From the NCBI GenBank assembly GCA_947034895.1, contig OX344764.1, forward strand, positions 682,001 through 746,000: a stretch of DNA of 64,000 nucleotides, given 5' to 3'. Numbering within the stretch: position 1 is the first letter of the stretch; each line of letters opens with the position of its first letter. Both the position numbers and the translations under genes were made by a program. The DNA comes from Rhytidiadelphus loreus. Its lineage: Eukaryota > Streptophyta > Bryopsida > Hypnales > Hylocomiaceae. The notes under the pieces are model-generated. The model was given only the letters and a program-made list of their open reading frames with translations. It was not told the origin of the DNA and did not search any database. Positions 1 through 64,000 of the stretch are shown piece by piece.

Positions 1-290
1 GTCCTCCTCATCTTCCGACTCTGGCTGTTCCGGCTCTTCGTCATCCAAACAGTCGAACTGGAGTATCACCAGCCCGGTGTTGAAATCCGTCACCTCCTCA
101 TCTGTCAACAACTCCTTGTGCTAATACATGTGGAGTAGGTAGGTGCTGAGCGGGTTAGGCTTGTTCTTTGCCAGATTTCTCGTAAGCCTTGCCACGACAT
201 TGACCATGACCTTCTCCCAATGCACTATCCGGTCCTGAAAAGTGCCAAAAATGGTGTTGGCCACTATTACTGTGTGGTAGTAAGGAAATC
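1..290 (-). pseudogene. Fragment of uncharacterised multi-copy gene family (central region)
   Basis: Read on the minus strand, this stretch encodes a segment with NTIFG, then HWEKVM, then an acidic tail rich in Asp and Glu that runs off the window edge. It aligns without a gap to the plus-strand family copy that is split between 1006-1478 and 31327-31612 (NTIFG...KVDWGVVM...HLYQAHDWL). An in-frame TAG at 121-123 falls where the other copy has Gln (HMY*H against HLYQAH), which fits a CAG-to-TAG change. Because it is uninterrupted across the point where the other copy carries the large insertion, it works as an internal empty-site paralogue. The function of the family is unknown to me; it may itself be transposon-associated. 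Confidence 0.6.
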
Positions 291-1005
291 TAGTCTTTAG
301 GTTTAGAAGGGAAGTAAGGAGATTAGAGCTCTTTACTCCCTATTTTTTTCGTTTTTCTTTAGAAAAGTAGACCGTAAGTAGTTAGGAACCGGATATCAGA
401 ATAGGGTTACTCTAGAATAGATAATAGTGTTAACAAGAGTAACCGGAAACCGGAAACCCAAAACCTGGAAACATGATAGTTAGGTCAAGAGTAGGGCGGA
501 GTGAATCTTATCGGAAACTAGAAAACGGAAGAAAAGAGAAGACCGGAACCGGATAACAAACGATCCGGGCATAACGGGTGCCTACCTAGTTCTATACCAT
601 ACTCGAGAGCAGGTCTATTTTTTGGGAAACGGTCACCTATAACGGTCCCTGATGAATGAAGCCCTAGAACGTTAAAATAGAAGGGGCAGGTGGCTGAGAC
701 CTCCTTTTTCTAGGAAGCTGCCTTAAGAAGAGATTGGTGAGGAGCATCCGCAGTGTCTTTATAGGTCAGCTGAAGGAAGAGTTACGAGCTCATATATTCT
801 AGTTTACGGTCCAGATTAAGGAAAGACGGGTCTCAAGAGGAGAGCGTGCTTATAAGTTCACGCATGAGTGTAGAATTAGAAGTGTACTATTGAAGCAACT
901 CTTGAGGAGGATCCTTGAGCGGAGTGAGAAGATTAGAGCGCTAGTAATTGTGAGACCCCAAAGAGTGATTTCAGTCACTGAGGAGTTTAGAGGAAGCAGT
1001 CCACG
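291..1005. other. Non-coding stretch between two divergent family copies
   Basis: No convincing reading frame. The stretch contains many CCGG and GGAAACC words, also common around 33-34.3 kb beside the other family copies. It is presumably the shared upstream region of the fragment to the left and the plus-strand copy to the right. I see no clear TATA box. Confidence 0.4.
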
Positions 1006-1494
1006 ATGGTGAGAGAAGAAGTAGCTGTGTCCTTACACATGGTAAAGACGGTAGTACCGGCTGATCCAAGAGAGAAGGCAGAGCTAGAAGAAGACCTCCG
1101 GCAGATGGGATGTGAAGGCTTTCTAGCCCGGCCGTGGAACTTGAAGGACGAGGAGATTGTGAGGGAGGTAATCGGCGCACCATTGAAGAAATGGAAGGGG
1201 ACGTCGAGGAGCCGACCCGAAGATTGGACTCCAACACTATGGTGGGAGACATACGATTTTAAGAAGATGGACAAAGGACCGGCTTCACGGACGGACCGTT
1301 TCTTTGTTGGTAAGCTCCAGAATCCTCCAACGAAGAAGGATGGCTTCCCTGTAGCAGAATGCATAAATGTTAGGGAGAAACGATTACTGAAGTATCTTGC
1401 AGCCATCTTTAGCCCAGAGCAGCCAAACAAGATTACGGTCACCTTGACAAACACTATTTTTGGTGCACTGTCGGGGGAGGTGGAAGTACGCTAG
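1006..1494 (+). pseudogene. 5' part of family gene, split by the outer insertion
   Basis: The open frame from ATG 1006 gives a 162-residue product with the family signature: a GCEGFLARPW block near residue 42, a PEDWTP block near 71, then RLLKYL and NTIFGALSG at its end. Codons up to 1478 belong to the host gene; the last few codons and the TAG at 1492-1494 lie in the inserted element. Removing the insertion plus one copy of GGGGA joins ALSG directly to DRKVDWGVVM at 31327 in the same frame. A copy at 34296-34805 (-) shares the N-terminal block (KQLEDDLKVLGCAGFL). I do not recognise a biochemical function. Confidence 0.65.
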
Positions 1495-1498
1495 ACCC
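1474..1498. repeat. Left target duplication and terminal inverted repeat of outer element
   Basis: GGGGA at 1474-1478 is followed by the terminus GGTGGAAGTACGCTAGACCC (1479-1498). The reverse complement of 31301-31320 matches this terminus at 19 of 20 positions, and GGGGA recurs at 31322-31326. Several AGTAC words follow within the next 70 bases. Confidence 0.75.
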
Positions 1499-2261
1499 CC
1501 TATACTTGTGGCAAATTTGTGGAGTACTATTTCTACCAATAAGTACTCATTTGTACTCATACCGGATTTTTGGGGTTCTATTTTATAGTCTACAGTTGAA
1601 TATAAAATTAGTCAAGTGCTCCACCAATGGAAAATAGGCGCATGATGTCACTTTGACATTGGAATCAAATTCTTATATATTTTGAGGCTTTCATAAATCA
1701 AAACTTTTGTTATTTGCTTAATATAGTCTGCTTAATACCTTCCAGGTTGGTTCAGGCCATCACCCAGCCTGGTTCGAGCTTACCAAGCCAGCCCGCCATT
1801 TTTCAAAACTGAATTTTTGAATTTGAACAATTCTTGGGCTGCCACCTGCCCATGCAAGTTGGAAAGAGGGCCAAAAAAGGAACCCCTCATACTAATGTAA
1901 ACACTTTTGAATTAACTTCCTTTATTCGCATCCAAAGCTTGGATGTAATGTACTTGAAAATGTTTTATTCATCCAATTTTATTCATAACGAATTTTGATT
2001 AAGGTTAGTAAGCTATGGTTTGCACAAAATGTATAATATAATTATTAGGTGATGATTGTATGAGAGTTCATTTTCGACATTCTTAGATTTTTATGTAAAT
2101 TTTATTAACTAAAATAAAAAAATATTTACATATACACTTTGAATGTGTCTATACTATTATATTTAGGGTTTAAAAATTAAAATTACATTAATATTTTAAA
2201 ATCAAATGGAAGTATATTTTATGATAATCTACAATTAAAAAAAATAGAGAGGTGTTTTGAT
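1499..2261. other. AT-rich left arm of outer element
   Basis: No coding potential. The stretch holds AGTAC-type words close to the terminus and long A/T runs. The end of this arm enters a ~90-bp tandem repeat that continues at 15990, on the other side of the nested element. Confidence 0.5.
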
Positions 2262-2333
2262 GAAGTGATCATCCCAAATAAATTTTATTTGACCGTGGAA
2301 GTGCTTTGCACACCCAAACCAAAAAAAAAAAGA

Positions 2334-2363
2334 TTATGGTGGCAACGGTGCTAGATTGTGAGC
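2334..2363. repeat. Left 9-bp target duplication and terminus of nested Mutator-like element
   Basis: TTATGGTGG (2334-2342) is repeated exactly at 15981-15989. The element begins CAACGGTGCTAGATTGTGAG at 2343; the reverse complement of its right end (CAGGGTTGCTATTTTGTGAG) matches at most positions. Joining the flanks at one copy of the duplication restores a normal unit of the surrounding tandem repeat. Confidence 0.88.
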
Positions 2364-2846
2364 TTGCGAGCACGAGCCTACGAGCGGTGAGCTTGGGTTC
2401 TATGAGCATGGAATTCATGTATATATAAATTTTTTTTAAAGAGACCAGTTTCTTCTAAAAAGAGACAATGTTTTTTCAATTTCCAGTGTTGTGACTATTT
2501 TAGGATTTAGGGTGCTTATTACCGTGGACCCATTACCGTGGGCTTGTTACAAAGTAGTGACGACCACGGACGCTTTGCTCGAGACTTAAAAGCGTGGTAT
2601 AGGGCTCAGGATTTTTTAAATTCTTTGATTTTTTGAATTTCTTAATATAATAGAGCATAGATTTTAAAGACAAAAAAACTGAAGTATATGAAAATTGGAA
2701 TTCAGACAAAAAATGGTCTGTATTCAATACATTTGCAAATAACAGTATTGGCCCAAATAACAAGTGATAATTCTGAAGCTATATCTCAGATTGTAGTCTA
2801 CAATCTTCAAATCTGAAATGCCAATCAATAAAGTACTATTGCACTT

Positions 2847-5800
2847 CTAAGCGTGTTTATGACTGTCGCTTGTAACCTTGATGATACCAGCCCTAATGAG
2901 AAGCAACTTGACCTCATTGAAGCTAAAACTTGGAGAATGGATGAACTTGTCATCTATCTGATTCATTTTGCAGAAGTAACGAAATAAATAGTAAAGATGT
3001 TTGCAACTCACATATTGGTGCCGGCCACCAATTGCGGAGACGGCCATGTCTACAAAATCAGGACAAGTGCACTCAGAATACATGCCAAGTGTAATTCGAT
3101 AAACCTTTTCTGTGGGCTCTGTTCCAGTTTGAAGGGTGATAATGGCTCCAAGTCCGGGTAAGGGGAGCATAGTAACTCCCAAAATCAATCCTTTGACATT
3201 AGCAGTACTTTCCCATTTATTGCGATGCTCTATAGTCGGAGCATTTGCAATACATCGAATGGTCTTGTTTTTTCGAGATGTTGGATATCTGTCCGCATTC
3301 ACCGGGCTAGCTTCATTGTAAAAGTTTGCCTTGAACACATTAGACATCGTAAACAACCGTCGAGGTGACATAGGTGGGCGTTCTTGGAGTAGAAAGCCAG
3401 CTTCTTGCAATAGTAGGGTTTCTTGACGAGTCAAACTAGTGTCATTGAGCATTGGCCATACGTCTGGAACTTGGGGCCAATCAATTACCCAAGGACGTTT
3501 GGAGCCTCTTACACATCGGTCAATGTCATCTGGACAAAACCAGAAGTCGGTCATGATCTCCTTGTTTCCACCATATTGCTTCTTGTGACCACGATACGTT
3601 GGGGCTGGAGTACCTTTAGATCCCTTCGCAATTTTGGCAGTGCAGCGAATGTTTGTCCCTCGCTGTTGAGTGTGACATTTACAACTCGATTTATGAGATA
3701 ATCTTGCAATGTGCCACTGTGATGTGTCACAGTCACTCTCCATTGCAGTGGAGACATGAGGTACATGCAACAAGTCAACTACTAGACTAGGTTCATTAGA
3801 AACCACTATGGGCGTATATGTAGAGCGGATCTGCACTCGTGGTTGAGAGAAGTTGACCTTGTCCGGTCGATGAGAGTCACCATCTGACCCGATAGGTAAG
3901 TCAAGCTTACGTTTGTTGCTACCAAATACTTCTTCACCTTCCAAATGTGGAATACGTGTTCCAAGACCATCTTGTCCAGGCAGGTCATTCAGGGCCTCCG
4001 CAATCTTCTTTGGATCACCACTTCGTCTAGCGCCTCTTAACTTCAACTCTGATTTTGATGGCCCGGACCTTGATGTTGTACCATTCAAGAATGCTCGATA
4101 ATTGGTCATTTGCATGAAGGCTCGAATGCAATCATCACAAGTGGCGGCAAACAAATCATTACCGCGATTACCAGATTGTTGCAACCACTTGTTGTGAACT
4201 GTTTCCGATAAGTTACATGATGGCATGTTTGCCATTTCATCGAGACTCAATCCCTAGAAGAAAACCAAATGAGTAATTAGCTTTTAAATAAAAACATGCG
4301 AAAGAAAAATAATCCTACTACACACCTCATCTTTGTAAACCACTGCGATTTTGATCTATCGAGTAAGAGGTCCAGGTTCCCCTCGGCGCCGAGAGGTAAG
4401 GCCCCCACTCCCAGTAGTCAACAGAGATCTGTTTGAAGTATATACTAGCCCTTTGGGGGGACGGAAAATAATTAAAATGATATGCAAGTAGTTCTACAGA
4501 AATGAAACTATAAGATACTGAAGGATCTACAAGAAACACATACAAAGATAGAGAAAGGATTTCCAATGAAGTACCATTTGCATGAACCCGCCCCATTGGC
4601 GATATCGGAAGTGCCAAAATGCAAGCCACAACTCTAGTTCGCGCAGAGAATCTTCTGAGGCTGCTCCAGATGATAGCCACCAAGAGCGGATCGCCAAGTA
4701 TCGTGTCTCAGCTTCCTCCATAGTCTTTGAATCTTTGTACTGCTTGCAAAGACGATTGTGTTGGAATTGCATGTCTGGCTTGATTAGTTTTTGAGTATGG
4801 CGATGCAACGAGGTACTCCAATGTAGGAGACATGTACGTTCACGGTTCACCATCTCTATTTTAGAATCCCCCGTACCATATACAATGCGAACTGCATTCC
4901 AATTCGCTTGGGCACTATCAGCCATAAAGCCCTTGAAGTTTGGATTTGGCACGCCATTGCGTCTCATGACCTCGTTCAAGGACCTCCACATAATGACTTG
5001 CACCTCAGTGTCTTCGGATTGCATGTCACAAACGGCAATTGTCATGACCTTCTTGCAACCGGTGTCATAGACATGGCAAGCCATAGTGGTCCAATTCTTA
5101 ACACGTTTGACATGGTCAAACATAATCCATGCGTTCTCTAGATCTCCACCAGATTGCATTCGTTTCACCAAGTCGACTCCACTACCAAGACCTTCCACCA
5201 ACATCTTAAAAAGATACACCTTTTCTTTCCCTTGTCCAGGGAAGACACTGTCATGAATGTAGTCAAACTTCAAATTCCGCTTCATATTCATAATACTGTC
5301 AATAATCCCCCCGTTGCCAGTGCTACGAAAAGAAGTAATGATATTACGGATGTTAGGAGAACTTAGTCTCTGGAACCTGTCCATGACATCCTCTAATAAT
5401 TTTCCTCGCAACATATCCTTAGGCCCATCACCACTGTGTATCAACTGTCTGTCTAGAAATTGCTTACTAGCTGCTAGGGCAATAGCAGAGTTAGTGGCAG
5501 TAGGTGTTTTTGCAACCTCATTCGCGATAAGACCGGAAATAGTGTCTAAAGACTGTCTACAAACTCCTGTTGCTATAGGATGCTTGTGATTCCCTAAATG
5601 GATGCATGCTCTAGTCATTAACGCGGTATCGCTGAAAACATAATATATTCTAGCGTCACACAGACTAACACAAGTTGGGGGATGTTTACAGATCTTGCAA
5701 AGAAGACTTGAATCCTTCGGGGGATAAACACCAACTTGGAATGGAGCACTAGTATATCCACACCATTGTGACTCGTTTCTTTTGGAGAACCGCTTCAAAT

Positions 5801-6767
5801 ACTGACACTCAGGATTAGTACATACCAGATGTCCCGCACAAGAGGACTTTCTGAACTTTAGCCTCTCTTGGTTGTGGATATTGGATGTCATGGTTCGACA
5901 CCAAGCATGACCATCGTATTGTTTATCCATGCCTTGTAGATTCCCACCGCTACATGATGAAGACGAAGCTTGAAGCGCCGGTAATTCGAATACTACGTCT
6001 CCATCAAAATCTGCTGGAAGATACTGCATTTTGTGGTGGATTACTGAATCGAAGTCTAATGCAGCAACTTCATTCCTAGACCCCGGAACTGATGCAAGAT
6101 TCTTTAGGCATCTAACTATGCTAATCGTTCCTATACTATTTGGATACGTTGGGGGGCGAGGATGAATTGGAAGATCAAGATTTCCAGATGGTGTGTGATA
6201 CATATCTGAAGACATCTCCTGGATATTGTCAAGATCTTCACTCCGAGACTCGACTTGAAGAGTTGGCTGACTAGGGGACTCTCCTTCAGACTCACTCGAT
6301 ATATCTATGATAGGGCCAAGAACTTCTTGTTTTAAATGGCAAAGGACTACTGGAGTACATGCAACTGTGACATGGTCTAAATCCTGAGAAGACCGGATTC
6401 CCTGCCGAGGGATTGGCATATCCACTGTAGAGTGGTCGGATTGGCGAGATAAAATCTCAGTGGAAACACCCATCAGGGGAGTGGACAAGCCGTAGGCTCT
6501 ATAGCGGCCTTCATGGAGGTGCCAGACAGAACCAGTCTCATGTTCTAACTTTAAGATGTGGACGTACTCCTTAAGGTGTCTAGAATCGGACATGACCTCT
6601 TCTTCGACATATATACTAGACTGCATAAAACCGAATCGGACGTACAGAAGGTGCGAAGGCAATGTAGCATACCCGTCTACCCCAATAGGAAGAACAAGTG
6701 GAATTTCATGCCCATTTGCTCGAATGGAAGCCATGGACACCTTGTTCACTATGTATATCAAGTTCAA
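2847..6767 (-). CDS. Mutator-like (MULE) DDE transposase with SWIM zinc finger
   Basis: Two exons on the minus strand, 6767-4575 and 4253-2847, joined in phase 0 across a GT-AG intron, give 1199 residues. Residues 310-397 form a Cys/His cluster (CAGHLVC, CKIC, CIHLGNHKH), like the WRKY/GCM-type DNA-binding fingers of Mutator transposases. The catalytic core follows: VYDTG near 567, MADSAQAN near 615, the CLLHW Cys-His pair near 646, and acidic residues near 683-712 as the likely third carboxylate. Exon 2 holds a SWIM motif (CTCPDF ... CKHLYY), a usual C-terminal feature of the family. The protein should cut and rejoin the element at its termini in the nucleus. Translation may start at the first Met or at MASIRANG, 11 codons in. 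No frameshift or internal stop is visible, so it may be functional. Confidence 0.85.
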
Positions 6768-8158
6768 TACTATGACTATAACTCGTCGAACCTATGAAAC
6801 TGAGAGACAATGAGAGGTGTGTTTGTGCAACTTATACGGATCCGTTCGATTGGAGAACGGATATAAATTTCAAGGCATGTAGTGTCCACAAGTAATGACA
6901 ATGAATGGTTGTCAGTGGCCCCCACAATATTAAATCTAAAACCGTCTTTGAGAGGTAATTTTCAAATGGATTCTGTGAACAAAACATTGTTCATGCTACA
7001 GAAGTCATAAATGAACTTAAAACAAAATACGATCAACTGGCAATGGATTTGAAGAGTCGGATCATATTATGATTGGGTAAATATCACAAATTAATTTCGG
7101 TCATTTGATGAGTGAGGGTATCCATTAGATCTAATTAATGATTAAAATAATGTATAGTACTCATTTCATTATTAGACTGCATGCCATATCCATAATTATT
7201 TGAGAAAATATACGGACAATTCTCCTGTAGGAAGCCAAAAGATACGATATGCAAACAGATTCTGCAGTTAACAAATTTAAGTGGATCCACTAGAAAATAT
7301 ACATGTGATGGCATTGGCAGTCGACATTGATTCATCGGGATATATAAGGACCGGAGTAATGGTTTCATTTCAGAGAACTTGCTGACGATGATCGGTCAGA
7401 AATCAAAAGGTAGGGTTTAGGATGATTTCTGAAGCAATCTTTGATACATAATTGATAACACTTAGTACATTTAGGCATCCTATAAGTGAGACCGGTTGTA
7501 TTCTCTAAAAATATAGTGAATACAGAAGGGGTTGTTCTTTTGAGTTCACATGAACCTCACATTAGAATATACACTCGCAGCACTGCATACATTCAGGTCA
7601 CGGACGTTACACCGTTTCAAATCTATTAAGTTAGTCTCATGCAGGCTGCAATATGTATAGCCGAAAGTGGATCATGTCGTAGTTTTAGGAAGAGGAGGAA
7701 GAGAGGGAAACTGTTGTACTCCTCGCCAAAGGAGTTGAGAAGGTCTAGGAGTAGATACAAGCAAATTGTAGTAAGAAGTACGCCTGCACGAAGTGAATCC
7801 GTCTCTCAAAATGTCAACGATCATAATAGTATTGATCAAGAAATGCAAAGAACGGCCGTTAAGTTACCATGTATTCGGATTCCTGAGTTCAATGTTGGCA
7901 AGCTCCGAATGACGTCCATGACGAGTGCAAGTGAGTGTGAGGTAAGATACTTGAACTGCGGTCGGAGTAAAGGTAGTTTCGCAATATAGCAGTGTACCAT
8001 ATTTATAAAATATTGTTGGATAATAAACTGATAGAAACATTTGTAGAACACTCTGCCGTGCATAATTTAGCTTTTCATTTCATGTGCTCCAGAGGATTCT
8101 GTAGAGAGCTTGATTGCTGTAAATTATCTACTAAGTGAACTATACATTATATGAATAA
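6768..8158. other. Divergent intergenic region of nested element
   Basis: AT-rich region between the divergent transposase and methyltransferase genes, presumably holding both promoters. An open frame at 7639-7989 (+, 116 residues, Arg/Lys/Ser-rich near its start) has no recognisable domain; it could be a small basic protein or chance. Confidence 0.4.
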
Positions 8159-8159
8159 A

Positions 8160-8520
8160 TGAATTCTTGGTCCCCTCTCTTTCTCATCTTCCCCCTTCTT
8201 GCTTCCCCCTTCCCCCTTCCCGCTTCCCCCTTCCCCTTCCCCCTTCCCCCTACCCGATTCCCCCTTCCCCCATCCCCCTTCCCCCTTCCCCCATCCCCCT
8301 TCCCCCTTCCCCCATCCCCCTTCCCCCTTCCCCCATCCCCCTTCCCCCTTCCCCGCCCTGTATGCCTCCCTGCTTCCCAGGCGTCCACCTCCTCGTGCTC
8401 CTCGCTTCTCTTCCCTCTCTACCTCCTCTTCCGCCTTCCCCCTCCCCGATTCTCCGCCCTCTTTGCCTCCCCTTCCGCCTTCCCGCTTCACCTTCCTTCC
8501 CCGTTCTTTCTACTACCTAA
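8160..8520. repeat. Pyrimidine-rich simple repeat (CCCCCTTCCCC units)
   Basis: About 360 bases of almost pure C and T on the plus strand, built from degenerate CCCCCTTCCCCCAT and related units. The repeat lies 130-490 bases upstream of the methyltransferase start codon, where a CT-rich plant leader or promoter could lie. The long proline- or glycine-rich frames through it are compositional artefacts. Confidence 0.85.
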
Positions 8521-8650
8521 ACCGAATTGCGATTTCTCTTTCTTGCATTAGGTTTTGATTGTTGCCACCCGACCTGCAAACCCCCCTCCCTTAGAATACA
8601 GAAATTGATTGTAGGTCGTGACGTTGTTCCCTTTCCAGCAGAAGAAGGCC

Positions 8651-11600
8651 ATGGGGAGAAGGCCAGCTACAAGAAGTGCGGCAGCGGAAGAGCAAGAAAG
8701 TGAAGGACATGGGAGGAGTACTCCGGTCGTTGGTGATGCAAATATCAACCCTCAGACCGAACTGGCGAACACCTCCGTAAGCATTTCGAATCCTCTCTTC
8801 TTTAACCATTCAAAATTCTCTTGCGTCTAGGCCGTAGGAGGGATGCTTTGGGTGTGCATTGAACGTTTGAAGGCTGTCTGACTGAATGTGGGTGGGCTTC
8901 GGGGATCCCGTATGGGCCGAGGGGAAGTGAGGATGGGGCAGGGAGTGAATGATCGGGGGCTGTCTGTCTGATTGTGCGTGGGCTTCGGGGATCCCGTATG
9001 GGCCGAGGTGAAGTGAGGATGGGGCAGGGAGTGAATGATCGGGGGCTGTCTGTCTGATTGTGCGTGGGCTTCGGGGATCCCTTATGGGCCGAGGGGAAGT
9101 GAAGACGGGGCGGGGAGTGAATGATCGGGGGCTATCTGACTGACTGTGGGTGGGCTTCGGGGATCCCGTATGGGCCGAGGGGAAGTGAGGACGGGGCGGG
9201 GAGTGAATGATCGGGGCTGTCTGACTGAATGTGGGTGGGCTTCGGGGATGCCTGATGGGCCGAGGGGAAGTGAGGACGGGGCGGGGAGTGAATGATCGGG
9301 GGCTGTCTGACTGAATGTGGGTGGGCTTCGGGGATCCCTTATAGGCCGAGGGGAAGTGAGGACAGGGCGGGGAGTGAATGATCGGGGGCTGTCTGACTGA
9401 ATGTGGGTGGGCTTCGGGGATCCCTTATAGGCCGAGGGGAAGTGAGGACGGGGCGGGGAGTGAATGATCGGGGCTGTCTGACTGAATGTGGGTGGGCTTC
9501 GGGGATCCCGTATGGGCCGAGGGGAAGTGAGGACGGGGCGGGGAGTGAATGATCGGGGGCTGTCTGACTGACTGTGGGTGGGCTTCGGGGATCCCGTATG
9601 GGCCGAGGGGAAGTGAGGACGGGGTGGGGAGTGAATGATCGGGGCTGTCTGACTGAATGTGGGTGGGCTTCGGGGATGCCTGATGGGCCAAGGGGAAGTG
9701 AGGACGGGGCGGGGAGTGAATGATCGGGGCTGTCTGACTGAATGTGGGTGGGCTTCGGGGATGCCTTATGGGCCAAGGGGAAGTGAGGACGGGGCGGGGA
9801 GTGAATGATCGGGGGCTGTCTGACTGAATGTGGGTGGGCTTCGGGGATCCCTTATAGGCCGAGGGGAAGTGAGGACGGGGCGGGGAGTGAATGATCGGGG
9901 GCTGTCTAACTGAATGTGGGTGGGCTTCGGGGATCCCTTATAAGCCGAGGGGAAGTGAGGATGGGGCGGGGAGTGAATGATCGGGGCTGTCTGATTGAAT
10001 GTGGGTGGGCTTCGGGGATCCCGTATGGGCCGAGGGGAAGTGAGGACGGGGCGGGGAGTGAATGATCGGGGGCTGTCTGACTGACTGTGGGTGGGCTTCG
10101 GGGATCCCGTATGGGCCGAGGGGAAGTGAGGACGGGGTGGGGAGTGAATGATCGGGGCTGTCTGACTGAATGTGGGTGGGCTTCGGGGATGCCTGATGGG
10201 CCGAGGGGAAGTGAGGACGGGGCGGGGAGTGAATGATCGGGGCTGTCTGACTGAATGTGGGTGGGCTTCGGGGATGCCTGATGGGCCGAGGGGAAGTGAG
10301 GACGGGGCGGGGAGTGAATGATTGGGGACTGTCTGACTGAATGTGGGTGGACTTCGGGGATCCCGTATGGGCCGAGGGGAAGTGAGGATGGGGCGGGGAG
10401 TGAATGTTCGGGGGCTATCTGTCTGATTGTGCGTGGGCTGAGGGGATCCCTTATGGGCTGAGGGGAAGTGAGGACGGGGTGGGGAGTGAATGATCGGGGC
10501 TGTCTGACTGAATGTGGGTGGGCTTCGGGGATGCCTGATGGGCCGAGGGGAAGTGAGGACGGGGCGGGGAGTGAATGATCGGGGCTGTCTGACTGAATGT
10601 GGGTGGGCTTCGGGGATGCCTTATGGGCCGAGGGGAAGTGAGGACGGGGCGGGGAGTGAATGATTGGGGACTGTCTGACTGAATGTGGGTGGACTTCGGG
10701 GATCCCGTATGGGCCGAGGGGAAGTGAGGATGGGGCGGGGAGTGAATGTTCGGGGGCTATCTGTCTGATTGTGCGTGGGCTGAGGGGATCCCTTATGGGC
10801 TGAGGGGAAGTGAGGACGGGGCAGGGAGTGAATGATCGGGGGCTGTCTGACTGACTGTGGGTGGGCTTCGGGGATCCCGTATGGGCCGAGGGGAAGTGAG
10901 GACGGGGCGGGGAGTGAATGATCGGGGGCTGTCTGACTGACTGTGGGTGGGCTTCGGGGATCCCGTATGGGCCGAGGGGAAGTGAGGACGGGGCGGGGAG
11001 TGAATGATTGGGGGCTGTCTGACTGAATGTGGGTGGGACTTAGGGATCTCGTAGGGGCCGAGGGGAAGCAAGGCTGGGATTGGATTTAGGTGATAGGGGA
11101 TGTCTGGGTTGAAAATTCTCTCATATCCTGATGACTGGAATTTAATTCCAATTTCATGCTTGATAATGTTCCAGGAAATTATGGAGGATACTAACCAACT
11201 CCCGCCTCCTGCGAGCCCTAATGTGGATGCCGCTAGGGTGGATTGCGTTGAGGAGGATAATATAACTGATGATGACATGGATATTTCTAATCTGGACTTT
11301 ACGTCTGAGGATGCATTCAGAAGGTCCCAGAAAGTTAACTCTGTTGCCTCTATAGCGTCATTGAGACTAAAACCTCATTTGATATCTCGTTTGAGAATTC
11401 CCTTGTGTAGACTTGTCCAGATGCCAATGGTCCGTCCAGCACTTCATTGTGACCTAACCAGACTTGAGCAAGAATTCGTCCACGGATACAGAGATGGATC
11501 TAGTGTTTTCTATGTGTCTGTCACGAATGAGCAGGGAGAGACGGAGGAGGTTTCTGATATTGACAAGGATTTATGGGGACCTATATGGAATGCTGAGAAT

Positions 11601-14600
11601 GATGAATTCAATGCCAACTTACGGGCAACGCCCGGCCTGAGCAATTATGAAGGCTCCAAATTTTTCGTTTGTGACGGTAATCACAGGCTTCTTGCTTGGT
11701 CCTCATACATTTCCAAGCACCATGCTCGTGATAGAGAGTGGCACGTTTCCGTGGATTCCATAATCCTAGAGACCAAGGGCAAAATCGGGCAGGTCATGCA
11801 TGCTATGCATGATATAAACAAGTATGTCTTTCTATCTTGACTTCTTTTTTTGTATATCCTTCATTCACATCACTTGTTGCCTTCTACTAATCACCTTTTT
11901 TTTATTCAGGCAAACGGATAATTCGTTTATTAAGACCAGCCTTGTGCACACGCTTTATCGTGTACAGAAGTACGGTGTCCTCCCTTTGGACAAGTTTGCC
12001 GAGCATTTGAGTGACTCCGAGATGACTCAGTGCCAACAGAATACAAAGAAGAGTTGGTACACAATGTCTCTGGAGGTTTTCACTTCATTTATTTATCGGG
12101 TAATACTCATCTTTCAATCAATGTATGGTGTTTTAGTGTCCCTTCCTTTATTGAAATTACACTACTAATTTCTACGACATTGTGCAGTACGAGATTGCAG
12201 CTGCAGCGGATGTGGCAGTCAGGAAATACAAGGAAGTCACTGCGGGTGAGGATCAATCCGAGGAAGGAATCCTGGCTGCAATGAGATTGGGTATTAAAGA
12301 GCAAACCACAAAACTGACCTAGAAATTGGGGAAGTTGACAGCTGTCGCAAATCCCAATCTAGGGACGGAGTGGCTGAGAGAGGTACGATGATATTATCAA
12401 AGCCCTTCTTCATTTCAGTTGGTTCTTCTACTTGATGAATTGTTCTAATATGATTATTATTTTTCTTCTAGATTGAGCGCCATTGGAGTTCGAATATAAC
12501 ACCAGAAATGACTCTGGACAAGTTACAGATGATAGCCACTTGCAACGTGAAGAGTGAACACAAGGTCAAGTGGTTGCGGTGGTGGAATTCTTCAGTTCAA
12601 ACACGAGAGGCAAGAAGGTTTCCCCTTAAGCCGATCGGAGAGAATGAGTTAAAGTCCTTCTTGACTAAGGCTTGTTGGTATGTAGGGATACGTGTTTCTC
12701 ACTGTACTCTAATTTCTTTATCTCCTTCTGCTATTTGCTTCAGTGGATGATTTTTGGAAATGTGGAATTGATTGATATTTGAAGTCCTTGTAATTTACAG
12801 ATTGAAGATGTTGGGTTAGAAATGTTTGATGATATTGTCAAGAAGGACCAGTTGGCATTGTCTATGGAATCTCCAAAGGAGCCTGAGAGTTTTGGAGATT
12901 ACATTGAAGGATGGAGAATTCGAGTTTGGGACAAAGCATTCCTGCACAATTTTAAGGGGCAAGACGTTTTTAGGAAGTCTGATGACTTCAAAAAACGCAA
13001 GGACAGCGATCTAGTTGTGAAACGTGTACTCTACCGGTATGCTTATTTTCAATTATTTGTAGAACTTCTTCACGATTGTATTTCATTTCAAATACAAACT
13101 TTATTTTCCTTGAATTGACATAATTTGTTCCTATAGGTACTTCAGATACGAGCTTCTTCCAAAAGGAGCCATTTCGAAGCGAGATCTGCCTCCTTTCCTT
13201 GGAACGTGGTTGGATGTCTCGTCCGAGCATTGTATGTTCTCTACCTCACAGCTAAAATGGTGGACGAGTGTGCATCTGAAGTCGGGCGCTTGGTATTTGG
13301 ATTGCCCACCGGAGTTCACGCCACCATCAGAGGAGTACCTGAAACAATCTATTCATTCTCATGAGGTGGTAGAAGACATTGACGAGTTTGCAGGACTTGA
13401 TGAAGATGCAAAAGTTCGGGCTATGAAGAAGAGAGAGGAAGCTGACAAGAAGATAGCATTGAAGAATGCAGAGGCAGTGGAGAAGGCGAAGGAGAGGATG
13501 GCTAAGAAGGCTTCTAAACTTGCAGAGACTGGAGAGGCGTCTACAGCTAAGCAGACAAAAGGCAAGAAGGGGAAGCAACAAATTCCGCCCTCTTCCACTA
13601 AAGACGAGGGCTCCCAACACCAACAATCTGTTTCACGAGGAACCAAGCGTGATGCTGATTATGTCTCACTAAGTGATGGTGGTATGGTGCATGGACCTGG
13701 AGCTGTGGGATTTTTAAATGACTCAGAAATTTCCATCAATGAGTTCATTCTCAATTTTTCTCTTACACAGGTGTTGGCTGATCCACTACCCCAAGTGTAT
13801 CACGACATCCTAAACTTTATTGATAAGGTTAGCACTTTCCCTAATCTACTTCAAATTACCTTTATATATACTCTTTTTAAGGTCATTTTTTATTTTACTA
13901 ACATCCGTCCATTTGTTGCAGCATAAAGGGGAGAAGCATCGCTTTTTTAAAGGAGTGAAGAGTGATAAACCGCGCGTTGACCTTATTCTTGCTGACATGC
14001 CAGAGGGTTTGCCTGTCCCTGATTTGTCGGTGCCTTCCACAAGCATTCCCAAGTGGAACATGGACTCCCCCATTTGGTTGGAGTCATTGTTTGAGTTTGC
14101 TGATGGCCACCTCCATGATGACGGAGGTCTTATCATTATCTATCCCCTGAGAGCTGTTACAAAAGCCACTATTCTGAAGTACGGTACTACATATTCTTTT
14201 GAAAAGATGAAGGATTGGTGGGGAATGAACTGGCTACATTTGGCCTCACCGGTTTCACCCTCAAGAACGGTATATTCTTTTTCCATTTCCTTATTGACTC
14301 CACGCATCTTCTGATGATACTTGTTTAGTTTATTCGAATCCTTGCAACGGTAATGAAATCCGACGTCTGTTCATATATCTCTGGAATTGTATGCATGCCT
14401 CTGTTTTAGTTTTTATTTTTTTAAATGAAGGTTCTGTATTTTTTTCCAATTTACATAGATCTAATGTCTACATTGTTCTTCATTGAATTTATTTGTGCAG
14501 ACCCAACGATTTGGAATTGCTTTGTTGGTGAGGAACTTCCCAGGGGCTGCCCCTTCTAAGTTCAAATTCCAGCCATGTCCGACCTTGAAGAAACTTGGTG

Positions 14601-15484
14601 TGGATGTAGCACGCGACGATGTACTACAGAATTTTACAAAGGTTGAAACTTTGACTATGGACAACAACTCCAAGCCTTGGAGAGGGGCGCGAGAAAAGGA
14701 TCCTCGCTTTCTACAAATGTTGATTGAAGCATGCTCATTACCAAATGATGTTGTCTTGGACTGCAGTGCTTCTACTGGTAATATGAGATCCCTTGACTAT
14801 CTATTTTTTGCTAATCCTTTTACCAATTCTGCTTAGATCCTTTAAGTATTGTTTACTGACTTTGTTGTTGTCATATGGTTGATGCAATTAGGTGCCTCCA
14901 TCCACGCTTGCAGGATTCTGAGTAGGCACATCGTTGCACTTGAGGAGGACCAAGCCATCTTCCATGCCATTTTGGCCCCAATGATTCGGATCCATTCAAG
15001 TGTTCCCACCTCTACTGCAATGGTGGTATTACATTCTGATGATGAAGATGCATTGGAAGTTGAAGTTCCACACATCGTGAAGAAATCCCGATTCAGTAAG
15101 TAAATCTATCCAGAACTAGTTTTTTTTTCTAAGTTTAGTTCTATTTTTGTCCATTTTGTTTAACATTACTTTGTTCATTTGCATATCATTTAAATTTTTT
15201 TTTGGGATTGCAGCATGATTTCTAAAGAGGCCGGTCTTCGTCCTTTCTTCACTCTACCTGGTTTTTTCCCAAGCCCGGAGAAGTCGTTTGTGCTGCCATC
15301 CTATGCAGAGGCTTTAGCTTCAACATTTGCATGTCAATCAAATCCGCGTGTGAGGAGAAATTCTAGTGTAGTGGATCCACGCGTCTTGCAGTTTGTAGAT
15401 GTGATAGCCTTAGGATCAGACAATGAGACATCATCGTTTGATAGTACTGGTCACTCTGAGTCTATGTCAACATCTTCTACTTGA
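8651..15484 (+). CDS. ParB-like domain fused to beta-class DNA N6/N4-methyltransferase, transposon-borne
   Basis: Eleven exons fit GT-AG rules and keep phase: 8651-8776, 11175-11821, 11910-12099, 12188-12382, 12472-12681, 12801-13036, 13137-13827, 13922-14269, 14501-14777, 14892-15099, 15214-15484 (3399 bases, 1132 residues). Residues ~110-250 resemble the ParB/Srx fold, with VCDGNHRLLAW and DGNHR at 209-213. A Lys/Glu-rich coiled region follows near 540-620. The C-terminal half has the permuted beta-class order: a DPPY-like motif ADMPEG (D790-P792), then SKPWR near 938, then the SAM-binding strand VVLDCSASTG (D968-G974) and HIVALEED. It should act on DNA in the nucleus; adenine-N6 or cytosine-N4 specificity cannot be read from sequence. 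TAG at 12320-12322 (codon 366) breaks the frame; CAG would restore family-like Gln. Phage and bacterial ParB-methylase fusions are known; a spliced plant transposon copy is new to me. Confidence 0.75.
8880..11075. repeat. G-rich ~86-bp minisatellite in intron 1 of the methyltransferase gene
   Basis: About 25 tandem units of 86-87 bp, each with GGGTGGGCTTCGGGGATCCC, then GGGCCGAGGGGAAGTGAGG, then GGGGAGTGAATGATCGGGG. Variant units recur in blocks (for example a pair of GCGTGGGCTGAGGGGATCCC units near 10430 and 10780), suggesting segmental amplification. The array fills nearly all of the 2.4-kb first intron, so the transcript would carry runs of G. Frames seen on the minus strand through it are repeat artefacts. 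Confidence 0.95.
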
Positions 15485-15960
15485 TTTGTTTTGGGGTTGC
15501 ATTACACTATATGCCTTTCATTTTATCATCTAAAATACAATGTTTTCTAAGCCTTAGTTATCGACATTCTATGTACCCTTCATTATTGTATTTGAAGGGT
15601 AATCTAGTTCGCAAAATTAGTGGATTTTCGGTCACAATCTTATCTATTATTTTCTAGTGTTACTGAAATGAAAGGTTGTTTTTCTCATAAAAAAATTCAG
15701 GGATTTAAAAATTCAATGTAAATATGATTTATAATAAACGGAATTTGTGACAACAGAATTCAAAATGACTTTCACTAAGCATGCCCTAAACTCATTAAGA
15801 AACACAATTTTCGTGACCATTCCCCTTTTCTGCCTAATATTCTGAGGTCACGTCATTATTCTTAAGTCCACGGTCATGGGTACTTCATCAACTTTAAACT
15901 CTCAAAAATATATCTTAACATACTCATAGGCTCACACACTCACGCTCGCAGGCTCACAGG

Positions 15961-15989
15961 CTCACAAAATAGCAACCCTGTTATGGTGG
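15961..15989. repeat. Right terminus and 9-bp target duplication of nested element
   Basis: The element ends CTCACAAAATAGCAACCCTG (15961-15980), followed by TTATGGTGG (15981-15989), identical to 2334-2342. GTGAGCC-type words in inverted orientation (15920-15975) mirror those at 2355-2400. Confidence 0.88.
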
Positions 15990-16440
15990 GATAGTGTGAT
16001 AGGCTCCATCTAAGTAATTTTATTTGTGTGTAGAAGTATTTTTTCCATTAAATAGAAAAAATAGGGAGTGTGGTAGGCCAGTATAAAGGATTGCACCCAA
16101 ATACATTTTATTTAGGTAGCATAGATATGCTTTGCACATCCAAACAAAAGAAAATCAGGATTGTGGTGGGCTGGTGTGAAGGACTCCACTATTCCACCCA
16201 AATGAATTTCATTTGCGTCTAGAAATGTTTTGCACATCCAAAAAAAAATTGGGTTTAGGGTAGGCCTTTATGAAGGAAGTCTTGCACCCAAATATATTTT
16301 ATTTAGGTGACATAGAAGTACTTTAAAAAATAAAAATAAAACCGGGATTATGATTGGCCAGTGTGAAGGACTCTATCTAAATAAATTTTATTTGGGTGTA
16401 CATGTGCTTTGCACATCTAACCTAAACAAATATGGAGAAG
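15990..16440. repeat. ~90-bp tandem repeat array split by the nested element
   Basis: Five degenerate units at 87-101-bp spacing, each centred on a near-palindrome CACCCAAATAnATTTTATTT, then TTTGCACATCCAAAC and a GTGGTAGGCC or GTGGTGGGCTGG-like word. A sixth unit lies at about 2262-2333 on the left side of the nested element, so the array was continuous before that insertion. Confidence 0.75.
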
Positions 16441-17689
16441 GCAATTTCTATTGTGTTCTATATCTTTGAAGGTTTCAATACTTTGATATTTTATATGTAA
16501 TCCATTGTAATTGTAAAGAAAATGGAGGGACATTCTAAGGCAACTAGTCCTACTTAATGTCCACTAAAATTTGTCTTGGATTTAATAATCCAACATTGTG
16601 ATAAATTATAGTGCCAAATGTTACATTTGTTGGTATCTATTCAAATTCAAATTGTTTATACTTTTGTATAATTATAGTTAACAATTTTGAATTCATATTT
16701 TAAGTTATAACTAGTTCTTTTGATAAAATTGAAATTAATAAGCAAGATGCCTAATCATGGTATCTCTACTACTTTTCTAACCTATTCATAAATTCCTTTT
16801 AAAAAATAAGCAAGTACTAGTAAAAAGGAAAGAGCCACAATTCATAATTCACGAATAATCACAATGTGCATTTTAGACAATATATGAATTCAATACTTGT
16901 GCAATTGAAGTTGGAATTAGCTACTACTTGTTTGGGATTTTGTTTAAATTTAATTCACTTAAGTATTGCCCAAATTATCTCCTAGGTACCAAAATTTTGT
17001 TTTAAAAATTTAATTCATATACTACACAAACCATCTATCATGATTTCATGAATTAACATATTTAATTAATATCATGTTGACTAAACCTTTAAAGTACAAA
17101 AGATTTTCTACTATTATACTTGTTGATATTCAATTTGGATGTGTGGGCTTCATATTTCTATAAATTATAGAGGTAATTCAAAGATAAAATATGTTAATGC
17201 AATCTACAAAAAGTAGGAAAAAAAATTTGGTTGTTGTTCAAGTATAATTTATGTTCAATATTATGTATTGCATAGAAACTTGAATTGTTATTAGGTCATA
17301 AATATTTTATAGTTTCCTATGCCTTCAACATAATCCTAAAATTCAATTATTGTATAATTGAGGCAAATTTTTTCCACTGTTTTGGAAGAATTTGGGATAT
17401 TAATTACATTATTGAGTTTTTGTCCTAAAAGGTACTACCAACATATTTTAGTTTAAAGGTGTATTTAGTATAAATTTATTTCATTTTCAAATGTAGAGAC
17501 TGCAAATCATTTATACATATATTCAAGTTACTCTACAAGTTACTCTTTACAATGTAAAGATTTAAATGCGACCCTCAATGTTTTAGTTTAGGATTTACAT
17601 TTTCTTATTGCAACTTCCTAGATAAATAAAATTGGAAATCCATACATAACCTTAAATTTTGGGTGTCATTATTTTTTATGCAACCTAAG
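16441..17689. other. AT-rich non-coding stretch
   Basis: About 1.25 kb of A/T-rich sequence with no reading frame or repeat that I can support. Confidence 0.5.
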
Positions 17690-17950
17690 GGAATAGGGCT
17701 TAGGGGTGCAACCTTTGTATTTAAGGTTTAGGATTTTTTATAATTAACTACAACCTATAGGTTTACGTATTTGATGTAATTGTTTATTAAAGCAACTGCA
17801 ATTTAGAGGTTTAGGGTTTAGATTGAATTCATTGCGATTTAGAGGTTTAGGGTTTAGATTTAATTCATTGCGATTTTGAGGTTCAGGATTTATATTTTAG
17901 GTTTAGGGTTTAGTGCGACCTATAAGTTTAAGGCTTAGGGTTTAATAATT
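17690..17950. repeat. Degenerate interstitial TTTAGGG-type repeats
   Basis: The word GGTTTAGGGTTTAG recurs at roughly 50-60-bp spacing, partly within a ~48-bp unit that includes TTCATTGCGATTT. The units are too degenerate and spaced for a telomere; plant promoters and transposon ends often hold such short motifs. Confidence 0.5.
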
Positions 17951-18009
17951 ACTTTGCACCAATGTGCAGGTCATCTCCACCAAAATGTTACATCGCCTTG
18001 AACCTCAAT

Positions 18010-18127
18010 AAGAAATTAACTGGTGATCATAGGTTCATGGTCCCAACTGACCGGTGATTGCAAGTTAGTTTGTGTTCACTGGTGACCACCAGTCACTCCA
18101 CATCACTAACTGGTGGTCACCGGTTAT
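18010..18127. promoter_or_regulatory. Cluster of near-palindromic ACTGGTGACC words upstream of the RING-like gene
   Basis: AACTGGTGATCA near 18019, ACTGGTGACCACCAGT at 18078-18093 and AACTGGTGGTCACCGGTT at 18108-18125 are direct and inverted variants of one motif within 120 bases. They lie ~550 bases upstream of the next start codon. A regulatory role is inference only. Confidence 0.35.
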
Positions 18128-20719
18128 CGTCTTCTTCGTGCGTGTGAGCTCCTCCAGTGTAGTTCTTTGTTGGCATTTTGGTAGTTGTCCGCTGCGCTTT
18201 GGAAGCTCGTCTGCGGGAGTTTTGCAATGCTGTGTGCGGGTGTTGGATGGAATTTTTCATTCGCTTCTAGACTTTGTTGGACTACTTGTTTGTTTTGATG
18301 TTTGCTCAGAATCTGAGTGAGTGCTGGTCGAGAAATTGCGTTGGATTTTGGTACAACAAACAAAGGACAGTCTTTTGCCTTTGCATTTGTTTTTTTACTA
18401 CTTGCATTTGGTGGGTGTGGCAATGGCTTCGTAGGTGCCTTCTAAGTGAGATCCCTCAGTGAATTCTGTCTATTGTGCGAGAATCGTGGCGGAGTGAGAG
18501 GCAGGGCACGATCTGTTAGATTAATGCTTTTTATTAGAAAAATTTGGGGACAATCGGGGTGAGAGGGAGGTCTTGTCTTCTCTAGGGTATTCGAATGAGA
18601 GTGTATAAGGCAGTTTGCGGATTCATTGGAAATTTAGTTTTCACCGAAAAAAGGGATCTCGAATCGCGCATTGATGGAGCAGTTTGTAGGAGGACGTTCA
18701 GGCAGCACTTTGAGTAGAAAGAAGACACGCCCGCTTAATCGTGGCGACTCGGAGGAGAAGAGCAGTGGCGGAAGGAAGAAACGTTCAACGCCAAAGATTT
18801 GCCCGCCTGATTGTGGCAACCCGAAGGAGGAGAGCACGAAGTCCGAAGATTGTGGCGGAAGAAAGAAACGTTTGACAGTGCCAAAGAGGATGCAGAAGCC
18901 ACTGTTCCAGAAGATCGAGGACGTAGACGCAGAGATTGCTAGGCTAAAACAACCACCACGCAGCTTGACTCGCTAGGAATTCCAAGATCATTATCCAAAG
19001 CTTGCGAGTGAGGGAGAGAATCCGCACCGATTTCGGAAAGGCAGAGTGCCTATTGCTACGCTACACGACCTTTTTGGAGAACCTTACGGAGAAAGTGGAC
19101 GCCAAGGCTATAGTTGGGCAGCGTGCAAGCATGAAAATGTTGTGAAGAGGATTCAATATCTCCACCCTATTTTGTATGAGCATGGAGTGACTGAAATCCC
19201 TCCTTATGTAAAGGTACATTTTGCTGAGGGTATTGCAGTTGAGTTTCGTGAGGGAAAAGGAAAGGTAGATTGGTGCGCCTTTGGGGCTGACACCAATAAG
19301 TGGCAAGTGAATCGCTATGAACAATCCATCCAGAAAATTGCTTATGCTGAGGAAGACGCTTGAAGGGGGTCAGCCACTCCAAGTTCGTGGTAGAGAGTGG
19401 CAAAAAATCAAAGTGGAACCAGGGGAGGGTGTAGATAGTCAAACATCATCTGTATTAGTAAAGAGGAGGGAAACTGGAGTCACTACAATGGCAGAACATG
19501 GGAGGACAAAGTCTAAGCTCGGAGAAACATGGGATTTAGGTTTAGGTTTTGAGTCTGGTATGGGTTCGGGGGTTTCTGTTCAAGATGTAGGGAAATCTCA
19601 TCGAGGTGGATGTTGGACTGAAGGTACACCTCCACTTTTTCCTTGTTTCTGTTAATCTAGCTAATAGGTTGCATCTAGATTTGGTTCACGATCTGGCTCA
19701 ACAAAATTTATCTCCTTTTCTGTCTTGCTTCTATAGATTTGGCTCACGGTGTGGCTCATTTTTTTCAATATGTATATTCCTGAATTTCTATAGTGCTCAC
19801 TGACATTACGTTCTGCATTTAGGAAACTTTCTAAATATTGAATTTGCAAAGTCAGTTTCAATGTCTTCACAATTTGTACCTCCATTTGTACAGATTCAGT
19901 CAAGGAGAGGGCCCAGGAGATACAGGAGTTACTGGTGGTGATATCATTGGAGACAAAGGCAAACAGAGTACGTGAGAAGGCGGCTTTTGAAAAAAAAGAT
20001 TGGTGTAAATTGAAGGTGGAGCAGTCGGAGTGTCTCTTGGCAAGCTATGAAAAGGAGAAGGTGGAGAAGGGTTTGAAAATCAATGCCATGGCAGGTGAAG
20101 GAATTGATGTGGACCGGGAAAAAATCAAAATGGAAGGCATTTTGGAGCAATTGGATGATGAGCAGTCAAGAGTTCTGGGCTTGAGGGCAGAGCTACATTC
20201 GGCTGAATTGGTGGTAGCTAATATGGCGCACGGAATTGAGGCCCACCACTTACAATTTGAAGCATTGAAGACCGAGTTGGCACACATACAAAAGGGAAAA
20301 AAAATGGGGACCTTGTGGCCACGACCCATAGTGTATTTAGAGGACAAGGGTGCTGAAATTGTGGAGGGTGTAGAGGGTAGTGGATCATTGGACGTTTCCA
20401 CTTGTTCTTTGTGTCAATTTCTATTTCCGAACTATGACATTATTGTATCATGTTGTAGGCATTTATATCACCCATTTTGTGCATCAGTTGTATTTGTTCA
20501 TGGAGGTCCATGTATTGCTAAGGGATGTCAAATTTTATCACATCCACAGTGGTATAGGAGTTTTGGTTGGAGTGAGCCAAGCGCTCAGATGCTTCAGAAG
20601 GCCTTGATGTTGGGATGTGTTGAGGAGCAAAAGAAAATCCTCCAATTGAGGATGGAGGAGGCAAAAGCAACTTGTCCAAATGTTGGTAAGTATTCAGATG
20701 TGGAGTCCATTTGTTCTTG

Positions 20720-21480
20720 TTAATCTTTGACTACGTACATATACATATATATGGTTCCAAATTCAAAACAGGTTCCACTGTCCACAGTTGTTCTTTAGTC
20801 ATTTCATTCACTGGGTTTATGTCTACGATAGTAATGTATACACTAGCAATAAAAGCAACGTGTATCTTGCATATTTTAGAAAGTTATTTTTGCTCCACAC
20901 AGAGACTAGATTGAATACTTAGTACTCTTTGTGTCTTACTTTGCTACTTCAGAAGTTCTCTTAGTACAAAATGTCACATTTGGATGTGTTTGGTACAGAG
21001 ATCTAGTTACACATAAATACTCAATGGACCACTTGAAATTTAATTGTGTGTTGCTTTGCTACTTTACAAGTACTCATAATATACATTGTCAAAATTTTGG
21101 CGTGTTCAGTACAGAGAACGTCCTTAGAAAGTATTCTACTCCAAGTTTAGGAAGTATATATATGGAGAAATTAGAGTACTTGTTATTCTTGGGTACTTTC
21201 CTCATATCCTCCACATGTATTTTGTACTTTGCTTACAACCACTTTGAACTTGTATGAATTATGTACTCTTAGGTGAAAGTTGTATTTTGGTAGTGTACTC
21301 GTTTTATGTACTTTTGGTATTACTCATCAGTGCTTGAAATATGATTGTGCACTTTATCTTGTACTTATCTCTGTACTGGTTGAGAAGTATGTGCACACCA
21401 CAGTTGTTCTAGTACTACAAATACTCAATTGTATATAATTAAGTACATAACTAAGCAATTTCTGTGGACGTGTTTGGATT
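20720..21480. other. Non-coding, GTAC-rich intron-like stretch of the outer element
   Basis: Between the RING-like exon and the acidic exons. GTAC and AGTACT words are much denser here than in the surrounding AT-rich DNA, matching other non-coding parts of the outer element. Confidence 0.45.
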
Positions 21481-21630
21481 CACTACTAGAAAATTCTGTT
21501 TTTTTGTTGATTTGGACGTGTTGATTTGGACAGAAATCAACAGTTTTTTGTTCAAATCAACACTTTACTGTTGATTTCTGTCCAAATCAACACGTCCAAA
21601 TCAACAAAAAAACAGAATTTTCTAGTAGTG
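21481..21630. mobile_element. 150-bp CACTA-type hairpin miniature element, copy 1
   Basis: It begins CACTACTAGAAAATTCTG and ends with its reverse complement. Two arms of about 63 bases are nearly perfect complements around a ~24-base loop. The 3-bp duplication ATT flanks it (21478-21480, 21631-21633), as expected for CACTA elements. A TTTCAG acceptor-like site follows directly at its right edge. Confidence 0.9.
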
Positions 21631-22304
21631 ATTTCAGGTTTGTCATCCCAAGAGTTTCCTGATCCTTGAACTTATTCTTCAACCAGTTTCACTGAGGGTG
21701 ATGCCAGTCAAGCAGTGAGACCACTAAATGTTTGTGGTATGGGAGGACCGGTAATTTCTGAGGTCGAAGGATCAGAGCCTTTAGAAGGCAGAGGGGAAAA
21801 CATGATTCTCAAGGGAGTTGTTCCTCATCAGAGAAAAAATATCCCTAAACCACGAAAGCTGGACGAGATTTCATATGAATGCTTACAAAAAGTACGAGGG
21901 AAGGGCCAAGAGCCAGAGTTGGGTAGTGGAGACGAGACATCCAGCGATGATGAGCCTCTTGACGTGGTGAAAGTGGTGAACAACTTGCCAGAGAGCTCAG
22001 GAACTTCTCTCTCAAGTTCTGAAGAAGGTACTTTTGGACGTGAAAATCCTCAAGATGCAAAAGATTGTGAAAAATCCAATGAGGAGGATGCGGTGGAACA
22101 GATTGCTAGCGACACTACTACACTGGCTATCCAGCATACCTTAGCACCAAGGGTGGAAAGTCCTGAGAAAATGCCACAGCCTATGGAAGTTCCAGCGATC
22201 CTCTCAAAGGAGTCTATGGAGCAAAGCCCTACAGTGGTGGACAAGTTTCGGGTCCAGTGCAGGGAAAAGACAAAGGCACATGATCCATTGTCTTTGATTG
22301 CAGA

Positions 22305-22454
22305 CACTACTAGAAAATTCTGTTTTTTTGTTGATTTGGACGTGTTGATTTGGACAGAAATCAACAGTTTTTTGTTCAAATCAACACTTTCCTGTTGATT
22401 TCTGTCCAAATCAACACGTCCAAATCAACAAAAAAACAGAATTTTCTAGTAGTG
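22305..22454. mobile_element. 150-bp CACTA-type hairpin miniature element, copy 2, inside a coding exon
   Basis: Same sequence as copy 1 apart from about one base in the loop. The 3-bp duplication AGA lies at 22302-22304 and 22455-22457. Element plus duplication is 153 bases, a multiple of three, so excision would leave the flanking reading frame intact; as it stands the element brings a TGA into the frame (22396-22398). Confidence 0.9.
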
Positions 22455-23289
22455 AGAGGAGGTTCATGGTTCGGATTGTTTGGAAGGAGGTGGCGCTAGC
22501 ACAGATGGTGGAGGAACTACACCACAGAAGGGAGTGGAGGAGGTCCTAGATTTGAAGGAGACACCACAGAAGGGAGTGAAGGAGGTTGTAGACTTGAAGG
22601 AGACGCCACAGAAGGGAATGGAAGAGGTCCTAGATTTGAAGGAGATGGAAGATGTGGTGATGGAGGAAAGCGAGAAGATGACTGAGAAGAAGGGCCATTC
22701 TAGTGGATCAAAGAAGCGCAAGAAGAGCCCTGAACTTCAAAAAGAAGATGAAAAGTTTCCCACGTCACCAGAAAACTTATATAATGCCGAGGCCACCACT
22801 CTCACTGCCCTTACTGACATGATAACAGTAAAGGTGCTTGAGACTAGTGGGAAGCCTGTTGGTGAAGATGGTATGGAGGCCACGTCTCCAGTTGGTGATA
22901 AGGAGAAGGGGACAGATTGTCCATCAAAGTTGCCATTTCCACCAAGTAGAGTGCAGACAAGGTCCCAAGCAACTACCTAGGTAAAGAAGAAGAAGAAGAA
23001 GCGTGGCACCTAACTACCTAGTCACAGCATGTAGTGCAATGTAGTTACAGTTGTGTATCTTGCCTCTTGCAGGAAGGGGCTGTTGAATTGAACCAGGGGG
23101 TATTTATGCTCTTTCATATTTACTGTCATTTGTATCTTTGTGGTGGGTGGTTCTGTAGTTATAAATTTATAATGCATTGGATGTAAATTTGTAGATCATT
23201 GTTTTAGTTACAAAACTAGTTTAGTGGTTTATAGGTATCTTTTTTTTGCTCTTTAAGCTCAAGGTTTTTGTTTTTTCTCTTCAAGCTCA

Positions 23290-24374
23290 CGGGGGTTTTT
23301 TTTGGACTTGTAAACCATACCAGGTTGTGCCTTGGTTTGACCTTCAAGATTTATCAAGGGGGATGGAGGCTATTCCTATTCCAGTTTGTGATTCACATAA
23401 TTTTATGATACCATTCCGGTACATGCCCCACAACAAGGTTCATGACAAGGCCTCTCTCAATCTCAGCCTTTTTTCACCAAAGATTGGCTGTTGTTGTGAT
23501 TGTAGGACTGATGATTGTTTAATGGGGCGTGGTACTTGTGACTGTGGAAGGGCATCAAGTGGACAGATAGCTTATGAGGAGGGTGGCATATTGAAGGATT
23601 GTTTCCTTCAGCAAGGTGTCCACAACTCCATCGGTAAAAATAAGAAAAATAAATCCTCTTTTTCTAGTGCTTGGATGGGGGTCCGTGCCTCATGTGGGAA
23701 ACGAGTGTCACGGCCATTTATTAGAGAATGTAGTGTGAGGTGTAGATGCCACAGTAAATGTGGTAACCGCATTGTTCAACAGAGGATGAAGTATGGAGTA
23801 GAGGTTTTTCACACTGGAAATGTTGGATGGGGGGTCAGGGCAAGTAGGCCCATTCCAAAAGGTGCATTTGTATTTGAGATGGCTGGAGAGATTCTAACAA
23901 ATGCAGAGATGATTGTTAGAACTCTTGTAGCTCAAGATGGTCCCTCGATCCTTTGCACTGCAATTGGACGCTGACTTGGCCACTGAAGCCAAGCTTGATG
24001 ACAACAGTCTACTCTGCTTGGATTCTTTTTTTTTTTGGCAACGTGGCAAGATTTCTAAACCACAGGTATGTAATTGATATTTGGAAATACATTTGGACCT
24101 TTGTTTTACCAAGTTGTAGCATTCATTCTTGATTAATGGATTGGAAGTTGGATGTAGGTGTGAAGATGCAAACTTGATCAACATTCCAGTGCAGATTGAT
24201 GAATGGAACAAGAGCATATACCATGTTGCTTTCTTTACAAGGAGGGATATCTTACTTCATGAGGAGTTAACTTGGGACTACAATTATGACTTCAACTATG
24301 AAGACCCTGACTTGCCATCTTTTGTTTGCAAGTGCGGGAGTCCCTTCTGTAGGGATACTTCTTCTCATGCATAA
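23290..24374 (+). pseudogene. SUVR-type histone-lysine methyltransferase fragment (pre-SET, SET, post-SET)
   Basis: The frame from about 23290 encodes VPWFDLQDLSRG, a Cys-rich pre-SET domain (CCCDCRTDDC, CDCGRASSG, CRCHSKCGN), then the SET core: GWGVRASRPIPKGAFVFE, GEILTN, LDADLATEAKLDD, GNVARFLNHR, CEDANLINIP, ELTWDYNYDF, and post-SET CKCGSPFCRD. This order and NHRCEDAN match plant SUVR4/SUVR1-like enzymes, which methylate histone H3 lysine 9 using SAM. The last exon (24159-24374) joins after a GT-AG intron that splits Arg. Two breaks exist: a 1-base frame change near 23935-23960, and an 11-T run at ~24026-24036 one base off frame. The N-terminal WIYLD region of SUVR proteins is absent, so this looks like a captured partial gene. 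It ends convergently, ~780 bases from the transposase stop. Confidence 0.75.
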
Positions 24375-25156
24375 AATGAAGTGCAAAGGTTTCCATGAAG
24401 TGGGCTTCAAGGGTAGGACAAAGTTGAAATTAGCTCAAAGACTTATACCATAAACAATGCGTGGTAGAATGTAAGATAGTATCCACAACACTAGGGAGGT
24501 GCAATGTGAAAATAGACTCCAGATTGCGTGCTCTTTACTTCAGAATATTATATATAATGTTGAACCGAAACATTTCTTAGAGTATTTCTAAATACTCTGT
24601 ACTTGACAATTGTAGTATTTAGAGTATTTTTAAATACTTTGTACATATGAATGACATCTTTGCAAATGTGAATGAAAATCAGAATTTGTCAAACATAAGT
24701 TTAAGGTTTTTTCTAAATTAAGACAAATCAATCAAGGTACTGCTTACAAAACACTGCAACATGTTTTATAACGTTTGTACTAGGAGTATTCAAAGTACTA
24801 AAAGTACTTTATATATGTACTAAGAGTCCCTATAAGAAGGTACATAACTTTAATTTTAATTTGTAATTCACAAAGGCAATTAACGTAAATGGTACTATAA
24901 ATTTTTAGACACAATTTTGGAGCTACTTGCGTACTATTATGAAAATGTAACCTTTCAAATTCACCCTTAAAGGTCAATCTCCCCAATTTATAAATGAACT
25001 TGTCAACTAAAAGTAGACACGAATAGAATATGAACATCATATCTTTGACATTAACAGTACATATAGTATCAAAAAACACTAATAGTACATTCGTGAACAC
25101 TACGTTTGACATAAAAAGTACGCTTAGTATCAAAAAACACTAATAGTACTCCTAAA
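24375..25156. other. Non-coding GTAC-rich spacer between convergent genes
   Basis: No gene seen. GTAC or AGTACT words recur every 30-60 bases, and a phrase with AGTATCAAAAAACACTAAT occurs twice near 25070 and 25130. It probably holds both 3' ends. Confidence 0.45.
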
Positions 25157-28100
25157 CTATTGCTCATGGAATGCCAACCAATCACGCAAAGCATCTTCAC
25201 ATACTCTCATACTTTTGCTAGACATCTTGTACACTGGGGCGCCCTTGGCCCTGTGAGAAGCAAGAACCATTGGGAATTTGCATGCCCTGACAAGATGTGC
25301 GTCAACATGCGCATCTACAGCTTTATCACAGAATATGTAGGTTTTATCCCCATGTCCATGTTTCTTGAAGTATTTTGCCTTCAAGACCTCATCCCCAACA
25401 GCAAAAAACCCTCCCCATGGACAATTTAGAGGCTCCTCTAGTACAAATTTGGACCTTGTGCACTGCAAAATGTAGAATTCTACGCCATCTTCATTATCCT
25501 CTTCTGCAGGTATCATGAAATTATCACCCACTTCAACCAAGTCTCCTAATTCCAATGACACACCATCATACACCCAATTAGCCTCGTTGTCCATTTCCTC
25601 CATTTGAGCAGCCACTAAAGTAGCGCTCTTTGGAACTAGTCTCTCAACGTTCCAGCCTTGTACATGAGAGGAGTTCAAGCAATTATCCCAGTCGCCATCA
25701 ATACATGGTAAACAAAAACAAGACAAAGTACGTGTCTTCAAGAGAGTAGGATCGGTTTCAGAGAAGCCCATAATAGAGTAGAGCAATTTGGATCCAGGTA
25801 GAGTGCTGCATCGAATGCTCCTATCAGTGTGGGCAACTTCTGCCTCTCCAATGTGCCAGAAGATACGAGAGAGGGGAGGGGCCACATTGAGCCTCGTCTG
25901 TGTGTAGGAGCTCGGAACCCGCTCAGAGTACTTTTCTTGAAGAAAGTCAACGACTTGTGTAGCATTCGCCAACTGCCTCAAAGGATTTTGAATTTGCTCT
26001 GCACGTAGAGCCCTCTTGACTATCGCCCCAGCCCCATCCCACTCTCCTTTGCCATGAGCACTCTCAAAAAAATTCCACCGCATCTTGCATCCCTTGGTGA
26101 GCATGGGATATCTTGCCACAAAGTACATGGCTGTTGCACATTTGAACTGAGCGCTGCAACCGTCACTATACACCCAATGCTCTTGTGGAACACATCCAGA
26201 GTCTTGTAACCAATCCCAGTGCAAGAGCAAGCAATGCTGGACATAAGCGGAATCATGAATTTTGTCATCTGATACGTAAAAGTGGGTTTGCTTAAAAATG
26301 GTTTTACCTTCCCTCCACATTGTAATGTGGACAAGGATGGTTATTGACGTGCTGAAATAGTAAAGACTTTGCACTTCGTTTTGAATAGCAAAACTATAAT
26401 TTTCAGCAAAATCAATATGAGAAATGAGTACTCCCTCTGGAATGTTCTTCATCATCAATTGGCATTGTTCATCTTGCCACCTTGCTTTGAAGTTGTGAGT
26501 GATGAACATGGAGACTGTCTTCTCCATATAGGACAAGAATTCTGCCACGGACGTGTCTTTGAAAGCTTCCCTCAACCGCTTCTTAGGCTTTCCAGTCCTT
26601 TGATCAATCCCGACCTCATAGTATTCAAAGCACTTCCACTTGATTGTGAAGGAGTTAGTACTGGACAACTCCTCAGGGCAGAGGGGAAATAATTGAAACC
26701 CACAATTTGGACAATCGCCCATGAGACAATTAAGCTTGTATCAAACATCAAAGTTCCCTTTGGGACAGACACATGCCTCCCACATTAGAGTAATCCGCTT
26801 ATAAACTGACTCGTGTGCATGGCAAGCCCCTGAAACCTCACCTTTACAAACTAAACATTCACATGTGCATGAAATACTCAAATGTAACCCCTTGTGTTTA
26901 TCGCGAAGAAGGTTCAACGCAACCTTCATGAAGTCCATCTGCACATGATAAATGCAGCAACAGGTGTTTCGTTCCTTCAGTTTTCGAACCCACCAAGGTT
27001 TCAACCTTTCAAAAGCTCTCTACCGCACGCTACATTCCGGATGAGCTTCTTTGAAACGCAAGAAGAATGATGTCTGACAAGCAGTAAATTTTATTCAAAA
27101 TTGTTGTAGTCATTGTACTAAAAGTAGTTCAACACAAGATAACATTGTGTGAAATAGGTATAAGAAGTACAAAAAATTTCAAAAAAATCTCTAGCTAGTA
27201 CTCCATTTCTACTTTTTTGTAGACTAAGTATAACAGATACATTAGAATTTCAAATATAAAAACGCAATGTACTAAATAGTCCCTATTCAAAGACCCAAAA
27301 TACAGGAATAAAACATGAAGTATTCCCAGTGTACTAATACACTCCCTATTCATATACCAAGAAAGTACAACTTGCACACAAAGTCCCAACAATGTACTAA
27401 CACAATTTCTATTCGAAGACCGTGAAAATACAACGCAGGCACAAGTGTACAAAAACGTACTAACAGTCCTTGTTTACAGACCCTAAAAAATCTAAAAACA
27501 TTGAAAGTGTACGTAATGATTACACATTGAATCTTCATGTACATTATGAAGAAAAAAGAGCATTTAACAAAATTTTAACTATGTACATTAGAAACGTTAC
27601 TCCCCCTAATGAGTATCAAGCCAGAACTAATCAAGGGAATGCATAGTATTTAAAATACACAACTCTTGCACCTAGTGATACCACTTCGTACATTGATACT
27701 TTTTGTAGCCCAAATAGAACATGAGAATTCCCACATGTATTCAAATGAAATACAACATTCTCTATGTATATTTAATGACATGAATGAGGTTGTTTTCTAC
27801 AATTGGTCAGAATGGCATACATGAAGGAGAAAAAAGTACAAAAAACACGGCTACAAAGACAGATCTTACTTGTGTTTCGCAGAGGTAGTGTGTAGGATGA
27901 GGTTCCGCCCATAGATTCCGTCCTACATTGCGTGTGACTACGTCTTTTTTGTTTGGCGAAACCTTGGTCTGATCAATCCACCAATCTTCAATTTGTTGTT
28001 TCACGTAATCAGACAATCCTTCTCTCTTTTGACGATGGAGGCGAAGGCGAGGCACACTCTCATTGGGATTCAACGCATACACTCTTCTATTCAAGGCTAT

Positions 28101-29208
28101 GTTGATGTTGTCTATAGAAGTATCCAGTACACGAGCCAAGCTGGAGACCCCATCGACTCCCAAACTCACTACAGCATCTAATAGTGCACTCTTTCTTGCT
28201 AAGAAGTCATTTGAATTTGCCCTCTTCACCAGCTGCAATTCGTTTTTGAAGTTCTCCATGAAAGCATGAATGACTTTGGCTTCTTGAGGCCTAAGATAAT
28301 ACTCAGGTAAGAGAGGCCAAAACGTATTATGCCTCATGACCCTCTCAACAACATCCTTTCTACTGCAAGGTCCTGGACAACTCTTTAATCCCTCAACAAT
28401 ATACTGAGCTATCCTCAACGAGATCCGATTCAAATCCCTCACTAGCAAGTGGTCATTTATGTTATTGTCTATAGGTTGTGTAGCAAGATCACAAGACTCT
28501 TTTTCTCTCTCTCTCAAACGTGCTCTTTGTTCAGCCTTACGTACTCTTTCTACATTTTTAATAGCGATTCTCTCCTCTTCTTCTAATATTGTTGTAGTAG
28601 CCCTTTAAACAAGACCAGGCCGCAGGATTCCATGTCGCATTCGTTGCCTCTTTCCGGCATTCCCCATAAATGACACCCTACAAGACCTGCACATTTGGAA
28701 TCCCCAAGTGCTAACATTTGTTACATGAGAATGCAGAAGATAAGAGCATTAGAAGGTGGATTTCAAACCGCAATGAAAACGAAACATTTCAAAAAAGTGT
28801 ACACAAATTCCCAAGTACTCACCAAATTGTAATCACTGGTCACCTCCTACTTGCAACGGACTCACTGCTACCAATGGATGAACCAATGCCAAAGTTTACA
28901 TCTGATAGAGAAGGCATGTAATCATAGCTACTAAATGAATCGAGAGAAATTGCGGTTTCAAATAGAGCACGCCGTGGAGAGTCTTCAAATATGGTGTTGC
29001 ACTTGCCTAGGTAATAGTCAATATCTCCTCGTTTAGACACGGGGGTTTCAGAGACATAATAGAACTCACTAGTCTTGCTATCGCTTGTGTGCAGGAGGGA
29101 GTCTAATTCGGTAGTAAAGGAAAGTAGTCCAGGTTGCATGCTTCTCCGAGGGAAGTACGATGTAATCAATTTTTGTAAGAGAAGGGAACGTTGTTTGGAC
29201 TCAGACAT
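25157..29208 (-). pseudogene. DDE-like transposase of outer element, three in-frame stops
   Basis: Three minus-strand exons fit GT-AG rules and phase: 29208-28844, 28677-27870, 27073-25157 (3090 bases, 1029 residues). In-frame stops are TAA at 28605-28607, TAG at 27020-27022 and TGA at 26741-26743; otherwise the frame is open. Exon 3 carries a Cys-rich finger (CCCIYHVQMDF, CTCECLVC, CVCPKGNFDV, CPNCGF), then an RNase H-like core: HIDFAENYSF, YSDGCSAQFK and FFESAHGKGEWDGAG, with plausible catalytic Asp, Asp and Glu. I recall this motif set from transposon-derived proteins of cnidarians and insects, but not from a named plant family. The gene is the best candidate mobiliser of the 1479-31321 element; the stops suggest it is dead unless read through. 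Confidence 0.6.
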
Positions 29209-29789
29209 TGCTAAGTTGAAGATGAAGAGATTGCATTTCTAGAAATAAAAGGGTTCACACGCATGTAAAAACTACAAAAAACTTGACCTTCGCATGCAAA
29301 GACGCTCCGGTTGCATCAGAAAACAAGTTCAAGAAGAAGGAAGAGGGAGACGGCGCGTACGTGGAGAGACGAGGAACTCTAGTGGCGGTGGCATCTTGGG
29401 CTTGGCGCCCCTAAAAAATAGGATCTGGTTTAGAGAACAAGGGATCTTCTTGCATTGCAAGAATGTACTTGTTGTACGTGTATTTAATTTACAAACTGAA
29501 CGCACATACTCACTTTGTCCACTCAGTTGCCTTAGACATTTAGAATTGGTCTCAACAATGACGCCGGTAAGTTTCTTGCTTGACAGGTATAGGTGTTGTA
29601 GTGGAATGTCATGAAAGGGAGGAGCTTCTCTCACAAGAGCCAATGTTGATCTTGCAGCTTGAAATGATCGGTTTTGTTTTCACCTTGGTGATACTTCAAC
29701 GTTTGTTGAATCCGTGCATTGATACGTTGCTATCAAGCTTTCGTGAAGTCTGGCGTCGAGATCTTGAAGTTGAGATTCAACCACCAGTG

Positions 29790-29993
29790 ATGATGGCAGT
29801 GAATCGATCAAATAATCGCACTTCAATTTCAACTGTTGGAAGGAGCAAATTTTATGCAGTACGTCAAGGTTTAAGACCTGGAATCTATTCAACTTGGACA
29901 GAATGCGAAAAAGAAGTTAAGGGTTATCGTAACTCACAGTTCAAGAGTTTTCGGACCTTAGATGAAGCTCAACGCTACCTAGACGAGGTTTAG
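29790..29993 (+). CDS. 67-residue RNase H1 N-terminal (hybrid-binding) domain protein
   Basis: The C-terminal 50 residues (KFYAVRQGLRPGIYSTWTEC, then KSFRTLDEAQRYL) match the small domain at the N-terminus of eukaryotic RNase H1, which grips RNA-DNA hybrids or dsRNA. Here it ends at a stop immediately after the domain, with no RNase H catalytic part downstream. An open frame extends upstream to 29580, after a possible TTGACAG acceptor, so a longer 5' exon is possible; I chose the paired Met codons at 29790. It lies inside the outer element, ~580 bases upstream of and divergent from the transposase start. It may be a captured host domain. Confidence 0.65.
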   Translation: MMAVNRSNNRTSISTVGRSKFYAVRQGLRPGIYSTWTECEKEVKGYRNSQFKSFRTLDEAQRYLDEV

Positions 29994-31300
29994 TTTTCTT
30001 CTGAGCAATTGAGGCTAGTATCTCTTGTTTGACCCTTGAAGATTTAAGAATCATTTTGTTTTGAAGACGTTCAGTGAGGATATCCGCTACTAGATCCTTA
30101 GTTGGAATTTAAAAACTTCTTTTGTACCCACCATAACATTTTCAGAAATAAAGTGCAACCAAAACTCTGCATGCTTTCTACTTCAAGATGCAATAGATTC
30201 ATCCTTTCCAGTGTACATAGTGACCATGAAGTTGAGAAATAAGGGCTCCAAATCCAAAATACGCTTGAACGAAGACACTGAACCAAAAAAAGATCAAAAC
30301 AGCAGTGAGCTACAGGCGGCATCCAGCATCCAAGGCTATGCACATGATCAAGTTCCACATAACTATTAGCACAAAGAAGAGATCACGAAGAGAATGACAA
30401 CCATCGTTATTGAAGCAACTCGATGTGCATGTTTCACCGGGTTCATTTGCCGTTTGAATGTGTCTCAACCAAATAGGAACACTCATGTGAAACCCTAAAA
30501 CTAATACGAGAAAAGGTGCAAAGTAAGAAGGCGATGGTGTCCAACATTGTGCATTTGAACGGCAATTAATAAAAAGGTAAGAAGTTGTTGAATTGCGAAG
30601 GGGTGTCGACGATGCAGTGCGGGCAAAAGGCGTCCGTTGTCAGCACTCGGCGTTCGTGAATTCAAGATCTCAAAACTGAAATTGGACGATGGAAATGAGT
30701 AGCGTTCAATACGGATAGTCCAGATGCACCGCCAAATATGTACATTTTGTACTCCAAGTACTTTTTATACAAAAAGAACATACAACGATGGATATTCCTA
30801 GACGGCGAAAAAATAATTTTTTCTTGTTTTTGTCAATAAGCCAACCTAGAATTATCTTCAGAAACCCAGAATCCCAGTTTGGATTGATAAAATTGTCATT
30901 TTGGGGTACACTTTTCACCTGCCAATATTTTTGTACTAATTTTGTAGATCTATACTAATGACAAAAGTCAATGCCCAATTTACTAACGGCTCTGAAAAGG
31001 CAATTCCGTTTTCTATTTCCTTCACGAAATTCAGCAAATTCCACACATTTTTTAGTAGATTTTTCAGTACTTTTCCAGATTTTTAGTACTTGGGACATTC
31101 TAAGTTAAACCGCCAAAAGTACAAAATTGACAGGGAAAAATAAGTTTGAAAACCCAATTAATCATTGAAAACAAATATTTGGCACCTTCTCCATCTACTC
31201 ATCAGATGAATGCCCCAAAAATCAATGAATATGGGTAGTCTTTTCAAGTACAAACTTAAGGTACTCTGCTTAAAATTGTGTTGGGACAACAAAAGTACAA
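29994..31300. other. Right arm of outer element, non-coding
   Basis: No supported gene. GTAC words become dense from 30.7 kb to the terminus (for example TTTGTACTCCAAGTACTTTT near 30747), mirroring the left arm. Confidence 0.5.
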
Positions 31301-31326
31301 GGGTCTAGTGTACTTCCACCCGGGGA
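31301..31326. repeat. Right terminal inverted repeat and target duplication of outer element
   Basis: GGGTCTAGTGTACTTCCACC (31301-31320) is the inverse of the left terminus with one mismatch. After one extra C, GGGGA (31322-31326) repeats the left duplication. Confidence 0.75.
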
Positions 31327-32948
31327 CCGGAAAGTAGATTGGGGAGTAGTGATGAGAGATCAAATAAAGAGGTTGGTAGGAAGCATAGGGAAGTCTAAAC
31401 CTTCCCCTGTAACCCCTTTCCTCTATCACTTGTACCAAGCACATGACTGGCTTACGAATAGAGAGTTAGATTCATACGATACAGCCAAAGCCATGTCAGA
31501 ATTCAAAATAGAAGACCCGGATGAGGAAGCCGGGCAGGAAGAAGAAGATTCAGAGGCAGATACTATACCAGTCGAGGAAACTAAGTCACAGTGGAGGAGG
31601 CAAGACCGGTAGGACAAAGACCCAGAAATAGGAGAGGATAGTAAAGGTGTCAATCCGGTCTGGAACCAAGATTCCCCGGTCGGATTGTGAAGGAACTCAG
31701 TGAGTTCCGGGTCTAGTACGGGAAGAATCAAGAGACAATTCAAGAGCTATGCCAACTGTTGAAGATCAGTCAACCGCAGCAACTTGTTTCCCAACTAGAC
31801 CGGAAGATGAAAGAGGCGATGAAGAGAGAGCTGAGTGAAGCCATGCGTAAGGTGGACCACCTAACGAAGGAGCTGGAGGAGAAGAGAGAAGAACTGGACC
31901 AACAAAAGAGTTTCACCAAAACAGCCTCAAAGAATCTTCAGGTGATCCGGGCGAAGTCATCAACAAAGCAATGTTGTTTGACGAAAAGGTGATGGAAACC
32001 GGAAAGCAGATTTCAGCCAACCTAATGATGGCCCTAGTGTCCTACCACCGCAAGATGGAGGCAATAGTAGAGCCACTACGCGAGGTGATGAAGGAGGTAG
32101 AAGAACGAAGAGAGCGGGAGCAGGAATCGGAAACGGATACGGAACTCGCACCAGCACCCCTTCCGGTACCCGCAGAAGAAGTTCAGGCGAAGGACAAGGT
32201 GGAGGACGTACCAAGCTCTTCCATCCGGTCGAAGCCTAAGGGAGAAATGACTTCCCTACTTGGGGAAGTAACGGACATTGCTCTCAATGCAGCAGAAGCA
32301 GTGAAGGCTGTTGAGGAAGAGAAGACCGGAGAAATAGAGACAACAGGCGAGGCAAAGGAAACATCGGAGGAGGTGAAGGCTGCAGATGAAGAAAAGACGA
32401 AATCTGGACCGGAACCGTCTGAGAAGAAGAACGTGCCCAAACCAAGGTTGAGCAACAAGTTTATCGACCTAAGTGAATTATCTCCAGTTTCTCCAATTCC
32501 TCCTACAAAGAAGGAAAAGGTATTTCCTTCCACCCCACTCAACATGGCTTTGGGAAGTGAATTTGGGTCAAAGGAGGAATGGAAGACTGGATCTCAAGGG
32601 CAAGGATCCGGGAAGGGTAGGACAATTGAGGAAACCACTCCTCAGAGTGCTAGGGCCAAGGTTCCGCCCACACCAAACACGCAGAAGAAGAAGCCTCCAA
32701 TTATGTCAGCACATAGGAAGAGGCCGATTCCGGAGGACGATGACGAGGAAGAAGAAGAAGACGAGGATGAAGAATCCGGGACTGAGGAAGACTCGGAGCC
32801 GTATTCTGACCCAAATCAAGCACTGGCAAAGACTCGGGCGACCAAAGCTGCAGCAACCAAGAAGAAGCTCGCCGTCCGGGGTAAGACACGCCAAGGACAA
32901 AAGACCGGAATTGTAAAGAAGCCAGCCACGAAGAAGTTAAGAACTTAG
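31327..32948 (+). pseudogene. 3' part of the split family gene
   Basis: This continues the frame left at 1478: DRKVDWGVVM, then TPFLYHLYQAHDWL and an acidic stretch (EEAGQEEEDSE). A TAG at 31610-31612 and two frame changes (near 31690-31758 and ~31950) break it. The pieces then encode a coiled coil (DRKMKEAMKRELSEAM) and, from ~31935 to 32948, a Glu/Lys/Pro-rich tail with an acidic block EDDDEEEEEDEDEE near 32740 and a basic C-terminus (KKPATKKLRT). The layout of conserved core, coiled coil, acidic tail and basic end resembles the RING-like gene at 18674-23012. The repeated nature of the family suggests a mobile or mobile-derived gene; I know no function. Confidence 0.55.
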
Positions 32949-34295
32949 GAATTTACTTAGGGTAAATTTCTGAGGATATGGTGGTGAAAGCCTAAAGTTT
33001 TGGGATAGTTGTATATAATTAGGAAGTTTACTTTTTGAGTGACACGGCCACTAGCAATTGGAAAGTGACCGGGTCCGTAATTATAGGATCTGAGATCCAT
33101 TTTTAGCGGAAGTAGTGGGAGTTTAAGTGAAAGTCAACAAGGCTAGAAAATAGTAAGGGAATGAAACGTGTTTGGCCTTGATTGGCTGGAGGGTTACTTT
33201 TAGATTAGGATTTTGTGGGAGTAGTTTAGTATTTAAATCCGGGACTTGCTTAGTCTCGGTGTGCATCTTTATCTTATTTTCTTATATTCATGAGTACCTG
33301 AGGGTTCACTCTTGGGGTGATTGAACAAATCATAGTTGTGTGTACTTGACACTTGTCCGTGTTTTGGAAGTCCAGGTTGGAAAGTGAGTATAAGTGGATA
33401 CAAAGTGTGCCCGGATGCTGAGTTTATCCGATCCAGTATTGAATTAGTGTGTGTGGGTAGAGGCAGAAGGGATCTCTAGTGTGGACTAGGAATGGACTCG
33501 GAAGAAGTACGGAGGAGGGGTACTCTCCGAAAGAAGTAAGGGTTAGCACGCCTCCATAGCGCTCGTTTCCCCTTATTGTCCCCGCTAGTTTAGACCAGAT
33601 TTAGGACTAACTCAATAGGCTGTCGTTGTAGCATTGGTTAGGAGGAATTAGATCGGCTTGCGTGACCTGCTGGACACGACTGTGTTTCCTTTCCAGTTGT
33701 GAGGACGATCTGTTTTTCATTTGTAGGATTTGAAAGTTTATTTTTGAAAGTTTGATCACATAGTGAAACTTCTGACACTTTAAAATCGGAGGGTAGGAGT
33801 TAAGCTTCCTTCCTGAATCCCAATTAGCAGATCCCTCTTCGTTCAGAGGTTAAACTCGACATGGTTACAAGTAGAGATCTGGACCGGATATGAATACTAG
33901 AGGTTAAGGTTAGATCTGTGGAAACGCGGATCCCGGTTCCGGTCTGTAAAACGTAAATACGGGAAACTACTCGAGGTATGTGAATAGAAGTGTTGGGAGA
34001 GTTACGGGGTAGTGTAAAGATGTGGGGTAGGAAGAGAGTCTGTGTGATAAACAAGTGGGTGTTAAACCGGATTAGATCCGGTCAGTGTTGTTAGATTGGG
34101 AAGATTCGGTCTAACGTGTATTAGTAATTGTTGGACTGGAGGGATCCGATCATGTTTGTCCAAGAAAACAAGGAGACCAAGGGGAAGTTCCGATCTATTG
34201 TTTTGCTTGGGGTTTTGTGTTTCGTGACCATCACTCTACCATTTTCCGGTAATTGTGAACCTAGAAATTCGATCTTCATGGGAACGATACTCGAG
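32949..34295. other. Non-coding region between two convergent family copies
   Basis: No supported gene. The sequence is rich in CCGG and CCGGAT words like 291-1005. It probably contains the 3' ends of both flanking family copies. Confidence 0.4.
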
Positions 34296-34805
34296 TCACT
34301 TTAAGGCCTCTTTTAAGAAATATTGAGCCTTAGAGAAGGATTTTTGCTTTCCTGTGCTACGACATATTGTAACCCGAGATCTCTTGTCCGAATACAAGAT
34401 CGGAAGGAGGAACTTCAACAGTCGCCTGTGTCGCTCATCCCGATAGTTCTGGATTGTGTACCCCTCCTTCGCGTGCGGTGCGTGAGAGAACTTCTGTAGG
34501 CGGTATTGGTCCGTTCGGCTCACGAAACTCTCTTTATGTTTTGGAAACCCGAATACTTGTGCCCAGACTTGCTCATTCCACTCTTCCGGATGGCCTCGCA
34601 TTGTTCGGTCTTATTGATTCGGCGCACCCTTCGAAAGCTCTCTCAACACCTCATCGCTCTGTACGTTCCACGGCTTCTGCAGAAAACCTGCACATCCAAG
34701 CACCTTCAAGTCATCTTCTAACTGCTTCAGGTGAATCGGATCTATGGAAGTTACTGTGACTATCTTTCGGGCTGCTACCGTAAACCACTGACTAACCGCC
34801 GCCAT
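34296..34805 (-). pseudogene. N-terminal fragment of the multi-copy family, third copy
   Basis: From ATG at 34805 the minus-strand frame encodes KQLEDDLKVLGCAGFLQKPW, which aligns with EELEEDLRQMGCEGFLARPW-like sequence of the copy at 1006. An in-frame TAA at 34608-34610 follows GAPNQ. The same frame then continues with PEEWNEQVWAQVF and RDERHRRLLKFLLPILY, and diverges from the family before the NTIFG block, so the copy is truncated. Confidence 0.6.
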
Positions 34806-34908
34806 CCGTCCTCACCTCTCCTATCTCCGGGACACTAACTCACCACTCTTTTTCTCTCTATGAGTTAGAAGCAGTGCAACTGAGAAAAGATGAGAAATGA
34901 GAAGGCGG

Positions 34909-34922
34909 AGGGTATATATACC
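34909..34922 (-). promoter_or_regulatory. TATA box upstream of the third family copy
   Basis: GGGTATATATACCC is a palindromic TATA element ~105 bases upstream of the ATG at 34805, well placed for a short leader. It suggests this copy once had its own promoter. Confidence 0.45.
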
Positions 34923-35380
34923 CGCCTAGGTCCATAGTTCCTTCTACCAGGAACGCAAGCTACGGAGCGGTGCAACGGATCCCTAGTCTACGCCGTAACC
35001 TATTCTCTTAATGATTGTGTTCCAGTCTCTACTCGGAAACTGAATCTGTCCAACTCGGGTGTCAACTTCCGTCATGATTCCATCCTGACTATTGATCCAT
35101 TCTAAACTGTTTGTAACTTTCTACTTAGTCCCGTTATACTATTTCTATTCTAATTTTTTGAAATTTTTCCTATTATTAACCACATCCGACATATTCTAAT
35201 CCGTCCTAGTCTATTCTGAATTCCGACAGTCTGTTGCAATGTCATCAAGAACTATTCTCTACTGAAGTGATTGTCACATGTTACAAGGCTACGTACTAGT
35301 ATGTCCATGTACACATGGAAACAATATACGAGACAATATACAACATGCCACGTGCTTGTAATTTTTGAAGGGTATATACG

Positions 35381-35847
35381 CACGGTTGCTATTATGTGAG
35401 CCTAGGATCTTGAGCCCATGAGCATAAGAGCCTAGGCTCCTAAGTATGTTATAGGCACCTTCTATAGTTATAGGATGTTTTTATTATAGGTGTTTATGTT
35501 GTAGGTATCTATGTTATAAGCACCTTCCATGGTTATAGGATGTTTTTATTATAGATGCCTGATTATATTATAGGTGTTTATGTTATAGGCACCTATATTA
35601 AAGATGTCTATGTTGGTACCTATGTTATAAGCACTTTCTATGGTTATAGGATGTTTATATTATAGATATTGAGGGTAGCTATTATGTAAGCATAGAAGTG
35701 TGAGCCTATGAGCCTAGAATACTACATTGTAGGGACCTACATTGTAGACTCAATGCTCATAAGTTCACATATTAGCACCGTTGCCTATGTGCCTAGGCTC
35801 AAGGCTCGTAGGCTCACATTTCTAGGCTCACATACTAGCACTGTTGT
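35381..35847. mobile_element. 467-bp miniature relative of the nested Mutator-like element
   Basis: It starts CACGGTTGCTATTATGTGAG and ends TAGCACTGTTGT, matching the 2343/15980 termini, including the GTGAGCC subterminal words. The flanks GTATATACG (35372-35380) and GTATATACA (35848-35856) agree in 8 of 9 bases. The interior is made of degenerate repeats of TTATAGGTGTTTATGTTATA type and codes for nothing, so it needs a transposase in trans. Confidence 0.7.
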
Positions 35848-36316
35848 GTATATACATTATTATACATATTTTACCTCCATGCACAAGTATACAATTATTA
35901 TGAGCATATCTTCTACTGCACCATTCTCTTTACGTTGTTTCATACTTGCATTCTAATATATGGGAGTAGAAATAAAAATGTACACTGGACAGTACTAAAT
36001 TGAAGGGCCAAAAGTTCCATGATTTTCATCGATATATTGTATGCAAGACAAATAGAATTACTTGACTACCTTGCAGTGCATTTCATGCCAGTTCGAGAGG
36101 GCGCTAAGAAAACAAAGCATTCTTCACAATTTTGTCGGAAATGACAATGCAGATGACAAGGGAACTGCCAAAAATTTTCCAACTAATCATCCGAACCAAG
36201 ACCTCCTAATCGACAATGTAGTTAACAAACCATTGTCAATTTCCTCTCATACACACTAGAACTTCCCTTGTAGTGGAGGGTCCCTTCAAGCCTTAGCACC
36301 CTTTTCTTGTTTATAT
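35848..36316. other. Non-coding stretch
   Basis: No gene or repeat that I can support. Confidence 0.4.
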
Positions 36317-36436
36317 CACTAGAAGAAAACTGTGTTGATGTCAACAAAACCAATCTAACATTTTTCTGCAATTTCTATTTTCCAGCGCAAAATATTAGAT
36401 TGGTTTTGTTGACATTGACACAATTTTCTTCTAGTG
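36317..36436. mobile_element. 120-bp CACTA-type miniature element, second family
   Basis: It begins CACTAGAAGAAAACTGTGTT and ends with the imperfect inverse AATTTTCTTCTAGTG. The arms of ~45 bases surround a short loop. The 3-bp duplication TAT flanks it (36314-36316, 36437-36439). Confidence 0.8.
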
Positions 36437-38340
36437 TATGGTTTTTTCTATGAGGTCTTGGTTAACAACATTCATGATTCCAAGGATTTTCATTAAGTTT
36501 CTTGGGTTGTTGGTAATTTGTTGTGATTTTGCACTAGCTCTTTGTATGGGAATTTCCAAATTTTGGAGAATTTTCCATAGAGCCTTGCCTTGCAAAACGT
36601 TGTCTAGATCACATATTGTTGTGAAAGACATTTTTCTTCTGTTTCTTTTTCTTTTCTTTCTAACCCATGGTGAAGCTTTGGCTTGGCTCTTTACTTTTAA
36701 TATACCTTCTTGTTTTTCCCTTGTTATAGCTTTTAACCCTTACATCAAAGATTTGAACCTATACATTGGATGGTTAAATCTTAAAATCAATACATTCATT
36801 GTCATTCTTAATGGCAAAGCTTTGACCCCATGCCTTTTGTAATTTTGTTATGTGATAGGATTTCATGATAAATCTTTCATTTTCTCTAGTAGTGAGATTG
36901 TCTCCCTACATAAAAAGAGCTAAGCTTGTAAGAGAATTCCTAACCTAGTTAAAATTTAGTAGCTAGTGCCCCAAAGCCTCAATTTAACTAAAATCAGTAG
37001 CTAGAGGGCCTAAGTCAAGTCAATTAAAATTCAGTAGTAAGTGGTTCAAATCCTAGTCTATTAAAATCAATAGTTATTTTAGGGCCAAATGTAGAGTCTA
37101 GGAAGTCCAAGCCACAATATAGAGTACATGTGTCAGGCGCCATGAGGACAAAGTCTAGAGCGTTGAGGCCACAAGGGCAAAATTCAAAGTCTAGGAGTGT
37201 TGAAGCCATAGAAGCAAAGTATGAGCGTTGAGGTCATATGGTAGAATTCAAAGAGGGTATATTAGAGTCTAGACAGAGTTTGAGGATGAAAAATATAAAT
37301 TATGAGTGAATGAGTGGGTGCATTGTGAGGGTAAAGTTGAATAGGTGGAGTGTTGCCACTTGCAAAAGCAAACATTAAAGGGGGCAAAGAGAGTAATTTC
37401 ATCCATTAGTGGAAGTTTGACTACCAACTAAAGAAGTTTATTTGAATCTACAATTAATAGTTGACTAGATTAGATACTAGAAGTCTTCATTAGATACTTA
37501 GTAGGTTTAATGAGGCTTATGTCACCTTTTCTATTTGATTTCCTAATCTATTAGAAAATAATTAGTTAGAATAGTAGTCAATAGTGACAATTTAGAATAT
37601 CTAAATTTAGTAGGAAGGGAATAAAGAAAAACATTGAGTGAGAGAAAGATAGGAAATTAGTTTAGGGTCCCAATTACTTTTGTAAACTTTTCCTAATTAA
37701 GCAGTACACACAAAACCACGAAAATCAATAGAGATGGAGCAAGATGGGTACTACTTAGAAATCACAATAATGATAAAAGAAGATGGAATAGTGATGTCAA
37801 CAACACTGGAGGTATGTACTTAACTTTGCCCTTTGATTATATGTAGAAATAGAAATTAGAATTAAAAGTTAAATGGTTAAGTTAGACCCTTGGGAGTCTA
37901 CTAAGTTCCCCCCCCGCCCTTGAGATGTTGCACTTCTAAATGCTCTAAAACTAATAGACCTTAATGGCATCTTAGCAAATAATGATCATATAGTTGTATT
38001 TCTTCCCTACCTTTACCTAATTACCTAATAAAAAAACTAAACTCAATGTGCAAGTCAATCTAAAAGTACTAAAATCGTAACTTATGAACTTATTTTATTA
38101 TGACAACAAAGTGTCATGGTGAAGATAATCAATTTTTAAACAATCTATAGTACAAACTACAAATACTAGTACTGTAAACATTGAAGAATGTAGTACATAC
38201 TAAGAAGAAATACTAATGAATTGAAAAAATTTAAAGTGAAACTAATTAATTCTTGAAACATATCATCATTTTTTTGAGGTTTTGCTAATTTTTTCTTATA
38301 TTTTCGCAAATAGCTTATTTACCTCAATTTCATCGATTTT
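36437..38340. other. AT-rich intergenic region upstream of phytochrome
   Basis: No supported gene. Around 36950-37210, phrases such as AAATTCAGTAGCTAG and GCAAAGTCTAGAG recur loosely, suggesting an old degenerate repeat. A short C run (CCCCCCCGCCC) lies near 37911. Confidence 0.4.
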
Positions 38341-39752
38341 GTATAAATAAAAGGTTGTATTTTTAAAATATTGGATCTTTATTTTGGTTGGACAAGCTCT
38401 GTTCTATTTATTTCCAACCCAGTGTATCCGCCCTTCATGGCTCACCTGCTTTCCCTGGCGAGCAGGCGCCTGAACTAAGTTAAGCTTACTTCAGTTGCTT
38501 GTCCCTTCTTCCTTCCTTCCTTCCTTCCTTCTTTCTCGTCCTCTTCCTCGTCCTCATCCTCCGTTGTGCTGCTTCCCTCCTCGTGCCCTGGCTTTGGTGT
38601 AACTTCCCCTCTGCACCCCGGCGTGAGTCAGACTACCCCGTATTAACATACTTACCCATTCTCATTCAATTCGGGCCCCATCCCCTCCCGTCCCCTCCTT
38701 TTCCACGCCCAGCTAGGTCCTCGTCTCGTTCTCTTCGCTTCTCGTCTCGTGCTCCTCCGGTCCCTGCTGCTCCGTCTGCTATCCTCTCCAGCCGTGGCAT
38801 CGCCGTGGCAGCCTCCTAGGCAGGGTTCGCTTCGCACTGCAGCTAACTTACTCTTCGGTTGCTGCCCCACGCTCAGCTGGCACCAGGATGCTCCCCCGCA
38901 ATCGACCGCCAAAGGGCCACCCCGGGACATAATAGACACGTCCATCAGGGCTGCGGCGGGAACGGCATCCCATCTCCACCTCTCGCGCCAAGGAAGCCAA
39001 CCTTCTGCTGCTGCTGCTGCTTCTGGGATTGCGTTTCTGCTGCTGGTGGTGTCGTTCTTGCGGAGATCGTGCTAAGGAGGTTGCACCCGCTCTTGGACAG
39101 GGGTAGGGTGGTCGGTGCTGGGTCACTGAACTCATCTCAACGCTGACGACGACGACTGGTGCTGCTGCGTGGGGTGGGAGGGTAGTGGTTTCAGAGCACG
39201 AGTGTGCGGCCATGGGAGAGTGAATGAGAGAGTGTGTGAGGAAGGGAGAGAGAAAGAGAGAGATGCTGTGGCCTGCGGGGACAGAAGATGAGGTGGGAAG
39301 ATGCCTGGGAAGCTGCAGCCTGCCACTGGGGAGCGCTCGCTAGACCCAACCGGTCTTGGGGTTTGGACAAGCTGGACAGAATCCGGGGGGCCCGAAAGCG
39401 AGAGCGAGAGCGAGCCTGGGTGGGGATTCCGCGTCACCTTTACCGTCGTCACCTAGCTCTCTGACGAGCTTGCAATCCGCTTCCTCGCTCTCCGAAATCT
39501 ACGTGGGTAGGAAATCAAAATGGTTCGTGGACGCTCCTGTTGATGGTGAGTGTGGCGTTGGATGGTTTGAGATTGAACAGGCCGTGGGCACAGGTGTGGC
39601 CCTAGTGCGCTTGCTAGGCCACGGAATTGTTTGTTTGTTCGTCTGTCTCTCTGTTTCGGAACCTTTCTCGCCCGTAGAACAGGACCACGGGATTGCGAGC
39701 GATTTTTCTTCGCTGAGTCGGAGGCTGTAACGCGCAAGTAGGAGTATGCAAG
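38341..39752 (+). promoter_or_regulatory. Putative promoter and GC-rich leader of phytochrome gene
   Basis: Composition changes sharply from AT-rich to GC-rich at ~38.4 kb. TATAAATAA at 38342 is the only good TATA candidate before the shift. A (CTTC)n stretch at ~38507-38530 and CT-rich sequence follow, as in many plant leaders. The ~1.2 kb before the start codon is GC-rich without a supported coding frame and could include a leader intron. Confidence 0.4.
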
Positions 39753-42700
39753 ATGTCGACTTCCAAGTTGGCGTACTCTTCAGGGAGTTCGGTGAAATCG
39801 AAGCACAGTGTGCGGGTGGCGCAAACCACCGCAGATGCCAAGCTGCAGGCCGTGTACGAAGAGTCGGGCGATTCCGGGGACTCCTTCGATTACTCCAAAT
39901 CCGTTCATGCGTCCAAGTCCACGGGTGAGACGGTGCCGGCGCAAGCGGTCACCGCGTACCTGCAGCGGATGCAGCGAGGGGGTCTCGTGCAGACGTTCGG
40001 ATGCATGCTGGCCGTGGAAAAGAGTAGTTTTAGGGTTGTAGCCTACAGCGAGAATGCGCCAGAGATGCTTGACTTGATGCCGCAAGCGGTCCCCAGCGTG
40101 GGGCAGCAGTTGGATGTGCTGGGCATCAGCACGGATGCGCGCAGTTTGTTTACGCCGTCCAGCGCCACCGCGCTGGAAAAGGCCGCAAGCATTGCGGATG
40201 TGACCATGCTGAACCCTATCTCCGTGAACTGTCGCAGCTCGGGCAAGCCCTTTTATGCCATTCTGCACCGCATTGATGTGGGGCTGGTGATCGATTTCGA
40301 GCCCGTGCGTCCCCATGATGCCATCGTGTCGACCGCGGGCGCGCTGCAGTCGCACCTCTTGGCCGCAAAGGCCATCTCGCGACTGCAGGCCCTGCCAGGC
40401 GGCGACATTGGCCTTCTGTGCGATACCGTTGTGGAAGAGGTGCGGGAGCTGACCGGCTACGATCGCGTCATGGCCTACAAGTTTCACGAAGATGAACATG
40501 GCGAGGTTTTGGCCGAGATTCGGCGCTCGGATTTGGAACCGTACCTGGGCTTGCATTACCCCGCCACCGACATCCCCCAGGCCTCGCGCTTCCTGTTCAT
40601 GAAGAACCGCGTGCGTATGATCGGGGACTGCTACGCCCCGCCCGTGAAAGTGATCCAGGACAAGGATTTGCGGCAGCCCGTCAGCCTGGCGGGCTCCACG
40701 TTGCGCGCGCCGCACGGCTGCCATGCGCAGTACATGGGCAACATGAATTCCATCGCGTCGTTGGTCATGGCCGTGATTGTGAATGATCCGGACGAGGAGG
40801 CCACTGCTGCGCGGGGGGGGCAGCAGCAGCGCGGGCGCAAGCTCTGGGGCTTGGTGGTGTGTCACCACACATCGCCGCGCACCGTGTCTTTCCCGTTGCG
40901 CTCGGCCTGTGAGTTTCTGATGCAGGTTTTTGGATTGCAGCTCAACATGGAAGTGGAGCTGTCGGCACAATTACGCGAGAAGCATATTTTGCGCACTCAG
41001 ACTCTGCTGTGTGACATGTTGTTACGCGATGCCCCCATTGGCATCGTGTCCCAGTCGCCCAACATTATGGATTTGGTTAAGTGTGACGGGGCCGCCCTGT
41101 ACTACGGCAAACGCTTCTGGCTCCTGGGGATCACGCCGACCGAGGCCCAGGTCAAGGAAATTGCGGACTGGCTCTTGGAATACCACAAGGATTCCACTGG
41201 GCTGAGTACGGATAGTCTGGCCGATGCCGGGTACCCTGGTGCTGGCCAGCTCGGCGATGCCGTATGTGGTATGGCCGCTGCCAAGATCACACCCAAAGAT
41301 TTTCTTTTCTGGTTCAGGTACCGACCTGCGCACCGCCTACTTTCCTGCCTTCTCTTTCTCCTCTGTGTGATCTTGTATTTGGTCGATGAATTCAATCTTC
41401 GCCTCATCCATCCGTCTCGTTTGTATTCCAGTAGCCTATGTAGTTTGTAGCAGCTGCAGGTGCCGGTCATGACGGGCATTTTGTATATGAATGAAAAGAC
41501 TATTCTCCCAGTTTGTTTTTATTGTGCATTTAATGGGACGATTCCTCGCCTCTCCTCTCACTCGCACTCGCAAGGCTGCCGTTCTCTGCTGAATTGGGTC
41601 TCATACCTGTGCACTGTTTAGGTCTCACACCGCCAAGGAGATCAAGTGGGGAGGTGCAAAGCACGATCCCGATGAGAAGGACGATGGTAGAAAAATGCAT
41701 CCCCGCTCTTCGTTCAAGGCCTTTCTGGAAGTTGTGAAGAGGAGAAGTTTACCCTGGGAGGACATAGAAATGGACGCAATTCACTCTCTTCAGCTCATTT
41801 TGAGGGGTTCCTTTCAGGATATTGACGACAGTGATACAAAAACTATGATCCACGCCCGACTGAACGACTTAAAGCTTCAAGGCATGGACGAGCTCAGTAC
41901 AGTCGCGAGCGAAATGGTTAGGTTGATAGAGACTGCTACGGCGCCTATTCTTGCCGTGGATTCAAGTGGATTTATTAATGGTTGGAACGCGAAAGTAGCT
42001 GAACTAACTGGACTTCCAGTTGGAGAAGCCATGGGTCGGTCACTGGTCAAAGATTTAATTTTAGAGGAATCCATCGAGGTTGTGGAGCGACTACTCTACC
42101 TTGCCTTACAGGGTAACAGCAACTTTCCTAAAATTGTTTATCTGTTCAACTTCAGGACGAACAAGTTGTTTGGGTTGAAGAGTTTTAAGTATGGGATCGT
42201 TTTGGTTTAGATTCAACCCCTACATATTTGGAGCTCCTTTTCTGATGTTTGTTGTGGATGGGTCATGTGCGTAGCATCGCTGCCTTCGTTAGCTGTTACC
42301 GGCAAAATGTTAGTGAGTGCGATCAATCTGTCAAACGTGGCCCTTTGATTGTGTATTCGGAAAAACAGGGACTACGCATTATGTGTTTTGTGCCCTCAGC
42401 TTCTCCAGACTTTAGTCGCATATTTGTGATTGTTATGAAATTTTTATTGTTTGACAACGTTATTTTGACTCTCTCTCAATGAAGGTATATATGTTGACGG
42501 ATACCTATGCGCATCATCTGCAGGTGATGAAGAACAGAATATTGAGATACAATTGAAGACCTACGGGCCACAGAAAGAGAAGGATGCAGTAATTCTGATA
42601 GTGAATGCATGTTCAAGCAGAGATGTAACAGACAACGTGGTTGGAGTTTGTTTCGTGGGGCAGGACGTGACGGGTCAAAAACAGGTCCTGGACAAGTTCA

Positions 42701-45007
42701 CTCGAATACAAGGGGACTATAAAGCAATTGTGCAGAATCCCAACCCTCTGATTCCTCCTATATTCGGCACTGATGAGTACGGATATTGCTCGGAGTGGAA
42801 TCCGTCAATGGAAAAACTGACTGGGTGGAAGAGGGAAGAGGTGCGTTTACGAAATATTTCGGTCAGAAATTTTGTGTAATTTTGTGTAATTTATTCGGTC
42901 AGAAATTTCGTGTAATTTTGTTTTCATTCTGCTAGTATTATGATGTTGATAACGACCTAGCTGTTGCATAAGTCAGCATATTCCAGGTTAGACCGAGTTT
43001 TTGTGATCGAACATTTTACGTTGCTCCTCACTGCTCCAGATTTTGCGAACAATGATCTAGCTGGTCAAAATGTGACTAGCTGAAAATTTTGCGGTTGATT
43101 CTGCAAGTTTTCAACTTAATTGATTTACAGTGGTTAGATGAATCTCAAGCAACTCAGCCTGTGATTGGTATTTTCTCACTTGTTTCTTTTGTAATTCAGG
43201 TGCTTGGAAAATTGCTAGTGGGTGAAATTTTTGGAATGCAACTTATGTGCTGCCGGCTGAAGGGCCAAGATGCAATGACGAAATTCATGATTGTTCTTAA
43301 TAGTGCAATGGACGGTCAAGATACAGACCGATTTCCCTTCTCTTTCTTTGATCGCCAAGGGAAATACGTGGATTCCCTGCTGACTGCCAATAAGAGAACT
43401 GATGCGGAGGGAAGCATTACTGGGGTGTTCTGCTTTTTGCACACCACTAGTGTGGAATTGTTGCAGGTAAGAGTCTTCAGACTTTCGTTTAAGAAGAGTG
43501 CATGTACATTATATCTTTGAAAATGCGATGCTACTGTTAACTTCTCAAATCCATATTATTGGTAGCTTAGGTCCAATTCACTTTCATCGTAGTTTTTTAA
43601 CGTCTTATCACTCCCGCCTCATAATTTCGGAAGTGGGAGACGTAGATTTTTCGTGACAGTTTGTGAAATCATCTCTCCTAGAGCTTGAATGAAGGGACAG
43701 GATAATGCACCTATCTGAATCGAAGATTTTGTTGCATCATTTTGTCCTACTCACTCAGGAACTTTGACTGCAGGTCATTGTTTTTGTTTCCTTTCTTCTT
43801 GTTGAAACTAACTTTTAGATCGTGTCTGCTGACAGTACCTTTGAACTCGCATGTAGTACTTTGTGGTTTCTGAGTTGACACTCCTCACTTGTTTTGTACG
43901 TAGGCATTGACAGTTCAACGGGCAACTGAAAAAGTAGCTTTTGCGAAGCTCAAGGAATTAGCTTACATTCGACAAGAGATCAAAAATCCCTTGTACGGTA
44001 TCATGTTCACACGCAATTTAATGGAAGAAACAGACTTGTCCGAGGACCAAAGGCAGTTCGTGGAAACTAGTGCTGTATGTGAACGTCAATTGCGCAAAAT
44101 ATTGGACGATATGGATCTTGAGAGCATTGAGGATGGGTTGGTTCCGAATTCTTTTCCTGTGTGTCCTGCCAGTTGTCTGTGCTTCTGTCATTTTTTTCTG
44201 TTCTATAGCCTGCTGAGAGAGCTTGCTTTCGAATTTTCTTGTTCTAAAGTACTCATGTCACATGTGTAGACCGGTTGATCAGAGTTTGGTGTTGAAGATT
44301 TCTGTTCTTATACGTCTACGCTGGATTCTGCCTGAGCAGGTACCTAGAGCTGGAAACAACTGAGTTTGAGATGGGAACAGTGATGGATGCTGTTGTCAGT
44401 CAAGGAATGACCACATCAAGAGAAAAGGGACTCCAGTTGATCCGGGAGACACCGAGGGAGATCAAGAACATGTGTTTATTTGGGGACCAAGTTCGATTAC
44501 AGCAAGTTCTTGCCGACTTTTTGTTGAATGCAGTGCGATTCACCCCATCTTCTGAAGGTTGGGTCGGGATCAAGGTGGTCCCAACAAAGAAGCGCCTGGG
44601 TGGAGGCGTTCATGTTATGCATCTAGAATTCAGGTTCGTCTTTTTCTCTACTCACTGATTTGAAAGCGTAGTTACAATTCGTTGCAGGGAGACTTTTTTG
44701 CTGAGCTGGAAATATGATCCATTGTCCCGCACTGAGTGGCCGCATTGTCCCGAATTTGAAGATGGATGGTTGTTGGGTATGCAGAGTAACCCATCCAGGA
44801 ATGGGTCTTCCAGAGGAGCTCGTGCATGAGATGTTTGACCGAGGACGAGGCATGACTCAAGAAGGCCTGGGGCTCAGTATGTGTCGTAAACTTGTAAAGC
44901 TAATGAATGGTAATGTTCAATATATTAGAGAGACAGGGAAGAGCTACTTTTTAGTTGAAGTAGAGCTGCCTTTGGCACAAAGGGATGATGCAGGCAGTGT
45001 GAGATAA
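39753..45007 (+). CDS. PHY: Phytochrome (canonical plant photoreceptor)
   Basis: Seven exons fit GT-AG rules and phase: 39753-41317, 41622-42112, 42524-42840, 43200-43466, 43904-44136, 44340-44633, 44785-45007 (3390 bases, 1129 residues, the usual length). It is a red/far-red photoreceptor that binds a linear tetrapyrrole and shuttles between cytosol and nucleus. The order is PAS, GAF, PHY, two PAS domains, then a histidine-kinase-related domain. The chromophore Cys is C323 in [19 protein letters not shown] and the PHY tongue (WFRSHTAKE, across intron 1) are intact. The phospho-acceptor His of the kinase box is replaced in [10 protein letters not shown], as usual in land plants, while [17 protein letters not shown] keeps the ATP-lid region. 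Exon 1 is GC-rich, later exons AT-richer. The start follows a stop-free ATGTCGACTTCC context matching bryophyte N-termini. Confidence 0.95.
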
Positions 45008-48000
45008 GATAAGACCTCATGCTTGTTTGCGGGCAAGGAGACCCTTCGCCAATCCGATGCGTTTCTTGCACGAATTTATTGCATGTTCACACCAGACACT
45101 GGAGTCGCAAGTACAGAGACACTGTGCCAGGATTCGTGGACCGTAGGAGCATGGCGAGAGGAACTGCAGCTGTGAGTTCACTCGTGTCACGAACTTTGGC
45201 TTTCTTATTGTCAAAACTATCACTTTTCATGTAGGCGTCAGTTGGGTCCATCGCTTCCTGAATTCGCTGGTTTTAAACCCTTATACCTTCGGTGACCAGG
45301 TGATCACTGGGTGTTTGGTAATTAATTTGCTTAAAATACAAATGATACTGGATTCTGAAGCTTGAAGTTCACAGGTTTGTGCATCATTTGGCCTTACAGA
45401 AATCCAAGATACATGATTGTACAAAGGAATACAGTGGAATACATGATACAGAAAATACATGATCTGTACTATCATGCTTTAATTTACAGAATTAGTTCTT
45501 GTATAAGGGTCAAATAGAAAAATCTACTTAAAATCTAAAGAGATTTATTTTATGAAATTTGGTCATATGATACTTCATATTGTGAATCATATTTATGATA
45601 TGTAATAGGATATTTCTTTAACCCCTAAGGCCTTTTTTGAACTTCTTGGAATTTGTTTCAACTTGAACAAAAAGTCAACATTTTGATAAGTTGTATCAAT
45701 TTTTTTGGAATTGTAGCTATACAAATTCAATTGAGACATGAAAAAATACACAACAATATCACTTATGGATTGAAAGATTATAATGTTTGATCATGAGGTT
45801 GCTAAAATTGCAAAAGTGACTTGAAGTCTTTCAATACTCTTTTCAAATGTTGAATCTAAAAAGTTGGTCACCAAAAAAATATGAGGATAAAGGGCCTAAT
45901 ATGCATAATTCCAATCAATTTATGGCTTCTCAAAATTTACTTTATAATTTTAATAAATAAATTTTTAATGTGATATTTTCTCCATGCTCTAGTGTATTTG
46001 AGGCTCATTTCCAAGAGCCCTTAAGACTTAAAAAATCGAGATTTATAATGGACATCCTTGCACAAAATCTTGAATAGGAAAATCATTATCAATCATTTTC
46101 AAAATCAGATTGTTGATGAAAATCTAATAAAACTCCACTTTTGGTGACTGTTTTTGGTGATGAATCTTTTTTATTTTGATTGTATAAATATGTAGGAAGC
46201 ATTCTTGCATCTTTCATATTAACCCCTAAATGCCGAAGGCACTGAATTTGGTGTTGACAATACTTTGAAGTTAAATCAAACCTAACCAAGTTGCTATTTT
46301 TAGTAGCTCATATTTTTGAAAATTTCTTTTTGAAATCTAGTTTCAAAACTAGATTTTTGACTAGATAAAATAATTCACCAAAAGTGAAGTTTAAAAAAAA
46401 AAAAATTCTTTACACTGTGCATTAAATATCTAAGACTTTTTATGTCCACAAAGTGTAAATGACTTCTAAAAAAATCCAAATTTGGTATGCTTGATGGAAT
46501 TGCATAAGAATTGAATTTTAATTATGCAAGACAAAAAATGCCAACTCTATTTTATATTATACAAAATTCTATGAATGGCAAAATAGGATGTTCATAACAT
46601 TTCTTCCAAAGTACTCTACATGTCTATAACTACACAACTAATATGTGGTATTTCTAATTTGAATATTATTATTTTTGAAAATTTATCTATTTCAGAGGTC
46701 TCATAAATCTCCATGTTTTCCATTATACATACCATGATCTTAACTGTAAACTTCTTATAAGTGGTGGTTAGTTGTTTTATTCTTTGCAACGCACTGTATG
46801 TTCTAAAATAGTTTGATTCCAAAAAATCATTGAAAACTTTTTTAAGATCACTTTGTAAGGAATTGTACGCATATATACAATTACTTTTGAAAAGTTTTCC
46901 CTCAAAGCACTTCAAGTATCTAGAATATATGTACTTCGATATGATTAAATCATTAAAATACTTTATGCACAAAAATTATCATAAAAGTTTTGAAGTACAT
47001 GTGCCTCTAGGATATGTGCACTTCAATACTATTAAATTATTAAAATATTTCAGTAGAAATAGAAGCACATGTCTCTCAAACAAAGGTCAAGAATTTGGCG
47101 ATTTCTTACTACAACTATTGTGCATTTCCAAAGTTAATTCTTTGTTATGTAACATGCTAAGGAGGTCAGTGACCACTTTCTTGATTGAAATAGATACATT
47201 GTTGTTTGGATATAAAATATTAAAGTCATTTAACCGTAAAGAATTGCACATTTGCAAGGATGACAAGTATCATATATCAAACGTGAAAAATGAGACTTTC
47301 AAAGATACTTTGATTCGTTGCAAAGTTGGAGTGGAGAAATCTTCAAAAGTAAAAAGTTCACAAAGCCTTTTTTAGGACATTTAAAATTGTAGGTAGAAAA
47401 GGGGTATTTCAAAATTTTGATTTTCAATAAATGAATAGTAGTAAAATTTTAAAAAACTTAAAATTGACCATTTGTGAGGACTTGATGGTGATGAGATTTC
47501 GTGAACCAAAAAAATGAACTTGAAACCATCTTTGAGTGTATCCCTCCCATCTTTTGTAAGTTAAGTGCATTGTTTAAGTATATACAATCTAGATTGTATT
47601 ACATTTCCTAAACATTTGATATACATTTTCAATAAAAATTTAAAAATCAACTAATACACTATTATTTTTTCTATCTGCACTTATATGAAAGTTATAAATG
47701 GAAATTTTATTTGCAAATATGGGAAGACATAAAGCTTTTTTTTTTGCCTATTTGCATGAACATGAAAGACATAAAATAATATATTTTTTGATGCCTTTCA
47801 TATGGAACATGCCCCACTAGTGTGGGAATAGACCACCAAAATTTTAGTTTTACATCATTAAATTTGGATACTTGTCAGTACTAAAAACAAAAAAAATCCA
47901 AAATGTGACAAACCAAAGAAATTGAATTTTAAATATAAAATGATTTTTGAATTTTTTTGAAAAATAAGGAATACAACTCATACAACTACAATCAAAACAT

Positions 48001-48219
48001 CTAGAAATAGTTTATTTTTATTTTTGACATTGGGTTAAAAATTCAAAAGTCATAGTTTGGATAAAAACCAGTTTCGCAAAACGCTACCAAAATCATTCGG
48101 TCTCTCTTACAATCATCCTATGGTTTCATCAAGTTTTGCAAACTCCCAATCAAAAATCTTCTAACTACATATTCAAGTGCTAAACCTAGGTCATAGAAGC
48201 ATTTATATGAATGAATTCA
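45008..48219. other. AT-rich intergenic region downstream of phytochrome
   Basis: The first few hundred bases hold the phytochrome 3' end. Beyond 45.5 kb the sequence is very AT-rich, with no supported gene; the 181-codon frame at 46830-47375 has only AT-driven composition. Confidence 0.5.
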
Positions 48220-48474
48220 TTACATCATGTACAACATATAAGCTCTTAATTGAGTTGTATCATTATCCTCAATAAATTTGCCCCGCTGAATGTCATGAGC
48301 GGACACTTGAACTAAATTGGGCTTGACAATACTTGCAAGTGCATGAGTCCGCTTTTTCGCCCGACACTTTCTCTGTTGCTCAATTGGATCCACTTGTATG
48401 CGGGCCCTTGCTCTTTCAGCCGCCCATGGTTTCTTCTGCCCAGTACGACGGGCCGCATTCTCTTGGTTTCCCAT
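48220..48474 (-). CDS. Small basic ORF of unknown function
   Basis: An 84-residue frame starting MGNQENAARRTGQKKPW, rich in Arg, Lys and Ala in its first half (AERARARIQ, KCRAKKRTHA). It has better amino-acid balance than neighbouring frames, but no recognisable domain and no neighbour that explains it. It may be a gene remnant or chance. Confidence 0.2.
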   Translation of the reverse strand: MGNQENAARRTGQKKPWAAERARARIQVDPIEQQRKCRAKKRTHALASIVKPNLVQVSAHDIQRGKFIEDNDTTQLRAYMLYMM

Positions 48475-48620
48475 CCCCCTAACCTTCGAAATAGACGTGT
48501 TACAGCCCTAAACCTAGCATATGGCAAACCAAGTGCGCGAACGCACAAAATAGAGACTAAAATTGCAGCGCCCAATTGTAGGCGCTTATTTATCCACCCT
48601 TGGTAAATCGGCGAACACAA

Positions 48621-50850
48621 CCAAGTTCTAGTCCTATAGTGGATTTCTAATCCAGTGGGTGTCTAAGCGTCAATCCATTGTGCCTTCTAAGCAATGGATC
48701 TTTTGCTAATGTCCTAAATGGTTTCTCTAATTGCAGATTTAGTGACCCCTAGGTTGACTATCATGTTGCATTATGGTTCTGCATTCCCTAATTCTAAAGT
48801 CTACTCTATCAATCTAGGGGGGGAGCTTATCTCATGACATTTCTAAAAACCTAAGACTCGTTCAAATTGGACTCTCTTGGGGATTGCTATGAGCGGATGA
48901 AGTTTTGACCATTGGGCTATCAAACTTCATCCATAGTTTCCTATGTCTTCCCAATTCCAATTGAAGGTGATATTTTTTTTAAGAACTTGAATTTCTAGGT
49001 TCTAGCTAGATCCTAAGTTTCAACTTGATTGGATGAACACTTCCAAACTTCATCCATTTTGGACTCTAAACTTCATCCATCAATATCTTGGCCGTCCTAG
49101 CTCTGATTCCTACGTGTCTTATGTTTTTGGAAACCTCTCAAGGTATACTCTAAGTCTATCTAATAACATTTGACTTGACTTCAGTCCAAATGGTACTTAG
49201 CTCTCGGCCTTCCTAAGATTTTGACCCTTAGTGAGTGAGATCAAGGAGAAAAGTTAGGACCTTACTCTGGCATGGAGGTCCATGATTAAGACAGTCAAGT
49301 CGCCCTCTTCTACCATGGCAAGTTGCAAGATGAATCCACTCGTTGGCCAATGTACTCTTTATCTTTATAGCCCAAAAGATTAATACTTCTTTATCTAAGT
49401 GTCCTTGTCTTTCTCCTACCTTTCTTTTGCCTCAACCCGCGTGCCCCATTGATGGGGAGTAGTTGAGTTGTCACCTACTTACCTAGAAAGTCAAAATACG
49501 GCCTAACTACTACTTACGCGTGAGCTTACCCTAATGGTGGGGGAGATTCCCTCCCTATCCTTACTATGGTGCTCCCCTCCTATCTAAGCCTTCTTTCCAC
49601 TTTTCGTTCTTGTATTTGGAGGTGGTTGTAGGTGATGGCAAAATGGAGAGTTGGTGAGGTTATAATGGAGATGTCCCTTACTTCCGATTACGCTTTCTTC
49701 TAGTGTTGATGCAGATTTCTCCTTATTTTATGCTAATTCCTCCTATTTCTATGCAAATTTTCCACTATTTCTATACTAATTTCCACTATCTCTATGCTAA
49801 TTCCCACTATCTCTATCCTAAATTTTCCACTATCCCTATGCTAATTTCAAACTCCCTTGAACCACCTAATTCCCCTAGACTCTCGAGTTTCCCTGGAACC
49901 CTAGACCCCCGGACCCCTAGACTTGCTAGCTACTGTCAGTTTGGGCCTTCAATGGTTGCCTAGTTGACCCAATGAACTACCGTTGGTTGGGCCTTTGGTG
50001 GCTGCCTAGTAAGTTGCCTTCGGGCTGGGCCTTCGGCGGTTGCGTGGGCGAGCTACCTTTGAGTTGGCTAGGCCTAGCGAGCTGCCTTCGGGCTAGGCTT
50101 CCCCTTGCGGGTTGTCCCTTGGGCAAGCTAGCGGCCTCGACAAAACTCCTCAAACTGGTGAAAAGGAAGATCCTTGATTTATCAACAATGATAACAAAAA
50201 ATGAACCGGTATTGACTCTTAACAGACATAACACTCTATTTTGGATGCTAAACTTTGGTTAGTTTCCAACATGTTTTGGAAACTAAACTTTGAAATTAAC
50301 CGGTGGGGAAGTACAAGGCTCCGCCATTAATTTGGTTTTAACACCAAATTTAGGCTTGCCTGCCCCTAGGGGTTCAAAGCTTCGTTGTACGATGACTTTT
50401 AACACACAATTTAGGACTGGAGATTAAGAAGGAAAGGTGGAGTCTTGTTACCCCAAAGGGAACTACTCCACTCTTTTCCTAACGAAGACCAACAATTAGA
50501 CTCGACGCAAAGCGGAAACTTGGGTTAATAACAAAGATGGGAGGGTCCCATGGTTAATAACAATAAAAGGGGGGTTAGTACAATAACAAAAGCGTGGAGC
50601 TAGAGGCCCTCCAAAGCGGCATCGCCAAGGTACGGTGGAGGGTGGCTCTAGGGTTAGTACAAGACAACCAAAGACTATCAATGACACTCGTACGTAAGGG
50701 CACAAAGACACACACAAAGGATATGAGGACTAGAGGAAGGACCCCACGAACCTTCAAAACTGAAAATATAGCAACAAGAGGAGCAAAAAGTGCTCAGAAA
50801 ACACCGTAGGGGTTTTGGGCCAAATTGCCAAAACATACAAGATAGGTTGG
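48621..50850. other. Non-coding region with small degenerate repeats
   Basis: At about 49715-49850 a ~30-bp unit with CCACTATCTCTATGCTAATT repeats 5-6 times. At about 49980-50140, GAGCTGCCTTCGGGCTGGGC-like units repeat 4-5 times. Phrases such as GGACTCTAAACTTCATCCAT recur near 49070. No supported gene. Confidence 0.5.
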
Positions 50851-51091
50851 ACCTACAAACCCAAAACAAGTATTTGGGGTGTTTTGGAAGGGAGAAGGGC
50901 CCCTTTTTATAGGACTCCAAGGCCCCCCTCCTAAACTTACTACTCGTAACCTCATCTTTCTGGATTTTCATCCTTATCTACTGAGATTTTCACCTAATTT
51001 GGGTTTTACGTTGGTCACAAACTCTAACTATTGGAGATCAACTCCGAATTGCAAATGGATTGCACCATTGGCTTCAGAATGCCATTTTTAG
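50851..51091. repeat. Left arm of a long inverted repeat (promoter-like, leftward)
   Basis: This pairs with 52189-52435 in inverse orientation at roughly 85-90% identity by eye over ~240 bases. It contains a leftward TATA element (CTATAAAAAGGGG read on the minus strand, near 50904-50911), followed leftward by leader-like sequence. Confidence 0.75.
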
Positions 51092-52188
51092 CCAAGAGGA
51101 CTATAAGCTCCAAATTCATCACTTGGAACTCATTGTTTTCTTTTTTTTAAAGTTGTGCAAAATATAACACAAATATTAACAAAAAATCCTAAAAAGAGTG
51201 TAGAACCAAAATAGGTATATTACATGCCAATATAGTATTTGGTCATAAATGTACTTTTATATATAGAATGATCCTATAACTCACTTGTAAATAGGTTAGA
51301 ACCAGAGAGTAAGTGGGATTTAGACGGATTAAGGGTTCTTACCCGAAATAGCCTAAACCTCAGTGCATGCAACCTTGCTGGCTAAAATAGGTCCAAGTAG
51401 AGTCGGAGTAGAACCCACAGAGAGATTCCTTAGAGAGGTTTCAGTTTCCCCATCCCATCGACAAAATAATAAAAAACCCAAATTGTTAGTATGCAGGTGA
51501 CACTTCCTTAAGACCGGCAACAAAGGCATCTACGACCACCGGATTGTGATCTTGGGTTGGAACCATGCCAGGGACTCAGGAGCAAAATCCATTCACCAAG
51601 ATTCCCTCGCATGTGGAAGATTCCTTGACTGCCGGTAATTTAATGGAGCAGGCGTCTGATGCTGTCCATGATAGACAATGCAAGTGCCATCATGGACTTG
51701 CAGGTCTTTTGGGGTATTCCATGAGAGGTTCCCTGAAAAGTCTCGGTTTTTTCTAATCATTCCAAGATCTTTTTTCGAGTATTCAACTACCTAAATTCAA
51801 GATGGGAAGTTCATGGTAATTACCCAGGTGGCGGTAAAATCTCACTAAAAATTAGAATAGCATCTTTTATGCTAATAAGGCGCCCTGACAAGTTTCATGA
51901 GATTCCGATAGCGGAAAGTCCCCAAACAGCGACATTCCCCCCTAATTATCGACATGGCGGAATTTACAGAGAGTTGACCGGCGGCCCAGGAGCACACAAA
52001 GTCGGAATGAGGTCAACCAAGAGTCTTTTCTCGCTCCCACAAACCTTCTGGACAACCCCGGCTAGTCCCTCTTGTCAGAAAAGGTAGCCTCCAATAGTTA
52101 GATTTTTTACTTGTTGCTAATCAAAGTTGGCATCAACTTAGGGGAGGGTTCTTGCGGTATTAATAGGGAGTGAGGGGTCCCTTGCACT
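51092..52188. other. Spacer between inverted-repeat arms
   Basis: 1.1 kb without a supported gene. Frames at 51565-51756 and 51869-52087 are short and have no recognised domain. Confidence 0.4.
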
Positions 52189-52435
52189 AAAAATGGCATT
52201 TTGGAGCCAATGGCGCAATCCATTTCCAATTCGGAGTTGATCTCCAATAGTTAGAGTTTGTGACTAGCGTAAAATCCAAAATTAGGTGAAAATCTCAAAA
52301 GATAAGGATGAAAATCCGGAAAGATGAGGTTACGAGTAGTAAGTTAAGGGGGGGAGTGGGCCCTTGGAAACCTATAAAAGGGGGTCCTTCTCCCTTCCAA
52401 AACACCCCAATTCTTGTTTTGGGTCTGTGGGTTCA
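52189..52435. repeat. Right arm of the long inverted repeat (promoter-like, rightward)
   Basis: Inverse of 50851-51091. TATAAAAG at 52373-52380 faces right, so both arms carry a TATA element pointing outward. These could be two opposed solo long terminal repeats or the ends of one foldback element. Confidence 0.75.
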
Positions 52436-52812
52436 ATCTCTTTTGGAACATAATATTCATTAAAATGAGAGGTTTCCATTGAATTGGGAGCCTGCTGACC
52501 AAATTCTCATCCTCCATTGTATCCAAATTCAATAGACTTCCATGTATAAAGATATTTAGTACTATGATTGAGTACAACATCACCCCACATATTATAAAGA
52601 AGGAGATGGAATGATCCAAAAATTAGGTCATTGCAGTTATACTTGATTGTTTCAAACAACTGTGTCACAGTATTGAAAGTATACGTCTCATAAAGTTTTT
52701 TCACAGTGTAAGTAATTGTTGCGAGTCTAATTCACTACAACACTAAAAAGTATGTAATATGTGCAGAGAGTTCGTAAACTTATAGACAACGACTCTACAA
52801 TATGAACAACTC
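52436..52812. other. Non-coding stretch
   Basis: No gene or repeat that I can support; it is presumably the 3' flank of the minus-strand locus that follows. Confidence 0.4.
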
Positions 52813-53462
52813 CTATGTGTGCAATTTACTCTTGAGCATCTCCAATGCCTTTCTAATCTCAGGTCCGCGGCTATATCCATTACCATCTTGCTTGTACTCA
52901 CGTAGCCCCTGCAACCTCTGTAGCTCTAGATACTTTCGATCCCATGGATCCCCAAATGGTGAAGCGTATTTTTTTGGCGCCACTCCGGTGTGCGTTTTAG
53001 TCTTTCGAACTCCTAGGTAGCGAGTTCGTGGACGAGGAATTGAGGGCACGTGAGATTGGACATGGACATTGTCATTTCGCAATTCGTGCGGCACTTGTAT
53101 GTCGACCCCTAATACTGACATTGGTGTCATAGCGTGCTTATACAATTTCCTCTGTGGTGCTCTGTTCGATGCAAATGGTGATAATTGTAAAGAGAACCCC
53201 CTATAGACTTTAATGGCGAAGGAGAGCAGGACTTAGGAAGATGAGGAGTTCCATTTGGAGGACTATCCACAACACCATCATCTAGAGGCATTGCAAAGAA
53301 ATCCATAGTAGAATTCGTTGTTGCGGCCAAGCAAAGGAAGTTTCCTGTATTCAAAATTGCGTTTTGTCCGTAGTCTAGGATGGAATCAGCCGACGCCGTG
53401 CATGTCAAACTAACATGCTGAATTGGAGAAGAGGTGGTCTGGCATGTCTGAGAACAACACAT
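52813..53462 (-). pseudogene. Uncharacterised coding remnant downstream of the phosphatase-like gene
   Basis: Two overlapping minus-strand frames, 53462-53127 and 53145-52813, seem to be one gene with a frame change in the overlap. The first part is Ser/Thr/Asp-rich (TTNSTMDFFAMPLDDGVVD); the second is basic with RTRYLGVRKTKTHTGVAPKK and a polar helix at its end. A palindromic AGGTCG-type motif sits just upstream at 53559, as in the rest of this locus. RYLGVR recalls the start of an AP2 domain, but the conserved Trp residues are missing, so I do not call one. Confidence 0.3.
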
Positions 53463-53796
53463 TTTCCAAAATTATGAAGAGACAATAGTAGAGCAAACTA
53501 CATGAATAGGTGCAGTGAAGGAATACAAATACAAAAGCAAAAGACAACTGAACAAGCGAGGTCAGTCCGACTTGAAACGAAAATAACCAGCCAAAAATTT
53601 CAATACAAATTGGAATTTTTTATTTCACGCTACTTGTCAATACATATCAGAAAAATTATGCGAACTAGTACATGATGTAATTATTCACGTATCAACTCGA
53701 TGCAACCTAATGTGCACAATCATAGACTGTAACTACCTTCCTACGTGCCTAGTAGATCGAGCCGACCTGAACTACCGGAACTCAGAGAGGAATGTC

Positions 53797-54960
53797 CTAT
53801 TGTAAATTCGCAAACGCTCGCACTGCACTCATGATGTTGTACATGTGACGATTCCACTCGTCGCAGAGCATTCTTCTTCCCATTTTCTCCTTGCTATTCT
53901 CACAGAATGACTTCAACCCAATGCCTCGAGGGTTGTTTAAACGCTTGAACCATGGCAATAAGACGTCTAGGAGGAATGTGTCCTTTGGACCATGTCCCTT
54001 GTAATTCCAAGAGTCCGGGAGAATGACATTCTCGGTCTTGTTCATCACGTGCTTGATTGGGCTGTCATCAACTGCAATGGTATTTTTAGGGTTGACTTTC
54101 CCCCGGAAACCCTTAAACAAGATACTCATATTTCTGAGGAACAAATCCTTGTTTGTACCCGGTTCATTAAAAGTTGTGAATTTGCGATGCACCCAAATTC
54201 ATCTTTGTACTTTAGTTTTGTGCAATAGTCTTGTCTGAGAACGAACATTGGATACTCTTGACCCTCAAATAGGTACAAGCAGACTTCTTCCATGGTGGTC
54301 TTCTTCATGGAGCTCCAAATGGAAACGAATGCCATGCGACCTAACTCACGAAGGAATTCTGCGCAATTTGGGCGGACCCAGACTGCCTTCAGTCCCATTA
54401 GAGTGGGGATGGTTGCCGAGTGTAGCTGCATCGCATCGCGGACGTGAAAGGACAACCCCTTGGACTTTGCATCTTCACAGATGCATAAAATTCCATTCAG
54501 GTCCAAGATGATGTTGAGCTACTTCTCCGGCACCCTGGACGTCAATGGAAGAATAACCTCCTTTGCCTTTCCTTGAAGACATGGAGGATCCGATCCCTGC
54601 TATCAAACGTACAAATGTGCAGCCAGTTATTACGCTGCACTGACACATTTTGGGAAGCCAAACAAAATAATCAAGACCACCTATAGTCTAATTTTAAAAC
54701 AAATAATGGAAACCCAGAAGTAGTAAACAAAAAGAACGCAGAATACCTGCTCTTTCGAAGAGGTGGCTTGTAGAGCGGGCTCCAGAATTGTAATCTCTAA
54801 AAGCTTTGCATTTGGAATAGAGGTGTCATCATCTACAGGTATTTGTTCTGATGATGATACATCAGGTGTAGCGTTATCAAAGTCGCCAATACGGATATAC
54901 AATGGAGATGATGGTGGAACAAAGAAAAGTGCCTCTATGATTCACCAATCGGTAAGCATT
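53797..54960 (-). pseudogene. FCP1/NIF-type HAD phosphatase-like gene (broken)
   Basis: Two minus-strand exons are visible: ~54960-54747 (acidic) and 54596-53797. The second has the NIF layout: DLNGILC (usually DLDG), RPNCAEFLRELG, VSIWSS, and VDDSPIKHVMN, then DTFLLDVLLPWFKRL. FCP1-like enzymes remove phosphate from the RNA polymerase II tail; the catalytic DxDx motif here reads D-L-N, losing the second Asp, so activity is doubtful. A TAG at 54519-54521 lies five codons upstream of the motif, where Gln would fit, and a one-base frame change occurs in a G run near 54190. The first exon's start is unclear. It shares the palindrome-bearing locus and strand with the methyltransferase-like gene upstream. 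Confidence 0.5.
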
Positions 54961-55161
54961 AAAACCATGAGATATCTGTATATTTCATCATTGAGGTAAG
55001 TACAAAATTGTTTTTCAAAATTCCAATTCAGTGTTATGTCCATTTCAAGTACTCTATCAAAATCGATTGTCTTTGAACATGAGGATCTATGTATTAGGTA
55101 TGTTACAAATCAGCTCGAGTCGAGCTAACACTACACAAATGACATCGAGCGATATTGCGAA

Positions 55162-55935
55162 TTAACCTGCAGGGGCGTCTGGCCTAGCCTCTGGAGCACT
55201 CTGTTCGTCTACGTTGACATCGTTGTGCTTAAGCGGAGGTTCATCATTGGGGACAGAAATGCTGGTAGGCTCAGCACCCACAACCGCATCACGGCCTTCA
55301 ATCTCTGTAGGTGGTGCCGAAGTCATAGGAGATGAGCCTTGTGGAGGAGGAGGGACCACCAATTCTAGAGGAGGAGGGACCACGGGAGCAGGCGTAGGAG
55401 GGAGAGGAGCACAGACTGTTGGTTCGATCACTACACTAAACGATCCAGTGTTCACGGATCCACTAGCAGGACCTTGGATGAGCAATTGCGGCCCCAACGG
55501 GGATGGCTGTAGAGCAGCAAGTGGTTGGGCACCCGACATTTGATTCATGAGCGCCTGAAACTGATTCTCACTACGTTTTGATGCATCTATCATCATTTGC
55601 CACAACTCATCCATTTGCTTCATCGTGTCTGCATACATTTCCATGTTTTTTGCACGATCATTGATCTTGTCCCTCTTGAGCTACTAAATCTCCGCCTTGT
55701 AGTCTACATCGTCCTCTGCTCTCCTAAGCCTCTTCTTCTCTCGTGTAGCTGGCAACGGCGTAGGCGATGGATGAGTTCTCGGGGGCTGACCAGAGGAAGC
55801 CGACGATCCGCGAATGCTCTGCGTAACAGTACGTGCAGGAGTAGTCTGCTCAACAGGTACATCGAAAACATCATAATCGTTGGCTGGCTCCTGCTCACTA
55901 TCCATAGATATGTCAATATTCTCATTCCCTGCAGC
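55162..55935 (-). pseudogene. Proline-rich continuation with double TAG
   Basis: One minus-strand frame runs from ~55935: an acidic segment (NIDISMDSEQEPANDYD), a basic stretch (REKKRLRRAEDDVD), two adjacent TAG codons at 55681-55686, then a helical region (KQMDELWQMMIDASKRSENQ) and a Pro-rich tail (APLPPTPAPVVPPPLELV). CAG-CAG at the double stop would give a smooth helix. It may be the C-terminus of the methyltransferase-like gene upstream after a frame change, or the N-terminus of the phosphatase-like gene. Confidence 0.4.
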
Positions 55936-55945
55936 TGGCCATCAT

Positions 55946-58900
55946 CTAGCTGGCATCAACTACCACCTTGCCTTTCCTCCTCGATGAGGACGGGGTGGAC
56001 GAGGATTGAGATCTGCGCGGATACTTGGACTCATCAACAAAATAGTTGGATGCCAAAAAATCGTTCTTGTCCAAAATCTTGGCCGCATTTACGATTCTGG
56101 ACCAGTCGTCAAACTCATCGGAGTCACCAACCGCAAAAGTTTTCATCCCGCTCATCTGGAGGAAGGGCAACACGACATCAGACTTTGATAAGCAGAACTA
56201 AAGCCACAATATACAATTTAAGGTTGACTCGACCTGAATTTGCAATGGACTTCATTTGAAGGCGATAATCATCATAGTATGGTCTCTATACAGCGAGTCC
56301 TAATTAGATCGATTCGACCTAACAATACCAATGCACTTACCATTGCCACACACGTAAATTTTGAGCTTGCAAATAGTGACAGGACGTTTGACCCAGGCGC
56401 GTAGAATTTTTTCAGAATACGGAGGTAGAATTCCATCCGTAGCTCTGTGTTGTTGATCCTGAATTCTAACTCATTGTATTGACGTGGTTTCGTGTACATA
56501 TCGGTATTAGGAGCGTCATAAGACGCCCTAAGATCAATGTACTTGACATTGCATGGACTTTGCATGAAGGTGAGGTAAATTTTCTCCACCGCTCTCTTGT
56601 TGTTCGAAGAGTAGTCACCCATCCTCTCCTGGTTTGTCGGCATGTAGTCAGCAAATGACATCTTGTATTCCTTCAACACATCGTTTGTTTCGATGTAATG
56701 AAGAAGCTGCGTTTGCTCAATAAGGTCTAAACAAATTAGAAGCCAATTTGGGACATCTTCGAGATGTGGCTAACCTTTCTCCTGAAAGGAATTAATGACA
56801 GCTGCAAAGTATGGGATGGATGTTGTACTCTTCTCCTTGTTTAGTACGATAGGAGTATACCTCAGGTCCCATAAACCAAACGCCATGTTCTTCCAGCAAT
56901 CGATTGTCATTGCGCCCGTTGGCCAGTTCTGGTGTTTCTCTGTGTTGATGTCGTAGGGCCTATAATGCGCAATTGACATGGGCGGCACAAAGTTATTCTT
57001 GCGCTCAAGAAACACCTTGAAGAATTGAGCCGCGTATGGTGACATATCTTTGGCGGATTTGTTCTTTGCCTTGGGTTGTTTTGCCTCCGCCTAGTAATTG
57101 TCACCAAGTTGCTCAAGGAGAACGTTCATTGTTGCACTCGTGAAGTTCCAACTCCTCTTAAATTCCCTCCACTTCTCAACGTTAAGTTCGTCCACGGAAT
57201 TTATTAATCCCAAGGTTGGGTCAACGACGTGCAACTCCTTCTTGACAAGGTACTTTCGCTTCCGACGCTCGACCCACTTCTTGCAAGTGTAGCAACTTTC
57301 TAGCACACCGGTAATCAATTTTATGGTCACCTTTGGGTAATCCTTGTTTTTTCTTCCCGGCTGCTGGTGAAGGATATGCCTAGCGAGCTTTGTCAAGTCA
57401 TCGAATGACAGATTCCCAAGCCACTTGAAAAATTCGTGGGTTAAGTTTTCGTTCTCTAGTTTCCAGCTTGGTTTCACGTTATATTTCATACGGATATTTG
57501 GGTCCAAGAGCTCTCCATGTGCTGCGCTCAAGATAACCTCACTCCATAGACTGAAAACATCATCCGGAAAAGTGATAATCTTAAGCTCATTCACAATCTT
57601 GAGCTTTTCTTTTGCATCTTTTTCCTTCGCTGCTTTCTGGGCCTTCACGACATCAAGCATTGCAAATCGCTTGTACATGGCCAAGGAGAATTCCTGCAAG
57701 AACGTTGCACATTACACTTCACTCAGAATGTACTATTCAGGTCGGATCGACCTGATAGGGGGGAAATAATGAGATCAAAATAGAGTGGAAATGTTTTATT
57801 TTAGATCGATTCGACCTGATTTGCATACCGTAAACTTTTGCTTGTTCAATTTGTTGTCAGCGTTCTTCCTTGCATTCGACCTGGTTCCAACTGGTGCAGC
57901 TTCTCTCGGATTCTGCGGCTTCCCCATAATTTCCCATACTTTCCTCGCTCCGAGAATGTTAGTGGACCAAGATGGCTTCATGGCGATGAAGTCATTCACT
58001 CGATTGTAGTAAGCGGAAATGGCCCGAAGCTTCTCACCATCTGCTGACCAGACCACATAGCAGTCCCATTGTCTGAAGTTTTTTACAATCTCGTCGTCTA
58101 ACTTCTTTGACACCATCAGCTTGCTCGTTGTCACACTATGTTGACCATTTATGATGTAGAAATTTTTATTCTTTAGCATTGGCCACATCTCGAGTGAGGG
58201 TTTCTCCGTTTGATCCACAGGCATGACACATAAAGTTTGCTTCGTCGACTTATCAGGCATCTCCCATAAGTAAGTCATGACGTCTTTGGCCAGCCTGTTC
58301 TTATAGCTTCAAATGTTTAAATCCGCTGGTGCCACGATAAGCTGCTCTATGGATAATATTTTTTTGTCTTCACGATCGAAGACATAAGCATCTGTACAAT
58401 TCTTCCAATATGCCTTGTACGTAGTTGTTGACGCATGGTAGTCATGTTCACGCTTTGGATCATATGCCATTGGAACATTTGTCACTGCTGAGACAAAGCT
58501 CTATTCACCAGCAATAGACACGCTTGCATCCTTCTCAATAGGTACCGGTGCAGAAGACGTAGCCAAATTGCTCTTCATCTGGCGTGAAGGACCTGCCCCA
58601 ATGTGCGTGCTCTTCCTTGTCCTATGACTCTGTTGCGTACCCCGGGTTCCCATTGACCCTTGTCCTTCGATCGCACTAGGGCCATCAGTGGAAACCAACC
58701 TTGGAGTCATGTCCTTCTTTTTTGCTTGCATTTTCGCCTTCAAGACCGCGAAGTCAACGAATAGAATCCTTAGCTTGGCGCATAAACTTTTTCCAACCGC
58801 AGTCCGTCCACTAGACAACTTGAAGAAGCCTTCATCGATTTTCTTCTCTAATTTTGGGATCTCCGTCCTATACTCAGTAGGTTCAAGAGACCTGATGAAG

Positions 58901-59265
58901 TGGGAAATATTGAACTCTACTTTAGAGGAGTCTAATATTATCGTGAAGTGATATTGTTCTTTCTTCGAGTGACCTGTTTGCACTGTCACGCAATGCATTT
59001 TGATAATTGGGCCCAAGTCGTGAACGATATCTTTTATTTCTTCATCGTAGGAGATCGGGAAGTAAGGCTCAGTGTCTTTGTATTTTACGGCAAAACATAT
59101 TGTATTCTTGAATGGGATCATGTTCAGACTCCAATATTGAATTTTCTCTAGGTTCTGAAACTCCCAGTACTCACCATCACGATCAAAATCGTCTCCATCC
59201 TCCTCTATATTAATGTTTTCACACCTCTTGTAGAATGCTTCAAGCTTTGGAATTTGCTCTTCCAT
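55946..59265 (-). pseudogene. Second ParB-like plus methyltransferase-like gene, diverged and broken
   Basis: Minus-strand exons 59265-57829, 57693-56775, 56726-56341 and 56197-55946 fit GT-AG rules and keep phase (998 codons). Residues ~300-430 contain FYIINGQHSVTTSKL (N373-S377), equivalent to the DGNHR motif of the gene at 8651-15484. Near residue 900 a strand-loop GSNVLSLFASSKF followed by MKTFAVGDSDEFDD occupies the place of the SAM-binding motif VVLDCSASTG...IVALEED, and WDLRY upstream may stand for DPPY. The motif I Asp is Ser here, so SAM binding may be altered. In-frame stops are TAG 58501, TGA 58309 and TAG 57091; the final TAG at 55946 may be another. Both introns with room hold paired AGGTCG palindromes, and eight or so more lie 5' of the start codon. 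Confidence 0.5.
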
Positions 59266-60077
59266 CCTGCAAACAAAAATGAGATAGTTCTTTAGGTTTT
59301 AGGTCGGATCGACCTAAATGTGGTATTTGCAATGAATTTGTGGGTTACATATTTATAAAAATTTATTTGTATGTCTTCCTATTTACATTTCTCTTACGAT
59401 TTTGAAGTATTTATTACATCTTGATATCGCATTCTGAATCCTCAGGTCGGTTCGGCACTTCGGCCTGACTGTCTTGTTTAAGCATACGCTTCATCATTTG
59501 CTATCTCTTTTCAATTTTATTTTTTAATGACTGCTGTCACTGTCATACGGCTCAATTTATTTTACATTTTAGGTCGGTTCGACTTGAAGGAGATGTCATG
59601 CCGGTGTTCTTCTACTCTTAGACTTATTTCTCTTCAGTGTTTTATGACTTTGACTCTATGTATCAGTTTTCTAGGTCGAGGCGACCTGAATTTTATATAT
59701 GTGAAACACTGATATAATTTTCATTTTATTTGGAACGAGCATTCTCTCTCCTTCTGCAACGTCTGTTTAGGTCGGGTCGACCTAAATCTACTTTTTTGTT
59801 CAACTTTACATGGGTCCAGTTCTTCGTGTGATTTTCACGATCAAGTACTATATGTAGTATAGTTTGGCTCGACACGACCTAAACTATCATCAAGACTACT
59901 CTTTTGCACTCTACAGATGTCTACTTCATTCTAGAATCAACCTAAAATGTTATCGATCTAAACTGTAATCGACCTGATGTGACACAGAGGAACATTTCTG
60001 TTCAGGAACACTTCTGCTTAGGATTTTATCTTAATGCTTAAACCATAAATCCTCAACGATTTGGCTTGACTCGACCC

Positions 60078-61640
60078 TAATCTGTCTTTGCAACCCTATA
60101 CCTTGTAGCATTTCAAACCCTAAACCCTAAACAAAGAATCTCATCGTTAATTCACTTTTGTACTCCAAATCCTATAACCCAGTGGAACAACAAATCCCTA
60201 TCCAACCAAAAACAAACAATCTTCAATGCCAAAACGCTCAGATAGTACAACCAATTCATAACGAGGTACGTATTCTACAAGCAAAATAAAAATTGGTATC
60301 CAGCAATCTAAACAAGCTTCGACACAAGAGATTGAAATCACGTACTATAATTCTATCGCTAGATGCACAGACTCTATGCACAAGAATTGTATCCGTAGAT
60401 GCCACAATGCATGTCCACAAGAAACGAGCTTCCAAAAATCAACACAAGCAAGAAATGCCACCCAAATTGTTCTACAACACACCACGCAAACCCTAACCAC
60501 ATCACAGATCCATGAATTCCATACCTGTAGAGAAGAAGGTCCAAACTTCAAACAAGAATCTCAAGCTCCCAAAGTCCAGTCCTACGAGTTCAATAACCTG
60601 CACGTGAACACCATGACAACCAATTCAATTTCCATTTTTTAAAATGCAATTCAAACTCTTACAAGAAATGAACACCTCAAGAAATGGAGCAATGCATAAT
60701 AGCTGCCTTTACAATGCCCTACCATAAACCTCACAAAATCATCATCCCAAACTATACACAAATATGCTACACATGTACTCTTCATGAACCTTGCTAAATT
60801 CCACTGTGATGAATCCTAAATGAAACTCACGACAATGAAAATGTAAGGGAAAGGGAAATCTCAAAATTACAAACCCTAGCACTATGAAACTGCGGAAAAG
60901 ATTGTACTGTGATATACTGTGATTTCTAAATTACATTGTGATATACTATAAACCCTAAATAGAAAACAAAGCAGCATAATGAAATGAAAACCAATAAAAG
61001 CAAACAAACAACAATAACAAAAATTAAGAACAAACAAACAACAACAAAAATTAAGAAAGATTCATATCTTGTCGACTGCTTGCGCCAACAACCAAGCTCC
61101 ACCCTATCTCATACGGCGCAAGATTCCACACGCGGCCATCCAAACCTCACACGGCTACCCAAACTGTCGTAAATCGAAAGGGAACGAAACTTTCACACAC
61201 CCGAAATTGGTATTTGCTAAAGAGCCTAAGGACTACAACTCGCAGTAGAAACCCTCAGAAGCAAGACGTGAAAGAAGATGAGGAGAAACCGGCTGACAAG
61301 AAAAGGAAACCCTCAACGCACAGGAACACAAACACGAGCAAGAACACGTCCGAAAACACGAAACCCTAGCAGAATTGGAAGGGAGTGACAAATCTGCAAA
61401 TTTGGAAGCGATGACCAAAAACACAAAACCCTAACGGATGAGCTGGTTCGATACCTTCCAAATACACAACATCATACCAAGCCCTTCATGGCTTCACCAA
61501 CTGTATACCCGGATGAGCCTTATCCAATACCCGTCTTCACCTGATGTAAATCCGAATGAACCTCGATTGATACCCAAAAAGTCCATGAAATGATGAAACC
61601 ACCGCATGTGTATCCGACCGGCTCCTGCCAATTTTAAACA
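60078..61640 (-). promoter_or_regulatory. Probable promoter/leader region of the minus-strand locus
   Basis: No supported coding frame. Read on the minus strand, AGGGTTT words recur near 61436, 61368, 61312 and 60120; such motifs are common in plant leaders. An A-rich segment with repeated AACAAACAACAA lies near 61000-61045. Transcription of the genes to the left probably starts here, with a spliced leader. Confidence 0.35.
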
Positions 61641-62486
61641 GAGTATGATTACTCGTAAAGTACATCATTGAAAATAGAGTATGTGAATCTTAAATATAGT
61701 ATGATTCAAAATAGAGTATATTAAAGAAGTAGATAATGATTTAGAAATTACATTGTTAAGAATTTAGTTATAGAATTGAAAAATTCCAGTCCCAATGGTT
61801 GTTGTGTTGTTACAAACAATCTACACTCTAAGATTTTATTTCTTACCAAAAATATTTAAAATTGACTTAAATAAACAACTTCAAATTTTAATTTATAATT
61901 GTTCGCAAATTTAAAATTCCTTATCATTGTCGACTCATAAATTGAAATGAAATGATTCAAAGCTTTCCACGTACCTAGAGTCTAGAAAACCAATTTCAAA
62001 TTTTTCTTTTCAAGACAACATTTATTTTAATCTGCCTAGACTACCTTGTTACGAAAAAAATGAACATATTAGACCATTATTTGTTACACATATTTTCAAA
62101 TGTCTTTAAATTTAGTGCACATGAAAGACATTCCTCATCATTCCCTACCTTGTATTAAAATTGCAGCTCTAAATATGCAAATCTCCAATCACATGTACAT
62201 GCCTAGAAAAAAATTCTATACAAACAAACAATGCATTCTTGTCTTTTACTGGTTGAGGCATGTATTTAACTATTAAACAATAAATGGATAACTATAAAAG
62301 TAATCTCCTATCATGACTATATCAATTATTAACTTCAAGAATAATAGATACCCTATTATTTTGGAAGTGAAATTGTTATTGAATACCTAGGCTATTCAAA
62401 ACAAAACAATTTGGACTTAATGTTGGACTTAAAGAAGTGCTCCTATAAAAACAAAATGAAAGAACTATGAAAAAACATCACGTTCA
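61641..62486. other. AT-rich non-coding stretch
   Basis: No gene or repeat supported, apart from three close AGAGTATG words near 61640-61710. Confidence 0.4.
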
Positions 62487-63022
62487 GCAAGTTGCAATTA
62501 TTCATAAACTCATGAAATACTAAAAAAATATGCAATTGATGGTCACTTTCAATGACCTTGTACGTGAAACTAAAAATTGGGGCAAGAACCTTGCCCTGTA
62601 CTTTAATGTCCAAAACAATATAATCTCATGAAATTCATGTATTAAAAAATGGGAAACATATGGTGCAAGTTGGAAATATTCATTTCAACTCCAATAATAA
62701 AAAAAAATATGGAATTGGTGGTCACTTTGAATGACCTTGTACGTGAAAGTAAATATAAGGGCAAGAACCTTGCCTTGTACTTTAATGTCCAAAACAATGT
62801 AATCTCATGAAATTCATGTATTAAAAAATGGGAAACACATGGTGCAAGTTGGAAATATTCATTTCAACTCCAAGAATCAAAAAAATATGCAATTGGTGGT
62901 CACTTTGAATGACCTTGTACGTGAAAGTAAATATAAACGCAAGAAACCTTGCCCTATACTTTATGTCCAAAACAATGTAATCTCATGAAATTCACTTAAA
63001 AATAAAATGGGAACTATGTTCT
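62487..63022. repeat. Three tandem copies of a ~178-bp unit
   Basis: GCAAGTTG anchors occur at 62487, 62665, 62844 and 63023, giving a period of 178-179 bp. Each unit contains GGTCACTTTGAATGACCTTG and ACTTTAATGTCCAAAACAAT. The unit length is like that of plant satellites, but three copies only are present. Confidence 0.85.
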
Positions 63023-63431
63023 GCAAGTTGCGCGGGCTGAAATTTGTTGAAACCCACATTTCCAATGTACTTGTTGGAGTAATGAAATAAGATTTTCATT
63101 GAGGACATATTGAAATCTCTAAACCCTTTACCGTATACTATAAACCCTAGATGCTAGAATGTAATCCTAAACTGTGATAGGCTTGTTTACCATTTTTTAA
63201 CAAATGGTGACAGGAATATTATTTCCTTGGATGATGCCCCAGATTAATTCAAGAGGACACTACTTTTAGGAGAATGTGGGATTCTGAGAACCTTTCTTTG
63301 TGGAATCGATTATCTTCATATAATTTGTTCCTCTATATTTAAAATATTAGCCTGAAATATATTTGAATTACTTTGACTTCATGAAGTTGGAAAACAAGAA
63401 TGGAATGTACGACCTTTTTTAGCCTAAAACG

Positions 63432-63533
63432 AATCTAGGAAAGAGAACACTATTTAACTTTAGTGAATCGAGGAAAGAGAACACTATTTAACTTTAGTGA
63501 ATCGAAGAAAGAAAACACTATTTAACATTAATG
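63432..63533. repeat. Three tandem copies of a 34-bp unit
   Basis: The unit is built around GAGGAAAGAGAACACTATTT followed by AACTTTAGTG. The third copy is more diverged. Confidence 0.8.
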
Positions 63534-64000
63534 CCACCAGTTGTCCACGTGCTTTTGCCTTCGAATAGTATGATTCGCATTGAAGTCGACGTAAGTGCCC
63601 ACGACCTTTTGCACGTTTGTGGTTTTGAAATCCTGTATTGTGCTTCCCGCCTTGTCATTCCCGCCAAGAAGTTATCAAATGTGGTACAAGTCTGGATTCA
63701 GGCATCCTCTTTCACTTTTGCAAAACTCTACACTTTTGTGCGGGAGCTATCTTTGTTTCTGGTTGTTGCTGTCGCCGTTGTTATTGAGACACTTTGAAGC
63801 ATTGAGCGTGCAGGATTGTTGGTTACTACTTAGACATTTAGTGAAATACGGTAGCGTTCTGCGTAAGTCTTCAATGACTCATTAGCTTTTTCAAGGATTT
63901 CAATTCCTTCGGTTACTGTGAAGACGGTGGAGATGTGTATTTGAAATTGTGCGCATGATATGTAAAGAGTAGTAGATCGATGTTGTCGTTCTGTGCTAAG
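63534..64000. other. Right window edge, no supported gene
   Basis: Short overlapping frames on the plus strand have no recognisable domain. The base composition is more balanced than upstream, so an exon that continues beyond the window cannot be excluded. Confidence 0.3.

Follow-up and report, generated by a model that had tools for sequence, protein, structure and literature searches.

The 64,000-nucleotide stretch of Rhytidiadelphus loreus DNA analysed here (the window) carries a degraded member of a family of two-gene, MULE-like DNA transposons bounded by terminal inverted repeats (TIRs). Beside the transposase lies a spliced accessory gene whose product joins a ParB/Srx-type fold to a domain homologous to N6_N4 DNA methyltransferases. 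The substitutions it has accumulated show that this gene was under purifying selection between subfamilies, while its near copies are decaying. The anatomy of the element and the identity of its domains are close to certain; what the accessory protein does for the element is a matter of more graded confidence.

Anatomy of the element

The element and its transposase comprise the following features.

2343..15980, unstranded: whole element, 13,638 bp, delimited by the points where similarity to related copies abruptly stops, by the TIRs and by the target site duplication (TSD)
2333..2342, unstranded: left TSD, ATTATGGTGG; 9 bp, TTATGGTGG, recur at 15981-15989
2343..2407, plus strand: left TIR, six direct GAGC steps
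2847..4253, minus strand: transposase ORF2, dN/dS 0.16-0.17 against copies d2 and d3; a CxC..CxH that looks SWIM-like by eye
4379..4396, unstranded: near-palindrome CCCCTCGGCGCCGAGAGG in the gap separating the two transposase ORFs
4527..6791, minus strand: transposase ORF1, 754 aa, D..D and CxxH, dN/dS about 0.2 to d2 and d3
15919..15980, minus strand: right TIR, with inverted steps, four of them GAGC and two GAGT

Ten related copies were fetched with their flanks. Similarity to the window begins at 2342-2348 in nine of them and stops at 15958-15982 in eight, and one recognisable end is missing from each of three (c4, c7 and c8). The TSD matches at 10 of 10 bases in seven related copies and over 9 bp in the window copy, and the window element and these seven measure 11,988-14,521 bp. 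The TIR is imperfect, with GAGC steps dense at both ends; indeed, the densest 60-bp GAGC windows of the element are its two ends. The earlier note's description of a bounded plant DNA transposon is thereby borne out. At least 150 copies of accessory-gene exon 2 are present in the host assembly (407 Mb in 489 contigs, with ~395 Mb in five large sequences); the genome searches score the best candidates, 150 of 1394 for exon 2 and 59 of 1758 for the transposase, so that copy numbers are lower bounds. Among the eight copies with exon-2 identity of at least 93%, the window's own included, six lie less than 1.5 Mb from the start of a large sequence (C4 at 242 kb, 546 kb, 693 kb, which is the window, and 970 kb; C5 at 816 kb; C2 at 1.42 Mb), and a subtelomeric preference of recent insertions is possible. 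Between the window and copy d1, dS varies along the element, at 0.03 in ORF2, 0.13 in ORF1 and 0.52 in the ParB part, as if halves had been swapped between subfamilies.

The MULE superfamily is defined by a TSD of 8-11 bp and TIRs (PMC6446971), and both the 10-bp TSD of seven copies and the imperfect TIR fall within this definition. In the transposase, whose dN/dS values span 0.16-0.45, the CxxH comes after the second Asp. The original label of Mutator-like is one of the weaker claims: it draws on TSD length, TIRs, CxxH and the SWIM-like CxC..CxH seen by eye, and a Pfam search of the transposase ORFs gave no MULE (PF10551), SWIM or other domain match. The transposase is also absent among 30 PF10551 rows from the host genome, and hhalign against MULEs of the same genome yielded P 0.085 at the D2 block, with 0.42 for an unrelated control profile. 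On these motifs the transposase is best called MULE-like, short of a proven MULE.

Divergent transcription holds as described: the accessory gene lies on the plus strand and both transposase ORFs on the minus strand. Accessory-gene exon 2 is divergent and within 10 kb (2.6-6.9 kb) in 49 of 60 transposase rows and within 40 kb in 53 of 60, the rows listed including two from one locus; the chance expectation is ~0.004 per row for 20 kb. Gene capture by MULEs is documented (PMC13317346), and the accessory gene could have been a host gene captured in the manner of a Pack-MULE, with no role in the element. Against such a passenger stand the linkage in 49 of 60 rows, with linked transposases 68-100% alike, and the conservation of the gene at dS of about 1 and more, which leave this reading a very slim chance. 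A PF01555 search of the host genome found matches on small contigs only, and it missed the element's own copies too.

Several other features of the window lie beyond the element. Nested inverted repeats at 21475-22455 (151 nt at 91%, with arms of 70 nt at 97% and 63 nt at 100%) form MITE-like hairpins around open frames. Open frames with a Pre-SET and a split SET domain at 23225-24374 are probably, from their domains, a histone methyltransferase gene. A 527-aa open frame on the minus strand at 25157-26740 gave no match in a Pfam search, and a 179-bp tandem repeat of 2.7 copies at 62522-63013 has 72-74% similar DNA in the flank of copy c2.

The accessory gene and its two domains

When the gene is rebuilt exon by exon, eleven exons at 8651-15484 on the plus strand encode 1132 residues with one internal stop.

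8651..8776, plus strand: exon 1
11175..11821, plus strand: exon 2, ParB/Srx-fold domain, DGNHR at 11673-11687
11910..12099, plus strand: exon 3
12188..12382, plus strand: exon 4, premature TAG at 12320-12322
12472..12687, plus strand: exon 5, end set from relatives; donor gt lost, 'at' at 12688-12689
12801..13036, plus strand: exon 6
13137..13827, plus strand: exon 7, charged linker region
13922..14269, plus strand: exon 8, motif IV position reading DMPEG at 13994-14008
14501..14777, plus strand: exon 9, KPWRG at 14672-14686, degenerate motif I DCSAST(G) at 14759-14777
14892..15099, plus strand: exon 10, LEED following motif I
15214..15484, plus strand: exon 11 and stop

The eleven exons proposed in the earlier note, and the motifs DGNHR, DMPEG, KPWRG and DCSAST(G) within them, are therefore all in place, but the frame is not intact. 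The TAG is codon 366, where nine of ten near copies have Gln. The exon-5 donor is gt in all nine other copies, which makes 12687 the most likely original end of exon 5. The frame is kept only if the last intron begins at 15100, and the donor of that intron reads gtaaat in the window and gtaagt in nine of nine others. The gene is indeed spliced: most junctions recur across nine other copies, even at about 50% identity, with shifted junctions in distant copies and a few lesions among the nine. Exon 1 is recognised in eight of ten near copies, d2 and d3 being those where it is not. At least one in-frame stop occurs in the window and in all ten near copies, while three of eight distant copies (f1, f2 and f4) are stop-free over the covered codons, f4 having a frame break in exon 6. 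Judged by its lesions, the window copy is a decayed family member. The closest named relative is a hypothetical protein of Ceratodon purpureus (54% identity over 65% of the query). Another relative, P0014, has no intron where exon 2 meets exon 3 or where exon 3 meets exon 4, and its frame slips close to the latter point; by our reading, this is how a transcript would look.

The first domain had been called ParB/Srx-like, a claim that stands at the level of fold and fails at that of sequence profile. A structure model of P0014, which is 78% identical to the corresponding stretch of the window, has the ParB N-domain fold, but the accessory protein has no ParB_N (PF02195) sequence match, and PF02195 matches genome-wide are on small contigs only. 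The best Foldseek match to the model of the ParB part has E 0.024, so that none reaches E <= 0.001. Among seven members, two match NCBIfam DGQHR (best 0.0019) and three match the ParB-like phrog_1033 (best 0.095). The canonical GERRxRA box of ParB CTPases is absent, with DGNHR in its place, and Pfam gave no HTH match. A ParB/Srx fold for the first domain is supported by the model.

The second half is homologous to PF01555 (N6_N4 methyltransferase) over the motif X-I region in all seven members of our alignment A1 (best 7.8e-5, below the curated cut-off of 26.7 bits; the window copy itself scores 23.2 bits, likewise below it). Members also match a PHROG methyltransferase profile (best 8.8e-10). 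When the profile of this half is aligned to CcrM, the match covers 42-271 and places DMPEN beneath DPPYN, at E 0.01 for the chain and 0.13 for the stretch. The motif order IV, X, I fits the beta class. Beta-class homology, as claimed earlier, is thus upheld, but motifs IV and I are not canonical. The consensus of catalytic motif IV is [DNS]PP[YFW]; the copies have DMPE, DCPE, DCHE or DCQE, and the decayed c4 has DMLE, so that the aromatic residue is replaced in every copy where motif IV is seen. The motif IV Asp and Glu are invariant across the seven rows of A1, which points to a site that is constrained yet non-canonical. For the AdoMet motif FxGxG, the same seven rows have [ST][AST][AS]TG. 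Some database relatives are more canonical in motif I, namely P0004 (TAGTG), P0010 and P0011 (TVGTG) and P0013 (AFASTG), the available pieces of these four not containing motif IV. Standard catalysis appears unlikely from these residues, and we lean towards a non-catalytic domain, an estimate lowered on account of these more canonical relatives, which leave AdoMet binding or catalysis some likelihood. Canonical methyltransferase and ParB genes occur on small contigs only (C174, C234, C295, C309 and others), which are likely bacterial contaminants of the assembly.

An active enzyme placing 6mA or 4mC on the transposon's own DNA is a rival reading, and one also suggested for algal relatives (PMC12477816). 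It draws on the beta-class homology with its permuted motif order, on the near-canonical motif I of some relatives, on the shared architecture for which the same suggestion was made in algae, and on dN/dS of the methyltransferase part, which is 0.065-0.205 in seven non-near-identical pairs with measurable dS (window-d1 0.065, window-d2 0.075, window-f4 0.125, d2-f4 0.102, f1-f3 0.205, f2-f7 0.102 and f1-f2 0.111). The replaced aromatic of motif IV and the [ST][AST][AS]TG form of motif I count against it, and with them against the self-methylation first proposed for this transposon; we consider it improbable.

Nor is the idea new, as had been supposed. In the Ectocarpus Sola1 element, an accessory protein of 1104 aa (Sola1-1_Ec32) combines ParB-like and N4C/N6A methyltransferase parts, its gene and that of the transposase lying on opposite strands, and such proteins are cited in green and red algae too (PMC12477816). 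Compared by description, the algal proteins resemble ours in both domains, in length and in orientation; unlike the algal elements, the moss element has a plant-type host, a 10-bp TSD and described motif arrays. Motif IV is non-canonical in the moss element, that of the algal proteins lying outside the comparison. Phage fusions of a ParB CTPase with an N6_N4 methyltransferase (PMC12704722) likewise pair a ParB fold with a PF01555-type domain, whereas the moss gene is eukaryotic and spliced, has a long middle region, carries DGNHR instead of GERR and has altered methyltransferase motifs; neither 'plant' nor 'transpos' occurs in the text of that paper. Retrotransposons of dinoflagellates and charophytes also carry DNA methyltransferases, but these are C5-cytosine enzymes, reported as active, and reside in retrotransposons and not in a DNA transposon (PMC5890265). 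In the text of a MULE survey (PMC6446971), 'methyltransferase' has no occurrence.

Selection on the gene and probable traces of host methylation

Whole-gene dN/dS is 0.119 for window-d1, 0.106 for window-d2, 0.084 for window-f4, 0.091 for d2-f4, 0.127 for f1-f3 and 0.133 for f2-f7, with saturation in four pairs (f1-f2, window-f2, d2-f1 and f4-f2). Near-identical pairs have overall values of 0.305 and 0.322 and exceed 1 in single regions, on few changes. Since dN/dS between subfamilies is 0.08-0.13, the gene presumably stayed functional along the lineages that transposed.

Decay of the resident copies has a distinct signature. Singletons were counted inside the element only, in the window and six other copies (two of them incomplete) and with window positions 8100-11110 omitted. 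C>T or G>A changes make up 238 of 277, with 11 the reverse, at rates of 0.0197 in CG, 0.0166 in CHG and 0.0034 in CHH contexts. Most stop codons fit deamination (of CAG, CGA and TGG). Such a spectrum would be expected after plant-type methylation at CG and CHG sites, and by this measure the resident copies look methylated, not shielded. The idea that the element shields itself from host silencing runs against this signature, and because the near copies look methylated, any protection by the accessory protein would be transient or absent.

Repeat arrays and a proposed role of the accessory protein

Two repeats lie near the start of the accessory gene.

8188..8354, plus strand: CTTCCCC repeat upstream of exon 1
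8872..11068, plus strand: intron-1 minisatellite, 86 bp x 25.7, containing all 21 plus-strand CCGAGGGK octamers of the window

A minisatellite precedes exon 2 in the window and in all fetched copies; in those with a recognisable exon 1, this places it in intron 1. The repeat unit measures 86 bp in c8 and in the window's group, where it is present in 4.7-25.7 copies, 107 bp in d1, and 106 bp in d2 and d3. Each array has CCGAGGGK 5-21 times, always in the same orientation, and the rest of each 20-kb stretch has it no more than twice, counting both strands. The units have in common T[AC][TG]G[GC]GCCGAGGG[GT]A, and when units of different type are compared, this core does better than 200 shuffles in five of eight cases. 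Genome-wide, the 15-mer has 939 matches, compared with 3 for a reversed control. Among the first 100 matches listed, 59 precede an exon-2 hit by at most 4.5 kb, and 58 of these are in gene orientation; 10 are found either inside or close to the transposase or at 4.5-12 kb ahead of an exon 2, and 31 are unassigned. In the part of C1 covered by this listing, nine of 16 exon-2 hits have at least one 15-mer (six or more in five of them, one or two in four) and seven have none. Because c and d copies served to derive the 15-mer, its enrichment in them is not independent evidence; two arrays with units of ~128 bp that carry it were not used in its derivation. Sixteen pairs among the listed matches form a perfect 20-bp palindrome, TCCCCTCGGCGCCGAGGGGA. 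Palindromic copies also occur away from listed exon-2 and transposase hits (C1 16950307, 26579305, 45784873 and others), some having another site at a distance of 110-135 bp.

ParB sites are palindromes, and since pairs of the 15-mer form one as well, a parS-like role suggests itself. The array is a tentative candidate for the binding site of the accessory protein. There is a sizeable chance that the arrays are instead neutral minisatellites whose common core is leftover homology or a splicing or transcription signal: GC-rich arrays expand readily, copy number ranges from 4.7 to 25.7 within the window's group, three of the eight comparisons of the core fail to beat shuffles, and the core could be a relic of the common descent of the arrays. 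Recurrence of the same 15-mer in units as different as 86, 106, 107 and about 128 bp argues against neutrality, as do the 58 of 59 matches in gene orientation and the 939 matches against 3.

A precedent for such an arrangement is VANC, the anti-silencing protein of Arabidopsis VANDAL MULEs, whose target motifs lie in intronic tandem arrays that differ between related elements (PMC5735166). Both systems have a conserved second gene beside the transposase and a short intronic array motif. VANC is not described as ParB or methyltransferase in the relevant text of that source, and the likeness is one of organisation, function being predicted for the moss element. New here are arrays of differing unit that share one 15-mer, recalling by analogy the VANC target arrays.

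The best overall explanation, to which we give just under an even chance, is that the accessory protein would be a sequence-specific, probably NTP-gated DNA clamp acting on arrayed sites. With help from a methyltransferase fold that is probably non-catalytic, the ParB domain would load on the GGSGCCGAGGGKA sites arrayed before exon 2 of its own gene and also on the dyad in the transposase gene, and the bound protein would regulate both element genes in trans. The most likely mode would be to counter silencing long enough for transposition, like VANC in VANDAL elements, a VANC-type protein being one that strips DNA methylation from elements carrying its motif; an anti-silencing role, argued by analogy, is itself on the unlikely side. 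A fuller version is doubtful: here a ParB-type NTP-gated clamp, with TCCCCTCGGCGCCGAGGGGA as parS-like dyad, arrayed half-sites and a pseudo-methyltransferase, would mark the element's own copies and hold off or steer silencing, with array and protein co-evolving by subfamily as a convergent counterpart of VANC. No less doubtful is a transposition cofactor that would bind the subterminal GAGC steps or, as a second subunit might, join the transposase in bridging the ends. The dense GAGC steps at both ends and the tight linkage to the transposase speak for it, but the common array motif sits before exon 2 and not at the element ends, and nothing ties the accessory protein to GAGC.

Taken together, these data widen the range of ParB-methyltransferase transposon proteins beyond algae to a plant-type genome, with a relative in a moss. 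Selection and linkage show the accessory gene to be a core part of the element, its methyltransferase half is possibly non-catalytic, and a concrete candidate binding sequence is supplied. The function of this protein class is now directly testable, and would connect bacterial clamp biology with the silencing of plant transposons.
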